From a virus, in the IMG/VR virus record IMGVR_UViG_3300009129_000036, positions 1 to 39,500 of that record: 39,500 nucleotides of DNA. One strand, 5' to 3'. The notes under the pieces are model-generated. The model was not told the DNA's origin. It did not search any database and was given only the letters and a program-made list of their open reading frames with translations. Below are positions 1 through 39,500 of the stretch, piece after piece. Every line of letters begins with the position of its first letter. Positions within the stretch are counted from its first letter, which is position 1. The translations under genes and the position numbers were made by a program.

Positions 1-239
1 CAATTCTTCTAATGTCTCGAAAATTGCTAACAATTGCTAAGAGACGACGGAACGTGATGCAATTCCATCGACGCGTGGTTTGCACATGTATCCTAACATG
101 AGATAAGCATCAAGTACAGATGCGAGGCATTTCTTCGGTAGAACTGGAATAGGCGTCTTAGGGCCGAAAAGGTTGAGAAGAAGTGAGGGAAATAGCTTAA
201 CCCTTATTAAAAAATCTAAGGTCAGTACACCCTTAGTGC

Positions 240-319
240 GTCACAGCCAGCCGAGACGGAGTAAACAATAGCTGGCCCAGTCACAGTCAGCGTGACGGCA
301 TAAGCAAGCGGCTGACCCA
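240..319 (+). repeat. Two tandem 40-nt hairpin units with a compensatory base-pair change
   Basis: Unit 1 is 240-279 and unit 2 is 280-319. Both begin GTCACAG, carry a 5-bp stem around a 19-nt loop and end CCCA. The stems are CCAGC/GCTGG in unit 1 and TCAGC/GCTGA in unit 2, so a C-G pair has become a U-A pair. Both loops contain GACGG, then TAA and CAA. This is what a duplicated RNA hairpin kept under structural selection would look like. Confidence 0.65.
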
Positions 320-546
320 AGGACTGCTCTAAGTCTACCGGACGACGAAACTAAGAGAGGTTTTCTGGTCGCTTTACCTAAATTAAGCGACCTTCTTTTA
401 ATAAGTATATGTGTCCTTAGAAATACATAAGAATAATGTGGCCTAGGCACTAAATTCAGGTCAGAGGAGACGTCCTTGCAACATATACTTTTTAAAGGAA
501 GATTATAATCAGTAAGTATATTTAGTATATTTTCTAATTATAGGCT

Positions 547-580
547 CTCCTGTAATTATAGTAGTTCCGGCAGGAGTTTT
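547..580 (+). terminator. Terminator-like hairpin ending the structured RNA region
   Basis: CTCCTG (547-552) pairs with CAGGAG (571-576) across an 18-nt loop and is followed by TTTT. The stem is only 6 bp, so strength is uncertain. Confidence 0.4.
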
Positions 581-634
581 GTGAGTTAGACCCATATATT
601 ACATCCCACAATAACGGGCTTCACACCTTGCCTT

Positions 635-664
635 GGGGGCGGGATTACCTTATCTCCCGCCCCC
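635..664. terminator. Strong GC hairpin before the small-gene operon
   Basis: GGGGGCGGGA (635-644) pairs perfectly with TCCCGCCCCC (655-664), a 10-bp stem with a 10-nt loop. No U-tract follows directly, so it may be a transcript-protecting or processing hairpin rather than an intrinsic terminator. It lies 51 bases upstream of the first small membrane gene. Confidence 0.4.
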
Positions 665-715
665 AACCCTCTTTAATCTCCTGAAGTTGTGGAGGTAGTT
701 GCGTAGGAGATAACC

Positions 716-868
716 TTGAATGATGCACTAACAGTTATCAATACTGCTTGGCCGATCTTTGTAGGTATTATCACATTAGTGGTGGTTCTTGCTAAAATGC
801 ACGCAGAGCTAGACACTTTGAAAGAGAAAGTGAAGGTACTTTTTGAACTATGGAACAAAAAACAGTAA
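716..868 (+). CDS. Small single-span membrane protein, holin-like (50 aa)
   Basis: The frame opens at TTG 716, five bases after an AGGAGA ribosome site (705-710); an in-frame TAG at 704-706 excludes a longer form. The product has an N-terminal hydrophobic segment (about residues 7-27, PIFVGIITLVVVLA) followed by a charged, probably helical tail ending WNKKQ. It overlaps the next small membrane gene by 19 bases. Small membrane proteins paired like this are usual in phage lysis cassettes, so a holin or holin-partner role is plausible, but nothing in the sequence proves it. Confidence 0.6.
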   Translation: MNDALTVINTAWPIFVGIITLVVVLAKMHAELDTLKEKVKVLFELWNKKQ

Positions 869-1044
869 ATAATGTACTGCCCTTCCACACTAAATGGGCT
901 AAAGAAAAACTAAACAAAACTCCAGATGAATTTAAAGACGAAGTATTACAGTTATTAGTAAAATACGTTTTCTCTATGGGGATTTTGGCAGGCGTAGTAA
1001 TATCTGCTATAGTAGTAATAGGTATTGCTATTTTAAAGGTGTAA
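850..1044 (+). CDS. Small membrane protein, holin-like (64 aa)
   Basis: ATG 850 starts inside the preceding gene, so the two are probably translationally coupled. The protein has a charged, amphipathic N-terminal half (KEKLNKTPDEFKDEVLQLL) and one strong C-terminal transmembrane segment (about residues 42-63, ILAGVVISAIVVIGIAIL). The reversed layout relative to its partner (membrane anchor at the C-terminus rather than the N-terminus) fits a holin/antiholin or two-component membrane pair. Family not identified. Confidence 0.6.
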   Translation: MEQKTVNNVLPFHTKWAKEKLNKTPDEFKDEVLQLLVKYVFSMGILAGVVISAIVVIGIAILKV

Positions 1045-1048
1045 GTAT

Positions 1049-1105
1049 ATGGCACACTATCAAGGCTGTAAGAAGAAACGTAAAAAGAAAAGGAAAAATA
1101 AATGA
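1049..1105 (+). CDS. Very small Lys/Arg-rich peptide (18 aa)
   Basis: ATG 1049 follows an AAAGG sequence by nine bases and encodes a peptide that is almost entirely Lys and Arg after residue 7. Its stop overlaps the start of the next frame (ATGA-type overlap at 1102-1105), which supports real translation. Function unknown; it could serve mainly to couple translation along the operon. Confidence 0.4.
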   Translation: MAHYQGCKKKRKKKRKNK

Positions 1106-1167
1106 GTTGGTTATTCAGATTTTTATGGGACGATTACCCACCACCTCCTGAAAGCGAGCAAGGGTGA
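1102..1167 (+). CDS. Very small peptide (21 aa)
   Basis: Encodes MSWLFRFLWDDY followed by four prolines and an acidic tail. The start overlaps the stop of the preceding peptide by 4 bases, and its own stop overlaps the GTG of the next gene by 4 bases. This chain of tight overlaps is the main evidence that it is translated. The aromatic N-terminus may touch the membrane. Family unknown. Confidence 0.4.
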   Translation: MSWLFRFLWDDYPPPPESEQG

Positions 1168-1517
1168 AAATAATTTACACTAATTGGTTTATTCCTAAAG
1201 ACTTTGATGCATTAAGTCTTTTGTTTGTATGCTTTATTAGACCTAGCCAGAAAGGCAACAAGGCTTTAATTGCACATGAGACACAACACTATATTCAATG
1301 GAAAAAGGAACCGTTTACATTTCCATTTAAATATCTGTTTAATAAAAGATATAGATTCCATATGGAGCTGGAGGCTTACAGACTTCAGCTACAATTTTAT
1401 AAAGGTAAGCAGCGAAAATTATACTTACTTTATTTTGCGGATCTTCTAGCAAATAATTACAGGCTAGACGTGCCGAAGGAAGAATGTGTGAAACTTTTAA
1501 ATGTTAAAATTAAATGA
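1164..1517 (+). CDS. Small HExxH-motif protein, putative zinc metallopeptidase-like (117 aa)
   Basis: Starts at GTG 1164, overlapping the previous stop. Residues 38-42 read HETQH, the HExxH zinc-binding motif, and a Glu-rich helix about 26-28 residues later (HMELEAYR, E68/E70) could supply the third ligand, as in gluzincin-type peptidases. Most of the rest is basic and aromatic. At 117 aa it is much shorter than a normal secreted metallopeptidase, so it is either a minimal peptidase or a fold that keeps the metal site for another purpose. It sits in the small membrane-protein operon, which hints at a lysis or envelope role. Motif seen; function inferred. Confidence 0.5.
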   Translation: MKIIYTNWFIPKDFDALSLLFVCFIRPSQKGNKALIAHETQHYIQWKKEPFTFPFKYLFNKRYRFHMELEAYRLQLQFYKGKQRKLYLLYFADLLANNYRLDVPKEECVKLLNVKIK

Positions 1518-1836
1518 AGATTCAGAAGTTCAAATACCACTTAGAAACTTAATATCTTTAATAGTTCTTACCGCATTAGCTATGGTAGGATATTATGAGA
1601 TTACTTCTCGTATTGACATGGTAGAAAAAAGAGGAGAGCAAGTGGCACTTAATAGCGAATTTCGAACCAAGTGGCCCCGCGGAGAGTTAGGTTCATTACC
1701 TGCCGATGCAACTCAAAATCAGAAGATTGAATACTTAGAAAGTAGAGTAGCTAGACTAGAATCTAAAGTGTATGCCCTTGAAGAGTTTGTTCATAAGGCT
1801 AGTGTATTGATTAATTTTGGGGCGAAACCTAGATGA
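1501..1836 (+). CDS. Membrane-anchored coiled-coil protein (111 aa)
   Basis: ATG 1501 overlaps the HExxH gene by 17 bases. The protein has a short cytoplasmic start, one transmembrane segment (about residues 17-35, LISLIVLTALAMVGYYEI), a central linker containing RGELGSLPAD, and a C-terminal heptad-rich stretch (IEYLESRVARLESKVYALEEF). A single N-terminal anchor followed by a periplasmic coiled coil is the layout of an inner-membrane spanin. I see no outer-membrane lipoprotein partner beside it, so the spanin role is only a guess. Confidence 0.6.
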   Translation: MLKLNEDSEVQIPLRNLISLIVLTALAMVGYYEITSRIDMVEKRGEQVALNSEFRTKWPRGELGSLPADATQNQKIEYLESRVARLESKVYALEEFVHKASVLINFGAKPR

Positions 1837-1988
1837 GAGAAGGATTAAACAAAATAGCCGAAGATATAAAGGAAACTTTTAAAATTTCAAAAATATACCA
1901 GGCACGATGGGTTTGGTATCACACTATAATGGCATTTGAGCTTTTAATCATAATATTCTTACTAATAGGAATATTAATAAAAATATAA
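1833..1988 (+). CDS. Small C-terminally anchored membrane protein (51 aa)
   Basis: The start overlaps the previous stop (ATGA at 1833-1836). A basic, soluble N-terminal half (KIAEDIKETFKISKIYQ) precedes a very hydrophobic C-terminal segment (FELLIIIFLLIGILI). Family unknown; it continues the run of small membrane genes. Confidence 0.5.
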   Translation: MREGLNKIAEDIKETFKISKIYQARWVWYHTIMAFELLIIIFLLIGILIKI

Positions 1989-1997
1989 GGAGAATTT

Positions 1998-2162
1998 ATG
2001 TACGAAGGGACGGAGTGGGATAACTGCTACAAAGCATCGAAAGAAATTTATTTGACGCCTTGTGTGTCTATTACTTCTTGGAGCGATGAGACATTTGTTG
2101 TATGTATAGCATGGCTATTTTTAATAGCGGGTATTAAGTTTCGGAAATTCTGGAAATCATAA
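1998..2162 (+). CDS. Small membrane protein (54 aa)
   Basis: ATG 1998 follows an AAGGAGAA ribosome site at the end of the preceding gene. It encodes a soluble first half with Cys residues and a C-terminal hydrophobic span (TFVVCIAWLFLIAGI) ending in basic residues (KFRKFWKS). It is the last gene before a clear terminator, so it closes the operon. Function unknown. Confidence 0.5.
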   Translation: MYEGTEWDNCYKASKEIYLTPCVSITSWSDETFVVCIAWLFLIAGIKFRKFWKS

Positions 2163-2170
2163 GTCCAACA

Positions 2171-2191
2171 AGCCCCGCTAGGGGCTTTTTT
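2171..2191 (+). terminator. Rho-independent terminator
   Basis: AGCCCC (2171-2176) and GGGGCT (2181-2186) form a stem around a GCTA loop, directly followed by a T-run. It ends the small-membrane-gene operon. Confidence 0.85.
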
Positions 2192-2215
2192 ATGACCTAA
2201 ACAAAAAAATACTTC

Positions 2216-2244
2216 TTGACATTTCTGCTCAAATCTCGTATAAT
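2216..2244 (+). promoter_or_regulatory. Sigma-70 promoter of the HNH gene
   Basis: TTGACA (2216-2221), 17-base spacer, TATAAT (2239-2244). The predicted transcript starts near 2251, only a few bases before the first possible start codons of the HNH gene. Confidence 0.85.
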
Positions 2245-2257
2245 ATAGTCTCAAAAG

Positions 2258-3115
2258 TTGAAAAATATGAAAAATATGAAAAATATAAATGATTTAATTG
2301 AAAGCTACCCTTGGTCAAGAGAATATACAACCTCTAAACACAAGATGACTACAGTAGACTTTTTCAAACTGGCAATAGAGCTTGAAAGCCAAAAAGCTAT
2401 AGCAGAGCACTTAGGGGTTGACCGACATACAGTAGGTACCTGGACGAAATCGTATACAGAACTACCGAGAAGAAGCAGGACACCGCTTGGGCTAAAATTG
2501 TATTTCTTTTTCGGTTTTAGACCCTGCACAGTGTGTAAAGAAGTGAAACAACTATCAGAGTTTCAGGCCGATAAAAGGTCTCCATCGGGAACGAGGTCTC
2601 AGTGTAAAGAATGCAATGCTATATACAAGGCTAAGTATTATAAAGAAAACCCTGAAAAGGTGAAAGCAAGACAGGCTAAGTATTATAAAGAAAACCCTGA
2701 AAAGGTGAAAGCAAGACAGGCTAAGTATTATAAAGAAAACACTGAAAAGGTTAAGGCATACCTTGCTAAGTATAGAGCAGAAAACCCTGAAAAGGAGAAA
2801 GCAAGACATGCTAAGTATAGAGCAGAAAACCCTGAAAAGGTTAAGGCATACCTTGCTAAGTATAGAGCAGAAAACCCCGAAAAATATAAGGCAAGCAATG
2901 CTAAGTATAGAGCAGCAAAGCTACAACGAACCGTATCTTGGTCAGATGAAGAGGCTATTAGAGAGATATATTTAAGTTGTCCCGAAGGTCACCATGTAGA
3001 CCATATAATACCCCTACAAGGTGAGCTCGTTTCGGGGCTACATGTTGAGACTAATCTGCAATATTTAACAGCAGAAGAAAACTTAAAGAAAGGTAATAGG
3101 TATGAAGTATGTTAG
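2258..3115 (+). CDS. HNH endonuclease with HTH and internal 15-residue repeats (285 aa)
   Basis: Likely a free-standing (homing-type) HNH nuclease. The N-terminal part has a helix-turn-helix (AIAEHLGVDRHTVGTW, about residues 47-62), then a CxxC...CxxC zinc-ribbon-like segment (CTVCKEVK ... QCKEC, about 91-115). A central repeat of 15-residue units of the KYYKENPEKVKARQA type spans about residues 125-217. The C-terminal HNH domain (HHVDHIIPL, then NLQYL and NLKKGN) fills the last 45 residues. The frame opens at TTG 2258, but ATG 2267 or 2276 are equally possible, since a 9-base unit is repeated there and no ribosome site is seen. It stands alone between a promoter and a terminator, as mobile nuclease genes often do. 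Confidence 0.85.
   Translation: MKNMKNMKNINDLIESYPWSREYTTSKHKMTTVDFFKLAIELESQKAIAEHLGVDRHTVGTWTKSYTELPRRSRTPLGLKLYFFFGFRPCTVCKEVKQLSEFQADKRSPSGTRSQCKECNAIYKAKYYKENPEKVKARQAKYYKENPEKVKARQAKYYKENTEKVKAYLAKYRAENPEKEKARHAKYRAENPEKVKAYLAKYRAENPEKYKASNAKYRAAKLQRTVSWSDEEAIREIYLSCPEGHHVDHIIPLQGELVSGLHVETNLQYLTAEENLKKGNRYEVC
2632..2907 (+). repeat. Six degenerate 45-bp tandem repeats inside the HNH gene
   Basis: Six in-frame copies encode Lys/Tyr/Glu/Asn-rich 15-residue units. The first copies are nearly identical at DNA level and the later ones (KYRAENPEK type) diverge, consistent with growth by slippage or unequal recombination. The encoded linker is probably helical and separates the DNA-reading domains from the catalytic HNH. 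Confidence 0.85.
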
Positions 3116-3125
3116 AAGGGAAAAG

Positions 3126-3147
3126 AGCCTCGTAAGAGGTTTTTTTT
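3126..3147 (+). terminator. Rho-independent terminator after the HNH gene
   Basis: AGCCTC (3126-3131) pairs with GAGGTT around a GTAA loop, with one G-U pair, followed by a run of T. Confidence 0.7.
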
Positions 3148-3201
3148 CAAAAAAATTAAGGATTTCAATCCACTTTTTCTACTCTTGGGCAAAAACAATT
3201 C

Positions 3202-3230
3202 TTGACTTTTTGCTCTCGGTAGTGTATAAT
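3202..3230 (+). promoter_or_regulatory. Sigma-70 promoter with no protein gene behind it
   Basis: TTGACT (3202-3207), 17-base spacer, TATAAT (3225-3230), preceded by an A-rich stretch. Predicted start near 3237. Confidence 0.8.
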
Positions 3231-3236
3231 TATTAT

Positions 3237-3561
3237 AAATTTTAACAACAACGAGCAGCCGCGCAACAAGCTGATCACTAATTTTTTTCAACTAGTGCAT
3301 CAATTCGTAAGATGTCGCTGTTCTCACCAAGACACAACACGCGCTCTGACGATAGGAATGAGCGCGGTGTTAGTGGGTTGTTGTGGGAACACCCGACAGG
3401 CACACGCAACGAATTTATGCAGTAGACCACGCACCATGCCTCGGGGCAAGATAATCACTTGTGTAATCCATGTTTAAAGTCTACACGGGTTGCGCAATGG
3501 CAATTGCCCCATTGCAAAGAAAACCTACTAATGCCCGATTTAATTAACTGGGCATCATTTT
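3237..3561 (+). ncRNA. Candidate ~325-nt structured non-coding RNA
   Basis: A consensus promoter drives this stretch, yet no credible ORF follows; the 60-codon frame at 3295-3477 lacks a ribosome site and has an odd composition. Visible stems include AACACGCGCTC with GAGCGCGGTGTT (around 3337-3373, one bulge), GCAATGG/CCATTGC (around 3494-3515), a GTGTA/TACAC pairing around 3460-3487, and a terminal ATGCCC/GGGCAT hairpin. The transcript would converge on the leftward operon that ends at 3746. The following 3562-3745 is AT-rich with no gene that I can see. Role unknown. Confidence 0.5.
3531..3561 (+). terminator. Terminator-like hairpin of the 3237 RNA
   Basis: ATGCCC (3531-3536) pairs with GGGCAT (3550-3555) across a 13-nt AT-rich loop, followed by CATTTTA. 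Moderate strength. Confidence 0.5.
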
Positions 3562-3745
3562 ACCCAAAAAACAAACAAAAATTTAAAGCTAAATAAGGCA
3601 ATTATTACCCTTCTGGGCTCAAGTGAACCGGAACAATACTAATAAGACTTGTGGATAATTTTTACGTTCTGCGGAAAGTTTCTTCTAGCTCATAGAGGGG
3701 GCGCTTAAATACAAAAAGACAAAAACCGACTTAATCCTTTGTTTT

Positions 3746-4099
3746 TCAATCTTTTAGAGTATAAAAATCGTGATTTCCTATAGTATATAGATATTTATAG
3801 TTTAGGAATTTACTGGTTGGGTGGGATTCAAAAAATAAAACGTGCTCGGTTGGTTCATCGGCAGTATAAGATGCGGTGGCCATTGCAGCCACAAACGCAT
3901 CTTCATCGGTTATTTTAGCTATATCAAAGGGGTATGTTTCAAACTGATTAAACTGGCTCACTACGGAGCAAGCATTATTAGGCCACTCGGGATGATCCAC
4001 TCTATTCCAAACGACGGACGCAACGGCGTCCCGCCCCGCTGCTGGCTCGCCTCTGGCTTCAAAATAAACTGCAAAAGCAACACACAATATTTCTAGCAT
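3746..4099 (-). CDS. SleB/CwlJ-type cell-wall hydrolase, probable endolysin (117 aa)
   Basis: Matches the Hydrolase_2 (SleB/CwlJ) family of peptidoglycan lytic enzymes. The start contains the family signature: a hydrophobic helix, then YFEARGE, with the conserved catalytic Glu at residue 14, followed by GRDAVASVVWNRV, the aligned proline and Cys of PNNACSVV, and QFNQFE. The domain fills the whole protein, with no separate wall-binding domain. The first ten residues are hydrophobic but look like part of the fold rather than a clear signal peptide, so export would need the phage holin. It is the last gene of the long leftward operon and the best lysis-enzyme candidate in the window. Confidence 0.8.
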   Translation of the reverse strand: MLEILCVAFAVYFEARGEPAAGRDAVASVVWNRVDHPEWPNNACSVVSQFNQFETYPFDIAKITDEDAFVAAMATASYTADEPTEHVLFFESHPTSKFLNYKYLYTIGNHDFYTLKD

Positions 4100-4177
4100 A
4101 ATGTCTCAAATTTTAGCTTAACAAAATAAACATAAGCAGGCAAGAAAATAACCACAAAAGCAAGCAAGCTTATTGTT

Positions 4178-4219
4178 ATGTTGTTGTTATGTTGTTGTTA
4201 TGTTGTTGTTATGTTGTTG
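4178..4219. repeat. 11-bp tandem repeat at a gene's 3' end
   Basis: Nearly four copies of ATGTTGTTGTT (plus strand) start at 4178, 4189, 4200 and 4211 (last partial). On the minus strand this is AACAACAACAT; the stop codon of the gene ending at 4209 lies within it, so copy number could change that protein's C-terminus. Confidence 0.85.
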
Positions 4220-4517
4220 CTTTTATTAGTATCTCTTTTAAAACTTCTTTTGGGGCTTTCTCCAATCCAGATAACTTCTCCAACGGGATTTCCATAGCTA
4301 TAGATAGTTTATGCACTAATTCCAGCTTAGTAATAGGATTTTCCCCTCTTTTAGTCAGGTATACCTTCTTCTGGTAAACACCAAGTCGGGATAGCTTCCC
4401 AATTATAGACCTTCTAGTCTTATTCAGCTGTGAACTTAAATCTGATAAAATTTCTTGTTTATCAGTGGCTTTACTATAGGTTTCGATTAGATACTCTACT
4501 TCTTCTTCTGTGTACAT
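4209..4517 (-). CDS. Small DNA-binding-type protein, paralogue 1 of 3 (102 aa)
   Basis: One of three related proteins in the window (others end at 9489 and 12118). Residues 1-50 form an HTH/SANT-like module (YTEEEVEYLIETYS ... LNKTRRSIIGKLSRLGVY) resembling modules that read DNA. The C-terminal half has the shared pattern: ITKLELVHKLSIAMEIPLEKLSGLEKAP. This copy is AT-rich like its neighbours, while the other two sit in the richer-GC block, suggesting old duplication or separate acquisition. Likely a phage regulator or nucleoid-type protein; no specific target can be named. Confidence 0.65.
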   Translation of the reverse strand: MYTEEEVEYLIETYSKATDKQEILSDLSSQLNKTRRSIIGKLSRLGVYQKKVYLTKRGENPITKLELVHKLSIAMEIPLEKLSGLEKAPKEVLKEILIKATT

Positions 4518-4523
4518 AATGTT

Positions 4524-4751
4524 TTATTCTCCTTCTAAAAAGGTTTCAAACCATCCTTTATGCAAGAGATGGAAATCTAACTGATCTAATTTAACAGGAT
4601 ATATAATATGCTTTCTACTTGTTTTAGTTCCGTTTTCGGTTTCGGCGGAGGCCGAAAACCCCGCTTCTGCCATTTTCTGAGCAAAAACAAATTGGGTATA
4701 TACCCCTATAACTTTTTTCTCGTTTAAAACTACATAAACTGTTGTGCTCAA
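4524..4751 (-). CDS. Conserved-looking small soluble protein (75 aa)
   Basis: The open frame extends to an ATG at 4814, but the better start is TTG at 4751: it has a GGAGGAG ribosome site seven bases upstream, and its TTGA overlaps the stop of the preceding small gene. From there the protein reads STTVYVVLNEKKVIGVYTQF, a compact beta-rich pattern, followed by a helix (FAQKMAEAG). Function unknown. Confidence 0.6.
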   Translation of the reverse strand: MSTTVYVVLNEKKVIGVYTQFVFAQKMAEAGFSASAETENGTKTSRKHIIYPVKLDQLDFHLLHKGWFETFLEGE

Positions 4752-4846
4752 TGCAGTGCTCCTCCAGGTGCTAGTATAATCATAGCTATAAATAATATAG
4801 TTATACAAACACAAAAATAATCCAGCTTATCTTTTTGTTGTTTCAT
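4748..4846 (-). CDS. Tiny membrane protein (32 aa)
   Basis: ATG 4846 lies inside the end of the preceding gene; the stop TGA overlaps the TTG start of the next. The product is a charged start (MKQQKDKLDY) plus one hydrophobic span (CVCITILFIAMIIL). The overlaps on both sides and the GGAGGAG site embedded near its end fit coupled translation. Function unknown. Confidence 0.45.
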   Translation of the reverse strand: MKQQKDKLDYFCVCITILFIAMIILAPGGALH

Positions 4847-4961
4847 TACTCATGCTCCAGTGTTCAGCACCCTTTTCTTTAGCCTTTCTGGTAGCTGTAG
4901 CCCAGAAAAATGCAGTTATACTTAGAACTACTATTACAAACAGCATTAAACTACTCATCAT
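4827..4961 (-). CDS. Small membrane protein (44 aa)
   Basis: Starts at ATG 4961 (or ATG 4958), overlapping the end of the upstream gene. One N-terminal membrane span (LMLFVIVVLSITAFFWATA) is followed by a charged cytoplasmic tail. Too short for family recognition. Confidence 0.5.
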   Translation of the reverse strand: MMSSLMLFVIVVLSITAFFWATATRKAKEKGAEHWSMSNETTKR

Positions 4962-5187
4962 TCCACTCATCCCTCCATTCTATAACAGGCTTATGAAAAG
5001 CTTCTGCCATTTGATGCATATTTTCTTTTAGCTCGTCAAAGGATTCCCCCCACGGGTCAATGCCTCGGGAAGAAACAAATCTAACACTTCGATCAGGCCA
5101 ATAGTAGCACTCATGGATTTGATATGTTTCTTCACCAAATCTATCGTTGTTTTTTCTCACTATTCTATAATTCCAGCCCCAGTCCAT
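4951..5187 (-). CDS. Hypothetical small soluble protein (78 aa)
   Basis: Begins WGWNYRIVRKNN, continues EETYQIHECYYWPD and ends with acidic residues. The pattern (NYRIVR, then a beta-hairpin with IHE and a final helix) recalls small conserved proteins of unknown function found in phages and bacteria. The start overlaps the upstream gene by 23 bases. No catalytic motif seen. Confidence 0.6.
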   Translation of the reverse strand: MDWGWNYRIVRKNNDRFGEETYQIHECYYWPDRSVRFVSSRGIDPWGESFDELKENMHQMAEAFHKPVIEWRDEWNDE

Positions 5188-5380
5188 CCAAATCCTCCAT
5201 ATCTTTAGTGACTTTATCTCTTGCTTTTTCTCTATTTCTCACGGTAAGGAAATACCCTTCCGTTGATTGAATAGACTCGTATTCATCTACCAGAGCTCCA
5301 GCAAAGTATATCATATATCTATTGTGATTAGATAGCTCTACTGAATTAGCTATGGTTTTTACAGCCGTATACATGCTCAT
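5165..5380 (-). CDS. Hypothetical protein (71 aa)
   Basis: Soluble, mixed alpha/beta composition with an acidic C-terminal helix (KVTKDMEDLDGLGLEL). The start overlaps the upstream zinc-ribbon gene by 4 bases and the end overlaps the next gene by 23. Function unknown. Confidence 0.55.
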   Translation of the reverse strand: MSMYTAVKTIANSVELSNHNRYMIYFAGALVDEYESIQSTEGYFLTVRNREKARDKVTKDMEDLDGLGLEL

Positions 5381-5574
5381 ACTGGTGTTCCTTCTATTTC
5401 TGGTTTTTCTCTGCCTTGTTCATACATTTCAATACTACTATGCTTCCATCCACAATGAGGACACCACATGCGCCTTCTTGGACTCCATTCTTCTTGAGTA
5501 GCATAGCTCCACCAGTTTTTACAGTCTTTACAGGTAAAATGCCATATAATTTCTTTACTCACTACCGTTCCCAA
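5377..5574 (-). CDS. Zinc-ribbon protein (65 aa)
   Basis: Contains two knuckles, CKDC (about residues 15-18) and CPHC (about 38-41), spaced as in a zinc ribbon and flanked by aromatic residues (HFTCKDCKNWW, MWCPHCGWKH). Such small ribbons bind nucleic acid or proteins. Overlaps the upstream gene by 13 bases. Target unknown. Confidence 0.65.
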   Translation of the reverse strand: MGTVVSKEIIWHFTCKDCKNWWSYATQEEWSPRRRMWCPHCGWKHSSIEMYEQGREKPEIEGTPV

Positions 5575-5804
5575 GTAAGGCTGTCTTTGTTATCTTCAAT
5601 GAACTGACGAATCTCTTCAGCTTGATCTAATACTTTAATCCAAGACGGGGCATATAACGTCACAGGAAATCGTTGCCCTAGCGCTTTACCACCAACCACA
5701 ACATTTTGCTTATTACCAATCTTGATAGTAAGTTTATCTTCCTTTTGAGCTCGCAATGCGGCTAACTCGTCTTTTAACGCTTGAATTTCTTGTGCTTCAG
5801 TCAT
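5562..5804 (-). CDS. Conserved phage-type hypothetical protein (80 aa)
   Basis: A short N-terminal coiled coil (EIQALKDELAALRAQKED) precedes a compact domain (GQRFPVTLYAPSWIKVLDQAEEIRQFI). The latter pattern seems familiar from small proteins of many aquatic phages, with no known function. First gene behind the promoter at 5851-5879; AGGAG-type ribosome site just upstream of the ATG. Confidence 0.6.
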   Translation of the reverse strand: MTEAQEIQALKDELAALRAQKEDKLTIKIGNKQNVVVGGKALGQRFPVTLYAPSWIKVLDQAEEIRQFIEDNKDSLTWER

Positions 5805-5850
5805 AAATTTCTCCTCGAAATTTTTAGTTAAATTTTTATTTGATGTAAGT

Positions 5851-5879
5851 ATTATACAGGCTTTTAGCTTTCATGTCAA
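5851..5879 (-). promoter_or_regulatory. Sigma-70 promoter for the 5804-3746 operon
   Basis: Minus-strand TTGACA (5879-5874), 17-base spacer, TATAAT (5856-5851). The stop codon of the small gene ending at 5876 is the TGA inside the -35 box. Confidence 0.85.
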
Positions 5880-5956
5880 GAATTATCGTCAGATAACCCA
5901 TATAAAATTCCACATATTGCTACTAACAAAAAGAATTCTCCACCTAGAGCTTCCAT
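5876..5956 (-). CDS. Tiny membrane peptide (26 aa)
   Basis: ATG 5956 follows the stop of the upstream gene by one base. The product is mostly one hydrophobic segment (EFFLLVAICGILYGL). Its stop TGA is the centre of the next operon's -35 hexamer. Supported by gene packing only. Confidence 0.35.
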   Translation of the reverse strand: MEALGGEFFLLVAICGILYGLSDDNS

Positions 5957-6094
5957 TTATACTGCCCTCACCTTTTTCTCAGTATTGATTGTTTCCAGCT
6001 TTTCTTTTCCAACAGTGGAATCCTCACCATACCAGATTTTTATCTGTTCTTTTTCGTGTTTCTCATTCATATGTATGTACTCTTCAAGTGTCAT
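5957..6094 (-). CDS. Small charged protein (45 aa)
   Basis: ATG 6094 overlaps the end of the upstream membrane gene by 11 bases. The peptide is hydrophilic and probably helical (MTLEEYIHMNEKHEKEQIKIW), ending basic. No family recognised. Confidence 0.4.
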   Translation of the reverse strand: MTLEEYIHMNEKHEKEQIKIWYGEDSTVGKEKLETINTEKKVRAV

Positions 6095-6236
6095 TCTGTT
6101 CCCCTACTATGTAGCAAGTAGCTACTAAAAATAGTATAAACATATAGAAACTCCATTCTACTAGAGAGCTGGAAAACTCAAATGCAAGTAAAGAGGCCGC
6201 AACCATGCTGGCTACAACCATTAATATTTTGTTCAC
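6084..6236 (-). CDS. Small two-span membrane protein (50 aa)
   Basis: GTG 6236 shares its first base with the upstream stop (TAGTG). Two hydrophobic stretches are separated by SSSLVEW (ILMVVASMVAASLLAF, then FYMFILFLVATCYIV). Function unknown. Confidence 0.45.
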   Translation of the reverse strand: MNKILMVVASMVAASLLAFEFSSSLVEWSFYMFILFLVATCYIVGEQNDT

Positions 6237-6334
6237 TAAATTACTCCCTCTACAAAGTGTAAGTATGCCCCTATCAATATAGCAGCTCCTACCAATATGT
6301 CTCTGGTACTTAATTCTTCAAATACATACTTCAT
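6236..6334 (-). CDS. Tiny membrane protein (32 aa)
   Basis: ATG 6334 overlaps the stop of the iscA-like gene (ATGA). It encodes a short charged start (MKYVFEELSTRD) and one hydrophobic span. Overlaps on both sides support translation. Confidence 0.4.
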   Translation of the reverse strand: MKYVFEELSTRDILVGAAILIGAYLHFVEGVI

Positions 6335-6690
6335 ACTGTTACTCCCTTTTTAAAGCTGAAACTTTCGCCACAGCCACATGATGCTTCCACATTAGGATTG
6401 TCGAACTTAAATCCTTCGTTTAAGCCTTCTCTAACGTAATCTATTGTTGTATTATGTAAATACTTATAGTCTTTTAAGTCTACAAATAACTTAATATTTC
6501 TACTTAGAAGAATAAGAGATTCTTCTTTTTCAGGGTATTCATAACAGGCTTCCATTTTATACATCCAACCAGAACAACCATTAGTTGTCATTTTTAACTT
6601 AATGCCTAATATATCTCCCCTCACTCTATTCATATAACTACTTATATGATTAGCCGCTGGAACTGTTAATTGTATACTACCTCTACTCAT
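6331..6690 (-). CDS. A-type iron-sulfur carrier, IscA/ErpA/HesB family (119 aa)
   Basis: Matches the A-type Fe-S cluster carriers (IscA, SufA, ErpA), which take clusters from the scaffold and hand them to target enzymes. The three ligand cysteines are present: C39 in NGCSG and C105/C107 in CGCGES, within the signature DYVREGLNEGFKFDNPN. Length fits the family (about 105-120 aa). The frame extends to an ATG at 6741, but the start at 6690 (MSRGSIQLTV) aligns with the family and follows GGAGG by about 11 bases; it overlaps the upstream stop by 8 bases. A host-derived metabolic gene in a phage operon, perhaps supporting Fe-S enzymes during infection; whether it acts like ErpA or IscA cannot be told. 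Confidence 0.9.
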   Translation of the reverse strand: MSRGSIQLTVPAANHISSYMNRVRGDILGIKLKMTTNGCSGWMYKMEACYEYPEKEESLILLSRNIKLFVDLKDYKYLHNTTIDYVREGLNEGFKFDNPNVEASCGCGESFSFKKGVTV

Positions 6691-7015
6691 AGTAAGGTCT
6701 TTCCTCCGGAAACCTTTTAATTCCTGGCTTGTCTTGAACATATACTTTTATCTTTGCTCTACCCCAAGGACCGCCACGCATAAGATAGCTATCATCACCA
6801 TTTCCATCAGGATCGCAACCATCTGTGGAATTGAAACCCATTTGATACTGCCACCGAGGCTTATCGCCTTCGCGAATACTTGTAGCTAAATACTCTGCTT
6901 TTACTTCGGTTATTGGGCCAAAAGATTCTCTTAATTCTCCAGCATTATACCACCAACCCCCTTCTTCTGGGCCACCATAGCATTTACTTACTTCATAAAC
7001 ATTCACATATTTCAT
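6683..7015 (-). CDS. Conserved-looking hypothetical protein (110 aa)
   Basis: Rich in Gly, Trp and Tyr, with KCYGGPEEGGWWYNAGEL near the N-terminus and an acidic DGCDPDGNGDDSYL loop that could bind a metal ion. It overlaps the iscA-like gene by 8 bases and the upstream tiny gene by one base. I have seen this general pattern in phage hypothetical proteins but can name no family. Confidence 0.6.
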   Translation of the reverse strand: MKYVNVYEVSKCYGGPEEGGWWYNAGELRESFGPITEVKAEYLATSIREGDKPRWQYQMGFNSTDGCDPDGNGDDSYLMRGGPWGRAKIKVYVQDKPGIKRFPEERPYYE

Positions 7016-7134
7016 TAAAATATCCTTATTAGAATAATTACTTGTAGAATCAGAGCCACAATAGGGGCTACTGTTCTGATAATTTCCATTCTCATCCTCA
7101 GTTTGATGAGTTCTGCTTGTTCTTTTTCGCTCAT
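7015..7134 (-). CDS. Small membrane protein (39 aa)
   Basis: ATG 7134 follows an AGGA site. A charged helix (MSEKEQAELIKLRMRMEIIR) precedes one hydrophobic span. The stop overlaps the next ATG (TAATG). It is the first protein gene downstream of the tRNA/tmRNA cluster and may share its transcript. Confidence 0.45.
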   Translation of the reverse strand: MSEKEQAELIKLRMRMEIIRTVAPIVALILQVIILIRIF

Positions 7135-7150
7135 TTTCCTACTCTTAAAT

Positions 7151-7227
7151 TGGCGGAATGGATGGGACTTGAACCCACAACCTCTGCCGTGACAGGGCAG
7201 CGTTCTAGCCTATTGAACTACCACTCC
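7151..7227 (-). tRNA. tRNA-Asp (GTC)
   Basis: Complete cloverleaf with acceptor stem GGAGTGG/CCATTCC, discriminator G and encoded CCA. The anticodon stem CTGCC/GGCAG encloses CTGTCAC, giving anticodon GTC. T-loop TTCAAGT is standard. Close to the E. coli tRNA-Asp pattern. Confidence 0.95.
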
Positions 7228-7289
7228 AGTTAAAAAAGTTATGTAATTCTGGACTTGTACTACCAATATTACATAACTTTTTTAAAAAT

Positions 7290-7373
7290 TGGTGGAAGGG
7301 GTTGGATTTGAACCAACGAACCCATGGGATCAGATTTACAGTCTGACAGCTTTAGCCTCTTGCATACCCTTCC
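7290..7373 (-). tRNA. tRNA-Tyr (GTA)
   Basis: Class II tRNA with a long variable arm (ATCCCATGGGTTC). Acceptor GGAAGGG/CCCTTCC, A73 and encoded CCA; the anticodon loop CTGTAAA gives GTA. Its 5' end directly abuts the CCA of tRNA-Gly, so processing must separate them. Confidence 0.95.
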
Positions 7374-7446
7374 TGGAGCGGATGTAGAGAATCGAACTCT
7401 ATCAGCATGCCTTGGAAGGGCAGCGATTCACCTTGAACTCACCCGC
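7374..7446 (-). tRNA. tRNA-Gly (TCC)
   Basis: Acceptor GCGGGTG/CATCCGC with one G-U pair, T73, encoded CCA; anticodon loop CTTCCAA gives TCC. T-loop TTCGATT is standard. Confidence 0.93.
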
Positions 7447-7461
7447 GAAATTCTCTTTAGA

Positions 7462-7534
7462 AAGCAATAAAGACATCAGTGGAGGCGTTCTCTCTGCAGA
7501 AAGTACCAAGCTGATCGTAATGTCTTTATTGCTT
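7462..7534 (-). other. 15-bp perfect inverted repeat between tmRNA and tRNA-Gly
   Basis: AAGCAATAAAGACAT (7462-7476) pairs perfectly with 7520-7534, enclosing a 43-nt loop with its own palindrome (TCTGCAGA). No U-tract follows, so it is not a plain terminator. It could be the last domain of the tmRNA coding piece or a processing signal (RNase III-like) separating tmRNA from the tRNAs. Confidence 0.6.
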
Positions 7535-7543
7535 ATTTAAGTA

Positions 7544-7817
7544 GGCCCGTTGGGTAACAAGGAGGGCCGATCCCCGTTTAGCTTATGCAGCTAAAGAATA
7601 AACGTCATCGTTTGCGTTTAAGTTTAGTTATAAAAATTCTCCACTTACCTTCCCTGCATGTCGATACTATTCAGCCCCATCAAAAACACACCCTGCGTAG
7701 TCTTCTACGGTAATCCGTTGGGAACCTTACCACGCCTTACAGGTGTGTTTATGGTGGAGCTGGAGGGATTCGCACCCTCGTCCATTACAGCTATTCTCAG
7801 CTTCCTCAAATTTTTAT
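7544..7817 (-). ncRNA. ssrA: Circularly permuted (two-piece) tmRNA, tag ANDDVYSLAA
   Basis: tmRNA rescues stalled ribosomes by adding a degradation tag. Here the gene is permuted: in transcription order the acceptor piece comes first (7817-7752, T-arm GAGGG/CCCTC, encoded CCA). Next is a 73-nt spacer closed by a 9-bp repeat (GGTGTGTTT/AAACACACC). The coding piece starts at 7678 (GGGGCTGAATAGTATCGAC). The two ends rebuild one acceptor stem, GGGGCTG with CAGCTCC, with the G3-U70 alanine identity pair. The tag frame (7615-7583) begins GCA AAC GAT GAC and reads ANDDVYSLAA-stop, and the context CGCAAACGA matches E. coli. A tag-stop hairpin (TTTAGCT/AGCTAAA) and a GGCCC...GGGCC pseudoknot-like element (7544-7568) follow. 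The first nine bases of the acceptor piece, ATAAAAATT, complement AATTTTTAT in the coding piece (7638-7630), which would hold the pieces together. The 3' limit of the coding piece is uncertain. Confidence 0.93.
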
Positions 7818-7823
7818 AAAGAT

Positions 7824-7852
7824 ATTATACTCTCTTTTGACCTACTTGTCAA
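7824..7852 (-). promoter_or_regulatory. Sigma-70 promoter of the tmRNA/tRNA cluster
   Basis: Minus-strand TTGACA (7852-7847), 17-base spacer, TATAAT (7829-7824). The predicted start near 7817 coincides with the first base of the stretch complementary to the coding piece of the tmRNA. Confidence 0.88.
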
Positions 7853-7873
7853 GAAATTTTTTTAAAAATTAGG

Positions 7874-7948
7874 TAAGGGACGACGGACTTGCACCGCCAT
7901 CTTCGGAGTTGGACACCCGAGATGTTCTCTTAGTTACACCAGTCCCTT
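7874..7948 (-). tRNA. Abnormal tRNA-like gene, anticodon uncertain
   Basis: Acceptor AAGGGAC/GTCCCTT, a D-stem (GTGT/ACAT), a 5-nt variable region and a T-stem (GGCGG/CCGTC) all fit a 75-nt tRNA. However, the 3' end is CCT rather than CCA, the D-loop lacks the GG pair, the T-loop reads TGCAAGT instead of TTC-type, and the anticodon arm does not form a regular 5-bp stem with a 7-nt loop. By counting, the anticodon would be TCC after G33; by pairing, CATCTCGG with CCGA(A)GATG leaves a 10-nt loop, GTGTCCAACT. Either a decayed tRNA or one with a special role. Confidence 0.6.
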
Positions 7949-7953
7949 ATTTA

Positions 7954-8040
7954 TTAACTCATTGCTACTATAAATACTATACCCGATATAACTCCAACTA
8001 CTTCTAACATTTCTACTATGTAATAATCACTATCTTTCAT
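7954..8040 (-). CDS. Tiny membrane peptide (28 aa)
   Basis: ATG 8040 overlaps the stop of the upstream gene (ATGA). Short acidic start (MKDSDYYIVEMLE) and one hydrophobic segment (VVGVISGIVFIVA). The stop lies just before the abnormal tRNA. Confidence 0.4.
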   Translation of the reverse strand: MKDSDYYIVEMLEVVGVISGIVFIVAMS

Positions 8041-8282
8041 AAATTCTCCGGTATCCAAGCCCAGACAGCCTCATCGCCGTGGTAAGCTTTGAATATTTGT
8101 TCATCAGTTTTATAGTTTCTGTATTTCCAGCTATCAATAATACTTAAATCTTCCTTCCAGCCTTTTATCAAGGATTTGAACTCCTTAGTAGTGCAGAATA
8201 GGATTTCAATTTTTTCCTCAACATTGTTAAAGCATATCACTATATCAGGGCGCATTTTAGCCTGCTTAAGATTAGTCCCCAT
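8037..8282 (-). CDS. Hypothetical protein (81 aa)
   Basis: Soluble, with beta-strands in the first half (DIVICFNNVEEKIEILFCTT) and a Lys/Trp/Tyr-rich second half. Starts within one base of the upstream stop (TAATG). No family recognised. Confidence 0.5.
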   Translation of the reverse strand: MGTNLKQAKMRPDIVICFNNVEEKIEILFCTTKEFKSLIKGWKEDLSIIDSWKYRNYKTDEQIFKAYHGDEAVWAWIPENL

Positions 8283-8464
8283 TAGATTTTCACCATTACA
8301 AGATAAGAGCCAGGAATTTCATCGTAGTAACCTTCTTTTACTGTCTCACATCTATAGCAACCTACATCGTCATAGCCTTTTAGGATTTTGTACCATACAG
8401 ATTCTCCAGCGATACGAAATTCGTCGCCTTTTTTAAGTGTATGTAATTTCGCTTGTTTAAACAT
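8282..8464 (-). CDS. Small beta-rich hypothetical protein (60 aa)
   Basis: Sequence such as LKKGDEFRIAGESVWYKIL and PGSYLVMVKI suggests a small beta-barrel (SH3- or PUA-like), but this is guessed from pattern only. First gene behind the promoter at 8509-8537. Confidence 0.55.
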   Translation of the reverse strand: MFKQAKLHTLKKGDEFRIAGESVWYKILKGYDDVGCYRCETVKEGYYDEIPGSYLVMVKI

Positions 8465-8508
8465 TAGATTTTTTCTCTCTTCTTTTAGTTAATCTTTAAT
8501 ACATGAGT

Positions 8509-8537
8509 ATTATCTGATATCAGATAGAGTATGTCAA
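8509..8537 (-). promoter_or_regulatory. Promoter with a perfect 16-bp palindrome in its core
   Basis: Minus-strand TTGACA (8537-8532), 17-base spacer, GATAAT (8514-8509). TATCTGATATCAGATA (8511-8526) is a perfect palindrome covering most of the spacer and part of the -10, which is where a dimeric repressor would block polymerase. Confidence 0.75.
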
Positions 8538-8545
8538 GAACTTTT

Positions 8546-9058
8546 TTATTTTATTTCTACGACTCCGAAAATACGCTTTAGATCTCCACTACCAGGTCTT
8601 GCCCAATCTTGTACAACACCATCCACAATCGCGGTAGCGTGAGCGTGTGTGAATACGATGTAAGTGCCTTTCGGGTTGTTCCGAGCAAAGGTGCGTATCG
8701 TCTTAGAGTTCCCTATGTACCGGTTGTGGACCCAGTGGATAGGTTTGTCAGTCTCCGTCACTGGTAAGGACGCCGCCTTTATGCTATATTTAACGCGACC
8801 AGTCATGAACTTTTCTTCAATCGCCTCATTCAGGACGAGACGGACATCGAAGCCGTACTCTGAAGTCATATGTTCGAGGAGGTCCTTTATGCCTTCCCAC
8901 GACAACCCTGAACCCCGCTTGCGACCACGTATCTTACACTCATGGTGTGCTTCCTCGTAGGTCATCCCAAATGCGATTGATACAGCTTTGACAATACAGT
9001 CATTAACCTCATTGTGACTTATAGATGCCTTTGCCATTTCTTCGTAAGTGAATTTCAT
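8546..9058 (-). CDS. Papain-like cysteine peptidase-type phage protein (170 aa)
   Basis: The N-terminus has NDCIVKAVSIAFGMTYEEAH (Cys21 at the start of a helix) and the C-terminal part has HATAIVDGVVQDW (His140, Asp151). Cys-helix followed late by His and Asp/Asn is the pattern of papain-like/C39-like peptidases. Many phages carry such small single-domain proteins, usually of unknown target. Leftward, alone behind its own promoter (9095-9123). Base composition looks richer in GC than the operon to its left. Confidence 0.65.
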   Translation of the reverse strand: MKFTYEEMAKASISHNEVNDCIVKAVSIAFGMTYEEAHHECKIRGRKRGSGLSWEGIKDLLEHMTSEYGFDVRLVLNEAIEEKFMTGRVKYSIKAASLPVTETDKPIHWVHNRYIGNSKTIRTFARNNPKGTYIVFTHAHATAIVDGVVQDWARPGSGDLKRIFGVVEIK

Positions 9059-9094
9059 GTTCTTTTTTCTCGGTTTAATTTCTTATATGCGTAT

Positions 9095-9123
9095 ATTTTA
9101 AGGGGTTTCGATGGTTTTGTCAA
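9095..9123 (-). promoter_or_regulatory. Sigma-70 promoter of the peptidase-like gene
   Basis: Minus-strand TTGACA (9123-9118), 17-base spacer, TAAAAT (9100-9095). Confidence 0.75.
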
Positions 9124-9373
9124 GTAATTTCGTCAGATTTACACTAACTGTTGTATAGATTTTTAACTACCATTTTGAGCTGAAAAATAACGCAAATTTC
9201 ATCCGGGGCGGGCGGTCGCGGGGCTAAAAATCAAGTAAAATTTGCACTTAACTGATAAAAACTTCAAAAAGCCTCGGCAAACCCTGCAAACCCCGCCAAA
9301 AGTTGCAAAAACCCCGCCCAGGCTACCTACCAGACTAGGGGACAATTATTTGCACGTGGAGACCAAAAAGTTC
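9124..9373. other. Gene-free stretch with GC-rich short repeats
   Basis: No supported gene. A very GC-rich island (CCGGGGCGGGCGGTCGCGGG, about 9201-9220) is followed by repeated GCAAACCC-type motifs (about 9277-9322). The 73-codon frame starting at 9242 is low-complexity and has no ribosome site. Possibly regulatory or the remains of structured RNA. Confidence 0.4.
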
Positions 9374-9402
9374 TTGACACAGCATCATTTTGGCACTATA
9401 AT
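9374..9402 (+). promoter_or_regulatory. Rightward sigma-70 promoter driving a short RNA
   Basis: TTGACA (9374-9379), 17-base spacer, TATAAT (9397-9402), followed by TGGCGCC. Upstream ACCAAAAAGTTC is shared with the promoter at 10019. Confidence 0.85.
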
Positions 9403-9408
9403 TGGCGC

Positions 9409-9473
9409 CGCGCGCTATCATTTTGATAAAAATAAAGCACCGCCCACAAAAAACCCGCCGTAGCGGGGTTTTT
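9409..9473 (+). ncRNA. Candidate ~65-nt small RNA
   Basis: Defined by a consensus promoter on its left and a strong bidirectional terminator on its right, with no room for a protein gene. It would be antisense to nothing annotated, but faces the leftward gene ending at 9489. Confidence 0.5.
9449..9473. terminator. Bidirectional rho-independent terminator
   Basis: ACCCGC/GCGGGG-type stem around CGTA, with A-run before and T-run after, so it works on both strands. It ends the small RNA on the plus strand and the gene ending at 9489 on the minus strand. Confidence 0.85.
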
Positions 9474-9488
9474 GCAGCTTTGGGGAGC

Positions 9489-9800
9489 TTAGCTTTGGCG
9501 GATCGCGGCTACCAGTGCCTGCAGATCAGCCATTGGGGCGTTAGCCAAGCCTTCGACGGACTCAAAACTAACATTGAGCTCACGGGCCAGACCTTTAACA
9601 ACTTCCGCCTTGGTGATGCGGGGCACAGCGGTTGACTTTACTACAACCCTAGGGGTGTAGGGGAGTCCCATGTTCTTCACTTTAGAGATAACAGATCGAA
9701 CAGACAGGCTGTTAGCTTCGGCGAAGATTTTGGCAGATTCGTAATTGAATTCGCCCTGTGCGGTCATTTCAGCGACCATGCTGTCAGTATAGCTAGACAT
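9489..9800 (-). CDS. Small DNA-binding-type protein, paralogue 2 of 3 (103 aa)
   Basis: Shares with the 12118-12423 protein the run LSVRSVI(S/A)KVK and YTP(R/K), and with the 4209 protein the overall order: N-terminal helical HTH-like module, then a basic link, then a C-terminal module (KAEVVKGLARELNVSFESVEGLANAP). AAGGAAA ribosome site; own promoter (9847-9875) and terminator. Probably a DNA-binding regulator; the C-terminal module may dimerise. Confidence 0.65.
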   Translation of the reverse strand: MSSYTDSMVAEMTAQGEFNYESAKIFAEANSLSVRSVISKVKNMGLPYTPRVVVKSTAVPRITKAEVVKGLARELNVSFESVEGLANAPMADLQALVAAIRQS

Positions 9801-9846
9801 AATTTATTTCCTTTTTTTGTTGGTTGTTTTCTTAATTTCTGAAACT

Positions 9847-9875
9847 ATTATAAGAGATAAAGCTTGCGTTGTCAA
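9847..9875 (-). promoter_or_regulatory. Sigma-70 promoter of paralogue 2
   Basis: Minus-strand TTGACA (9875-9870), 17-base spacer, TATAAT (9852-9847). It diverges from the rightward promoters that follow. Confidence 0.85.
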
Positions 9876-9932
9876 GCGTTTTTTGGTGATAGACCTCAAA
9901 AAACTTTTTAATGCCCGAGGTGCAAAAAGTTC

Positions 9933-9961
9933 TTGACATAATAGTACTACTACTGTATAAT
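9933..9961 (+). promoter_or_regulatory. First of two near-identical rightward promoters
   Basis: TTGACA (9933-9938), 17-base spacer, TATAAT (9956-9961), then CGGCGCG. A GGGGAGACCCC hairpin (9973-9983) with a T-run at 9991-9996 may end the transcript after about 30 nt. No ORF follows. Confidence 0.85.
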
Positions 9962-10018
9962 CGGCGCGAATTGGGGAGACCCCGCTTAAATTTTTTATGT
10001 GCTAAGACCAAAAAGTTC

Positions 10019-10047
10019 TTGACATAATAGTACTACTACTGTATAAT
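10019..10047 (+). promoter_or_regulatory. Second of two near-identical rightward promoters
   Basis: TTGACA (10019-10024), TATAAT (10042-10047), spacer identical to that of the copy 86 bases to the left, then TGGCGCG. No protein gene lies downstream on this strand before the converging leftward operon. Confidence 0.85.
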
Positions 10048-10139
10048 TGGCGCGCTGCGCTTATTCCATTTGACTATAAGAGACTAGGGTGCTTATAAGA
10101 AAAAAATCTATCCGCGACCAGGAAATCATTTAAATACTA

Positions 10140-10260
10140 CTTGACTTTTGCACTGGCGCGGGCGCGCCGATTTTTTCAAAAAGTCAAGCGTCAAAAAATT
10201 GACACATGAAAAAAAGTCAAGCGTCAAAAAATTGACACATGAAAAAAATTCATGTGTCAA
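10140..10260. repeat. Dense direct and inverted repeat region (GTCAA/TTGAC motifs)
   Basis: Contains CTTGACTTTT/AAAAGTCAAG (10140-10149 with 10179-10188) enclosing GGCGCG/CGCGCC (10155-10160 with 10163-10168). Next are two exact 33-bp tandem units (10182-10214 and 10215-10247), then a 12-bp inverted repeat at 10232-10260. GTCAA and TTGAC recur throughout. Candidate iteron-type replication or protein-binding site, besides its terminator role. Confidence 0.7.
10226..10260 (-). terminator. Terminator of the 12423-10281 operon
   Basis: On the minus strand a 12-bp stem (TTGACACATGAA with TTCATGTGTCAA) and 5-nt loop is followed by six T (10231-10226), 20 bases past the last gene. Confidence 0.8.
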
Positions 10261-10280
10261 AAAATTGACCTGGGCCAGCT

Positions 10281-10541
10281 TTAACGATAAGGCTGATTTT
10301 CACAAGTATCGACTGTGGCATACAAAATTTCCGCTTCAGGTAGTCCATTGTCGCTATTAACTTGTAATTCAGTATTCAAGGGAATCTGCCTTAACAATAA
10401 GCAATCATCCGCCGATTCTTCCTCACCCGCGTCCAGCTTATCGAAAAGCTCAAAAGCTTTCCAATATGTGGTGAATATTCCAAAAACAGCATTTTCCCCT
10501 TGATACGCCCCCCTTCTTTCTACAGTGTAAACATATGTCAT
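10281..10541 (-). CDS. Hypothetical protein (86 aa)
   Basis: ATG 10541 overlaps the upstream stop (ATGA), a better start than the GGC-rich codons before it. The N-terminus (MTYVYTVERRGAYQGENAVFGIFTTYWKAFELFDKL) has a beta-hairpin plus helix look, and the rest is acidic. Last gene of the leftward operon. Family unknown. Confidence 0.55.
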   Translation of the reverse strand: MTYVYTVERRGAYQGENAVFGIFTTYWKAFELFDKLDAGEEESADDCLLLRQIPLNTELQVNSDNGLPEAEILYATVDTCENQPYR

Positions 10542-11056
10542 TTTGCCGCCCATCCAGTGTAGGTAGTAGCGATCCAGTGATTTACCGCGCGTCGGAATCC
10601 AGATTCTGGATTAGAATCTTCGAGTTTAAAAAATCGGTCGTGATGGGCATATGCCGCATCGCTTCCATTTTTCGCCTCAAAGCTCGCGCCAGAATTTATC
10701 AAATAGACATATTTTCCAGCAGCTAACGCTTGACCTAATTCTACCAATACACCGCGCTGCTCATCATCATAATCACCTGACCAGATAATCATCATGTCAG
10801 CAGATGTAGAATCCTCAAGGCAATGTTGCCAGAGAATATCTTTCCGCGTTTTGACAATCCAGTGATCATCGCTGTAGTCAATCCAGCGCGAAATGATATT
10901 AAACCGTTTTCGCAAGTCCCGAAAAATTGGAGCATACCAGATTTTTCCAGCAGCGTAGATTGTCGGGCCTTTTTTAGCTTTGGCTTTTTTGGCTTCCGCT
11001 TTTTTAGCTCTGGCTATTTTAGCGCGAGCAATCGCGATTTTTAATTTATTGTTCAT
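10538..11056 (-). CDS. Nucleoside 2-deoxyribosyltransferase-like protein with a basic N-terminal tail (172 aa)
   Basis: From residue 31 the protein resembles the nucleoside 2-deoxyribosyltransferase fold: IYAAGKIWYAPIFRDL, then SADMMIIWSGDYDD, then GVLVELGQALAAGKYVYLI, where E106 aligns with the catalytic Glu. That family swaps bases on deoxynucleosides or hydrolyses them, in nucleotide salvage. Residues 1-30 are an unusual Lys/Ala repeat tail (KIARAKKAEAKKAKAKK) that could bind nucleic acid. A one-base gap separates it from the exonuclease gene. The exact reaction is not assignable from sequence. Confidence 0.6.
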   Translation of the reverse strand: MNNKLKIAIARAKIARAKKAEAKKAKAKKGPTIYAAGKIWYAPIFRDLRKRFNIISRWIDYSDDHWIVKTRKDILWQHCLEDSTSADMMIIWSGDYDDEQRGVLVELGQALAAGKYVYLINSGASFEAKNGSDAAYAHHDRFFKLEDSNPESGFRRAVNHWIATTYTGWAAK

Positions 11057-11057
11057 A

Positions 11058-11777
11058 TTAAGCTACCTTATTACCATGAATGTTAGAGTCATTTTCAACA
11101 ATCGCATCCTGTACCAGTCGCCAAGGTGCGCCATTTATAACGCCGTATGGTATTCTCGTTTTGAGAGAATAGCAAGCCGCCATAATTTGAGTTTCTATAA
11201 TCGCATCGCTTAGGGCGGTGTGATCTTCCACAAAATCATGCTGTTCGCTGGTGTAACGGTAAGCGAATTCGGCTCCGGTTTTGATATTGCCAGCAGGCGA
11301 AACCCAACCCTTTTCAAGCGCTAATCGCTTATAGGTTTTTTGTTGAAGCTTAGTTTCACAAGCAAATTGCCATAAATCCAAAACCTTAACAGGAGTTTTG
11401 TTGATGTTTGTTCCATCGCCTAATGCTTTATTTGTTTGCTTCATAACCCGAAGGTCAAAACCCGCATTATAAGCTGCTATGGTTTTTACGCCGTATTCAG
11501 CCATATCGCTTTGCATTTGCTTAACAATACCAGCCCATGGAACCAGCTTAATCAGCCCATCATTAAGCATTGGAGCATAGTGGGAAAACAGTTTTTTAGC
11601 ATAAAAAGCGGTCATCATTTTAGAAGGATTAGTAAAAATTTCCTCAACCAGTGCGTTATAGGTTTTAACAATGTTTCCGTTTTTGTCCGCAATGGTATAG
11701 CCTACATCGTAAACGTCACCAGACAGATCAGCGGTTTCAGTGTCCAAAACCATTATTACGTTTTTAGGTGTTATCAT
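11058..11777 (-). CDS. DnaQ-like 3'-5' exonuclease, DEDDh type (239 aa)
   Basis: Carries the three exonuclease motifs: LDTETAD (D12, E14), AYNAGFD (D108) and HTALSDA (H186, D191). The His five residues before the last Asp marks the DEDDh class, as in DnaQ and RNase T. Acidic residues bind two metal ions for 3'-5' hydrolysis of DNA or RNA. No polymerase gene is in the window, so it may be a free nuclease for host DNA breakdown or proofreading in trans. AAGGAAAG ribosome site; promoter at 11806-11834. Confidence 0.85.
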   Translation of the reverse strand: MITPKNVIMVLDTETADLSGDVYDVGYTIADKNGNIVKTYNALVEEIFTNPSKMMTAFYAKKLFSHYAPMLNDGLIKLVPWAGIVKQMQSDMAEYGVKTIAAYNAGFDLRVMKQTNKALGDGTNINKTPVKVLDLWQFACETKLQQKTYKRLALEKGWVSPAGNIKTGAEFAYRYTSEQHDFVEDHTALSDAIIETQIMAACYSLKTRIPYGVINGAPWRLVQDAIVENDSNIHGNKVA

Positions 11778-11805
11778 TTTTTCTTTCCTTTGTTAATATA
11801 AGTCT

Positions 11806-11834
11806 ATTAGAGCATATCGCCGCCCTATTGTCAA
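11806..11834 (-). promoter_or_regulatory. Sigma-70 promoter of the exonuclease gene
   Basis: Minus-strand TTGACA (11834-11829), 17-base spacer, TCTAAT (11811-11806) with TG two bases upstream (extended -10). The -35 contains the stop codon of the preceding gene. GATATGCTCTAATA is shared with the promoter at 12456. Confidence 0.75.
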
Positions 11835-12118
11835 GCGATTAATATCAATCCCAAGACAATAGAGTTAAGCGTTAAGCCTATGGTATTGCCTACCATATAC
11901 AGCACATTTTTTTGTGCTATTGCGTTCCATAGGTAAAGCGACAAGCCAGCCCATGTTAGAGCAGTTAAGCTCAATGGCGGCAGATGAGCAACACCAGTCA
12001 GGGCATCATACAGGGTTGGCAATGTGCTACCCTGTAGCATAACCATGCCAATCCAGCCAGCTAGACCGCTTGCCCTGCCTTTTACAGCAGGGGTTGCGGC
12101 GGTGGTTGAAACCGACAT
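11831..12118 (-). CDS. Three-span membrane protein, SemiSWEET/PQ-loop-like (95 aa)
   Basis: Length and layout fit SemiSWEET sugar transporters (about 85-100 aa, three helices, working as dimers). After a Thr/Ala-rich start come GWIGMVMLQGSTLPTLYDAL (TM1 with the family's LP motif), PPLSLTALTWAGLSLYLWNA (TM2), and VLYMVGNTIGLTLNSIVLGL (TM3 with the conserved Asn). The start overlaps the upstream stop (TAATG), so it is co-expressed with paralogue 3. A sugar-transporter-like gene in a phage would be a metabolic cargo gene; alternatives are a holin or superinfection-exclusion protein. Confidence 0.5.
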   Translation of the reverse strand: MSVSTTAATPAVKGRASGLAGWIGMVMLQGSTLPTLYDALTGVAHLPPLSLTALTWAGLSLYLWNAIAQKNVLYMVGNTIGLTLNSIVLGLILIA

Positions 12119-12423
12119 TATCCTAAATGCTCTAGGATAGTGTCGAGTGCCGATGCTTTAGCATTTGCTAAACCATTAAGCGAATCAACCGAAACCGACA
12201 ACGCTTTGGCAATTGCCACAACGGTGTCTTGCTTTGTGGATTTCTCCACCCTAACGCCAACAACGCGAGTTTTTGGCGTATAGTCAAGACCAAGGCTTTT
12301 AACCTTTGCGATGACCGAACGAACCGACAAGCCATTATCGTTGGCGTATTCCGACGCTGTAGCGTAATCGGTGACAGTGCCAGCCTCTAAAGCTGTTACC
12401 ATCAGGTTAGTGTATTGAGACAT
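12118..12423 (-). CDS. Small DNA-binding-type protein, paralogue 3 of 3 (101 aa)
   Basis: Closest to the 9489-9800 protein: LSVRSVIAKVKSLGLDYTPK in the middle and a C-terminal KQDTVVAIAKALSVSVDSLNGLANA module. The frame extends to 12441, but ATG 12423 (MSQYTNL) has an AAGGAA site upstream and aligns with the others. Leads the leftward operon behind the promoter at 12456-12484, the position expected of an early regulator. Confidence 0.65.
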   Translation of the reverse strand: MSQYTNLMVTALEAGTVTDYATASEYANDNGLSVRSVIAKVKSLGLDYTPKTRVVGVRVEKSTKQDTVVAIAKALSVSVDSLNGLANAKASALDTILEHLG

Positions 12424-12455
12424 ATTTTCATTCCTTATCAAGTTAATATGTGTAT

Positions 12456-12484
12456 ATTAGAGCATATCCAGTTGCAAATGTAAA
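12456..12484 (-). promoter_or_regulatory. Sigma-70 promoter of the 12423-11831 genes
   Basis: Minus-strand TTTACA (12484-12479), 17-base spacer, TCTAAT (12461-12456), with the same GATATGC context upstream as the promoter at 11806. Confidence 0.65.
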
Positions 12485-12628
12485 GCTTTATTTGCATCTT
12501 TTTATACCAATTAGTTATATCCTTATGTTCATCCCCTCTTGTTAATATGTGCATAGTATCTCACCTAGTCCCTCAATTGTCCAATACCGTTTTAGCATAA
12601 AGGCCCAGGTTCTTATAACCAAAATCAT

Positions 12629-12711
12629 CATCACCCAGGATGATACCAACACCTGACCCTATCATTGTGAGTGATGATCGCTCAACACCTGACCCCATCA
12701 CCCAGGATGAT
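12629..12711. repeat. Paired direct repeats in the divergent intergenic region
   Basis: CATCACCCAGGATGAT occurs at 12629-12644 and 12696-12711; CAACACCTGACCC occurs at 12647-12659 and 12683-12695. Between them is an imperfect palindrome around GAGTGATGATCGCTC. The nested arrangement between divergent leftward and rightward transcription units suggests operator sites. The rest of 12485-12872 shows no gene I can support. Confidence 0.65.
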
Positions 12712-12872
12712 GTAGGTAGTGGCCGGTTATACGACTCAGTGATGACGCGCCCGCGCAGACCCCTTTTCACGCGCAACTTTAAGAAATTTACAACCAATAA
12801 AGGCGCTTAAAACCATAAAAACGTATTTGTTTTTATCATAAAAACGCGGATATGCAAAGAGCAAAATAAATC

Positions 12873-12901
12873 TTGACTTACTAACTCGCTCATGGTATAA
12901 T
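12873..12901 (+). promoter_or_regulatory. Sigma-70 promoter of urtA
   Basis: TTGACT (12873-12878), 17-base spacer, TATAAT (12896-12901). Predicted start near 12908, about 13 bases before the AAGGAG ribosome site. Confidence 0.88.
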
Positions 12902-12931
12902 ACTCGAAATTCACACAACAAGGAGTATCAC

Positions 12932-14176
12932 ATCAAAATTTTATTTTTATTTTTACTATTATTAGCATTACCCGTAGCAGCACAAGAACCCATTAAAGTA
13001 GGAGTCTTACATTCGCTCTCAGGAACTATGGCGATTTCAGAAACTACACTTAAAGATACAGTATTAATGCTCATAGAGCAACAAAACGCCAAAGGAGGCG
13101 TACTCGGAAGAAAGTTGGAACCAGTTGTCGTAGACCCAGCAAGCAACTGGCCTCTTTTTGCAGAGAAAGCGCGAGAGCTTCTCGAAAAAGAGAAAGTAGA
13201 CGTGGTATTCGGATGCTGGACCTCAGTTTCTCGCAAGTCAGTCCTACCCGTTTTCGAAGAGTTAAACGGATTACTATTTTACCCAGTTCAGTACGAAGGA
13301 GAAGAATCTTCGAAGAATGTATTTTATACTGGAGCTGCGCCCAACCAACAAGCTATACCAGCCGTAGACTATTTAATGGACCTCGGCGTCACCCGTTGGG
13401 TTCTCGCAGGGACAGATTATGTATATCCCCGCACTACGAATAAAATTTTAGACGCATACTTACAGCAGAACGGAGTTTCGCCTGACGACATTATGATTTC
13501 TTATACCCCGTTTGGTCATTCAGACTGGCAGTCAATTGTATCAAATATTAAAAAGTTTGGGTCTGCCGGAAAGAAAACAGCAGTTGTATCAACTATCAAC
13601 GGAGACGCCAATATTCCGTTCTATAAAGAACTTGGAAATGCTGGTATAAATCCTGAAAATATTCCTGTAGTTGCCTTTAGCGTAGGAGAGGAAGAGCTTT
13701 CTGGTTTAGACACTTCTTCTTTAGTAGGGCATTTAGCAGCTTGGAATTATTTTATGAATGTTGATTCCGAAGTAAATGATGACTTCATAGACACTTGGTT
13801 AGATTATGTTGGTAATGATAGAGTGACTAATGACCCTATGGAAGCTACATACATTGGGTTCAATATGTGGGTAGCTGCGGTCGAAGCCGCTGGTTCCACC
13901 GACCCCGCTGCAGTACAAGAGTCTATTCTTGGTATTAGCGTGCCCAATTTGTCAGGTGGAGTTGCCACAATGTTGCCGAACCACCACATAACCAAACCAG
14001 TCCTTATTGGTGAAATTACAGGTGATGGTATGTTCGATATTGTTTATGAAACAGAGTTAGTTCCTGGTGATGCTTGGTCTGACTTCCTCCCCGATTCCTC
14101 TGTTTTAGTATCTGATTGGAAGACTTTGAATTGCGGTAACTATAATACTGCTAGTGAGTCTTGTATTTCTAAATAG
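12932..14176 (+). CDS. urtA: UrtA-type urea ABC transporter substrate-binding protein, ATC start (414 aa)
   Basis: Periplasmic binding protein that delivers urea to the UrtBCDE transporter. Signature stretches such as FYPVQYEGEESSKNVFYTGA and APNQQAIPAVDYL are typical of UrtA, and length (about 414 aa) fits the family. The first ATG (13028) would lose the signal peptide and the first strand (IKVGVLHSLSG). Upstream, the same frame encodes a perfect signal peptide (ILFLFLLLLALPVAAQ, then EPIKVG) beginning at ATC 12932, six bases after AAGGAG. Host urtA-family genes begin ATG at the matching place. So either ATC is used as a weak start codon or one base is mutated or misread. The other transporter genes are absent, so the protein would have to serve the host's own transporter. 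Confidence 0.93.
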   Translation: MKILFLFLLLLALPVAAQEPIKVGVLHSLSGTMAISETTLKDTVLMLIEQQNAKGGVLGRKLEPVVVDPASNWPLFAEKARELLEKEKVDVVFGCWTSVSRKSVLPVFEELNGLLFYPVQYEGEESSKNVFYTGAAPNQQAIPAVDYLMDLGVTRWVLAGTDYVYPRTTNKILDAYLQQNGVSPDDIMISYTPFGHSDWQSIVSNIKKFGSAGKKTAVVSTINGDANIPFYKELGNAGINPENIPVVAFSVGEEELSGLDTSSLVGHLAAWNYFMNVDSEVNDDFIDTWLDYVGNDRVTNDPMEATYIGFNMWVAAVEAAGSTDPAAVQESILGISVPNLSGGVATMLPNHHITKPVLIGEITGDGMFDIVYETELVPGDAWSDFLPDSSVLVSDWKTLNCGNYNTASESCISK

Positions 14177-14193
14177 GTAGGTAAAAAAAGTTC

Positions 14194-14222
14194 TTGACAT
14201 TTTTGTCCATTGTTAGTATAAT
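14194..14222 (+). promoter_or_regulatory. Sigma-70 promoter of the first virion-type genes
   Basis: TTGACA (14194-14199), 17-base spacer, TATAAT (14217-14222), preceded by an A-run. A GGAGAG ribosome site follows before ATG 14246. Confidence 0.88.
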
Positions 14223-14245
14223 GGATTTTAAATGGAGAGAACTTT

Positions 14246-14797
14246 ATGGCTGAAAGAGTATTAATTGGTAAACGAGGAACAGATTACGGTCTTTATGTAT
14301 CTAAACCTACCGTAGATGTTACCTCGGCTACCGATGCTGAATTAATGTTTAATTCTGACGATACTGAATCTTTCAATGTACTTCAATCTGGCACAGTTAC
14401 CGTTACAATGCCTTCCCCTACAGAGGGTGAATTTAGTTCCGCAGACTCTTCTTGGGAAGCTTATTCCTCTCTATCTCTTTCTTATCCTCCTCTAATTATT
14501 TATATGCGTATAGATGGAACTGCTATTGGTTCTATTGGGCAAGCTACCTATGCTCGCGAAGCTACTTATATAGAAGATGCAGGAGAAAGAGTGCCTGTAT
14601 TAATGAATACTTGCAATTTTAATGAATCTCATCTTACTTTAGACCATGCGAACAAACAATTTAAGATAACTGGCAGAAGATTTAAAAGTGAGTGGAGTGG
14701 CCGAAATTTTGGACTAAATGGGACAAATACTTTTAAGTATTTTATCTTAGCCGCTGGTGATACCAGCAAGTCAACCCTCGTTTCAGCGGGGCCATAA
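14246..14797 (+). CDS. Probable virion protein, module paralogue 1 (183 aa)
   Basis: Opens MAERVLIGKRGTDYGLYVSKP, a module also found at the start of the proteins at 14933 and 15337. The module is beta-rich (RV.IG ... YGL.VSK ... LMFNSDD). The remainder is Ser/Thr/Tyr-rich, also beta-like. Its place just before the terminase genes and behind a late-type promoter suggests a decoration, fibre or baseplate-associated protein. No enzyme motif seen. Confidence 0.6.
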   Translation: MAERVLIGKRGTDYGLYVSKPTVDVTSATDAELMFNSDDTESFNVLQSGTVTVTMPSPTEGEFSSADSSWEAYSSLSLSYPPLIIYMRIDGTAIGSIGQATYAREATYIEDAGERVPVLMNTCNFNESHLTLDHANKQFKITGRRFKSEWSGRNFGLNGTNTFKYFILAAGDTSKSTLVSAGP

Positions 14798-14806
14798 GGA
14801 GGTAAT

Positions 14807-14932
14807 ATGGAAGCAATAATCGCATTAGTATTGGTAGGCGCAGTAGTCTATTATATCTATAAGAAAAAAGGTGGTGGAGGTAGTGGTGGCCACGGAGGTG
14901 GCGGAGGTGGTGGTTCTCAAAACCAGAAATAA
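14807..14932 (+). CDS. Small membrane protein with poly-Gly tail (41 aa)
   Basis: AAGGAGG ribosome site before ATG 14807. One hydrophobic N-terminal helix (MEAIIALVLVGAVVYYIY), a KKK stop-transfer, then a Gly/Ser/His-rich tail with 14 glycines. The stop touches the next start (ATAAATGG). Function unknown. Confidence 0.55.
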   Translation: MEAIIALVLVGAVVYYIYKKKGGGGSGGHGGGGGGGSQNQK

Positions 14933-15340
14933 ATGGCAGATAGGGTAGTAGTAGGAAAAGCTAATGATGGTACTTCTGATGTTTATGGCCTTTGGGTTAG
15001 TAAACCGGGAGTATCCGTCATTACTGCAGGAGTTTTAGCTGGGACGAATGATCTTTTATTCGACTCACGTAATCCTTATGGTCAAGTTTTATCTGCTACT
15101 ACTGTCACTTTAAGCTCCGGAGTAAATAACATAGGCTTCACCGCTGTAAATGGAAAGAAAAGTTTAGTACTATGGTGGTATACTTCTAGTACTAAACTTT
15201 CTTCTGCTGACCCTCTTATCATGGGAGAAATAGAAGTTACTCAATCTGTTACAGGTACTACAGGAACCCTGACTTTTGATAATAGCACTGGAAGCGCAGT
15301 AGAAATAGGTTACATTATTAGTGATATGGAGGCTTCATGA
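14933..15340 (+). CDS. Probable virion protein, module paralogue 2 (135 aa)
   Basis: Begins MADRVVVGKANDGTSDVYGLWVSK-type sequence, the same N-terminal module as its neighbours, followed by LLFDSRNPYGQVLSATTVTL. Short; essentially the module plus one beta domain. Overlaps the next gene by 4 bases (ATGA), so the two are co-translated. Confidence 0.6.
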   Translation: MADRVVVGKANDGTSDVYGLWVSKPGVSVITAGVLAGTNDLLFDSRNPYGQVLSATTVTLSSGVNNIGFTAVNGKKSLVLWWYTSSTKLSSADPLIMGEIEVTQSVTGTTGTLTFDNSTGSAVEIGYIISDMEAS

Positions 15341-16521
15341 ACGACAGAGTTATTATAGGAAATTTAGATAATGGAACTAATTACGGACTTAGAATTTCTA
15401 AAGCTGGACAAGATGCTATAAATGGAACTGCTTTACAAACTACTGATAAATTATTATTTGATACGTTATACCCTACAGATGGATTTTTTGTAAAAAATAT
15501 TTATGACATAACAGTAAGTGCAAACTCATCATACACACATACTTTCTCTTCCGCACTTACTATTATACCTCTCACCGTAGGTTTTGAAAAAGTTTCTGCC
15601 AATGACTTCATATCCGATAATTTCACAGTATTAGATAACTGGGGAGCGGATATAACTGGAACTTACCCAGATTTTGATGATGCTGGATTTTATTGGGAAA
15701 TCACAAAAACAACATTAAAAGTATTCAACCAAGATAGTTCTCAAAAAACTTACAGAATTTTTACCCTAGGAATAAACCAAGAGGGCGCAGGAAGTGGTGG
15801 TAGCAGCCTTCAGCCTCCTACAGCTCTTTCAATAGCAAATGTTTCAGAGACTTCTCAAACCTTTAGTTATACTGCCTCTGCCGGAGCGGAAGATCATAAA
15901 TTAGATATTTCTACTTTAGTTGATTTTAGTTCTTTTGTTACTGAAAATTTGTCTATAGGAACTACAAGTTATACTAAAACGGGGCTTACAGCTAAGACAG
16001 CCTATTATTATAGAGCTAGAGCAATTGATGAAACCCCTAGCCCGGATGAAACTTCTTCTAATAGTGTTACAGTAGTTAAGACTACACCAGGAGTAGCCGA
16101 TGATTGTGGGGTAGTTACAACCTCTTGGAGCTTTTCTGGCGCTTCTGAGACAGTTGTAATTTGTTATCTTAGTCTGCTAACAGATGGAAATTCTATTGGG
16201 TACAGGAGTACTGGGCTTGGTGGTAATATTACGGATGAAGATTGGTATACGGCGCCAGCTGTAGGAGTTGGAAGTAATTATTATGTTAAGTTCACTATTA
16301 TTTCAGGGCCTACAGGTATTGGAACTGTATATGGTAGTGCTGATAATACTTGGCTTCAATTAAATGCCCAAAGAGATTTTGGAATACAAAGGGATGGCGC
16401 AGGATTTGCATCTGATTCTATTACTTTTAGGGTTGATATATCTACAGCGGGGTCCGATGCTACTATAATAGAAACTTCTTCTAATATTATCTTAACAGCA
16501 ACGAATCAGTTTGGTAGCTAA
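15337..16521 (+). CDS. Probable virion protein, module paralogue 3, with fibronectin-III-like domain (394 aa)
   Basis: Starts with the shared module (MNDRVIIGNLDNGTNYGLRISK, then LLFDTLYPTDG). Around residues 165-250 is a fibronectin type III-like domain (PPTALSIANVSETSQTFSY ... GLTAKTAYYYRARAID), common in phage structural proteins that touch cell-surface sugars. The C-terminus is another beta-rich domain. Likely a fibre or decoration protein built on the same base as the two smaller paralogues. Confidence 0.6.
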   Translation: MNDRVIIGNLDNGTNYGLRISKAGQDAINGTALQTTDKLLFDTLYPTDGFFVKNIYDITVSANSSYTHTFSSALTIIPLTVGFEKVSANDFISDNFTVLDNWGADITGTYPDFDDAGFYWEITKTTLKVFNQDSSQKTYRIFTLGINQEGAGSGGSSLQPPTALSIANVSETSQTFSYTASAGAEDHKLDISTLVDFSSFVTENLSIGTTSYTKTGLTAKTAYYYRARAIDETPSPDETSSNSVTVVKTTPGVADDCGVVTTSWSFSGASETVVICYLSLLTDGNSIGYRSTGLGGNITDEDWYTAPAVGVGSNYYVKFTIISGPTGIGTVYGSADNTWLQLNAQRDFGIQRDGAGFASDSITFRVDISTAGSDATIIETSSNIILTATNQFGS

Positions 16522-16542
16522 CGAACCTAGAAAAAATAATTC

Positions 16543-16571
16543 TTGACTTTTAGGTCTTAATGCCGTAGAAT
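16543..16571 (+). promoter_or_regulatory. Sigma-70 promoter of the terminase operon
   Basis: TTGACT (16543-16548), 17-base spacer, TAGAAT (16566-16571). The predicted start is at or within a base or two of the ATG at 16578, implying a leaderless mRNA. Confidence 0.8.
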
Positions 16572-16577
16572 AATCTC

Positions 16578-17012
16578 ATGAAACTTGTAAAATTAGCTCC
16601 AGAAAATCTAGAGGTGGCTAACGCATATCTCTCTACAGGCTCCGCACTTACGGCGGCGAATCAACTAGGAGTTACTCCCGATAAAGTTTATAACGTTCTT
16701 GAAAAGAGCGAAGTAAAAGAATATGTCAACTCGGTCTATCTCGACCAAGGGTATCGCAACAGATTCCGACTCGCAGACCTTTTAGATGAAGTAATAGAGA
16801 AAAAACTAGAAGAGGCCCGCGAGTCCGATCAGTACTCATCAAAAGACCTCGTCGATATTATTGCACTAGCGCATAAAATTTCGGAAGATCATAAAAAGAC
16901 TTCCACTACTGCTACTAACATCAGACAGCAGAATGTGCAAATCAATTCTCCCTTTGGCGAAGGAAATTATGGAAAGCTAATGGAGAAGTTACTTGGACCC
17001 ACAAGCGGATAG
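16578..17012 (+). CDS. terS: Probable terminase small subunit (144 aa)
   Basis: Directly upstream of the terminase large subunit cluster. The N-terminal region has a helix-turn-helix pattern (GSALTAANQLGVTPDKVYNVLEKSEVKEYV) like those of small terminases that recognise packaging sites, followed by a long helical oligomerisation region and a flexible Gln/Asn tail. Length fits. The promoter is so close to the ATG that no ribosome site exists. Assignment is by position and pattern. Confidence 0.7.
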   Translation: MKLVKLAPENLEVANAYLSTGSALTAANQLGVTPDKVYNVLEKSEVKEYVNSVYLDQGYRNRFRLADLLDEVIEKKLEEARESDQYSSKDLVDIIALAHKISEDHKKTSTTATNIRQQNVQINSPFGEGNYGKLMEKLLGPTSG

Positions 17013-17277
17013 TTTAGAAAAAATTCAAAAAGATTTAGATAACCTGTGGGTTGACCATCGTCAGCTCAGACAAGACTTCTACACGCACGATGCTGTGGGA
17101 GAAGAAAGGTGGAAAACAATCTTTAACGAGTTTCGAGAATTGAGAGACACACAAATTGTCACTAATCAAGAACTCAAAGCGAGAATAGAAAGCCTGCATA
17201 AATTAGTAATTACTGTAAGTGGCACTACCATAGTATTTTTAGCAGGAACAATTCTTTCTATCTCGACGGGGATGTAA
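16993..17277 (+). CDS. Coiled-coil protein with C-terminal membrane anchor (94 aa)
   Basis: TTG start at 16993 behind GGAG, overlapping the small terminase gene by 20 bases. A long charged helix (SLEKIQKDLDNLWVDHRQL, and on to LKARIESL) precedes one hydrophobic span near the C-terminus (VITVSGTTIVFLAGTILSI). Function unknown; an anchored coiled coil could be a lysis- or assembly-related protein. Confidence 0.6.
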   Translation: MDPQADSLEKIQKDLDNLWVDHRQLRQDFYTHDAVGEERWKTIFNEFRELRDTQIVTNQELKARIESLHKLVITVSGTTIVFLAGTILSISTGM

Positions 17278-17535
17278 ATGACAGTTTTTCAAAAAAGAAA
17301 TATGTGGAAAGTATCTGGAAGTGCTAAAAAATATAAGACTTATGAAGAAGCCTGGGACGCAGATCCTGATTCAGTTCCTCCAGCTACAGAGACTACAACA
17401 AAAGAACAAAAGGAGTGGTCTCCTTTAGAAAGATTGAGAGGATGGTCTAGTATCTGTCCTGAATGTAACGCTGAACCTTGCGAGTGCAAAGAATTATGGA
17501 AATCAGTAGACGAGATATCGTCCAAGACAGATTAA
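17278..17535 (+). CDS. Small protein with Cys cluster (85 aa)
   Basis: Starts on the base after the preceding stop. The C-terminal half has CPECNAEPCEC, a compact metal-binding-like cluster. The N-terminal half (MWKVSGSAKKYKTYEEAWDADPDS) may wrap a partner. Overlaps the terminase gene. Function unknown. Confidence 0.55.
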   Translation: MTVFQKRNMWKVSGSAKKYKTYEEAWDADPDSVPPATETTTKEQKEWSPLERLRGWSSICPECNAEPCECKELWKSVDEISSKTD

Positions 17536-18776
17536 TACCAGGTACTTTTTTAAAAGTACCCATTGAAGGCTATTTAGACTTACTTGGTATCAAAGCGATA
17601 CCCTCTCAGATAGCCTTAATAAACGCCCTAAATTCGGATAAATATCGTTTTGTGGTGGGAGCTTTATCCAGACGACAAGGTAAAACGTATATAGGAAATA
17701 TTATAGCCCAGTGTGTGTCTTTAGTTCCTGGGTGTCATGTTTTAATAGTTTCTCCAAATTATAACTTATCTAATATTAGTTTTGATTTGCAAAGAAACCT
17801 AATAAAACATTTTGATTTAGAAATAACCAAAGACAATGCGAAGGACAGAGTTATAGAAATATCTAATGGGTCTACTATTAGGCTTGGTTCGGTAAATCAA
17901 ATTGATTCTGTTGTTGGACGTTCGTATGACTTTGTTCTATTTGACGAGGCGGCGTTGGCCGATGGAGAAACAGCTTTTAATGTAGCTATAAGACCTACTT
18001 TAGATAAGGTAGGTTCCAAAGCTCTGTTTATCAGCACGCCACGGGGTCGGAATAATTGGTTCAGTCGATTTTACCAGAGAGGTTTTACAGACGATTTTAG
18101 TGAGTGGGCTTCCGTTAAAGCTACATGGCAAGACAACCCACGTGCAGTTGAAAGTGATATTGAAGAAGCCAGGAAAGCTATGAGCGCTGCAGAGTTTGCC
18201 CAAGAATATGAGGCAGATTTTAATATATTTGAAGGACAAATTTGGAACTTTAATTATGATAAGTGTATAGCAGACTTATCTTCCATGGACCTTAGTGGCA
18301 TGGATATTATTTGTGGGCTTGATGTAGGTTTCAGAGACCCAACTGCGTTTTGTGTCATTGCTTACGATGAATATAAATACTATGTAATTGAAGAATACTA
18401 TGCGGCAGAAAGAACAACGGAAGAGCACGCCGGATTTTTAGCAGAAATCATAGAAAGGAGAGAAGCAGATTATTGTTTTATAGATGCTGCTGCGGCCCAA
18501 ACAAGATTTGACTTTGCACAGAACTATGATATTTCTACTATAAATGCTAAAAAATCCCAAGTTGATGGTATAGGACATGTAGCATCCCTGGTAGAGAATG
18601 ATAGATTAATAGTAGATCAAGGATGCACCGAAGTTTTACGTTGTCTCGACCAATATAGATGGGATCCAAATCCCAACTTAATAAGAGAGAAGCCCGTACA
18701 TGATTCTTCTTCTCATATGGCCGATGCACTAAGATATGCTCTCTATAGTTTTGAGGAGAGCGCCCCGACCTTCTAA
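17496..18776 (+). CDS. terL: Terminase large subunit (426 aa)
   Basis: Packaging motor: ATPase plus nuclease that cuts and pumps DNA into the head. The ATPase part has Walker A (SRRQGKT, Lys about residue 63), Walker B (FVLFDEAA, about 147-154) and the coupling motif (FISTPRG). The nuclease part has acidic residues in CGLDVGFRDP, CFIDAAAA and SSSHMADALRYAL. The frame extends to TTG 17478, but ATG 17496 is preferred; either way it overlaps the upstream gene. Length is at the short end for the family, with no domain missing. Confidence 0.95.
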   Translation: MEISRRDIVQDRLIPGTFLKVPIEGYLDLLGIKAIPSQIALINALNSDKYRFVVGALSRRQGKTYIGNIIAQCVSLVPGCHVLIVSPNYNLSNISFDLQRNLIKHFDLEITKDNAKDRVIEISNGSTIRLGSVNQIDSVVGRSYDFVLFDEAALADGETAFNVAIRPTLDKVGSKALFISTPRGRNNWFSRFYQRGFTDDFSEWASVKATWQDNPRAVESDIEEARKAMSAAEFAQEYEADFNIFEGQIWNFNYDKCIADLSSMDLSGMDIICGLDVGFRDPTAFCVIAYDEYKYYVIEEYYAAERTTEEHAGFLAEIIERREADYCFIDAAAAQTRFDFAQNYDISTINAKKSQVDGIGHVASLVENDRLIVDQGCTEVLRCLDQYRWDPNPNLIREKPVHDSSSHMADALRYALYSFEESAPTF

Positions 18777-18777
18777 A

Positions 18778-19152
18778 ATGAAAATACTAATATTGCTGTT
18801 GTTATCTTTTAATGTCAGCGCAGCTCTTTCTCCTTATGTTATGGAGCAGTTAGCTGCACAAATTCCGGGAGTGTCCACTGGAGAAACTACTCCTAAGGAT
18901 ATGCATGAAGCGTGGGACAGATATGAAGCAACTGTCGAAATGTATAAAAAAGAAGGTGCTAAATATAGAATAAATTGCTACAAAGCTTTTTTTAACGCAG
19001 AAAAGATAACAGGCACTGATATAGTTATGATAAAAGGAGTGTCTCCGGATGCTCTATGTAATTACCTAGGGCGACGTGTAGAAGGAGGCTGGCCTGTTCC
19101 CGAGATAAAAAATTTATTAGAAGGTTCAATACCCTCTATTAAAAAAGACTAA
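18778..19152 (+). CDS. Exported small protein of unknown function (124 aa)
   Basis: ATG 18778 begins a clear signal peptide (MKILILLLLSFNVSA, probable cut before ALSPYV). The mature part is about 110 residues, with two Cys residues (NCYKAFF, DALCNYL) that could form a disulfide in the periplasm. A secreted protein right after the terminase gene is unusual, since neighbours are all cytoplasmic assembly proteins. It could be a superinfection-exclusion or envelope-modifying factor; no family recognised. A promoter lies just after it. Confidence 0.65.
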   Translation: MKILILLLLSFNVSAALSPYVMEQLAAQIPGVSTGETTPKDMHEAWDRYEATVEMYKKEGAKYRINCYKAFFNAEKITGTDIVMIKGVSPDALCNYLGRRVEGGWPVPEIKNLLEGSIPSIKKD

Positions 19153-19189
19153 ATAATTAGAAATTTTGAACGCATCGAAAAAATAGTTC

Positions 19190-19218
19190 TTGACTTTCAA
19201 CTAACCTGTGAGTATAAT
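19190..19218 (+). promoter_or_regulatory. Sigma-70 promoter of the HNH/portal operon
   Basis: TTGACT (19190-19195), 17-base spacer, TATAAT (19213-19218). The predicted start falls at about the ATG at 19227, so this mRNA also looks leaderless. Confidence 0.85.
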
Positions 19219-19226
19219 GTTTAAAA

Positions 19227-19613
19227 ATGGCAAAACTAAAAAGAGATCGAATTAAATATATAAGAGATAGAGCAAAATCCCGATACGAAAAAGGAAATAA
19301 TTGTGAAATTTGTGACAGTAATATTAAGTTAGACTTTCATCATTACCATACCTTAGTTCTCTTGTTAGAAAAGTGGTTAAAAGAAAAAACACAGGTGCGT
19401 CCGGAACATTATACAGATGAATATATTACCATTTGGCGCGACGAGTTTATCGAAGATAATTGGGCAGAGCTGTATGATGATACAGCAACTCTTTGCCACG
19501 ATCATCATTTGAAATTACACTCAATATATGGTAGAAATCCACCACTTCATACAGCATCTAGACAAATGCGCTGGGTAGAAATACAAAGAGAAAAATTAAA
19601 TGGCATGGTATAA
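19227..19613 (+). CDS. HNH endonuclease, packaging-associated type (128 aa)
   Basis: Metal-binding CEICDS and the HNH core (LDFHHYHT, then DTATLCHDHHLKLHS) are present. Small HNH proteins next to terminase and portal genes assist cleavage at cos ends in HK97-like phages, so this is the likely role, unlike the free-standing HNH gene at 2258. Overlaps the portal gene by 14 bases. Confidence 0.85.
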   Translation: MAKLKRDRIKYIRDRAKSRYEKGNNCEICDSNIKLDFHHYHTLVLLLEKWLKEKTQVRPEHYTDEYITIWRDEFIEDNWAELYDDTATLCHDHHLKLHSIYGRNPPLHTASRQMRWVEIQREKLNGMV

Positions 19614-20799
19614 TTTCTGGAAGGAAGAAAAATTAAATCCAGCACAAGAAGAAATAGTTGTCAGCCTTGAAGGTTCTGGCCCTATTGCTTCTCGTGAAAT
19701 TATTACTAATTATAAAGCCTATTATGAATATTTAGAAGTTGTTAACCGTGGTGTTAACATGATAGTTGACGATACAGCGGAAGTTCCGTTCAGAGTAGGT
19801 GAGCCAGTTACAGGTATAATGCCGGTGACTAAAGGAGTTCGAAGATCAAGAGTAGAATTACTTCTTAATCGAGAACCAAACCCTTTTCAAGATATATCTA
19901 CTTTTAAGCGAAACCTCATAATCGACTATATATTGGATGGAAATATCTTTATCTATTTTGACGGGGCTTCGCTGTATCACTTACCGGCTACTTATGTTGA
20001 TATTGATCCAGATAAGAATACTTATATAAATAAATACACTTTTCAATCCTCTATAGACTATTCCACTAAAGAAATTATTCATATTAAAGAAAATAGTTTC
20101 CATAGTATCTATAGAGGAACCAGCAGATTAAGAGCGGCTGTAAGAACTATGTCTCAACTTACTAAAATGAGACAGTTTCAAGACAATTTCTTTGATAATG
20201 GAGCAGTACCTGGTCTAGTAATTAAGTCCCCTTCTATTATTAGTGAGAAAAATAAAGAAAGAATGATTCAATCTTGGCGTACTCGATACCAACCTAACGG
20301 TGGCGGTAGACGCCCATTGATTTTAGATGGTGGAATGGATTTAGATGCCATATCTAATGTAAATTTCAGAGAATTAGACTTCGAAGCCTCTATAGAAGCC
20401 GCAGAAAAACAAGTATTAAAAGTATTAGGTATTCCACCCCTTATGTTAGATTCAGGTAATAATGCAAATATTAGACCTAATCATAGAATGTATTATTTGG
20501 AAACTATACTGCCTATTATTGAAAAAGTAGATAAAGCTTTGGAGAGATTTTTTGGTTATGAAATTACTCCTGATATAAGCGATATCCCCGCACTTCAGCC
20601 GGAACTGCGAGATTCTGCAGCATATTATTCAACTCTTGTTAATACTGGTATTATTACACCTAATGAAGCAAGAGAAGCATTAAATTATGAAGAGGTAGAA
20701 GGGGCGGGAGAAATAAGAGTTCCTGCAAATATAGCAGGATCTGCTGTAAATCCAATCGAAGGCGGCAGACCAACAGAAGGAGAAGAAGAAGATGCCTAG
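19600..20799 (+). CDS. Portal protein, HK97 type (399 aa)
   Basis: Forms the dodecameric ring at the head vertex through which DNA passes. Typical features: an early VNRGVNMIVDDTAEVPF helix, NREPNPFQDISTFKRNLI, IIHIKENSFHSIYRGTSRL, LGIPPLMLD and a C-terminal acidic tail. Length fits the HK97-type portal family. The tail overlaps the next start by 8 bases. Confidence 0.92.
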   Translation: MAWYNFWKEEKLNPAQEEIVVSLEGSGPIASREIITNYKAYYEYLEVVNRGVNMIVDDTAEVPFRVGEPVTGIMPVTKGVRRSRVELLLNREPNPFQDISTFKRNLIIDYILDGNIFIYFDGASLYHLPATYVDIDPDKNTYINKYTFQSSIDYSTKEIIHIKENSFHSIYRGTSRLRAAVRTMSQLTKMRQFQDNFFDNGAVPGLVIKSPSIISEKNKERMIQSWRTRYQPNGGGRRPLILDGGMDLDAISNVNFRELDFEASIEAAEKQVLKVLGIPPLMLDSGNNANIRPNHRMYYLETILPIIEKVDKALERFFGYEITPDISDIPALQPELRDSAAYYSTLVNTGIITPNEAREALNYEEVEGAGEIRVPANIAGSAVNPIEGGRPTEGEEEDA

Positions 20800-21139
20800 T
20801 ATAAAAAGTAAAAGAGAAATGCTAAGAACTTTAGTATTATACTTTCAAGATGTTGGTAGAGCACTAAATAGAACAGAATATTATAATTTAAAAAATAACG
20901 CCCCAATATCTCCTAAATTATTAGTTAGGTATTTTGGTGGAATGGGGTATAACAGTTTAGTTAGATATGCTAAACAAAGCTATCCAGAAGAGTGGTCTAA
21001 AATAGGGGTAGAACCTGTTGTTGAGAAAAAAGCAGAACCTATTATAGAGCAAGAAAAGCCCGTTTTAGAACCGGCTTCAGAAGATGATCTTAGTCCTCTT
21101 GAAAAATTAAGATCATTAAGAGGAGGATCCTTTGAATAA
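20792..21139 (+). CDS. Hypothetical head-region protein (115 aa)
   Basis: N-terminal helical domain with PISPKLLVRYFGGMGYNSLVRYA, a pattern like small homing-type or AP2-like DNA-binding domains, then a Pro/Glu-rich flexible tail ending DLSPLEKLRSLRGGSFE. Lies between portal and capsid genes and overlaps both. It could be an assembly factor; unassigned. Confidence 0.55.
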   Translation: MPSIKSKREMLRTLVLYFQDVGRALNRTEYYNLKNNAPISPKLLVRYFGGMGYNSLVRYAKQSYPEEWSKIGVEPVVEKKAEPIIEQEKPVLEPASEDDLSPLEKLRSLRGGSFE

Positions 21140-23177
21140 GATTTTTCATATTGGTTCCACTTTCAAAGCCTTAGAAGAGGGTGGAGATTTACATATTGAA
21201 GGTATGGCAAGTACTAACAATATGGATAGAGTAGGTGATATAGTTGAATCTACTGCTTGGGAGAAATCCGGCGGTCTTAAAAACTATTTAAACAATCCCG
21301 TTATTCTTTTTAATCATGACTATAATCAGCCGATTGGACGAGCAGTTTCGCTTGGTACCAACGACAATGGTCTGCAGTTAAAAGCAAAAATTGCTAAATC
21401 TGCTGGTCACGTAGGTGATTTAATAAAAGAAGGTGTCCTTGGAGCTTTTTCTGTCGGGTTTCGAGTCAAGGATGCCGAGTTCATGACCGAAACCGATGGA
21501 TATAAGATTAAGGACGCAGAATTACTGGAAGTTTCAGTAGTAACGGTTCCTGCTAACCAAGCTGCTACCTTTTCTCTTGCAAAATCTTTTGATTCCGTTA
21601 AGGAATATGAAGAATTCAAGAAATCTTTCAATACAGAAGAGTCCCTTTCTCTTGTTGATGCTCAGGAAACTGAACAAAAACAGGCTGAAAACGACTCAAT
21701 GCCTAAAGACTTATCACAAGTCGAAGTACAGGAGAAAACTATGAGTGATATAGATATCGATGCTATTGTTAGTGCTGCTGTTGAAAAAACAGCAACTGCA
21801 ATGGCAATGAAAGAAGCTGAGCGCAAAGCAGAAGAGCAAAAGCGGTTGGAAGCAGAAGAAAAAGCTGCTACCGAAGCTGCTGCCCAGAAAGCTGCACACG
21901 AAGCTGAAATTGTTACCGCTGTATCTAGCGGTGCAGAGAGATTAATGGCGGACGTCGAAGCAAAATTTGCTGAGAAAGATGCTAATGTGGCTGAAATTGT
22001 CGCAAAATATGAAAAGGATCTTGCTGAGAAATCAGAAGAGATTCAAAAAATGCGTGAGTCTAAGCGTGTATTCGCTGACCGCGGGGAAGTTCAAGACTTT
22101 ATGAAAGCTAATGAAGCTGAAATCTGTGATGCGCACCTTTTAGGTGCTATTACTAGAAAAGGCTGGGATACTAAAGCCGGTAAAGCTCTTTTCGAAAAAG
22201 TTAATACTCAAGGCGGTGTAAGTGTTCCTTCTCGTACTTCAGAAGATTTTGAAACTGTAGTTTCAACGTCAATTGAACGGGACATTGAGTTAGAGCTGGT
22301 TATTGAGCCTTTATTCCGTAAGATTCAAATGAATGCTGCTAGTATGGTTATCCCAACTATGCCGGATTCTGGATTTGCACAATGGACGGAAGCTCCTAGC
22401 GATGGAGACAATGCTAATTCTGGAGCACCTTTTAAAGGTAACTTAGAAGATAAAGATGCACAAGGTTCTCCTTATACTGGAGGTCCTATTGGTATGGGTT
22501 CTCAAGTCTTAACTGTTAATCGTTTGATTTCCAAATCTTACCTGGCTAATGAAGCTGAAGAAGATGCAATTATGCCTATTCTTCCTTTGATTCGTGAAGC
22601 TATGGTTCGTGCTCATGCACGCGCTGTTGAACATTCGCTTTTGGTCGGCAATTCCACCGATTCACTGAATGATGGTGGACAGAACGGTCTTTATAAGATT
22701 GCTGTTGATGACAGTAAAGTTGTCGATGATGGTTCTCCGGGTCAGTCTGGAGGCAATCCTGCTACTACTGCTGCATTACTTAACATGCGTCAAGCAATGG
22801 GTAAGTATGGACGCTCCCCTCAAGACGTAGTTTACATAGTATCTTTAGATGCTTATTACGATCTGTTAGACGATGCGGCTTTCCAAGATGCCAACCTTGT
22901 TGGTAGCAATCGCGCTACTAAACTCACAGGTGAAATAGGACAAGCTTATGGCTCCCCTATTCTCGTTTGTTCCGAGTTCAAAGGTGGAAAAGTTGAAGAT
23001 GAAGCCTGGGGTCTTGCTGTTAATACTCGAAACTTTGTTGTTCCCGTTTTACGCGGTGTTACGGTAGAGTCAGATTACGATGTTGAAAATCAGCGTCGAG
23101 TTCTGGTTGCTACTCAAAGACGTGGTTTTGCTCAATTGTTCACAGCTGAAGGACAAGTTGTTGCACATACCTGGTAA
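21132..23177 (+). CDS. Fused prohead protease, scaffold and major capsid protein (681 aa)
   Basis: TTG start behind AGGAGG. Residues 1 to about 165 are an HK97-type prohead protease (His61 in FNHDYNQP, Ser107 in GAFSVGF, then LLEVSVVTVPAN). Residues about 195-320 are a Glu/Ala/Lys-rich coiled coil acting as scaffold (delta-domain-like). Residues about 330-681 are an HK97-fold major capsid protein (AASMVIPTMPDSGFAQW, VEHSLLVGNS, RRGFAQLFTAEGQVVAHTW at the end). The protease would cut itself off and remove the scaffold after assembly. An in-frame ribosome site and ATG at 21741 could give capsid without protease. Confidence 0.93.
   Translation: MNKIFHIGSTFKALEEGGDLHIEGMASTNNMDRVGDIVESTAWEKSGGLKNYLNNPVILFNHDYNQPIGRAVSLGTNDNGLQLKAKIAKSAGHVGDLIKEGVLGAFSVGFRVKDAEFMTETDGYKIKDAELLEVSVVTVPANQAATFSLAKSFDSVKEYEEFKKSFNTEESLSLVDAQETEQKQAENDSMPKDLSQVEVQEKTMSDIDIDAIVSAAVEKTATAMAMKEAERKAEEQKRLEAEEKAATEAAAQKAAHEAEIVTAVSSGAERLMADVEAKFAEKDANVAEIVAKYEKDLAEKSEEIQKMRESKRVFADRGEVQDFMKANEAEICDAHLLGAITRKGWDTKAGKALFEKVNTQGGVSVPSRTSEDFETVVSTSIERDIELELVIEPLFRKIQMNAASMVIPTMPDSGFAQWTEAPSDGDNANSGAPFKGNLEDKDAQGSPYTGGPIGMGSQVLTVNRLISKSYLANEAEEDAIMPILPLIREAMVRAHARAVEHSLLVGNSTDSLNDGGQNGLYKIAVDDSKVVDDGSPGQSGGNPATTAALLNMRQAMGKYGRSPQDVVYIVSLDAYYDLLDDAAFQDANLVGSNRATKLTGEIGQAYGSPILVCSEFKGGKVEDEAWGLAVNTRNFVVPVLRGVTVESDYDVENQRRVLVATQRRGFAQLFTAEGQVVAHTW
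21730..21743 (+). promoter_or_regulatory. Internal ribosome site and start for scaffold-capsid product
   Basis: AGGAG (21730-21734) lies six bases before an in-frame ATG (21741, residue 204, MSDIDIDAIV). Starting here would yield a scaffold-plus-capsid protein of about 478 residues, allowing capsid to outnumber protease. Confidence 0.65.
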
Positions 23178-23192
23178 AATGTTATTTAGGAT

Positions 23193-23225
23193 GGGAAGCC
23201 TTTCGGGGCTTCCCAAGCCTTTTTG
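23193..23225 (+). terminator. Rho-independent terminator after the capsid gene
   Basis: GGGAAGCC (23193-23200) pairs with GGCTTCCC around TTTCGG, followed by AAGCCTTTTT. It would reduce transcription from the abundant capsid gene into the tail genes. Confidence 0.88.
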
Positions 23226-23233
23226 GATTATAA

Positions 23234-23845
23234 ATGGCTGATTTAATTACATTAGATGACTATAAGATATTAGAGGGTGTAAACTCTACTCAATATGATG
23301 AGAAATTCGAGACTTTGATTACGAGTGTAAGTCAATTAGTCCGAACTTATTGTAATAACGAGTTTGATACTTATGCCTCCTCTCCCGGATATACACAGTT
23401 ATTTGATATTCAGTGGGATAGTTATGTAGTTCAATTAAAATACAGTCCTGTTATTAGTATTACTAATGTATATGAGAGAACGGGTCAAACAGAAGCCTAT
23501 ACAGAAATTTTCAGAGATGGAGAAGGTAGTCCTGCAGAATATTCCTGGTACTTAGATAGTGTTACTGACTCTGTATTTAGAACTAATGACAATGGTAGTT
23601 ATAAAAATTTTCCTAGAGGGGTAGGTTCAGTAAAAGTTACTTATTTAGCAGGATATGTTACGTTACCTGTAGACTTAAAACTAGCTATTGCTGACATTAT
23701 TACTTACTATCATAAAGATGAATGGAAAGAAAGACAAACAATTGGTTCTGCTACTCGAGAAGGTGCGGGGCCTTCCGCCATTCGCGGAGACCCAGGATTC
23801 CCTGATCACATACGTAGGGTTTTAGACATGTACAGAGTGTCATGA
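23234..23845 (+). CDS. Head-tail connector (gp6-like) protein (203 aa)
   Basis: Begins with the connector pattern (ITLDDYKILEGVNSTQYDEKFETLITSVSQLVRTYCNNEF) and has a late helix (LPVDLKLAIADIITYYHKDEW), both typical of HK97 gp6-like adaptors that dock on the portal. An inserted beta-strand domain fills the middle. Overlaps the next gene by 4 bases. Confidence 0.8.
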   Translation: MADLITLDDYKILEGVNSTQYDEKFETLITSVSQLVRTYCNNEFDTYASSPGYTQLFDIQWDSYVVQLKYSPVISITNVYERTGQTEAYTEIFRDGEGSPAEYSWYLDSVTDSVFRTNDNGSYKNFPRGVGSVKVTYLAGYVTLPVDLKLAIADIITYYHKDEWKERQTIGSATREGAGPSAIRGDPGFPDHIRRVLDMYRVS

Positions 23846-25275
23846 GCAAAAATCTTTTAAATAATATAGTAAAAGAATTAAGAACACAATTAGATTCTGA
23901 TATTAAAAAATTAAGATCAGAATTAAATTACGAGGAAAATATAACTATAATTAGCAAAACTATAGTTATTAAATCAATTTTAACAGAATTGAATTTTGTT
24001 GAAGAGTCGACAGGGGAAATTATCCATCCGGGATGGTTATTACTAGAAGAAGAACAAAAACGTCATATATTAGAGCTAATTCAAGTCAAAATAGATGAAG
24101 TTATGGAAAAAATTTTTAATAATGCCAAAAAGGCAGAAACGGCTGCAGCTGGAATATATGTTACAGTATTTCCGGAAACTTATACTAGAGATGATGATAT
24201 TGAGATTCATGCTTTTTATCCAGTAGGTGAGGCACCCTCATACTCCCATATAGGAGTATACCAAAGCAATAATTTCATAGTTATAAGAGAGATATATAGA
24301 CAAGAAGTCAACCAAATTATAGACGAAATAAGTAGGTTAGCTTCTTCAGCTAATGATAATTTGGATAAAATTAAATCTTCTCGAACACAGGCCTTAACAC
24401 ATGATAAAGGAAGTGCCATAGCAGAACATAAGGCTTCCAGAGCTGATTTAACATTTCAAAAATTGTTAAAGAAAGGAAAGACAGATAAAGGTAGAGACTT
24501 AAGTCCTAAAGCACGAAATAATCTTATAAAGGACTGGGGTTTTGAGATTTTTATGACTTATACTTCAGCACTAGATGCTACTAAAGCGCATCTAACTATT
24601 GGAAGTTTTATAGAAAACCAATCCCAAGGGCTTGGTCCAGAAGCGGACTTAATACGGGACAGAAAAAAAGTTTTAAAAGCTGCTGAAGATCGAATAAAAA
24701 AGAATGATTGGGGTAATTGGGGTGGCTCTGATAGTAGAAAAACTATAGAAAAAAAGAAAATAATAAAGTATTACGAACAGGGAGTTATGCTTTCAGAAGT
24801 AGCAAAAATAGTTACAACTAGTAATACTAAAATTAATTTATCTAAAGGAACTAAATCTAAAAAAGAAAGAATTAGTGGTGAAAAAAAATCTAGGCGTAGT
24901 GTAGCATCTTTTAAAGGCTCGGCAAAAAAACAAGCTATTAGGAAATCTTCAGCAAACAGTACCATAGCTTTAGCTGCTTTAGTAAATCAAAAACTTACAC
25001 AAACAGTGAAAGAAAATATGGGACCGCCTTCTTTAGCAAATAGAACGGGAAGATTTGCAGAAAGTGTTAGAGTAACAGATGTTTTAGAAACTAAAGGAGG
25101 TTTTCCAAGCATAGGATATACTTATAGAAAAAACCCTTATCAAGTTTTTGAAGATGGAGCTGGTATGCCTCCTTGGTCTAATGGGAAAAGAGATCCTAGA
25201 AAACTAATAGACCGGTCTATCAGAGAAATAGCAGCACAATTAATAACAGGAAGATTTTACACTAGGAGAATGTAA
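23842..25275 (+). CDS. Neck/tail-completion protein with long helical N-terminal extension (477 aa)
   Basis: The C-terminal 120 residues (LANRTGRFAESVRVTDVL ... NPYQVFEDGAG ... LIDRSIREIAAQL) resemble HK97 gp10-type head closure/tail completion proteins. These are normally about 110-170 residues, so about 300 extra residues are fused in front: helical, Lys/Glu-rich, with a beta stretch (GIYVTVFPETYTRDDDIE). Position between connector and tail terminator fits. The extension's role is unknown. Confidence 0.65.
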   Translation: MSKNLLNNIVKELRTQLDSDIKKLRSELNYEENITIISKTIVIKSILTELNFVEESTGEIIHPGWLLLEEEQKRHILELIQVKIDEVMEKIFNNAKKAETAAAGIYVTVFPETYTRDDDIEIHAFYPVGEAPSYSHIGVYQSNNFIVIREIYRQEVNQIIDEISRLASSANDNLDKIKSSRTQALTHDKGSAIAEHKASRADLTFQKLLKKGKTDKGRDLSPKARNNLIKDWGFEIFMTYTSALDATKAHLTIGSFIENQSQGLGPEADLIRDRKKVLKAAEDRIKKNDWGNWGGSDSRKTIEKKKIIKYYEQGVMLSEVAKIVTTSNTKINLSKGTKSKKERISGEKKSRRSVASFKGSAKKQAIRKSSANSTIALAALVNQKLTQTVKENMGPPSLANRTGRFAESVRVTDVLETKGGFPSIGYTYRKNPYQVFEDGAGMPPWSNGKRDPRKLIDRSIREIAAQLITGRFYTRRM

Positions 25276-25727
25276 TGGCCACAAGAGATTATAGTTCAAG
25301 AAGAATGGCCATTGTTCAAGCTCTTGAGAATAAAATAAAAGGCATAAATGGTAATTCTCCGTATAGAACAAATTTATACAATAATGTATTACCACGATTA
25401 AAGTTTTGGGATGAGGTAGAAGATTTTCCAGCCGTTCATGTAAGTGCGGGGTCTGAAAACAGAGTATACCAAGGTGGAGGTTTTAAAGATAGATACTTAG
25501 CTATAACTCTAAGAGTATATGTACAAGAAGAAAATGCAATCTTTGCACTAGAAAAACTTTTTGAAGATATAGAAACAGTTATAGAAGATAACGCAAGTCT
25601 GGAATATACAGACTTAGACGGAAACACTCAAAGTGTCCAGCAGATCACAATCTTGAGCTTGGACACCGATGAAGGTGCTCTCGAACCTCTAGCGGTTGGA
25701 GAAATAATATGCGAAGTTCGTTACTAA
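25275..25727 (+). CDS. Tail terminator protein (150 aa)
   Basis: Start shares one base with the previous stop. Alpha/beta pattern with an N-terminal helix (MAIVQALENKIKGI), DFPAVHVSAGSENRVY, then LAITLRVYVQE and a second helix (ALEKLFEDIETVIED), as in lambda gpU/HK97 tail terminators that cap the finished tail tube. Length and gene order agree. Confidence 0.75.
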   Translation: MATRDYSSRRMAIVQALENKIKGINGNSPYRTNLYNNVLPRLKFWDEVEDFPAVHVSAGSENRVYQGGGFKDRYLAITLRVYVQEENAIFALEKLFEDIETVIEDNASLEYTDLDGNTQSVQQITILSLDTDEGALEPLAVGEIICEVRY

Positions 25728-25797
25728 CCTTTTAGGTTAAGATAGAAAAATAGATAAAGTAATAGCTTTTCTCTGTTTTTCTTTAGGAGAAAAATAA

Positions 25798-27021
25798 ATG
25801 GCATTACAATTTACAAGAAATGCAAATGTATATGTTCAGTTGACGTCTGATGGGTCAACTCATGTACAAGCGTGGAAACTCTCTGTGTTAGATGGGTTTT
25901 CTTTTAGTCAAGCTATTAATAGCTCGGAAATAACAATTAATGAAGCAGGTTCTGCCTCTCGTAGAGCAAGATTGCTTTTTAACGATAGTCTAGCTCCTGT
26001 TGAGTGGTCGTTGAGTACTTATGCTCGTCCTTTTGAAAGAGCTGTTCCTACTTCTGAAGCAGGAAGCCCTGAAGATCCTCTTTGGGCAATGCTTTTAGGT
26101 GCTGATTCTTATGATACTTCTTTAGGCACTTATGCTAACTCAGCTGTAGCTGAAGAGATCGTTTCTCCAGAAAGTCCTGAGAATGCTTATAATGTTAATA
26201 ACAGATTAACTACCTCACAAACTTGGAATTTTGGAGGTTCAAATGTATCTTCTCTTTCAGATAACTGGAAAATTTACTTTAGTTTTGAAGATACTGGAAA
26301 TATTCAAGTTTATCAATTAGATAGTGCTGTTGTTAATTCTATGTCAATGGATTTTGATATAGATGGCATTGCTACTATTGCTTGGAGTGGTATGGCTAAA
26401 TCTTTGACAGATGCAGGAACTTCTGTTCCTACTGATCTTACTGCAGGAGGTTCTCCAGCAGTTATAGAAGAAGGATTAACGGATACTACTAACTTTATTC
26501 GTAATCGTATTTCTACAGTTGATTTAGTTAGAACTGACAAGCAGGTAGGTTCTCCTGAAGCAGGAGATTCTGGTTCCGCCGGTTCTCCGCCTATTGTAGA
26601 TGTTTATAATCTTGTTCTCACTGGCGGAAGCTTTAGTATTGAGAATAATATTAATTATTTGACTCCGGAAGAATTGGGAGTAGTTAATGCTCCTCTTGCA
26701 AATATTACAGGAGCTCGTTCAGTTTCTGGTTCTATGACTTGTTATCTTGACAATGCTGATGGTGAGAGTAAATCTGGAGAGCTTTTTGCAGACTTAGTAT
26801 CTGATACTGAAACAGTTAGAAATGTGTTTAATATGTCTGTAAATATTGGAGGAACGACCGGATCTACTCCTAGAGTATACTTTGATTTACCTACAGCTCA
26901 TCTGGAAGTTCCTACTGTTAATGTTGAAGATTTGCTTACTTTGGAAGTAAATTTCCACGGTCAGGTAGCAGACGGTAATGTAGATAATACTGACGAAGCA
27001 ACAATCATATATAATGTCTAA
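25798..27021 (+). CDS. Major tail tube protein (407 aa)
   Basis: Located after the tail terminator, the usual place for the tube protein, and beta-rich throughout. Contains AWKLSVLDGFSFSQAINSSEITINEAG near the start and GGSFSIENNINYLTPEELGVVNAPLANITGARSVSGSMTCYL in the second half, the tube-fold signature. Larger than simple tube proteins (about 200-250 aa), so an extra domain is present. AGGAG ribosome site within a small TTTTTCT/AGAAAAA hairpin. Confidence 0.75.
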   Translation: MALQFTRNANVYVQLTSDGSTHVQAWKLSVLDGFSFSQAINSSEITINEAGSASRRARLLFNDSLAPVEWSLSTYARPFERAVPTSEAGSPEDPLWAMLLGADSYDTSLGTYANSAVAEEIVSPESPENAYNVNNRLTTSQTWNFGGSNVSSLSDNWKIYFSFEDTGNIQVYQLDSAVVNSMSMDFDIDGIATIAWSGMAKSLTDAGTSVPTDLTAGGSPAVIEEGLTDTTNFIRNRISTVDLVRTDKQVGSPEAGDSGSAGSPPIVDVYNLVLTGGSFSIENNINYLTPEELGVVNAPLANITGARSVSGSMTCYLDNADGESKSGELFADLVSDTETVRNVFNMSVNIGGTTGSTPRVYFDLPTAHLEVPTVNVEDLLTLEVNFHGQVADGNVDNTDEATIIYNV

Positions 27022-27039
27022 GGTCCGGAAAAATAATTC

Positions 27040-27068
27040 TTGACAATTAGGTGTTATTTAGATATAAT
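27040..27068 (+). promoter_or_regulatory. Sigma-70 promoter directly in front of a terminator
   Basis: TTGACA (27040-27045), 17-base spacer, TATAAT (27063-27068). Predicted start near 27075, only about four bases before the terminator hairpin. Confidence 0.85.
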
Positions 27069-27078
27069 TATGAAGATT

Positions 27079-27106
27079 GGGGGAGAAAATTTCTCCCCTT
27101 TTTTCT
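27079..27106 (+). terminator. Rho-independent terminator between the two tube genes
   Basis: GGGGAGAAA pairs with TTTCTCCCC and is followed by TTTTTTCT. It stops upstream tail tube transcripts and, potentially, the short transcripts from the promoter just before it. Confidence 0.85.
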
Positions 27107-27133
27107 ATGAGGAGATAATATAGGGGAGAGAAA

Positions 27134-28045
27134 GTGAGTTTTGAATTTTTAAGAGAAGGGATAGTATGGTTAGAGTATCCTACTAGCACTTTCTATAAAC
27201 TTCATACTACTAAAGATGTTTCTTTTTCTCAAACCTTTAAGCAAGACGAGGTACAGAAAAGAACTTTACACGCTTCCTCCGACTTCATAGAAGATACAGT
27301 TACAAACACAGCAGGACCCGCAGATTTTGATTTTTCAATTTATTTATTGAAAGAAACACTTCTGTTTCAACACAAGCCCTTAGACTTGTTAATAGATTTA
27401 ACCGGAAGCACATTAAATACTTTTAATCTATATTTTGTATATCAGGATTATAGTCCGAATATTTACTATAAAATAGAAAATTGTGTATTTACTAATGGAA
27501 CTTTTAATATTCCCAGAGCGGGGCTTATGACAGTTTCTTTATCCGGACAAGGAACAAAACTTACTAGAAACGCGGCTCCTTTTTCGGTAGGAGTAGGAGA
27601 CTGGGATTCAACCCCCACTTTTGCAGTTTCCAAAGAATTTAGAGTTCAAGTAGGTGGAAACTATTTAGACAATATCTTAGGCGCGTCTTTTGAAATTCAA
27701 AATGATATTAATTGGACAAAAAATGTAACTTTGCAAGAAACTCTTGCAGTAACAGATTATACTGATACTATATATCCTTCTGGTTTTACTTTAAACGGAA
27801 GGTCTATGGCAGGAAGTATTAACCAATATATCGACGAAACAAATTCACAGTCTAACGATAATGTTTTAACATGGGCAGAGGGAACCTCTGTTCAAATACA
27901 AGCAGGACTGTCTGCGTCTGATTATCAGATAGATATATCTTTACCCAATGCATCTTTTACTAATAGAGCCGCTTTTGGGGATATATTTACTCAAAGTTAC
28001 GATTTTAGGCTTACAAGCGGTACTGCACCAACATTTATATATTAA
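27134..28045 (+). CDS. Second tail-tube-like protein (303 aa)
   Basis: GTG start behind GGGGAGAG. Shares the plan of the preceding tube protein: SFSQTFKQDEVQKRTLHASSDF near the start, and a second half with FRVQVGGNYLDNILGASFEIQNDINWTK and FTLNGRSMAGSINQYID. Probably a paralogue with the same fold, either a minor tube subunit or a tube-initiator-like protein. The promoter/terminator between them suggests separate dosage control. Confidence 0.65.
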   Translation: MSFEFLREGIVWLEYPTSTFYKLHTTKDVSFSQTFKQDEVQKRTLHASSDFIEDTVTNTAGPADFDFSIYLLKETLLFQHKPLDLLIDLTGSTLNTFNLYFVYQDYSPNIYYKIENCVFTNGTFNIPRAGLMTVSLSGQGTKLTRNAAPFSVGVGDWDSTPTFAVSKEFRVQVGGNYLDNILGASFEIQNDINWTKNVTLQETLAVTDYTDTIYPSGFTLNGRSMAGSINQYIDETNSQSNDNVLTWAEGTSVQIQAGLSASDYQIDISLPNASFTNRAAFGDIFTQSYDFRLTSGTAPTFIY

Positions 28046-28058
28046 AAAAGGAATTTTA

Positions 28059-28505
28059 ATGAAATTAACAGATTTAATGGTAGATACAAAATCTGCTTGG
28101 ATGGATTTTCCTGGGTCTCCAGATTTTCAAGTAGAAGTATGTAATCTATCTAGAAAAGAATTAGTGTCTTTGAGAAAAAGGTGCACAGTTAATAAATTCG
28201 ACAGAAAAACTAGACAAATGGTAGAAGAGTTAGATGAGGATAAGTTCGTTGTAGAATTTTCCAAAGCTACTATTAAAAATTGGAAGGGATTAAAGCTAAA
28301 GTATTTGGAAGATTTGATACTTGTGGACTTAAAAGGGCAGGACGAAGAAGAAGAACTAGAATATAATCAAGAACAAGCGGAGGTGCTAATATCCAATTCT
28401 GCAGAATTTGACAATTGGATTAACGAAGTAGTCTTTGACCTAGGCAACTTTCGTGGAAGAACAAAAAGAGCTTCTGTGGGAGCGACTAGAACACTGGCAG
28501 AATAA
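28059..28505 (+). CDS. Tail assembly chaperone, G-like (148 aa)
   Basis: AAGGA ribosome site before ATG 28059. Acidic, helical protein directly between tube and tape measure genes, the place of lambda gpG. The gene overlaps the following frame by 53 bases, as in chaperone pairs expressed as G and frameshifted GT. Likely wraps the tape measure during tail assembly. Assignment by position and composition. Confidence 0.75.
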   Translation: MKLTDLMVDTKSAWMDFPGSPDFQVEVCNLSRKELVSLRKRCTVNKFDRKTRQMVEELDEDKFVVEFSKATIKNWKGLKLKYLEDLILVDLKGQDEEEELEYNQEQAEVLISNSAEFDNWINEVVFDLGNFRGRTKRASVGATRTLAE

Positions 28506-28839
28506 TAGTGCGATAGGCATGACAAAAGAAAAGTATTTGGATGTACAAGATCAAATAAATCAACCTCCAAATATAGAAAGATGTCCTCCCGGGATAGAAG
28601 ATTTTCCAGAAACAGTAATAAACGCATTAGAGATATTTAGTTTTTTAGGGGATAGAATGTATCCTGAAATAGGTTATGTAGGCAAAGACTATACTAACTT
28701 ACCTATATTAATGCAACTTTATAATATTGATAGTAAAGAATTATTATTAGAAGTACTATCGAGGCTTGACGCAGAAGCGATTAAAACCTCTCAAGAGAGG
28801 CTTAAACGTGAATATGACAAGATAAAGAGAAAACGTTAG
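28453..28839 (+). CDS. Tail assembly chaperone, T-like frame (128 aa)
   Basis: Open from 28444; GTG 28453 has no good ribosome site, so expression by frameshift from the preceding gene is likely. The frame is +1 (or -2) relative to that gene, not the common -1. Possible slip points in the overlap are TTT C (28449-28452) and AAA AAG near 28463-28469, where a +1 slip leads from the codon ACA AAA into GAG. The product is acidic then strongly basic (KTSQERLKREYDKIKRKR). Ends overlapping the tape measure start by one base. Confidence 0.65.
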   Translation: MEEQKELLWERLEHWQNNSAIGMTKEKYLDVQDQINQPPNIERCPPGIEDFPETVINALEIFSFLGDRMYPEIGYVGKDYTNLPILMQLYNIDSKELLLEVLSRLDAEAIKTSQERLKREYDKIKRKR

Positions 28840-31800
28840 TGGCAGCAGATAGCACAGTATTACTAGAAATACAAATGACCAGTAAAGGTTTAAAAGTAGC
28901 CCAGAAAAATCTGGATAAAACTACTGCGTCCGTAAATAAGCAAAGCAACGCTACGAAAAACTTAAATAAACAAAACGATAATTTCCATAAGGGAATGAAA
29001 GGAGTAGGGCAGGCAGGTCTTTCTGGAGCTAAAGGCTTCTCTAAGATGAATCAAACTATGGGAGGCTCTTCAGGCCTCGTTGCCGCATACGCTACATTAG
29101 CAGCAAACATATTTGCAGCAACGGCAGCTTTTAATGCTTTAAGAAATGCCTCTAAAGTAGGTCAATTGGCCGAAGGATTAGACTATGTAGGGGTTGCTGC
29201 AGGTAGAAATCTAGGATTCTTAGCGGATAATTTAAAAGCAGTTACTGGAAATGCAATTTCAACAGAACAAGCTCTTAGGTCCACCGCTTTAGCAGCCTCT
29301 TCTGGCTTTTCAAATAAACAATTAACAGATTTAGGAAAAGTAGCTAAAGGAGCTTCCATAGCTTTAGGAAGAGACTTGGGCGATGCTTTGGATAGGCTTG
29401 TTAGAGGTACTGCAAAACTAGAACCAGAAATTTTAGATGAATTAGGCATCTTTGTTCGTTTAGACGATGCTGTAAAAAATTATGCAGATTCAGTAGGTAA
29501 GGCAGTAGAAGATGTTTCTGAGTTTGAACGTAGACAAGCTTTTCTTAACGAAGCAACCCTAAAAGGTTTACAAGCCTTTGGAGATATAGCAGATGCCGCA
29601 GATGCTAATCCTTATGATCAATTAGCGGCTACTTTTAATAATTTAACTCAAGAAATATTAAAATTTCTAAATAAAGGTCTAATTCCTACATTTAAATTCT
29701 TTTCCCAAAATGTTCTTAGTTTAGGTGGAACTATAGCTGTTTTAGGTTCTGGTGTTGCTCGAAATATGGTAGGTGCTTTTTATGACGGGGCTGCAGGAGC
29801 TGCTGCGGCCGCACAAAGTATTACACAAACTAATGCGGCTGCTTTAGGTAATTTAGAAGTTACTAAGGCTCTTCCAAAAGCTTGGCAAAAAGTAAGCGAA
29901 TCAATTACTTCGGGAAATGCTTCTGTAAGTACTATGAATGAAGGATTACAAAGCTTGGATCATTCTCTGGCGACTCATAATGGTCAATTAAAAGAACAAG
30001 CGAAATATAGTAATAAAGAATCAGATGCTTATAAAAATAAATCCAAAACAATACAAGGGTTGACTCAAACAAGAGCTAACTTAATTAATGTAATGAGAGA
30101 CCAAAATAAACAAGGCGCTTTAATGGGTAGAGCTAATGCTATTCAAGCCGCTAGCACCTTGGATTTAGGAGAGTCTTGGAGATTTGTAAAAGAATCAACT
30201 AAAGAATATGGAGAAAGCTTAGTAACAACTAATAAAAGCGGAAAAGCTACAAAAGGAATGTTGCATGGTTTAAAGGTAGGAGCTTTTGGAGCTGCTACTG
30301 GATTCAAAGCTCTTGGAACCGCAGTACTTACTTTCTTACCTTATTTAGGTCTAATACTAACTTTTGGTCCTATGATTTATGATTTTTTTAAGAATAAATT
30401 ATTTCCAGAGACTTTAACAGGAGATACTAAAGCTGCTATAGAAAGCTTAGACAAGATTGGAGATACTATCGAGTCTTTAACTAGAAAAAGTGATAAAGGT
30501 ATTTTATCTGTTACAGAATTTTATACAGCCTCGGCAGGAGTTGTACAGCAAGCCTCTGATGCTATAGTAATAGCTATGCAAGAAGATATTAAAGCGGGTA
30601 AGAAAAACGAAGAAGAGTTTGAAAAAATGTCTTTTGAAATGCAAGCTCTAAAGGATAAACTAGCGGCTAAAGCCGGAGGGACTAGTCCCATTGGCTATAC
30701 TGACTCTGACTATCAACAAGATAAATTAAGATTAAAATCTTTACAAGGACAGATAGTAGACTTAAACAAGACTATGGGAGATTCTGGTCAACGTAATTCT
30801 CAAACCATTGCCGCTGCGGAAGCCGCCTATGCCGCACTAGCTGCACAAACGGATGAGACAGGAGAGATTCCGTTAATAGGGGGCAAAACTTTAGACGCTC
30901 TACAGGGAACTATTCAAGGCTTTAAAGACGGCACAGTAAGTGTTTTAGATTTAACTAATGCTTTTTCTGCTGCTTCTTCTCCACAACAAAGAGTTTTGGC
31001 AGGATTCCAAAATATGGATTCTGCTTTAAAAGATTTACAAACTGTAAATAATGACCTAGCCGCAAAAACAGTCACTCCTTTTGATAAGCAATTAGAATCA
31101 GTTGATAGACTTATAAAAGGGTTTAATGAGGGAGAGGCAGCGGCAATAGATATGTTTCTCAGTTACGAGGAAGGACAAGCAATACCTGCGGAAGCTACAA
31201 AGGCGCTTGTTGAGCAGCATAAAAAAATAGCAAAAGCAGGATTTGCTAACATACAGCAAGCAAGAGACTGGTCGGAGACGTTGAAAACAAATGTAGCTAG
31301 GCATCAAGTGCTTCCTGGATTAATACAAGAGGCAGGCGAAAAAAGTAAACTATCTAATAAATTTAGAAAAATAGATTCAGACTTTTTAAAAGCAGCTATT
31401 GATGATGAGAATGCTTTACTAGTATTACAAAGAGAAAAAATTCAGAATGAAATAGATATTTTAGAGGCAACCCTTAAATTAAATTCGGCAGACGAAGCTA
31501 GTGCTGCTAGAATGATAGCTCTTAAAACCCAATTAAGAGCTGTTTCTGAGAGAGAAACGAAGAATAAGACTGCAAGTCAAGAAATAGCTATCCAAGAGAT
31601 AAAAGATACGCAAAAACTTTTCGACTTAAGAAAAAAATTAGTCGCCGCACAACAGGCGGAAGTGAAAGCGGCAATGGAGAGACGAAATATAGCTAGAGAT
31701 ATAGCTAGAATCGAATCGGGTGCTGATGACTTAAGCGCAGGTGGAAAATTAGCTTTATTTAGATTAGAAAAAGATACTAGAATTGCATTAGAGAAACAAG

Positions 31801-33263
31801 CCCTTGAAATGCGCCTGGTTGGCATAGATTTAGAATATTCCTTATTAGAAGCTCAACTTGAACTATTAGTAGCAAGGGCCGAGTTGGATGGAAAAACATT
31901 AAAAAATGAAAAAACAATAAGAGATTTATATACTCAAGGAAGAGAAGCCTCTAAATCCGCTGCCAGGGAAGAGCACAGCCTAGCATTAGATAGGATAAGG
32001 CTGGAAGAAGCTCAATTAAAGAGAGCAGTAAAAGATGCACCTTCTCTAACAGAAAGACTTACAGGCACAAGTAGTATAGCACGTACTATGAGTAGTGCAG
32101 CAGCTAATTATGGAAGTGAGGTAAACACTCAAAATGAAGCTGTTAAAGCAGCAGAAGAAAAATATAACAAAGCAGCAGATCCTATGCTGGGAGGCGATAT
32201 GTATGCTGCCAAGGATGCATTGGACGAAGCAAAAGAAACAGCTAAAGCTTCTATACAGGAAGCTAAAATGACGATGTTAGAAGCTAGTTTAGCTCCCTTT
32301 ATAGACCAGCTCAAACAATTAGGTCCAGAAGGAGAAATGGTAGCTGCTATTGCGCAAACTTCTTTAATAGTTGCAGATTCTTTTAAACATATGTCTATGG
32401 AAGGAATAAAAAGCGGAGAAGCTTTTGCAGCAGCCGGAAATATGATAGCCGGAGTTGCTTCTATTATGGCTGCTGCTAGTAATGCAAAAATAGCGGGAAT
32501 AGATAAAGAAATAGATGCAGAAAAGAAAAGAGACGGAAAATCAAAAGAAAGCTTAAATAAAATCAAACAATTAGAAGCTAAAAAAGAATCTCAAAAGAGA
32601 AAAGCTTTTGAGCAGAATAAGAAAATGATGATGGCTCAAACAGTTATGAATACTGCTGCAGCTTATATGGGTATTATGGCTGCCGAATCTGAATTTGGAA
32701 TGTTAGCACCCGTCTTAGCTGGTGTAGCTTTAGTTATGGGAGCAGCTCAACTTGCTATTATTGCAGGAACGTCTTATGAAGGCGGAGGAGGTAGTGTTGG
32801 ATCTGCCCCAGCCACCCCAACCATAGCAGTAGGAGAAAGAAAATCTTCTGTAGATTTAGCTAAATCTCAAAGTGCCGGCGGCGAGCTCGCCTACCTCAGA
32901 GGCGCTCAAGGAACTGGAGGTCCTGAAAACTTCACTCCTGCGTTTATGGGAGCAAATTATAGAGCTACTGGAGGAAGAACCGCGGGTTATGTAGTAGGAG
33001 AGCAAGGGCCAGAATTATTTGTGCCAGAGATGCCGGGAAGAGTAGTACCTAATAATGAAATAGGACAAACTGCACCCACTAACGTTAATATTAATATTCA
33101 AGCTCTTGATTCAGAAGGAGTTGATAGAGTTATGGAAGGTCAAACAGGAAACATTATCTCAATGATTAGAACAGCAACTAATGCACATGGAGAAGATTTT
33201 TATAACAATATAGATACAGAAGCATTATCTATACCTAATTCTGTAAGAATAGATAGGGCTTAA
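28839..33263 (+). CDS. Tape measure protein (1474 aa)
   Basis: The longest complete tail gene; its length sets tail length. Begins at GTG 28839. Long helical repeats, heptad-rich central region (about residues 850-1150), and hydrophobic segments at about residues 82-102, 485-515 and 1275-1300 that could insert in the host membrane on DNA injection. The C-terminal 150 residues are Gly/Ser/Thr-rich and soluble (YVVGEQGPELFVPEMPGRVVP), a typical tape-measure C-terminal motif. By the usual 1.5 angstrom per residue rule, a tail of roughly 200 nm would be expected. Confidence 0.95.
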   Translation: MAADSTVLLEIQMTSKGLKVAQKNLDKTTASVNKQSNATKNLNKQNDNFHKGMKGVGQAGLSGAKGFSKMNQTMGGSSGLVAAYATLAANIFAATAAFNALRNASKVGQLAEGLDYVGVAAGRNLGFLADNLKAVTGNAISTEQALRSTALAASSGFSNKQLTDLGKVAKGASIALGRDLGDALDRLVRGTAKLEPEILDELGIFVRLDDAVKNYADSVGKAVEDVSEFERRQAFLNEATLKGLQAFGDIADAADANPYDQLAATFNNLTQEILKFLNKGLIPTFKFFSQNVLSLGGTIAVLGSGVARNMVGAFYDGAAGAAAAAQSITQTNAAALGNLEVTKALPKAWQKVSESITSGNASVSTMNEGLQSLDHSLATHNGQLKEQAKYSNKESDAYKNKSKTIQGLTQTRANLINVMRDQNKQGALMGRANAIQAASTLDLGESWRFVKESTKEYGESLVTTNKSGKATKGMLHGLKVGAFGAATGFKALGTAVLTFLPYLGLILTFGPMIYDFFKNKLFPETLTGDTKAAIESLDKIGDTIESLTRKSDKGILSVTEFYTASAGVVQQASDAIVIAMQEDIKAGKKNEEEFEKMSFEMQALKDKLAAKAGGTSPIGYTDSDYQQDKLRLKSLQGQIVDLNKTMGDSGQRNSQTIAAAEAAYAALAAQTDETGEIPLIGGKTLDALQGTIQGFKDGTVSVLDLTNAFSAASSPQQRVLAGFQNMDSALKDLQTVNNDLAAKTVTPFDKQLESVDRLIKGFNEGEAAAIDMFLSYEEGQAIPAEATKALVEQHKKIAKAGFANIQQARDWSETLKTNVARHQVLPGLIQEAGEKSKLSNKFRKIDSDFLKAAIDDENALLVLQREKIQNEIDILEATLKLNSADEASAARMIALKTQLRAVSERETKNKTASQEIAIQEIKDTQKLFDLRKKLVAAQQAEVKAAMERRNIARDIARIESGADDLSAGGKLALFRLEKDTRIALEKQALEMRLVGIDLEYSLLEAQLELLVARAELDGKTLKNEKTIRDLYTQGREASKSAAREEHSLALDRIRLEEAQLKRAVKDAPSLTERLTGTSSIARTMSSAAANYGSEVNTQNEAVKAAEEKYNKAADPMLGGDMYAAKDALDEAKETAKASIQEAKMTMLEASLAPFIDQLKQLGPEGEMVAAIAQTSLIVADSFKHMSMEGIKSGEAFAAAGNMIAGVASIMAAASNAKIAGIDKEIDAEKKRDGKSKESLNKIKQLEAKKESQKRKAFEQNKKMMMAQTVMNTAAAYMGIMAAESEFGMLAPVLAGVALVMGAAQLAIIAGTSYEGGGGSVGSAPATPTIAVGERKSSVDLAKSQSAGGELAYLRGAQGTGGPENFTPAFMGANYRATGGRTAGYVVGEQGPELFVPEMPGRVVPNNEIGQTAPTNVNINIQALDSEGVDRVMEGQTGNIISMIRTATNAHGEDFYNNIDTEALSIPNSVRIDRA

Positions 33264-33265
33264 TC

Positions 33266-34006
33266 ATGGCTGTTTTTACTGATTTTCAAAATATACTGCC
33301 TTCTCCTACTCAATCCATAGATTATTCTGGAGGAACTACTCAAACAGGTACTGCAACGGGGCCAGGATATGCTTCTGTAAAATTATCTTCTAATAGCCCT
33401 ACTATGACTAGTAAAACTAATTCAGGCAGACTGCTTAGCAGAGCTGTAGGCGCACATAATTGGTCTATAGATATTTCTTACAACCCCATGACCAGAGCAG
33501 AGTTTGAACCTATATATGCTTTTCTTATTGAAAAGCGAGGAATGTTAAGTCCCTTTTATGTAGAACTTCCTCAGTATGCCGCACCTAGAGACACTACTTT
33601 TGCAGCTAGTGGTTTTTCCGATACCTTATCGGGAGATGCAGGTTCAGCAGGGGATTCTATTCTTGATAGCGTTACTGCGGTCAGTTATGATGTAAGTGTT
33701 GATAAGACTCCAATACCTGGAGATTTATTCAATATAGCAGACTCTAGCGATTCCAACCATAAAAAAACTTACATGGTTACTAGAGTAGAAACTAATTCAG
33801 ACTATCTTAGTTCGAGAGGGCAGCCTGCCACAGAAGAATTAAGAATTAGCTTTACTCCGGGACTTCAGAGAGCTACTGATGCATCCGCAACACTTACTTT
33901 CACTTCTCCAAAAATCAAAGTAATTTTAGACAAAAGTATTCAAGAGTATTCTCTAGGAGTTGATAATTTATATAATTTTTCTTTAAAGTTAAAAGAGGTA
34001 CAGTAG
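33266..34006 (+). CDS. Distal tail / minor tail protein (246 aa)
   Basis: Immediately after the tape measure gene, where distal tail or minor tail (gpM-like) proteins are found. Beta-rich, with [23 protein letters not shown] and [20 protein letters not shown], patterns common in tail-tip ring proteins. The C-terminal end ([22 protein letters not shown]) is also strand-like. Exact homologue not identified. Confidence 0.65.
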
Positions 34007-34007
34007 T

Positions 34008-37000
34008 ATGACTAAGAGAGCTCTTAACTCTACTTTGGAGGCGTCCCTTAATTCCGAAGATCCATTTGTATATGCCCACCTTGTAAAATTCGAAAAAGCC
34101 ATAAAAACTATTACAGGCAAGCCCGGAGAACGAGCGGAGGATTATGCCTATCTCACAGATGCGTCTTTCAGTATAGAATTTGACGACGGTTCCTTAGATT
34201 CTCAGAGTAACGCTAATGGTTCTCAAACCTATGTAGCTAACGCACTTGTTAGCGTAGGGGCTGTTTCCGAAACAACGGAAGCTCGCGCATCTACTATCAA
34301 TATAACTTTAGATTCCTCTGCTTTATCAACTTCAACCCCTTCTGAAGCCTTAGTTATTACTAGCACGTACATAGAATCCTATGGGACGGGAAATACAGAT
34401 TTCGTAGATGCAGGCTTTTTAGAAGGCGATAAAATAAAACTTGTAGATACTAGTAGTCCTTATAGTAGCAACCATAATAAGTATGTAAGGATTGATCGTT
34501 TTTCAGAAAATAATACTCGTATACACTATACTTATATGCCTACAGGAGATTCTGATACTGGACTAACTACAGAAAATGGTATTTATTATTCTTTAGAATT
34601 TGCTTCCGAAGAAGTAATTAGTATTTTAAATAGAAAAGATTCAGATACATATGCGGGATATGTAAATAGGGAAGTATTCATATATAAAGCTCATATAAAT
34701 CCCGAAACTGGAGCAATTATAGGGGAACCTTATTTAGCTTTTAAAGGTATCATTTCTGTAGCTAAAATAGTAGAAGATCCTAATTCAAAATCTAGAGTTT
34801 CTTGGACTGTCTCCAGCCACTGGGGAGACTTTGTTAGAGTTAATGGAAGAATGACTTCTGACGCTGCCCATAGAGCTTTATCCCCTGACGGAGTTTCCAA
34901 TCCTCTAGCTCTTATTGATCCTGAGTATGCTAATGACTTGGGTTTTGCTCACTCGGAGCAGGCTATAAATGTTATAGCTACTTATCAAGTTAAAGAAACT
35001 AAAATGAGAATGAAGAAAAAGAGTAGTTGGTTTGGATTAAAAAAATCATACTCTTTACAAGAATATGAAGTAGAAGTTGACAGAGAAGCAGACCTTCGTT
35101 TCAATTTAGAAGCTAAGTATTTACCAGTAGTATACGGTGTTCAAAGAATAGACTCTATTCCTATATTTGCAGATACTGATAAAGACGATTCCTCCTTAGT
35201 ATATGTTGCTTATGCACTATGTGAGGGAGAAATCGGAGGTATATACGATGTATACTTTGATGATCAAAATAGTATTTGTTTAGATAAAATTGATGAAGGA
35301 GCTAGATCAGGAGTTACTGACGGAAATGATGTAGTTTGTATAGGTAGAATGGACTTAGGTAATGTTCTGCAAGGTATAGATACTGTAGACTATAGCACTT
35401 TAACAGCCCTTGATCTAGTGAGTTCAGTCTTAAAACAACAACCTTGGGCAAACGATTATGGCTCCGCAGAACTAATAAATGTTGCAGAATCGAACGCGGC
35501 TGGACCGCAAGCAAACTTTATTTTTGGAACAACTTCAGGAGCTACAATTTCTTCAGGTATTTCTCATGAAAAAGGAGCTATATTTGATAGTCCTATAGAT
35601 GTTAGGCTTTCTATACATACAGGCAAATACAATCAAAAAGCTAGTAGTATGTTGGCTTTAAAAGCTAAAGCTAATGAATTTAAAATACAAGGAACTTATT
35701 ACGAGTCTACCGCCGATTACTGGGGAGCTAATCACAGACTATTAGATACTGCTTATGTAGTAGCCAACTATCGAATCAGCGAGGGAGAGACAGAAATACC
35801 TCACATAGAATATGTAGTTAGAGGAAAATTAATTAATTGTTATAATTATGATCACTCCTATGTCCATGATTCTTCTGATGAATACTCTTCCGACGATATA
35901 GCTAATTTCAGTGTGGGGCAGACGGTAGATTTGAAGAAAACTAGTGATGATTCTAGTTTAGGTACTGGAGTTATTGAAAGTATATTTCAAATTCCAGAAG
36001 AGTCAAAAAAGAGAATTCGTTTGCATGAAGATCCTTCTTTGGGAAGTGTTACTGCTTTTTATGTATCGGATCAAACTAGTCCTGGCAATAAGTGGCATAT
36101 GGTTACTTGGGATCATGCATATCTAACACATGATATTAAAGTAACTATGGAGGCAACAATAGAGTATGTATCTGTTGCTGATGAGGGAGGAACAGCTTAT
36201 GGAACTGCAGAGGGAGAGCCTTTAGGAGAACTAGTAAGAGACGCTTTCCAGCACAATGCAACTAATAACCAATATATGTTTGCAATGACCGCAGACGAAG
36301 CCGAAGTAGAAAATTTACAGATTGAACAAGACGCAGGCTTATTAGAAAATGAAATAGCAGATACTACAACTGTAGGTGCAGATGGTCGCTTAGTAAACTC
36401 TTCTAGCAATATTGCAGGACTAGAAACAGGTAGAAAAATTTTTATGGCTAATGGTATTAACATTGGCAATTCTTTTAATTCTATTCTTGAAGCGGATTAT
36501 ACTTTTACTGACAATACGTCTCCAACCGAGGACACTATTGAAATAGCCGAGGATCTCACTTCCAGTATTTTTGTAGGAGATGTAGTTACTGGAGAGGGAA
36601 TTGTTTCGGGCACTAAAGTTTCAAGTATTTCTTTTAGTAGCCCAAACACTACTATTGCTTTTGATACTCAAGTTACATCCTCGCCTACAGGGACGTTAGC
36701 TTTCCGTACACCAAATCCTAACGCTTCTTTGCAAACTGACTTCTATAATGGGATGCAAATTGTTTTAACAAGAACTTTTTCTAAGGATGGCTCCACTAAA
36801 GTACAGACGAGAAATATAACAGGATATGCTGCAGACCATCAAGTAATACGAGTAGATAAAAACTGGGATTCTTCTTTTATACCTAAAAAAGAGGACGGGG
36901 CTAGCCCTCCTACGTTTACAGATTCTATAGTTATATACTCTCCCGATGATAATAGGGTTTCTACAAATCCCGCTATACAACTACTAGATTATTTAACTAG

Positions 37001-39500
37001 TAAAAGATATGGTAAAGACTTAGACATTAATAAAGATATTAATAAAGATAGTTTTTTAGTTTCTGCTAGAGTTTGCGATACTCAATCTGATGTTACTATA
37101 TTGTGCCCTGGTTCTGCAGATATATCGCCGAATGATAGCCCTCCCGCAGTTTATAAATATCAAGACGGTTCTTCTCCGGAAAGTTTTAAGTTTCAAGGAA
37201 CTGTTAAATCAGTATCTGCAATTTCTTTTCGGGGAGTTCCTTATAAAGAAGTCACCTTTACAAATGTAATAGGAAAGTTAGCTCATAAATGGATTGATGG
37301 AAAAGTTTATAATGACGGTGATTTAGTATGGCACAATACAGATATTCTAGGGGTTAAGACCCCCTCTTTGTACGAAGCTGTAGGTTCGGGTGCAGTAGCA
37401 GAACCCACTACAGCAGGGCTTACTAGTTTAAACCTAACTAAAGTTACAGGATCGGGAGACGCGTCTTTATCCGTAGATATATCATATTCAAGTATAGACA
37501 TAGATAGTATAACAGGAGATGGAACAACAGCTACTGTAACTACAAATAGTGCTCATGGATTAGAAACAGGGGCTGTAATCACTATAACAGGAGCTACTAC
37601 AGGGACGGGTTTTAATATTTCTGGAGCTAATATAACAGTAACCGGGACCACTACATTAACCTTTCAAAGCACTTATACGACTAGTGAACCTTCAGATTCT
37701 CCTGCAACTGCGAGAGTTGCTTTTGTTTCTACTTTTGAGGGCAATCCTTTAGTTAAAAAAATAAATGGAAGTATAATAGGTTCAGGATATTCTTTGTATG
37801 ATTCTGATGATGTTAAATATTGGAAATACTTAGGTTGGGATGATCAGCAACAGAGAAATGTAACCAGACATCAAACTAATACTATATTAGACACTTCCAA
37901 ACCATTATTCGATAATGTTAACAGCATGTTAAATCATTTTAATGGTATACTTAGATATTCTAATGGTAAATTCGAACTAGATGTTGAAACTGGAGCAGAA
38001 GACGAAGTTTTCGATTCGGAAGTTCAAGTAATAACCCAAGACGACCTAATAGGTAGTATAAACGTAGAAGATGGGGGTCAGAGAGGAACTTTTAATTCTG
38101 TAACTGTAGGAATACCCGACCCCGCCAATAGATACGATTCTAGGGAAGTGACTTTTTTCAATTCTGATTATTTAGTAGAAGATAGATCGGTTCCTAAGAA
38201 GGGTGACTTTAAAACTCCATATGTGACTAATTACTTCAATTCTAGAATAAATGCAAAACAATATTTGGAAGAATCTAGATATGGTATAAAGATTAATTTT
38301 ACTATGGGTCCTAAAGGTATTAGACTACTTCCAGGTAGTTTAATACAACTATCTCATGATAGATTTGGATGGGAAAATAAATACTTCAGAATTAATACTA
38401 TAAATATATCTCCTGATTGTCTTGTTAAAATTACAGCTTTCGAACATAATGAAGAAGCATTTATAGTTTCCGCTTTAGAAAGATCCAAATTTGAATCAAC
38501 GGATATAGGTATAGCTCCTGTAGCTCTACCTACAGCTCCAGTATTGGACTCCGGCTCTTCTTTTACCTTTGGAGTTGGGGGACTAAGAGTAGATTGGACA
38601 AATTCTTCTGATTTTGATGAAACTAACTATGTTACAGAAGTTTTTAGAAGTATCACTAATGATTTTGATACTGCGGAATTAATAGGAACTACTAAAGAAA
38701 GTTATTTTTTAGATACAACTCAAGGTTTAGTCCCTACAACAGTATATTATTGGGTACGGTATGCAGTTGTAAGACCTAGAAGAAATACTTCGCAAGTAAA
38801 AGGTAAAACGGTACGTTCTGTTATAAATCCCACGCAATTTGCAGGGCAAGAAGCCGAATTACCTGGGGGTCAATCAGGATTTTCAGTTGTGCTTAGTAAT
38901 TCTTCTGATACTATCCCAGTATCTTCAGATGAGCTTACAATAGATTATACAGGGACAGGAACTACAATAACTGCATTTTTCGGTGTTTCTACTATTCCTT
39001 ATGACAGTTCAAATCCTTACACCACTCCTTCTTTCAGAGTTAATAGTGTTACAGGGTCTGATATAGACCCAGATGCAACTCCGACGGAAAATGCTAATAG
39101 TATAGTTTATGGAGATACTAGTAATCTTAATTTATCTGCTACAGACTCCCCAAAAATAGATTTCGAAGTAATTATAGTAGATTCTTTAGGTAATGAAGCA
39201 ACTATTACACAAACCCAGGCTTTTTCTAGGGTAGATCAAGGAGATGAAGGACCAGAAGGACCAGAAGGACCTATTGGAGCTACTGGAGGAACAGGACCTA
39301 TTGGAGCTACTGGAGGAACAGGACCTATTGGAGGAACAGGAGCTCAGGGATCTACAGGAGACCCAGGACCTGACGGAGACGCAGGACCTACAGGAGACCC
39401 AGGACCTCAAGGAACTATAGGACCTCCGGGACCTGAAGGAGACCCAGGACCTACAGGAAATATAGGACCTCAAGGACCTGTTGGAACTATAGGACCTCAA
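34008..39500 (+). CDS. Giant tail hub/fibre protein, runs off the window (at least 1831 aa)
   Basis: A single open frame from ATG 34008 to the right edge with no stop. The first ~1500 residues look like a J-type tail hub that closes the tube and contacts the host: beta-rich, with [35 protein letters not shown], and [27 protein letters not shown], the last resembling lambda gpJ. A fibronectin-like segment lies at about residues 1505-1600 ([20 protein letters not shown] ... [10 protein letters not shown]). From residue about 1744 the chain becomes collagen-like Gly-X-Y triplets. Host-range determinant by position. The true C-terminus is outside the window. Confidence 0.85.
39237..39500 (+). repeat. 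Collagen-like Gly-X-Y repeat in the tail fibre
   Basis: At least 85 codons of GGA-X-Y triplets, with [13 protein letters not shown]-type units, and near-identical DNA blocks (GGACCTATTGGAGCTACTGG twice). Such regions form triple-helical shafts in phage fibres and readily change length by recombination. Confidence 0.92.

Follow-up and report, generated by a model that had tools for sequence, protein, structure and literature searches.

tmRNA is the RNA that frees stuck ribosomes. The window, by which we mean the whole 39,500-nt stretch of viral DNA analysed here (positions 1 to 39,500 of IMG/VR record IMGVR_UViG_3300009129_000036), carries a gene for this RNA on its minus strand in circularly permuted form. 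The acceptor piece comes first, ending in CCA at 7754-7752, and is followed by a 73-nt intervening segment and by the coding piece, which begins at G7678 and bears the tag at 7615-7583. The original prediction, made from the letters alone, had placed here a phage-encoded two-piece tmRNA with its acceptor end upstream of the coding piece, and had proposed ARAGORN and Rfam covariance models as a check. Both call a permuted tmRNA: ARAGORN on the minus strand, with tag ANDDVYSLAA and a resume consensus, and the merged permuted model RF04321 with 97.6 bits (E 6e-18, cut-off 47) over the full model (1-213). The stem that the two pieces were expected to rebuild is there as well, GGGGCUG/CAGCUCC forming 7/7 pairs that include the G3-U70 alanine signal and are followed by A and CCA. 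The D-loop is divergent. To this picture our analysis adds a promoter, the structure of the intervening segment and a 15-bp terminal hairpin (Table 1).

Table 1. Positions of the tmRNA gene parts and neighbouring elements in the window
Feature	Position	Strand	Basis
Sigma-70 promoter TTGACA-17-TATAAT, predicted start A7817	7852..7824	-	12/12 consensus matches
Acceptor piece: inter-piece pairing strand, T arm, acceptor 3′ strand, CCA	7752..7817	-	RF04321 alignment, ARAGORN domains
Acceptor piece 5′ end, complementary to 7638-7630	7809..7817	-	9 Watson-Crick pairs
Intervening segment (predicted excision); structured insert and 10-bp terminal stem	7679..7751	-	fold z -3.0
Coding piece 5′ part: acceptor 5′ strand (7678-7672), D-loop, P2 strand, short tag leader, tag	7583..7678	-	
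Tag frame GCA...TAA, ANDDVYSLAA-stop	7583..7615	-	ARAGORN
P5 hairpin around tag stop and pseudoknot-like module GGCCC/GGGCC with CCUUGUUACCC	7535..7582	-	
15-bp terminal hairpin 3′ of coding piece; processing site or terminator	7462..7534	-	fold z -4.7
Weak tRNA just downstream, anticodon loop CTTCCAA (TCC)	7377..7446	-	Rfam tRNA 30.4 bits; no ARAGORN call
tRNA-Tyr(gta)	7290..7373	-	ARAGORN
tRNA-Asp(gtc)	7151..7227	-	ARAGORN

Upstream of the promoter, a tRNA-like sequence at 7866-7945 (minus strand) has matching ends (AAGGGAC/GTCCCTT) and is called by neither ARAGORN nor Rfam; it is perhaps a decayed tRNA. An IscA/SufA-like iron-sulphur assembly protein (6331-6741, minus strand) adjoins the tRNA cluster.

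Promoter, pairing between the pieces and apparent exchange among relatives

The 5′ end of the acceptor piece (7817) is placed from the position of the promoter, and with a predicted start at A7817 no 5′ trimming of this piece would be needed. The promoter is kept at the same distance from the CCA in the relatives L114 and L226 (12/12 matches each) and L093 (11/12), and nearly so in L165 (10/12); in the window and in the first three of these, the −10 box ends 72 nt before the end of the CCA. L083 and similar relatives are without the promoter, and there the gene follows the apparent end of an upstream reading frame.

The 9-base complementarity that had been pointed out between the predicted 5′ end and the coding piece (ATAAAAATT/AATTTTTAT) is present, and a pairing of this length was equalled in only 2 of 2,000 dinucleotide shuffles. 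When the alignment is read by eye, L114 keeps most of the 9-bp helix, with one compensating change from U-A to C-G. The distance between G1 and the tag is only 63 nt in the window, as against 80-99 in 76 cellular permuted genes, which leaves no room for a normal pk1, the pseudoknot that generally precedes the tag in tmRNA; judged by length only, the window has none. In the window lineage the inter-piece helix seemingly occupies the place of pk1, a reading drawn from length rather than from a solved structure. Energy-only co-folding of the two pieces was also tried and set aside, as it did not reliably recover P2.

Covariation supports the pairing of the two pieces. In a set of 87 distinct permuted genes from viruses, 100% of acceptor-stem positions are paired, compared with 91% when partners are shuffled, and pair 5-68, which the search pattern had left free, is always standard (GC in 49 genes, CG in 23, AT in 12 and TA in 3). 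In loci recovered by the signature search the pattern itself prescribed G3-U70 and the outer pairs, whose constancy there is not independent evidence; both are also kept in loci reached through the terminase or the tag. Two relatives with a permuted gene were found through the terminase only, G037 with tag ANDDVYSLAA and G013 with tag ANDDVYFEDIRLAA, the gene being seen in only 3 of 40 terminase relatives, most of these fragments. The tag codons vary silently among relatives, loci found by the tag pattern having been partly selected for this.

The intervening segment has a terminal stem in most viral permuted genes. Stems of at least 7 pairs are found in 62% of them and in 7% of shuffles; long stems are common, not universal. 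The segment of the window recurs with 94% identity over 68 nt in L214, whose tmRNA otherwise differs, and its core is present in L432, which has the same type of tRNA-like domain and intervening segment but differs in its tag, GNDDIYDMAA, and in the module that follows the tag. From these sequence comparisons, tags and intervening segments appear to have been swapped among these phages. The inner part of the hairpin at 7462-7534 is 98% identical over 59 nt in L114. Hairpin cores of about 50 nt lying 3′ of the coding piece, as in L114 and the window, are found again in relatives and differ widely from one T5-like phage to another. We also considered whether these two hairpins, the intervening and the terminal one, could be dispersed mobile elements, and rejected this: the window holds no second copy, and the few found elsewhere lie in or adjoin tmRNA genes. 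As a separate observation, the 152-nt intervening segment of L211 (also of L215, L218, L220 and L224) contains a short reading frame with a basic product, MRIPMKGGDEFDGL..., which continues into the coding piece of the tmRNA, and another such frame lies in the 103-nt segment of L225.

Phage context, tag distribution and ancestry

The window phage is T5-like and apparently aquatic. Its terminase is about 49% identical to those of Vibrio and enterobacterial T5-like phages, and is followed by the portal, prohead protease, tape measure and tail genes. We found no direct link to a host; its T5-like kin infect gammaproteobacteria. The phage also carries a urea ABC transporter substrate-binding protein, UrtA (13028-14176, plus strand; TIGR03407, 522 bits), 77% identical to a Photobacterium one. 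This phage UrtA is absent from 50,697 phage records and present at nine IMG/VR loci, among them the near-identical contig 3300013114_000374. A stretch resembling a signal peptide lies in frame upstream of its first ATG, after AAGGAG, and the start codon is apparently non-standard.

At least 120 IMG/VR contigs match the permuted-gene signature, and a nucleotide search of the gene against 50,697 phage records gave short matches only. A search for the tag in metagenomic phages, which the original prediction had proposed, recovered the ANDDVYSLAA codon pattern in 22 viral contigs (the pattern also admits T for S, and several matches read T), all 22 of which ARAGORN calls permuted, one call starting out of register. 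Among GTDB r220 representatives, ANDDVY.LAA codons occur at 112 loci: 92 are called as one-piece tmRNA with that tag, none as permuted, and the remainder are truncated or in another frame. The named records shown for this tag are Gammaproteobacteria or 'Proteobacteria' MAGs. Among the loci called, ANDDVY.LAA was thus seen only in one-piece genes in cells, and ANDDVYSLAA only in permuted genes in viruses, and the tag had been rightly described as gammaproteobacterial in type, since for cells this is literally true. The further claim, that such a tag on a permuted gene is anomalous and has to be explained by a new permutation or by tag adaptation, is not supported. Permuted genes of Betaproteobacteria encode ANDENYALAA, ANDESYALAA and ANDERFALAA, so that permuted genes with gamma-like tags are not unusual as such; the claim is further weakened by beta-type permuted tmRNAs in cultured gammaproteobacterial phages and by the published two-piece tmRNAs of phages (PMC9004378).

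For the window, direct scoring slightly favours the betaproteobacterial over the alphaproteobacterial model. The window reaches 65.6 bits with the beta model RF01850 (below its cut-off of 84; E 2e-21) and 60.5 bits with the alpha model RF01849 (above its cut-off of 50; E 5e-18), and cmscan reports beta_tmRNA as the clan's best match at the locus. Nearly all relatives score higher with the beta model, mostly by far, G045 being the exception. An alpha origin, suggested by a first Rfam table, was dropped because of this scoring. The module after the tag is like that of many cellular beta permuted genes (CCTTGTYACC) and unlike that of alpha genes (TGGCAACAGAA).

Two trees were built from about 166 columns, the second with more betas than the first. 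In both, the cellular alpha genes make up one starred side and the window lineage lies outside them; the second tree has a group that joins standard gamma genes and cellular betas with cultured gamma phages, and the window lineage sits close to this group without falling within it. A clade of the T5-like lineage with beta genes alone is rejected (p 0.0077 in the first tree and 0.017 in the second), one with alpha genes gives p 0.0097 and 0.09, and one with standard gamma genes is not rejected (p 0.094 and 0.203), values that are indicative given that the groups were partly chosen after viewing the trees. Betaproteobacteria sit among viral sequences. Several separate acquisitions by Betaproteobacteria were considered and not retained, as a single betaproteobacterial clade is not rejected (p 0.56).

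As to history, we offer as a speculation, with the odds against it, that permuted tmRNA outside Alphaproteobacteria has its main reservoir in phages, and that the form was reshaped, perhaps permuted anew, in viruses of gammaproteobacteria with one-piece genes and then passed to scattered Betaproteobacteria. The narrower suggestion of the original prediction, that a one-piece gammaproteobacterial gene became permuted independently in phages, we hold to be improbable. The restriction of ANDDVY.LAA in cells to one-piece gammaproteobacterial genes and the unrejected clade with standard gamma genes speak for it, but the gene fits the alpha as well as the beta permuted-gene covariance model, the architecture and the CCTTGTTACC module are common to viruses and many cellular betas, and a single shared permutation is simpler.

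Proposed function

The two-piece tmRNA of this T5-like phage is real, and it is probably functional. We put at roughly 0.8 the probability that this is a working gene with its own promoter, the product of which rescues stalled ribosomes through host factors. This is the best explanation of the sequence, pairing and promoter described above; the processing, charging, tagging and benefit that it entails are taken from known tmRNA biology. That tRNA genes are its neighbours gives further support; the short stretch before the tag, the divergent D-loop and the small number of terminase relatives that showed the gene weigh against it. Transcription would start from the gene's own promoter at the 5′ end of the acceptor piece; processing of the tRNA type would free the CCA end and cut before G7678, and the intervening hairpin would then be discarded. 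The two RNAs would be held together by the acceptor stem, P2 and the AU-rich 9-bp helix. Charging would fall to the host's AlaRS, by way of G3-U70, and loading on ribosomes stalled at broken messages to its SmpB and EF-Tu; the ribosome would then append ANDDVYSLAA, a tag of the type read by host proteases. The likely benefit is that ribosomes stay available during infection. No SmpB was found in 16 phage records, and activity is therefore assumed to depend on that of the host.

The role might instead be proteolysis, with host proteins tagged for breakdown and their amino acids recycled early in infection, as suggested for phage Melnitz (PMC9004378). The LAA end of the tag and a consensus sigma-70 promoter suited to early host transcription are consistent with this, but tmRNA tags stalled chains of any origin and nothing here indicates selectivity, and we consider it unlikely. 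We give slightly less credence still to a phage-made inhibitor that tags poorly and competes with host tmRNA or sequesters SmpB. Such an activity has a precedent in the tagless tmRNA-like RNA of phage DS6A, which inhibits endogenous tmRNA in E. coli (PMC11915505), and the missing pk1 and absent SmpB would suit it; a decoy, however, needs no tag, whereas here the tag frame is intact, with silent changes in relatives, and promoter, tag and pseudoknot module are all kept. A decayed, non-functional relic is very improbable: the shortened tag leader, the divergent D-loop and the score under the beta cut-off would fit decay, but the promoter is perfect, the acceptor stem complete with G3-U70, the tag intact, and the gene conserved in L114 with a compensating change.

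The gene form of a ribosome-rescue RNA can differ between host and phage. Viral permuted tmRNAs constitute a large and little-described reservoir with exchangeable tags and intervening segments, whose compact members without pk1 test the minimal requirements of tmRNA and whose diversity makes the origin of the scattered betaproteobacterial two-piece genes testable.

Comparison with known permuted tmRNAs

Phage two-piece tmRNAs were published in 2022, with that of Melnitz and 53 two-piece structures in phages (PMC9004378). The marine myophages Melnitz and Mosig (PMC9004378) likewise have a permuted gene in an aquatic phage, and Mosig scores 93.6 bits with RF04321, close to the window. They differ in being T4-like, in the tag of Mosig (GEDNFALAA) and in a reported glutamine riboswitch (PMC9004378), of which Rfam finds none in the window. 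The Stenotrophomonas phages Moby, Bhz51, Ps15 and DLP6 and the Pseudomonas phages PaMx31 and FBPa45 also carry permuted tmRNAs, mostly among tRNA genes. These reach 92-111 bits with beta_tmRNA (RF01850), above the cut-off that the window falls short of, and have other tags; the window additionally lacks the space for pk1. The sampled family of Luteimonas, itself related to Stenotrophomonas, has hardly any permuted genes (1 of 79 genomes, slightly above cut-off). The tmRNA of phage Marzo was noted as 'Betaproteobacter-class' (PMC8928761). In the uncultured gut crAss-like phage cr10_1 (L087, 1440-1825), ARAGORN and Rfam (49.6 bits, just above cut-off) call a permuted tmRNA, which is doubtful, the call overlapping a tRNA.

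In Betaproteobacteria, RF01850 finds the permuted gene in 15 of 399 genomes of one order; these genes have short gamma-like tags as in the window, and many have the CCTTGTYACC module. Five cultured Demerecviridae gave no permuted tmRNA; with T5-like phages of this family the window phage shares about 49% identity in the terminase and about 30% in the tail tube. Two-piece tmRNA in phages was already known; the present gene extends it to the T5-like group and is unusually compact.
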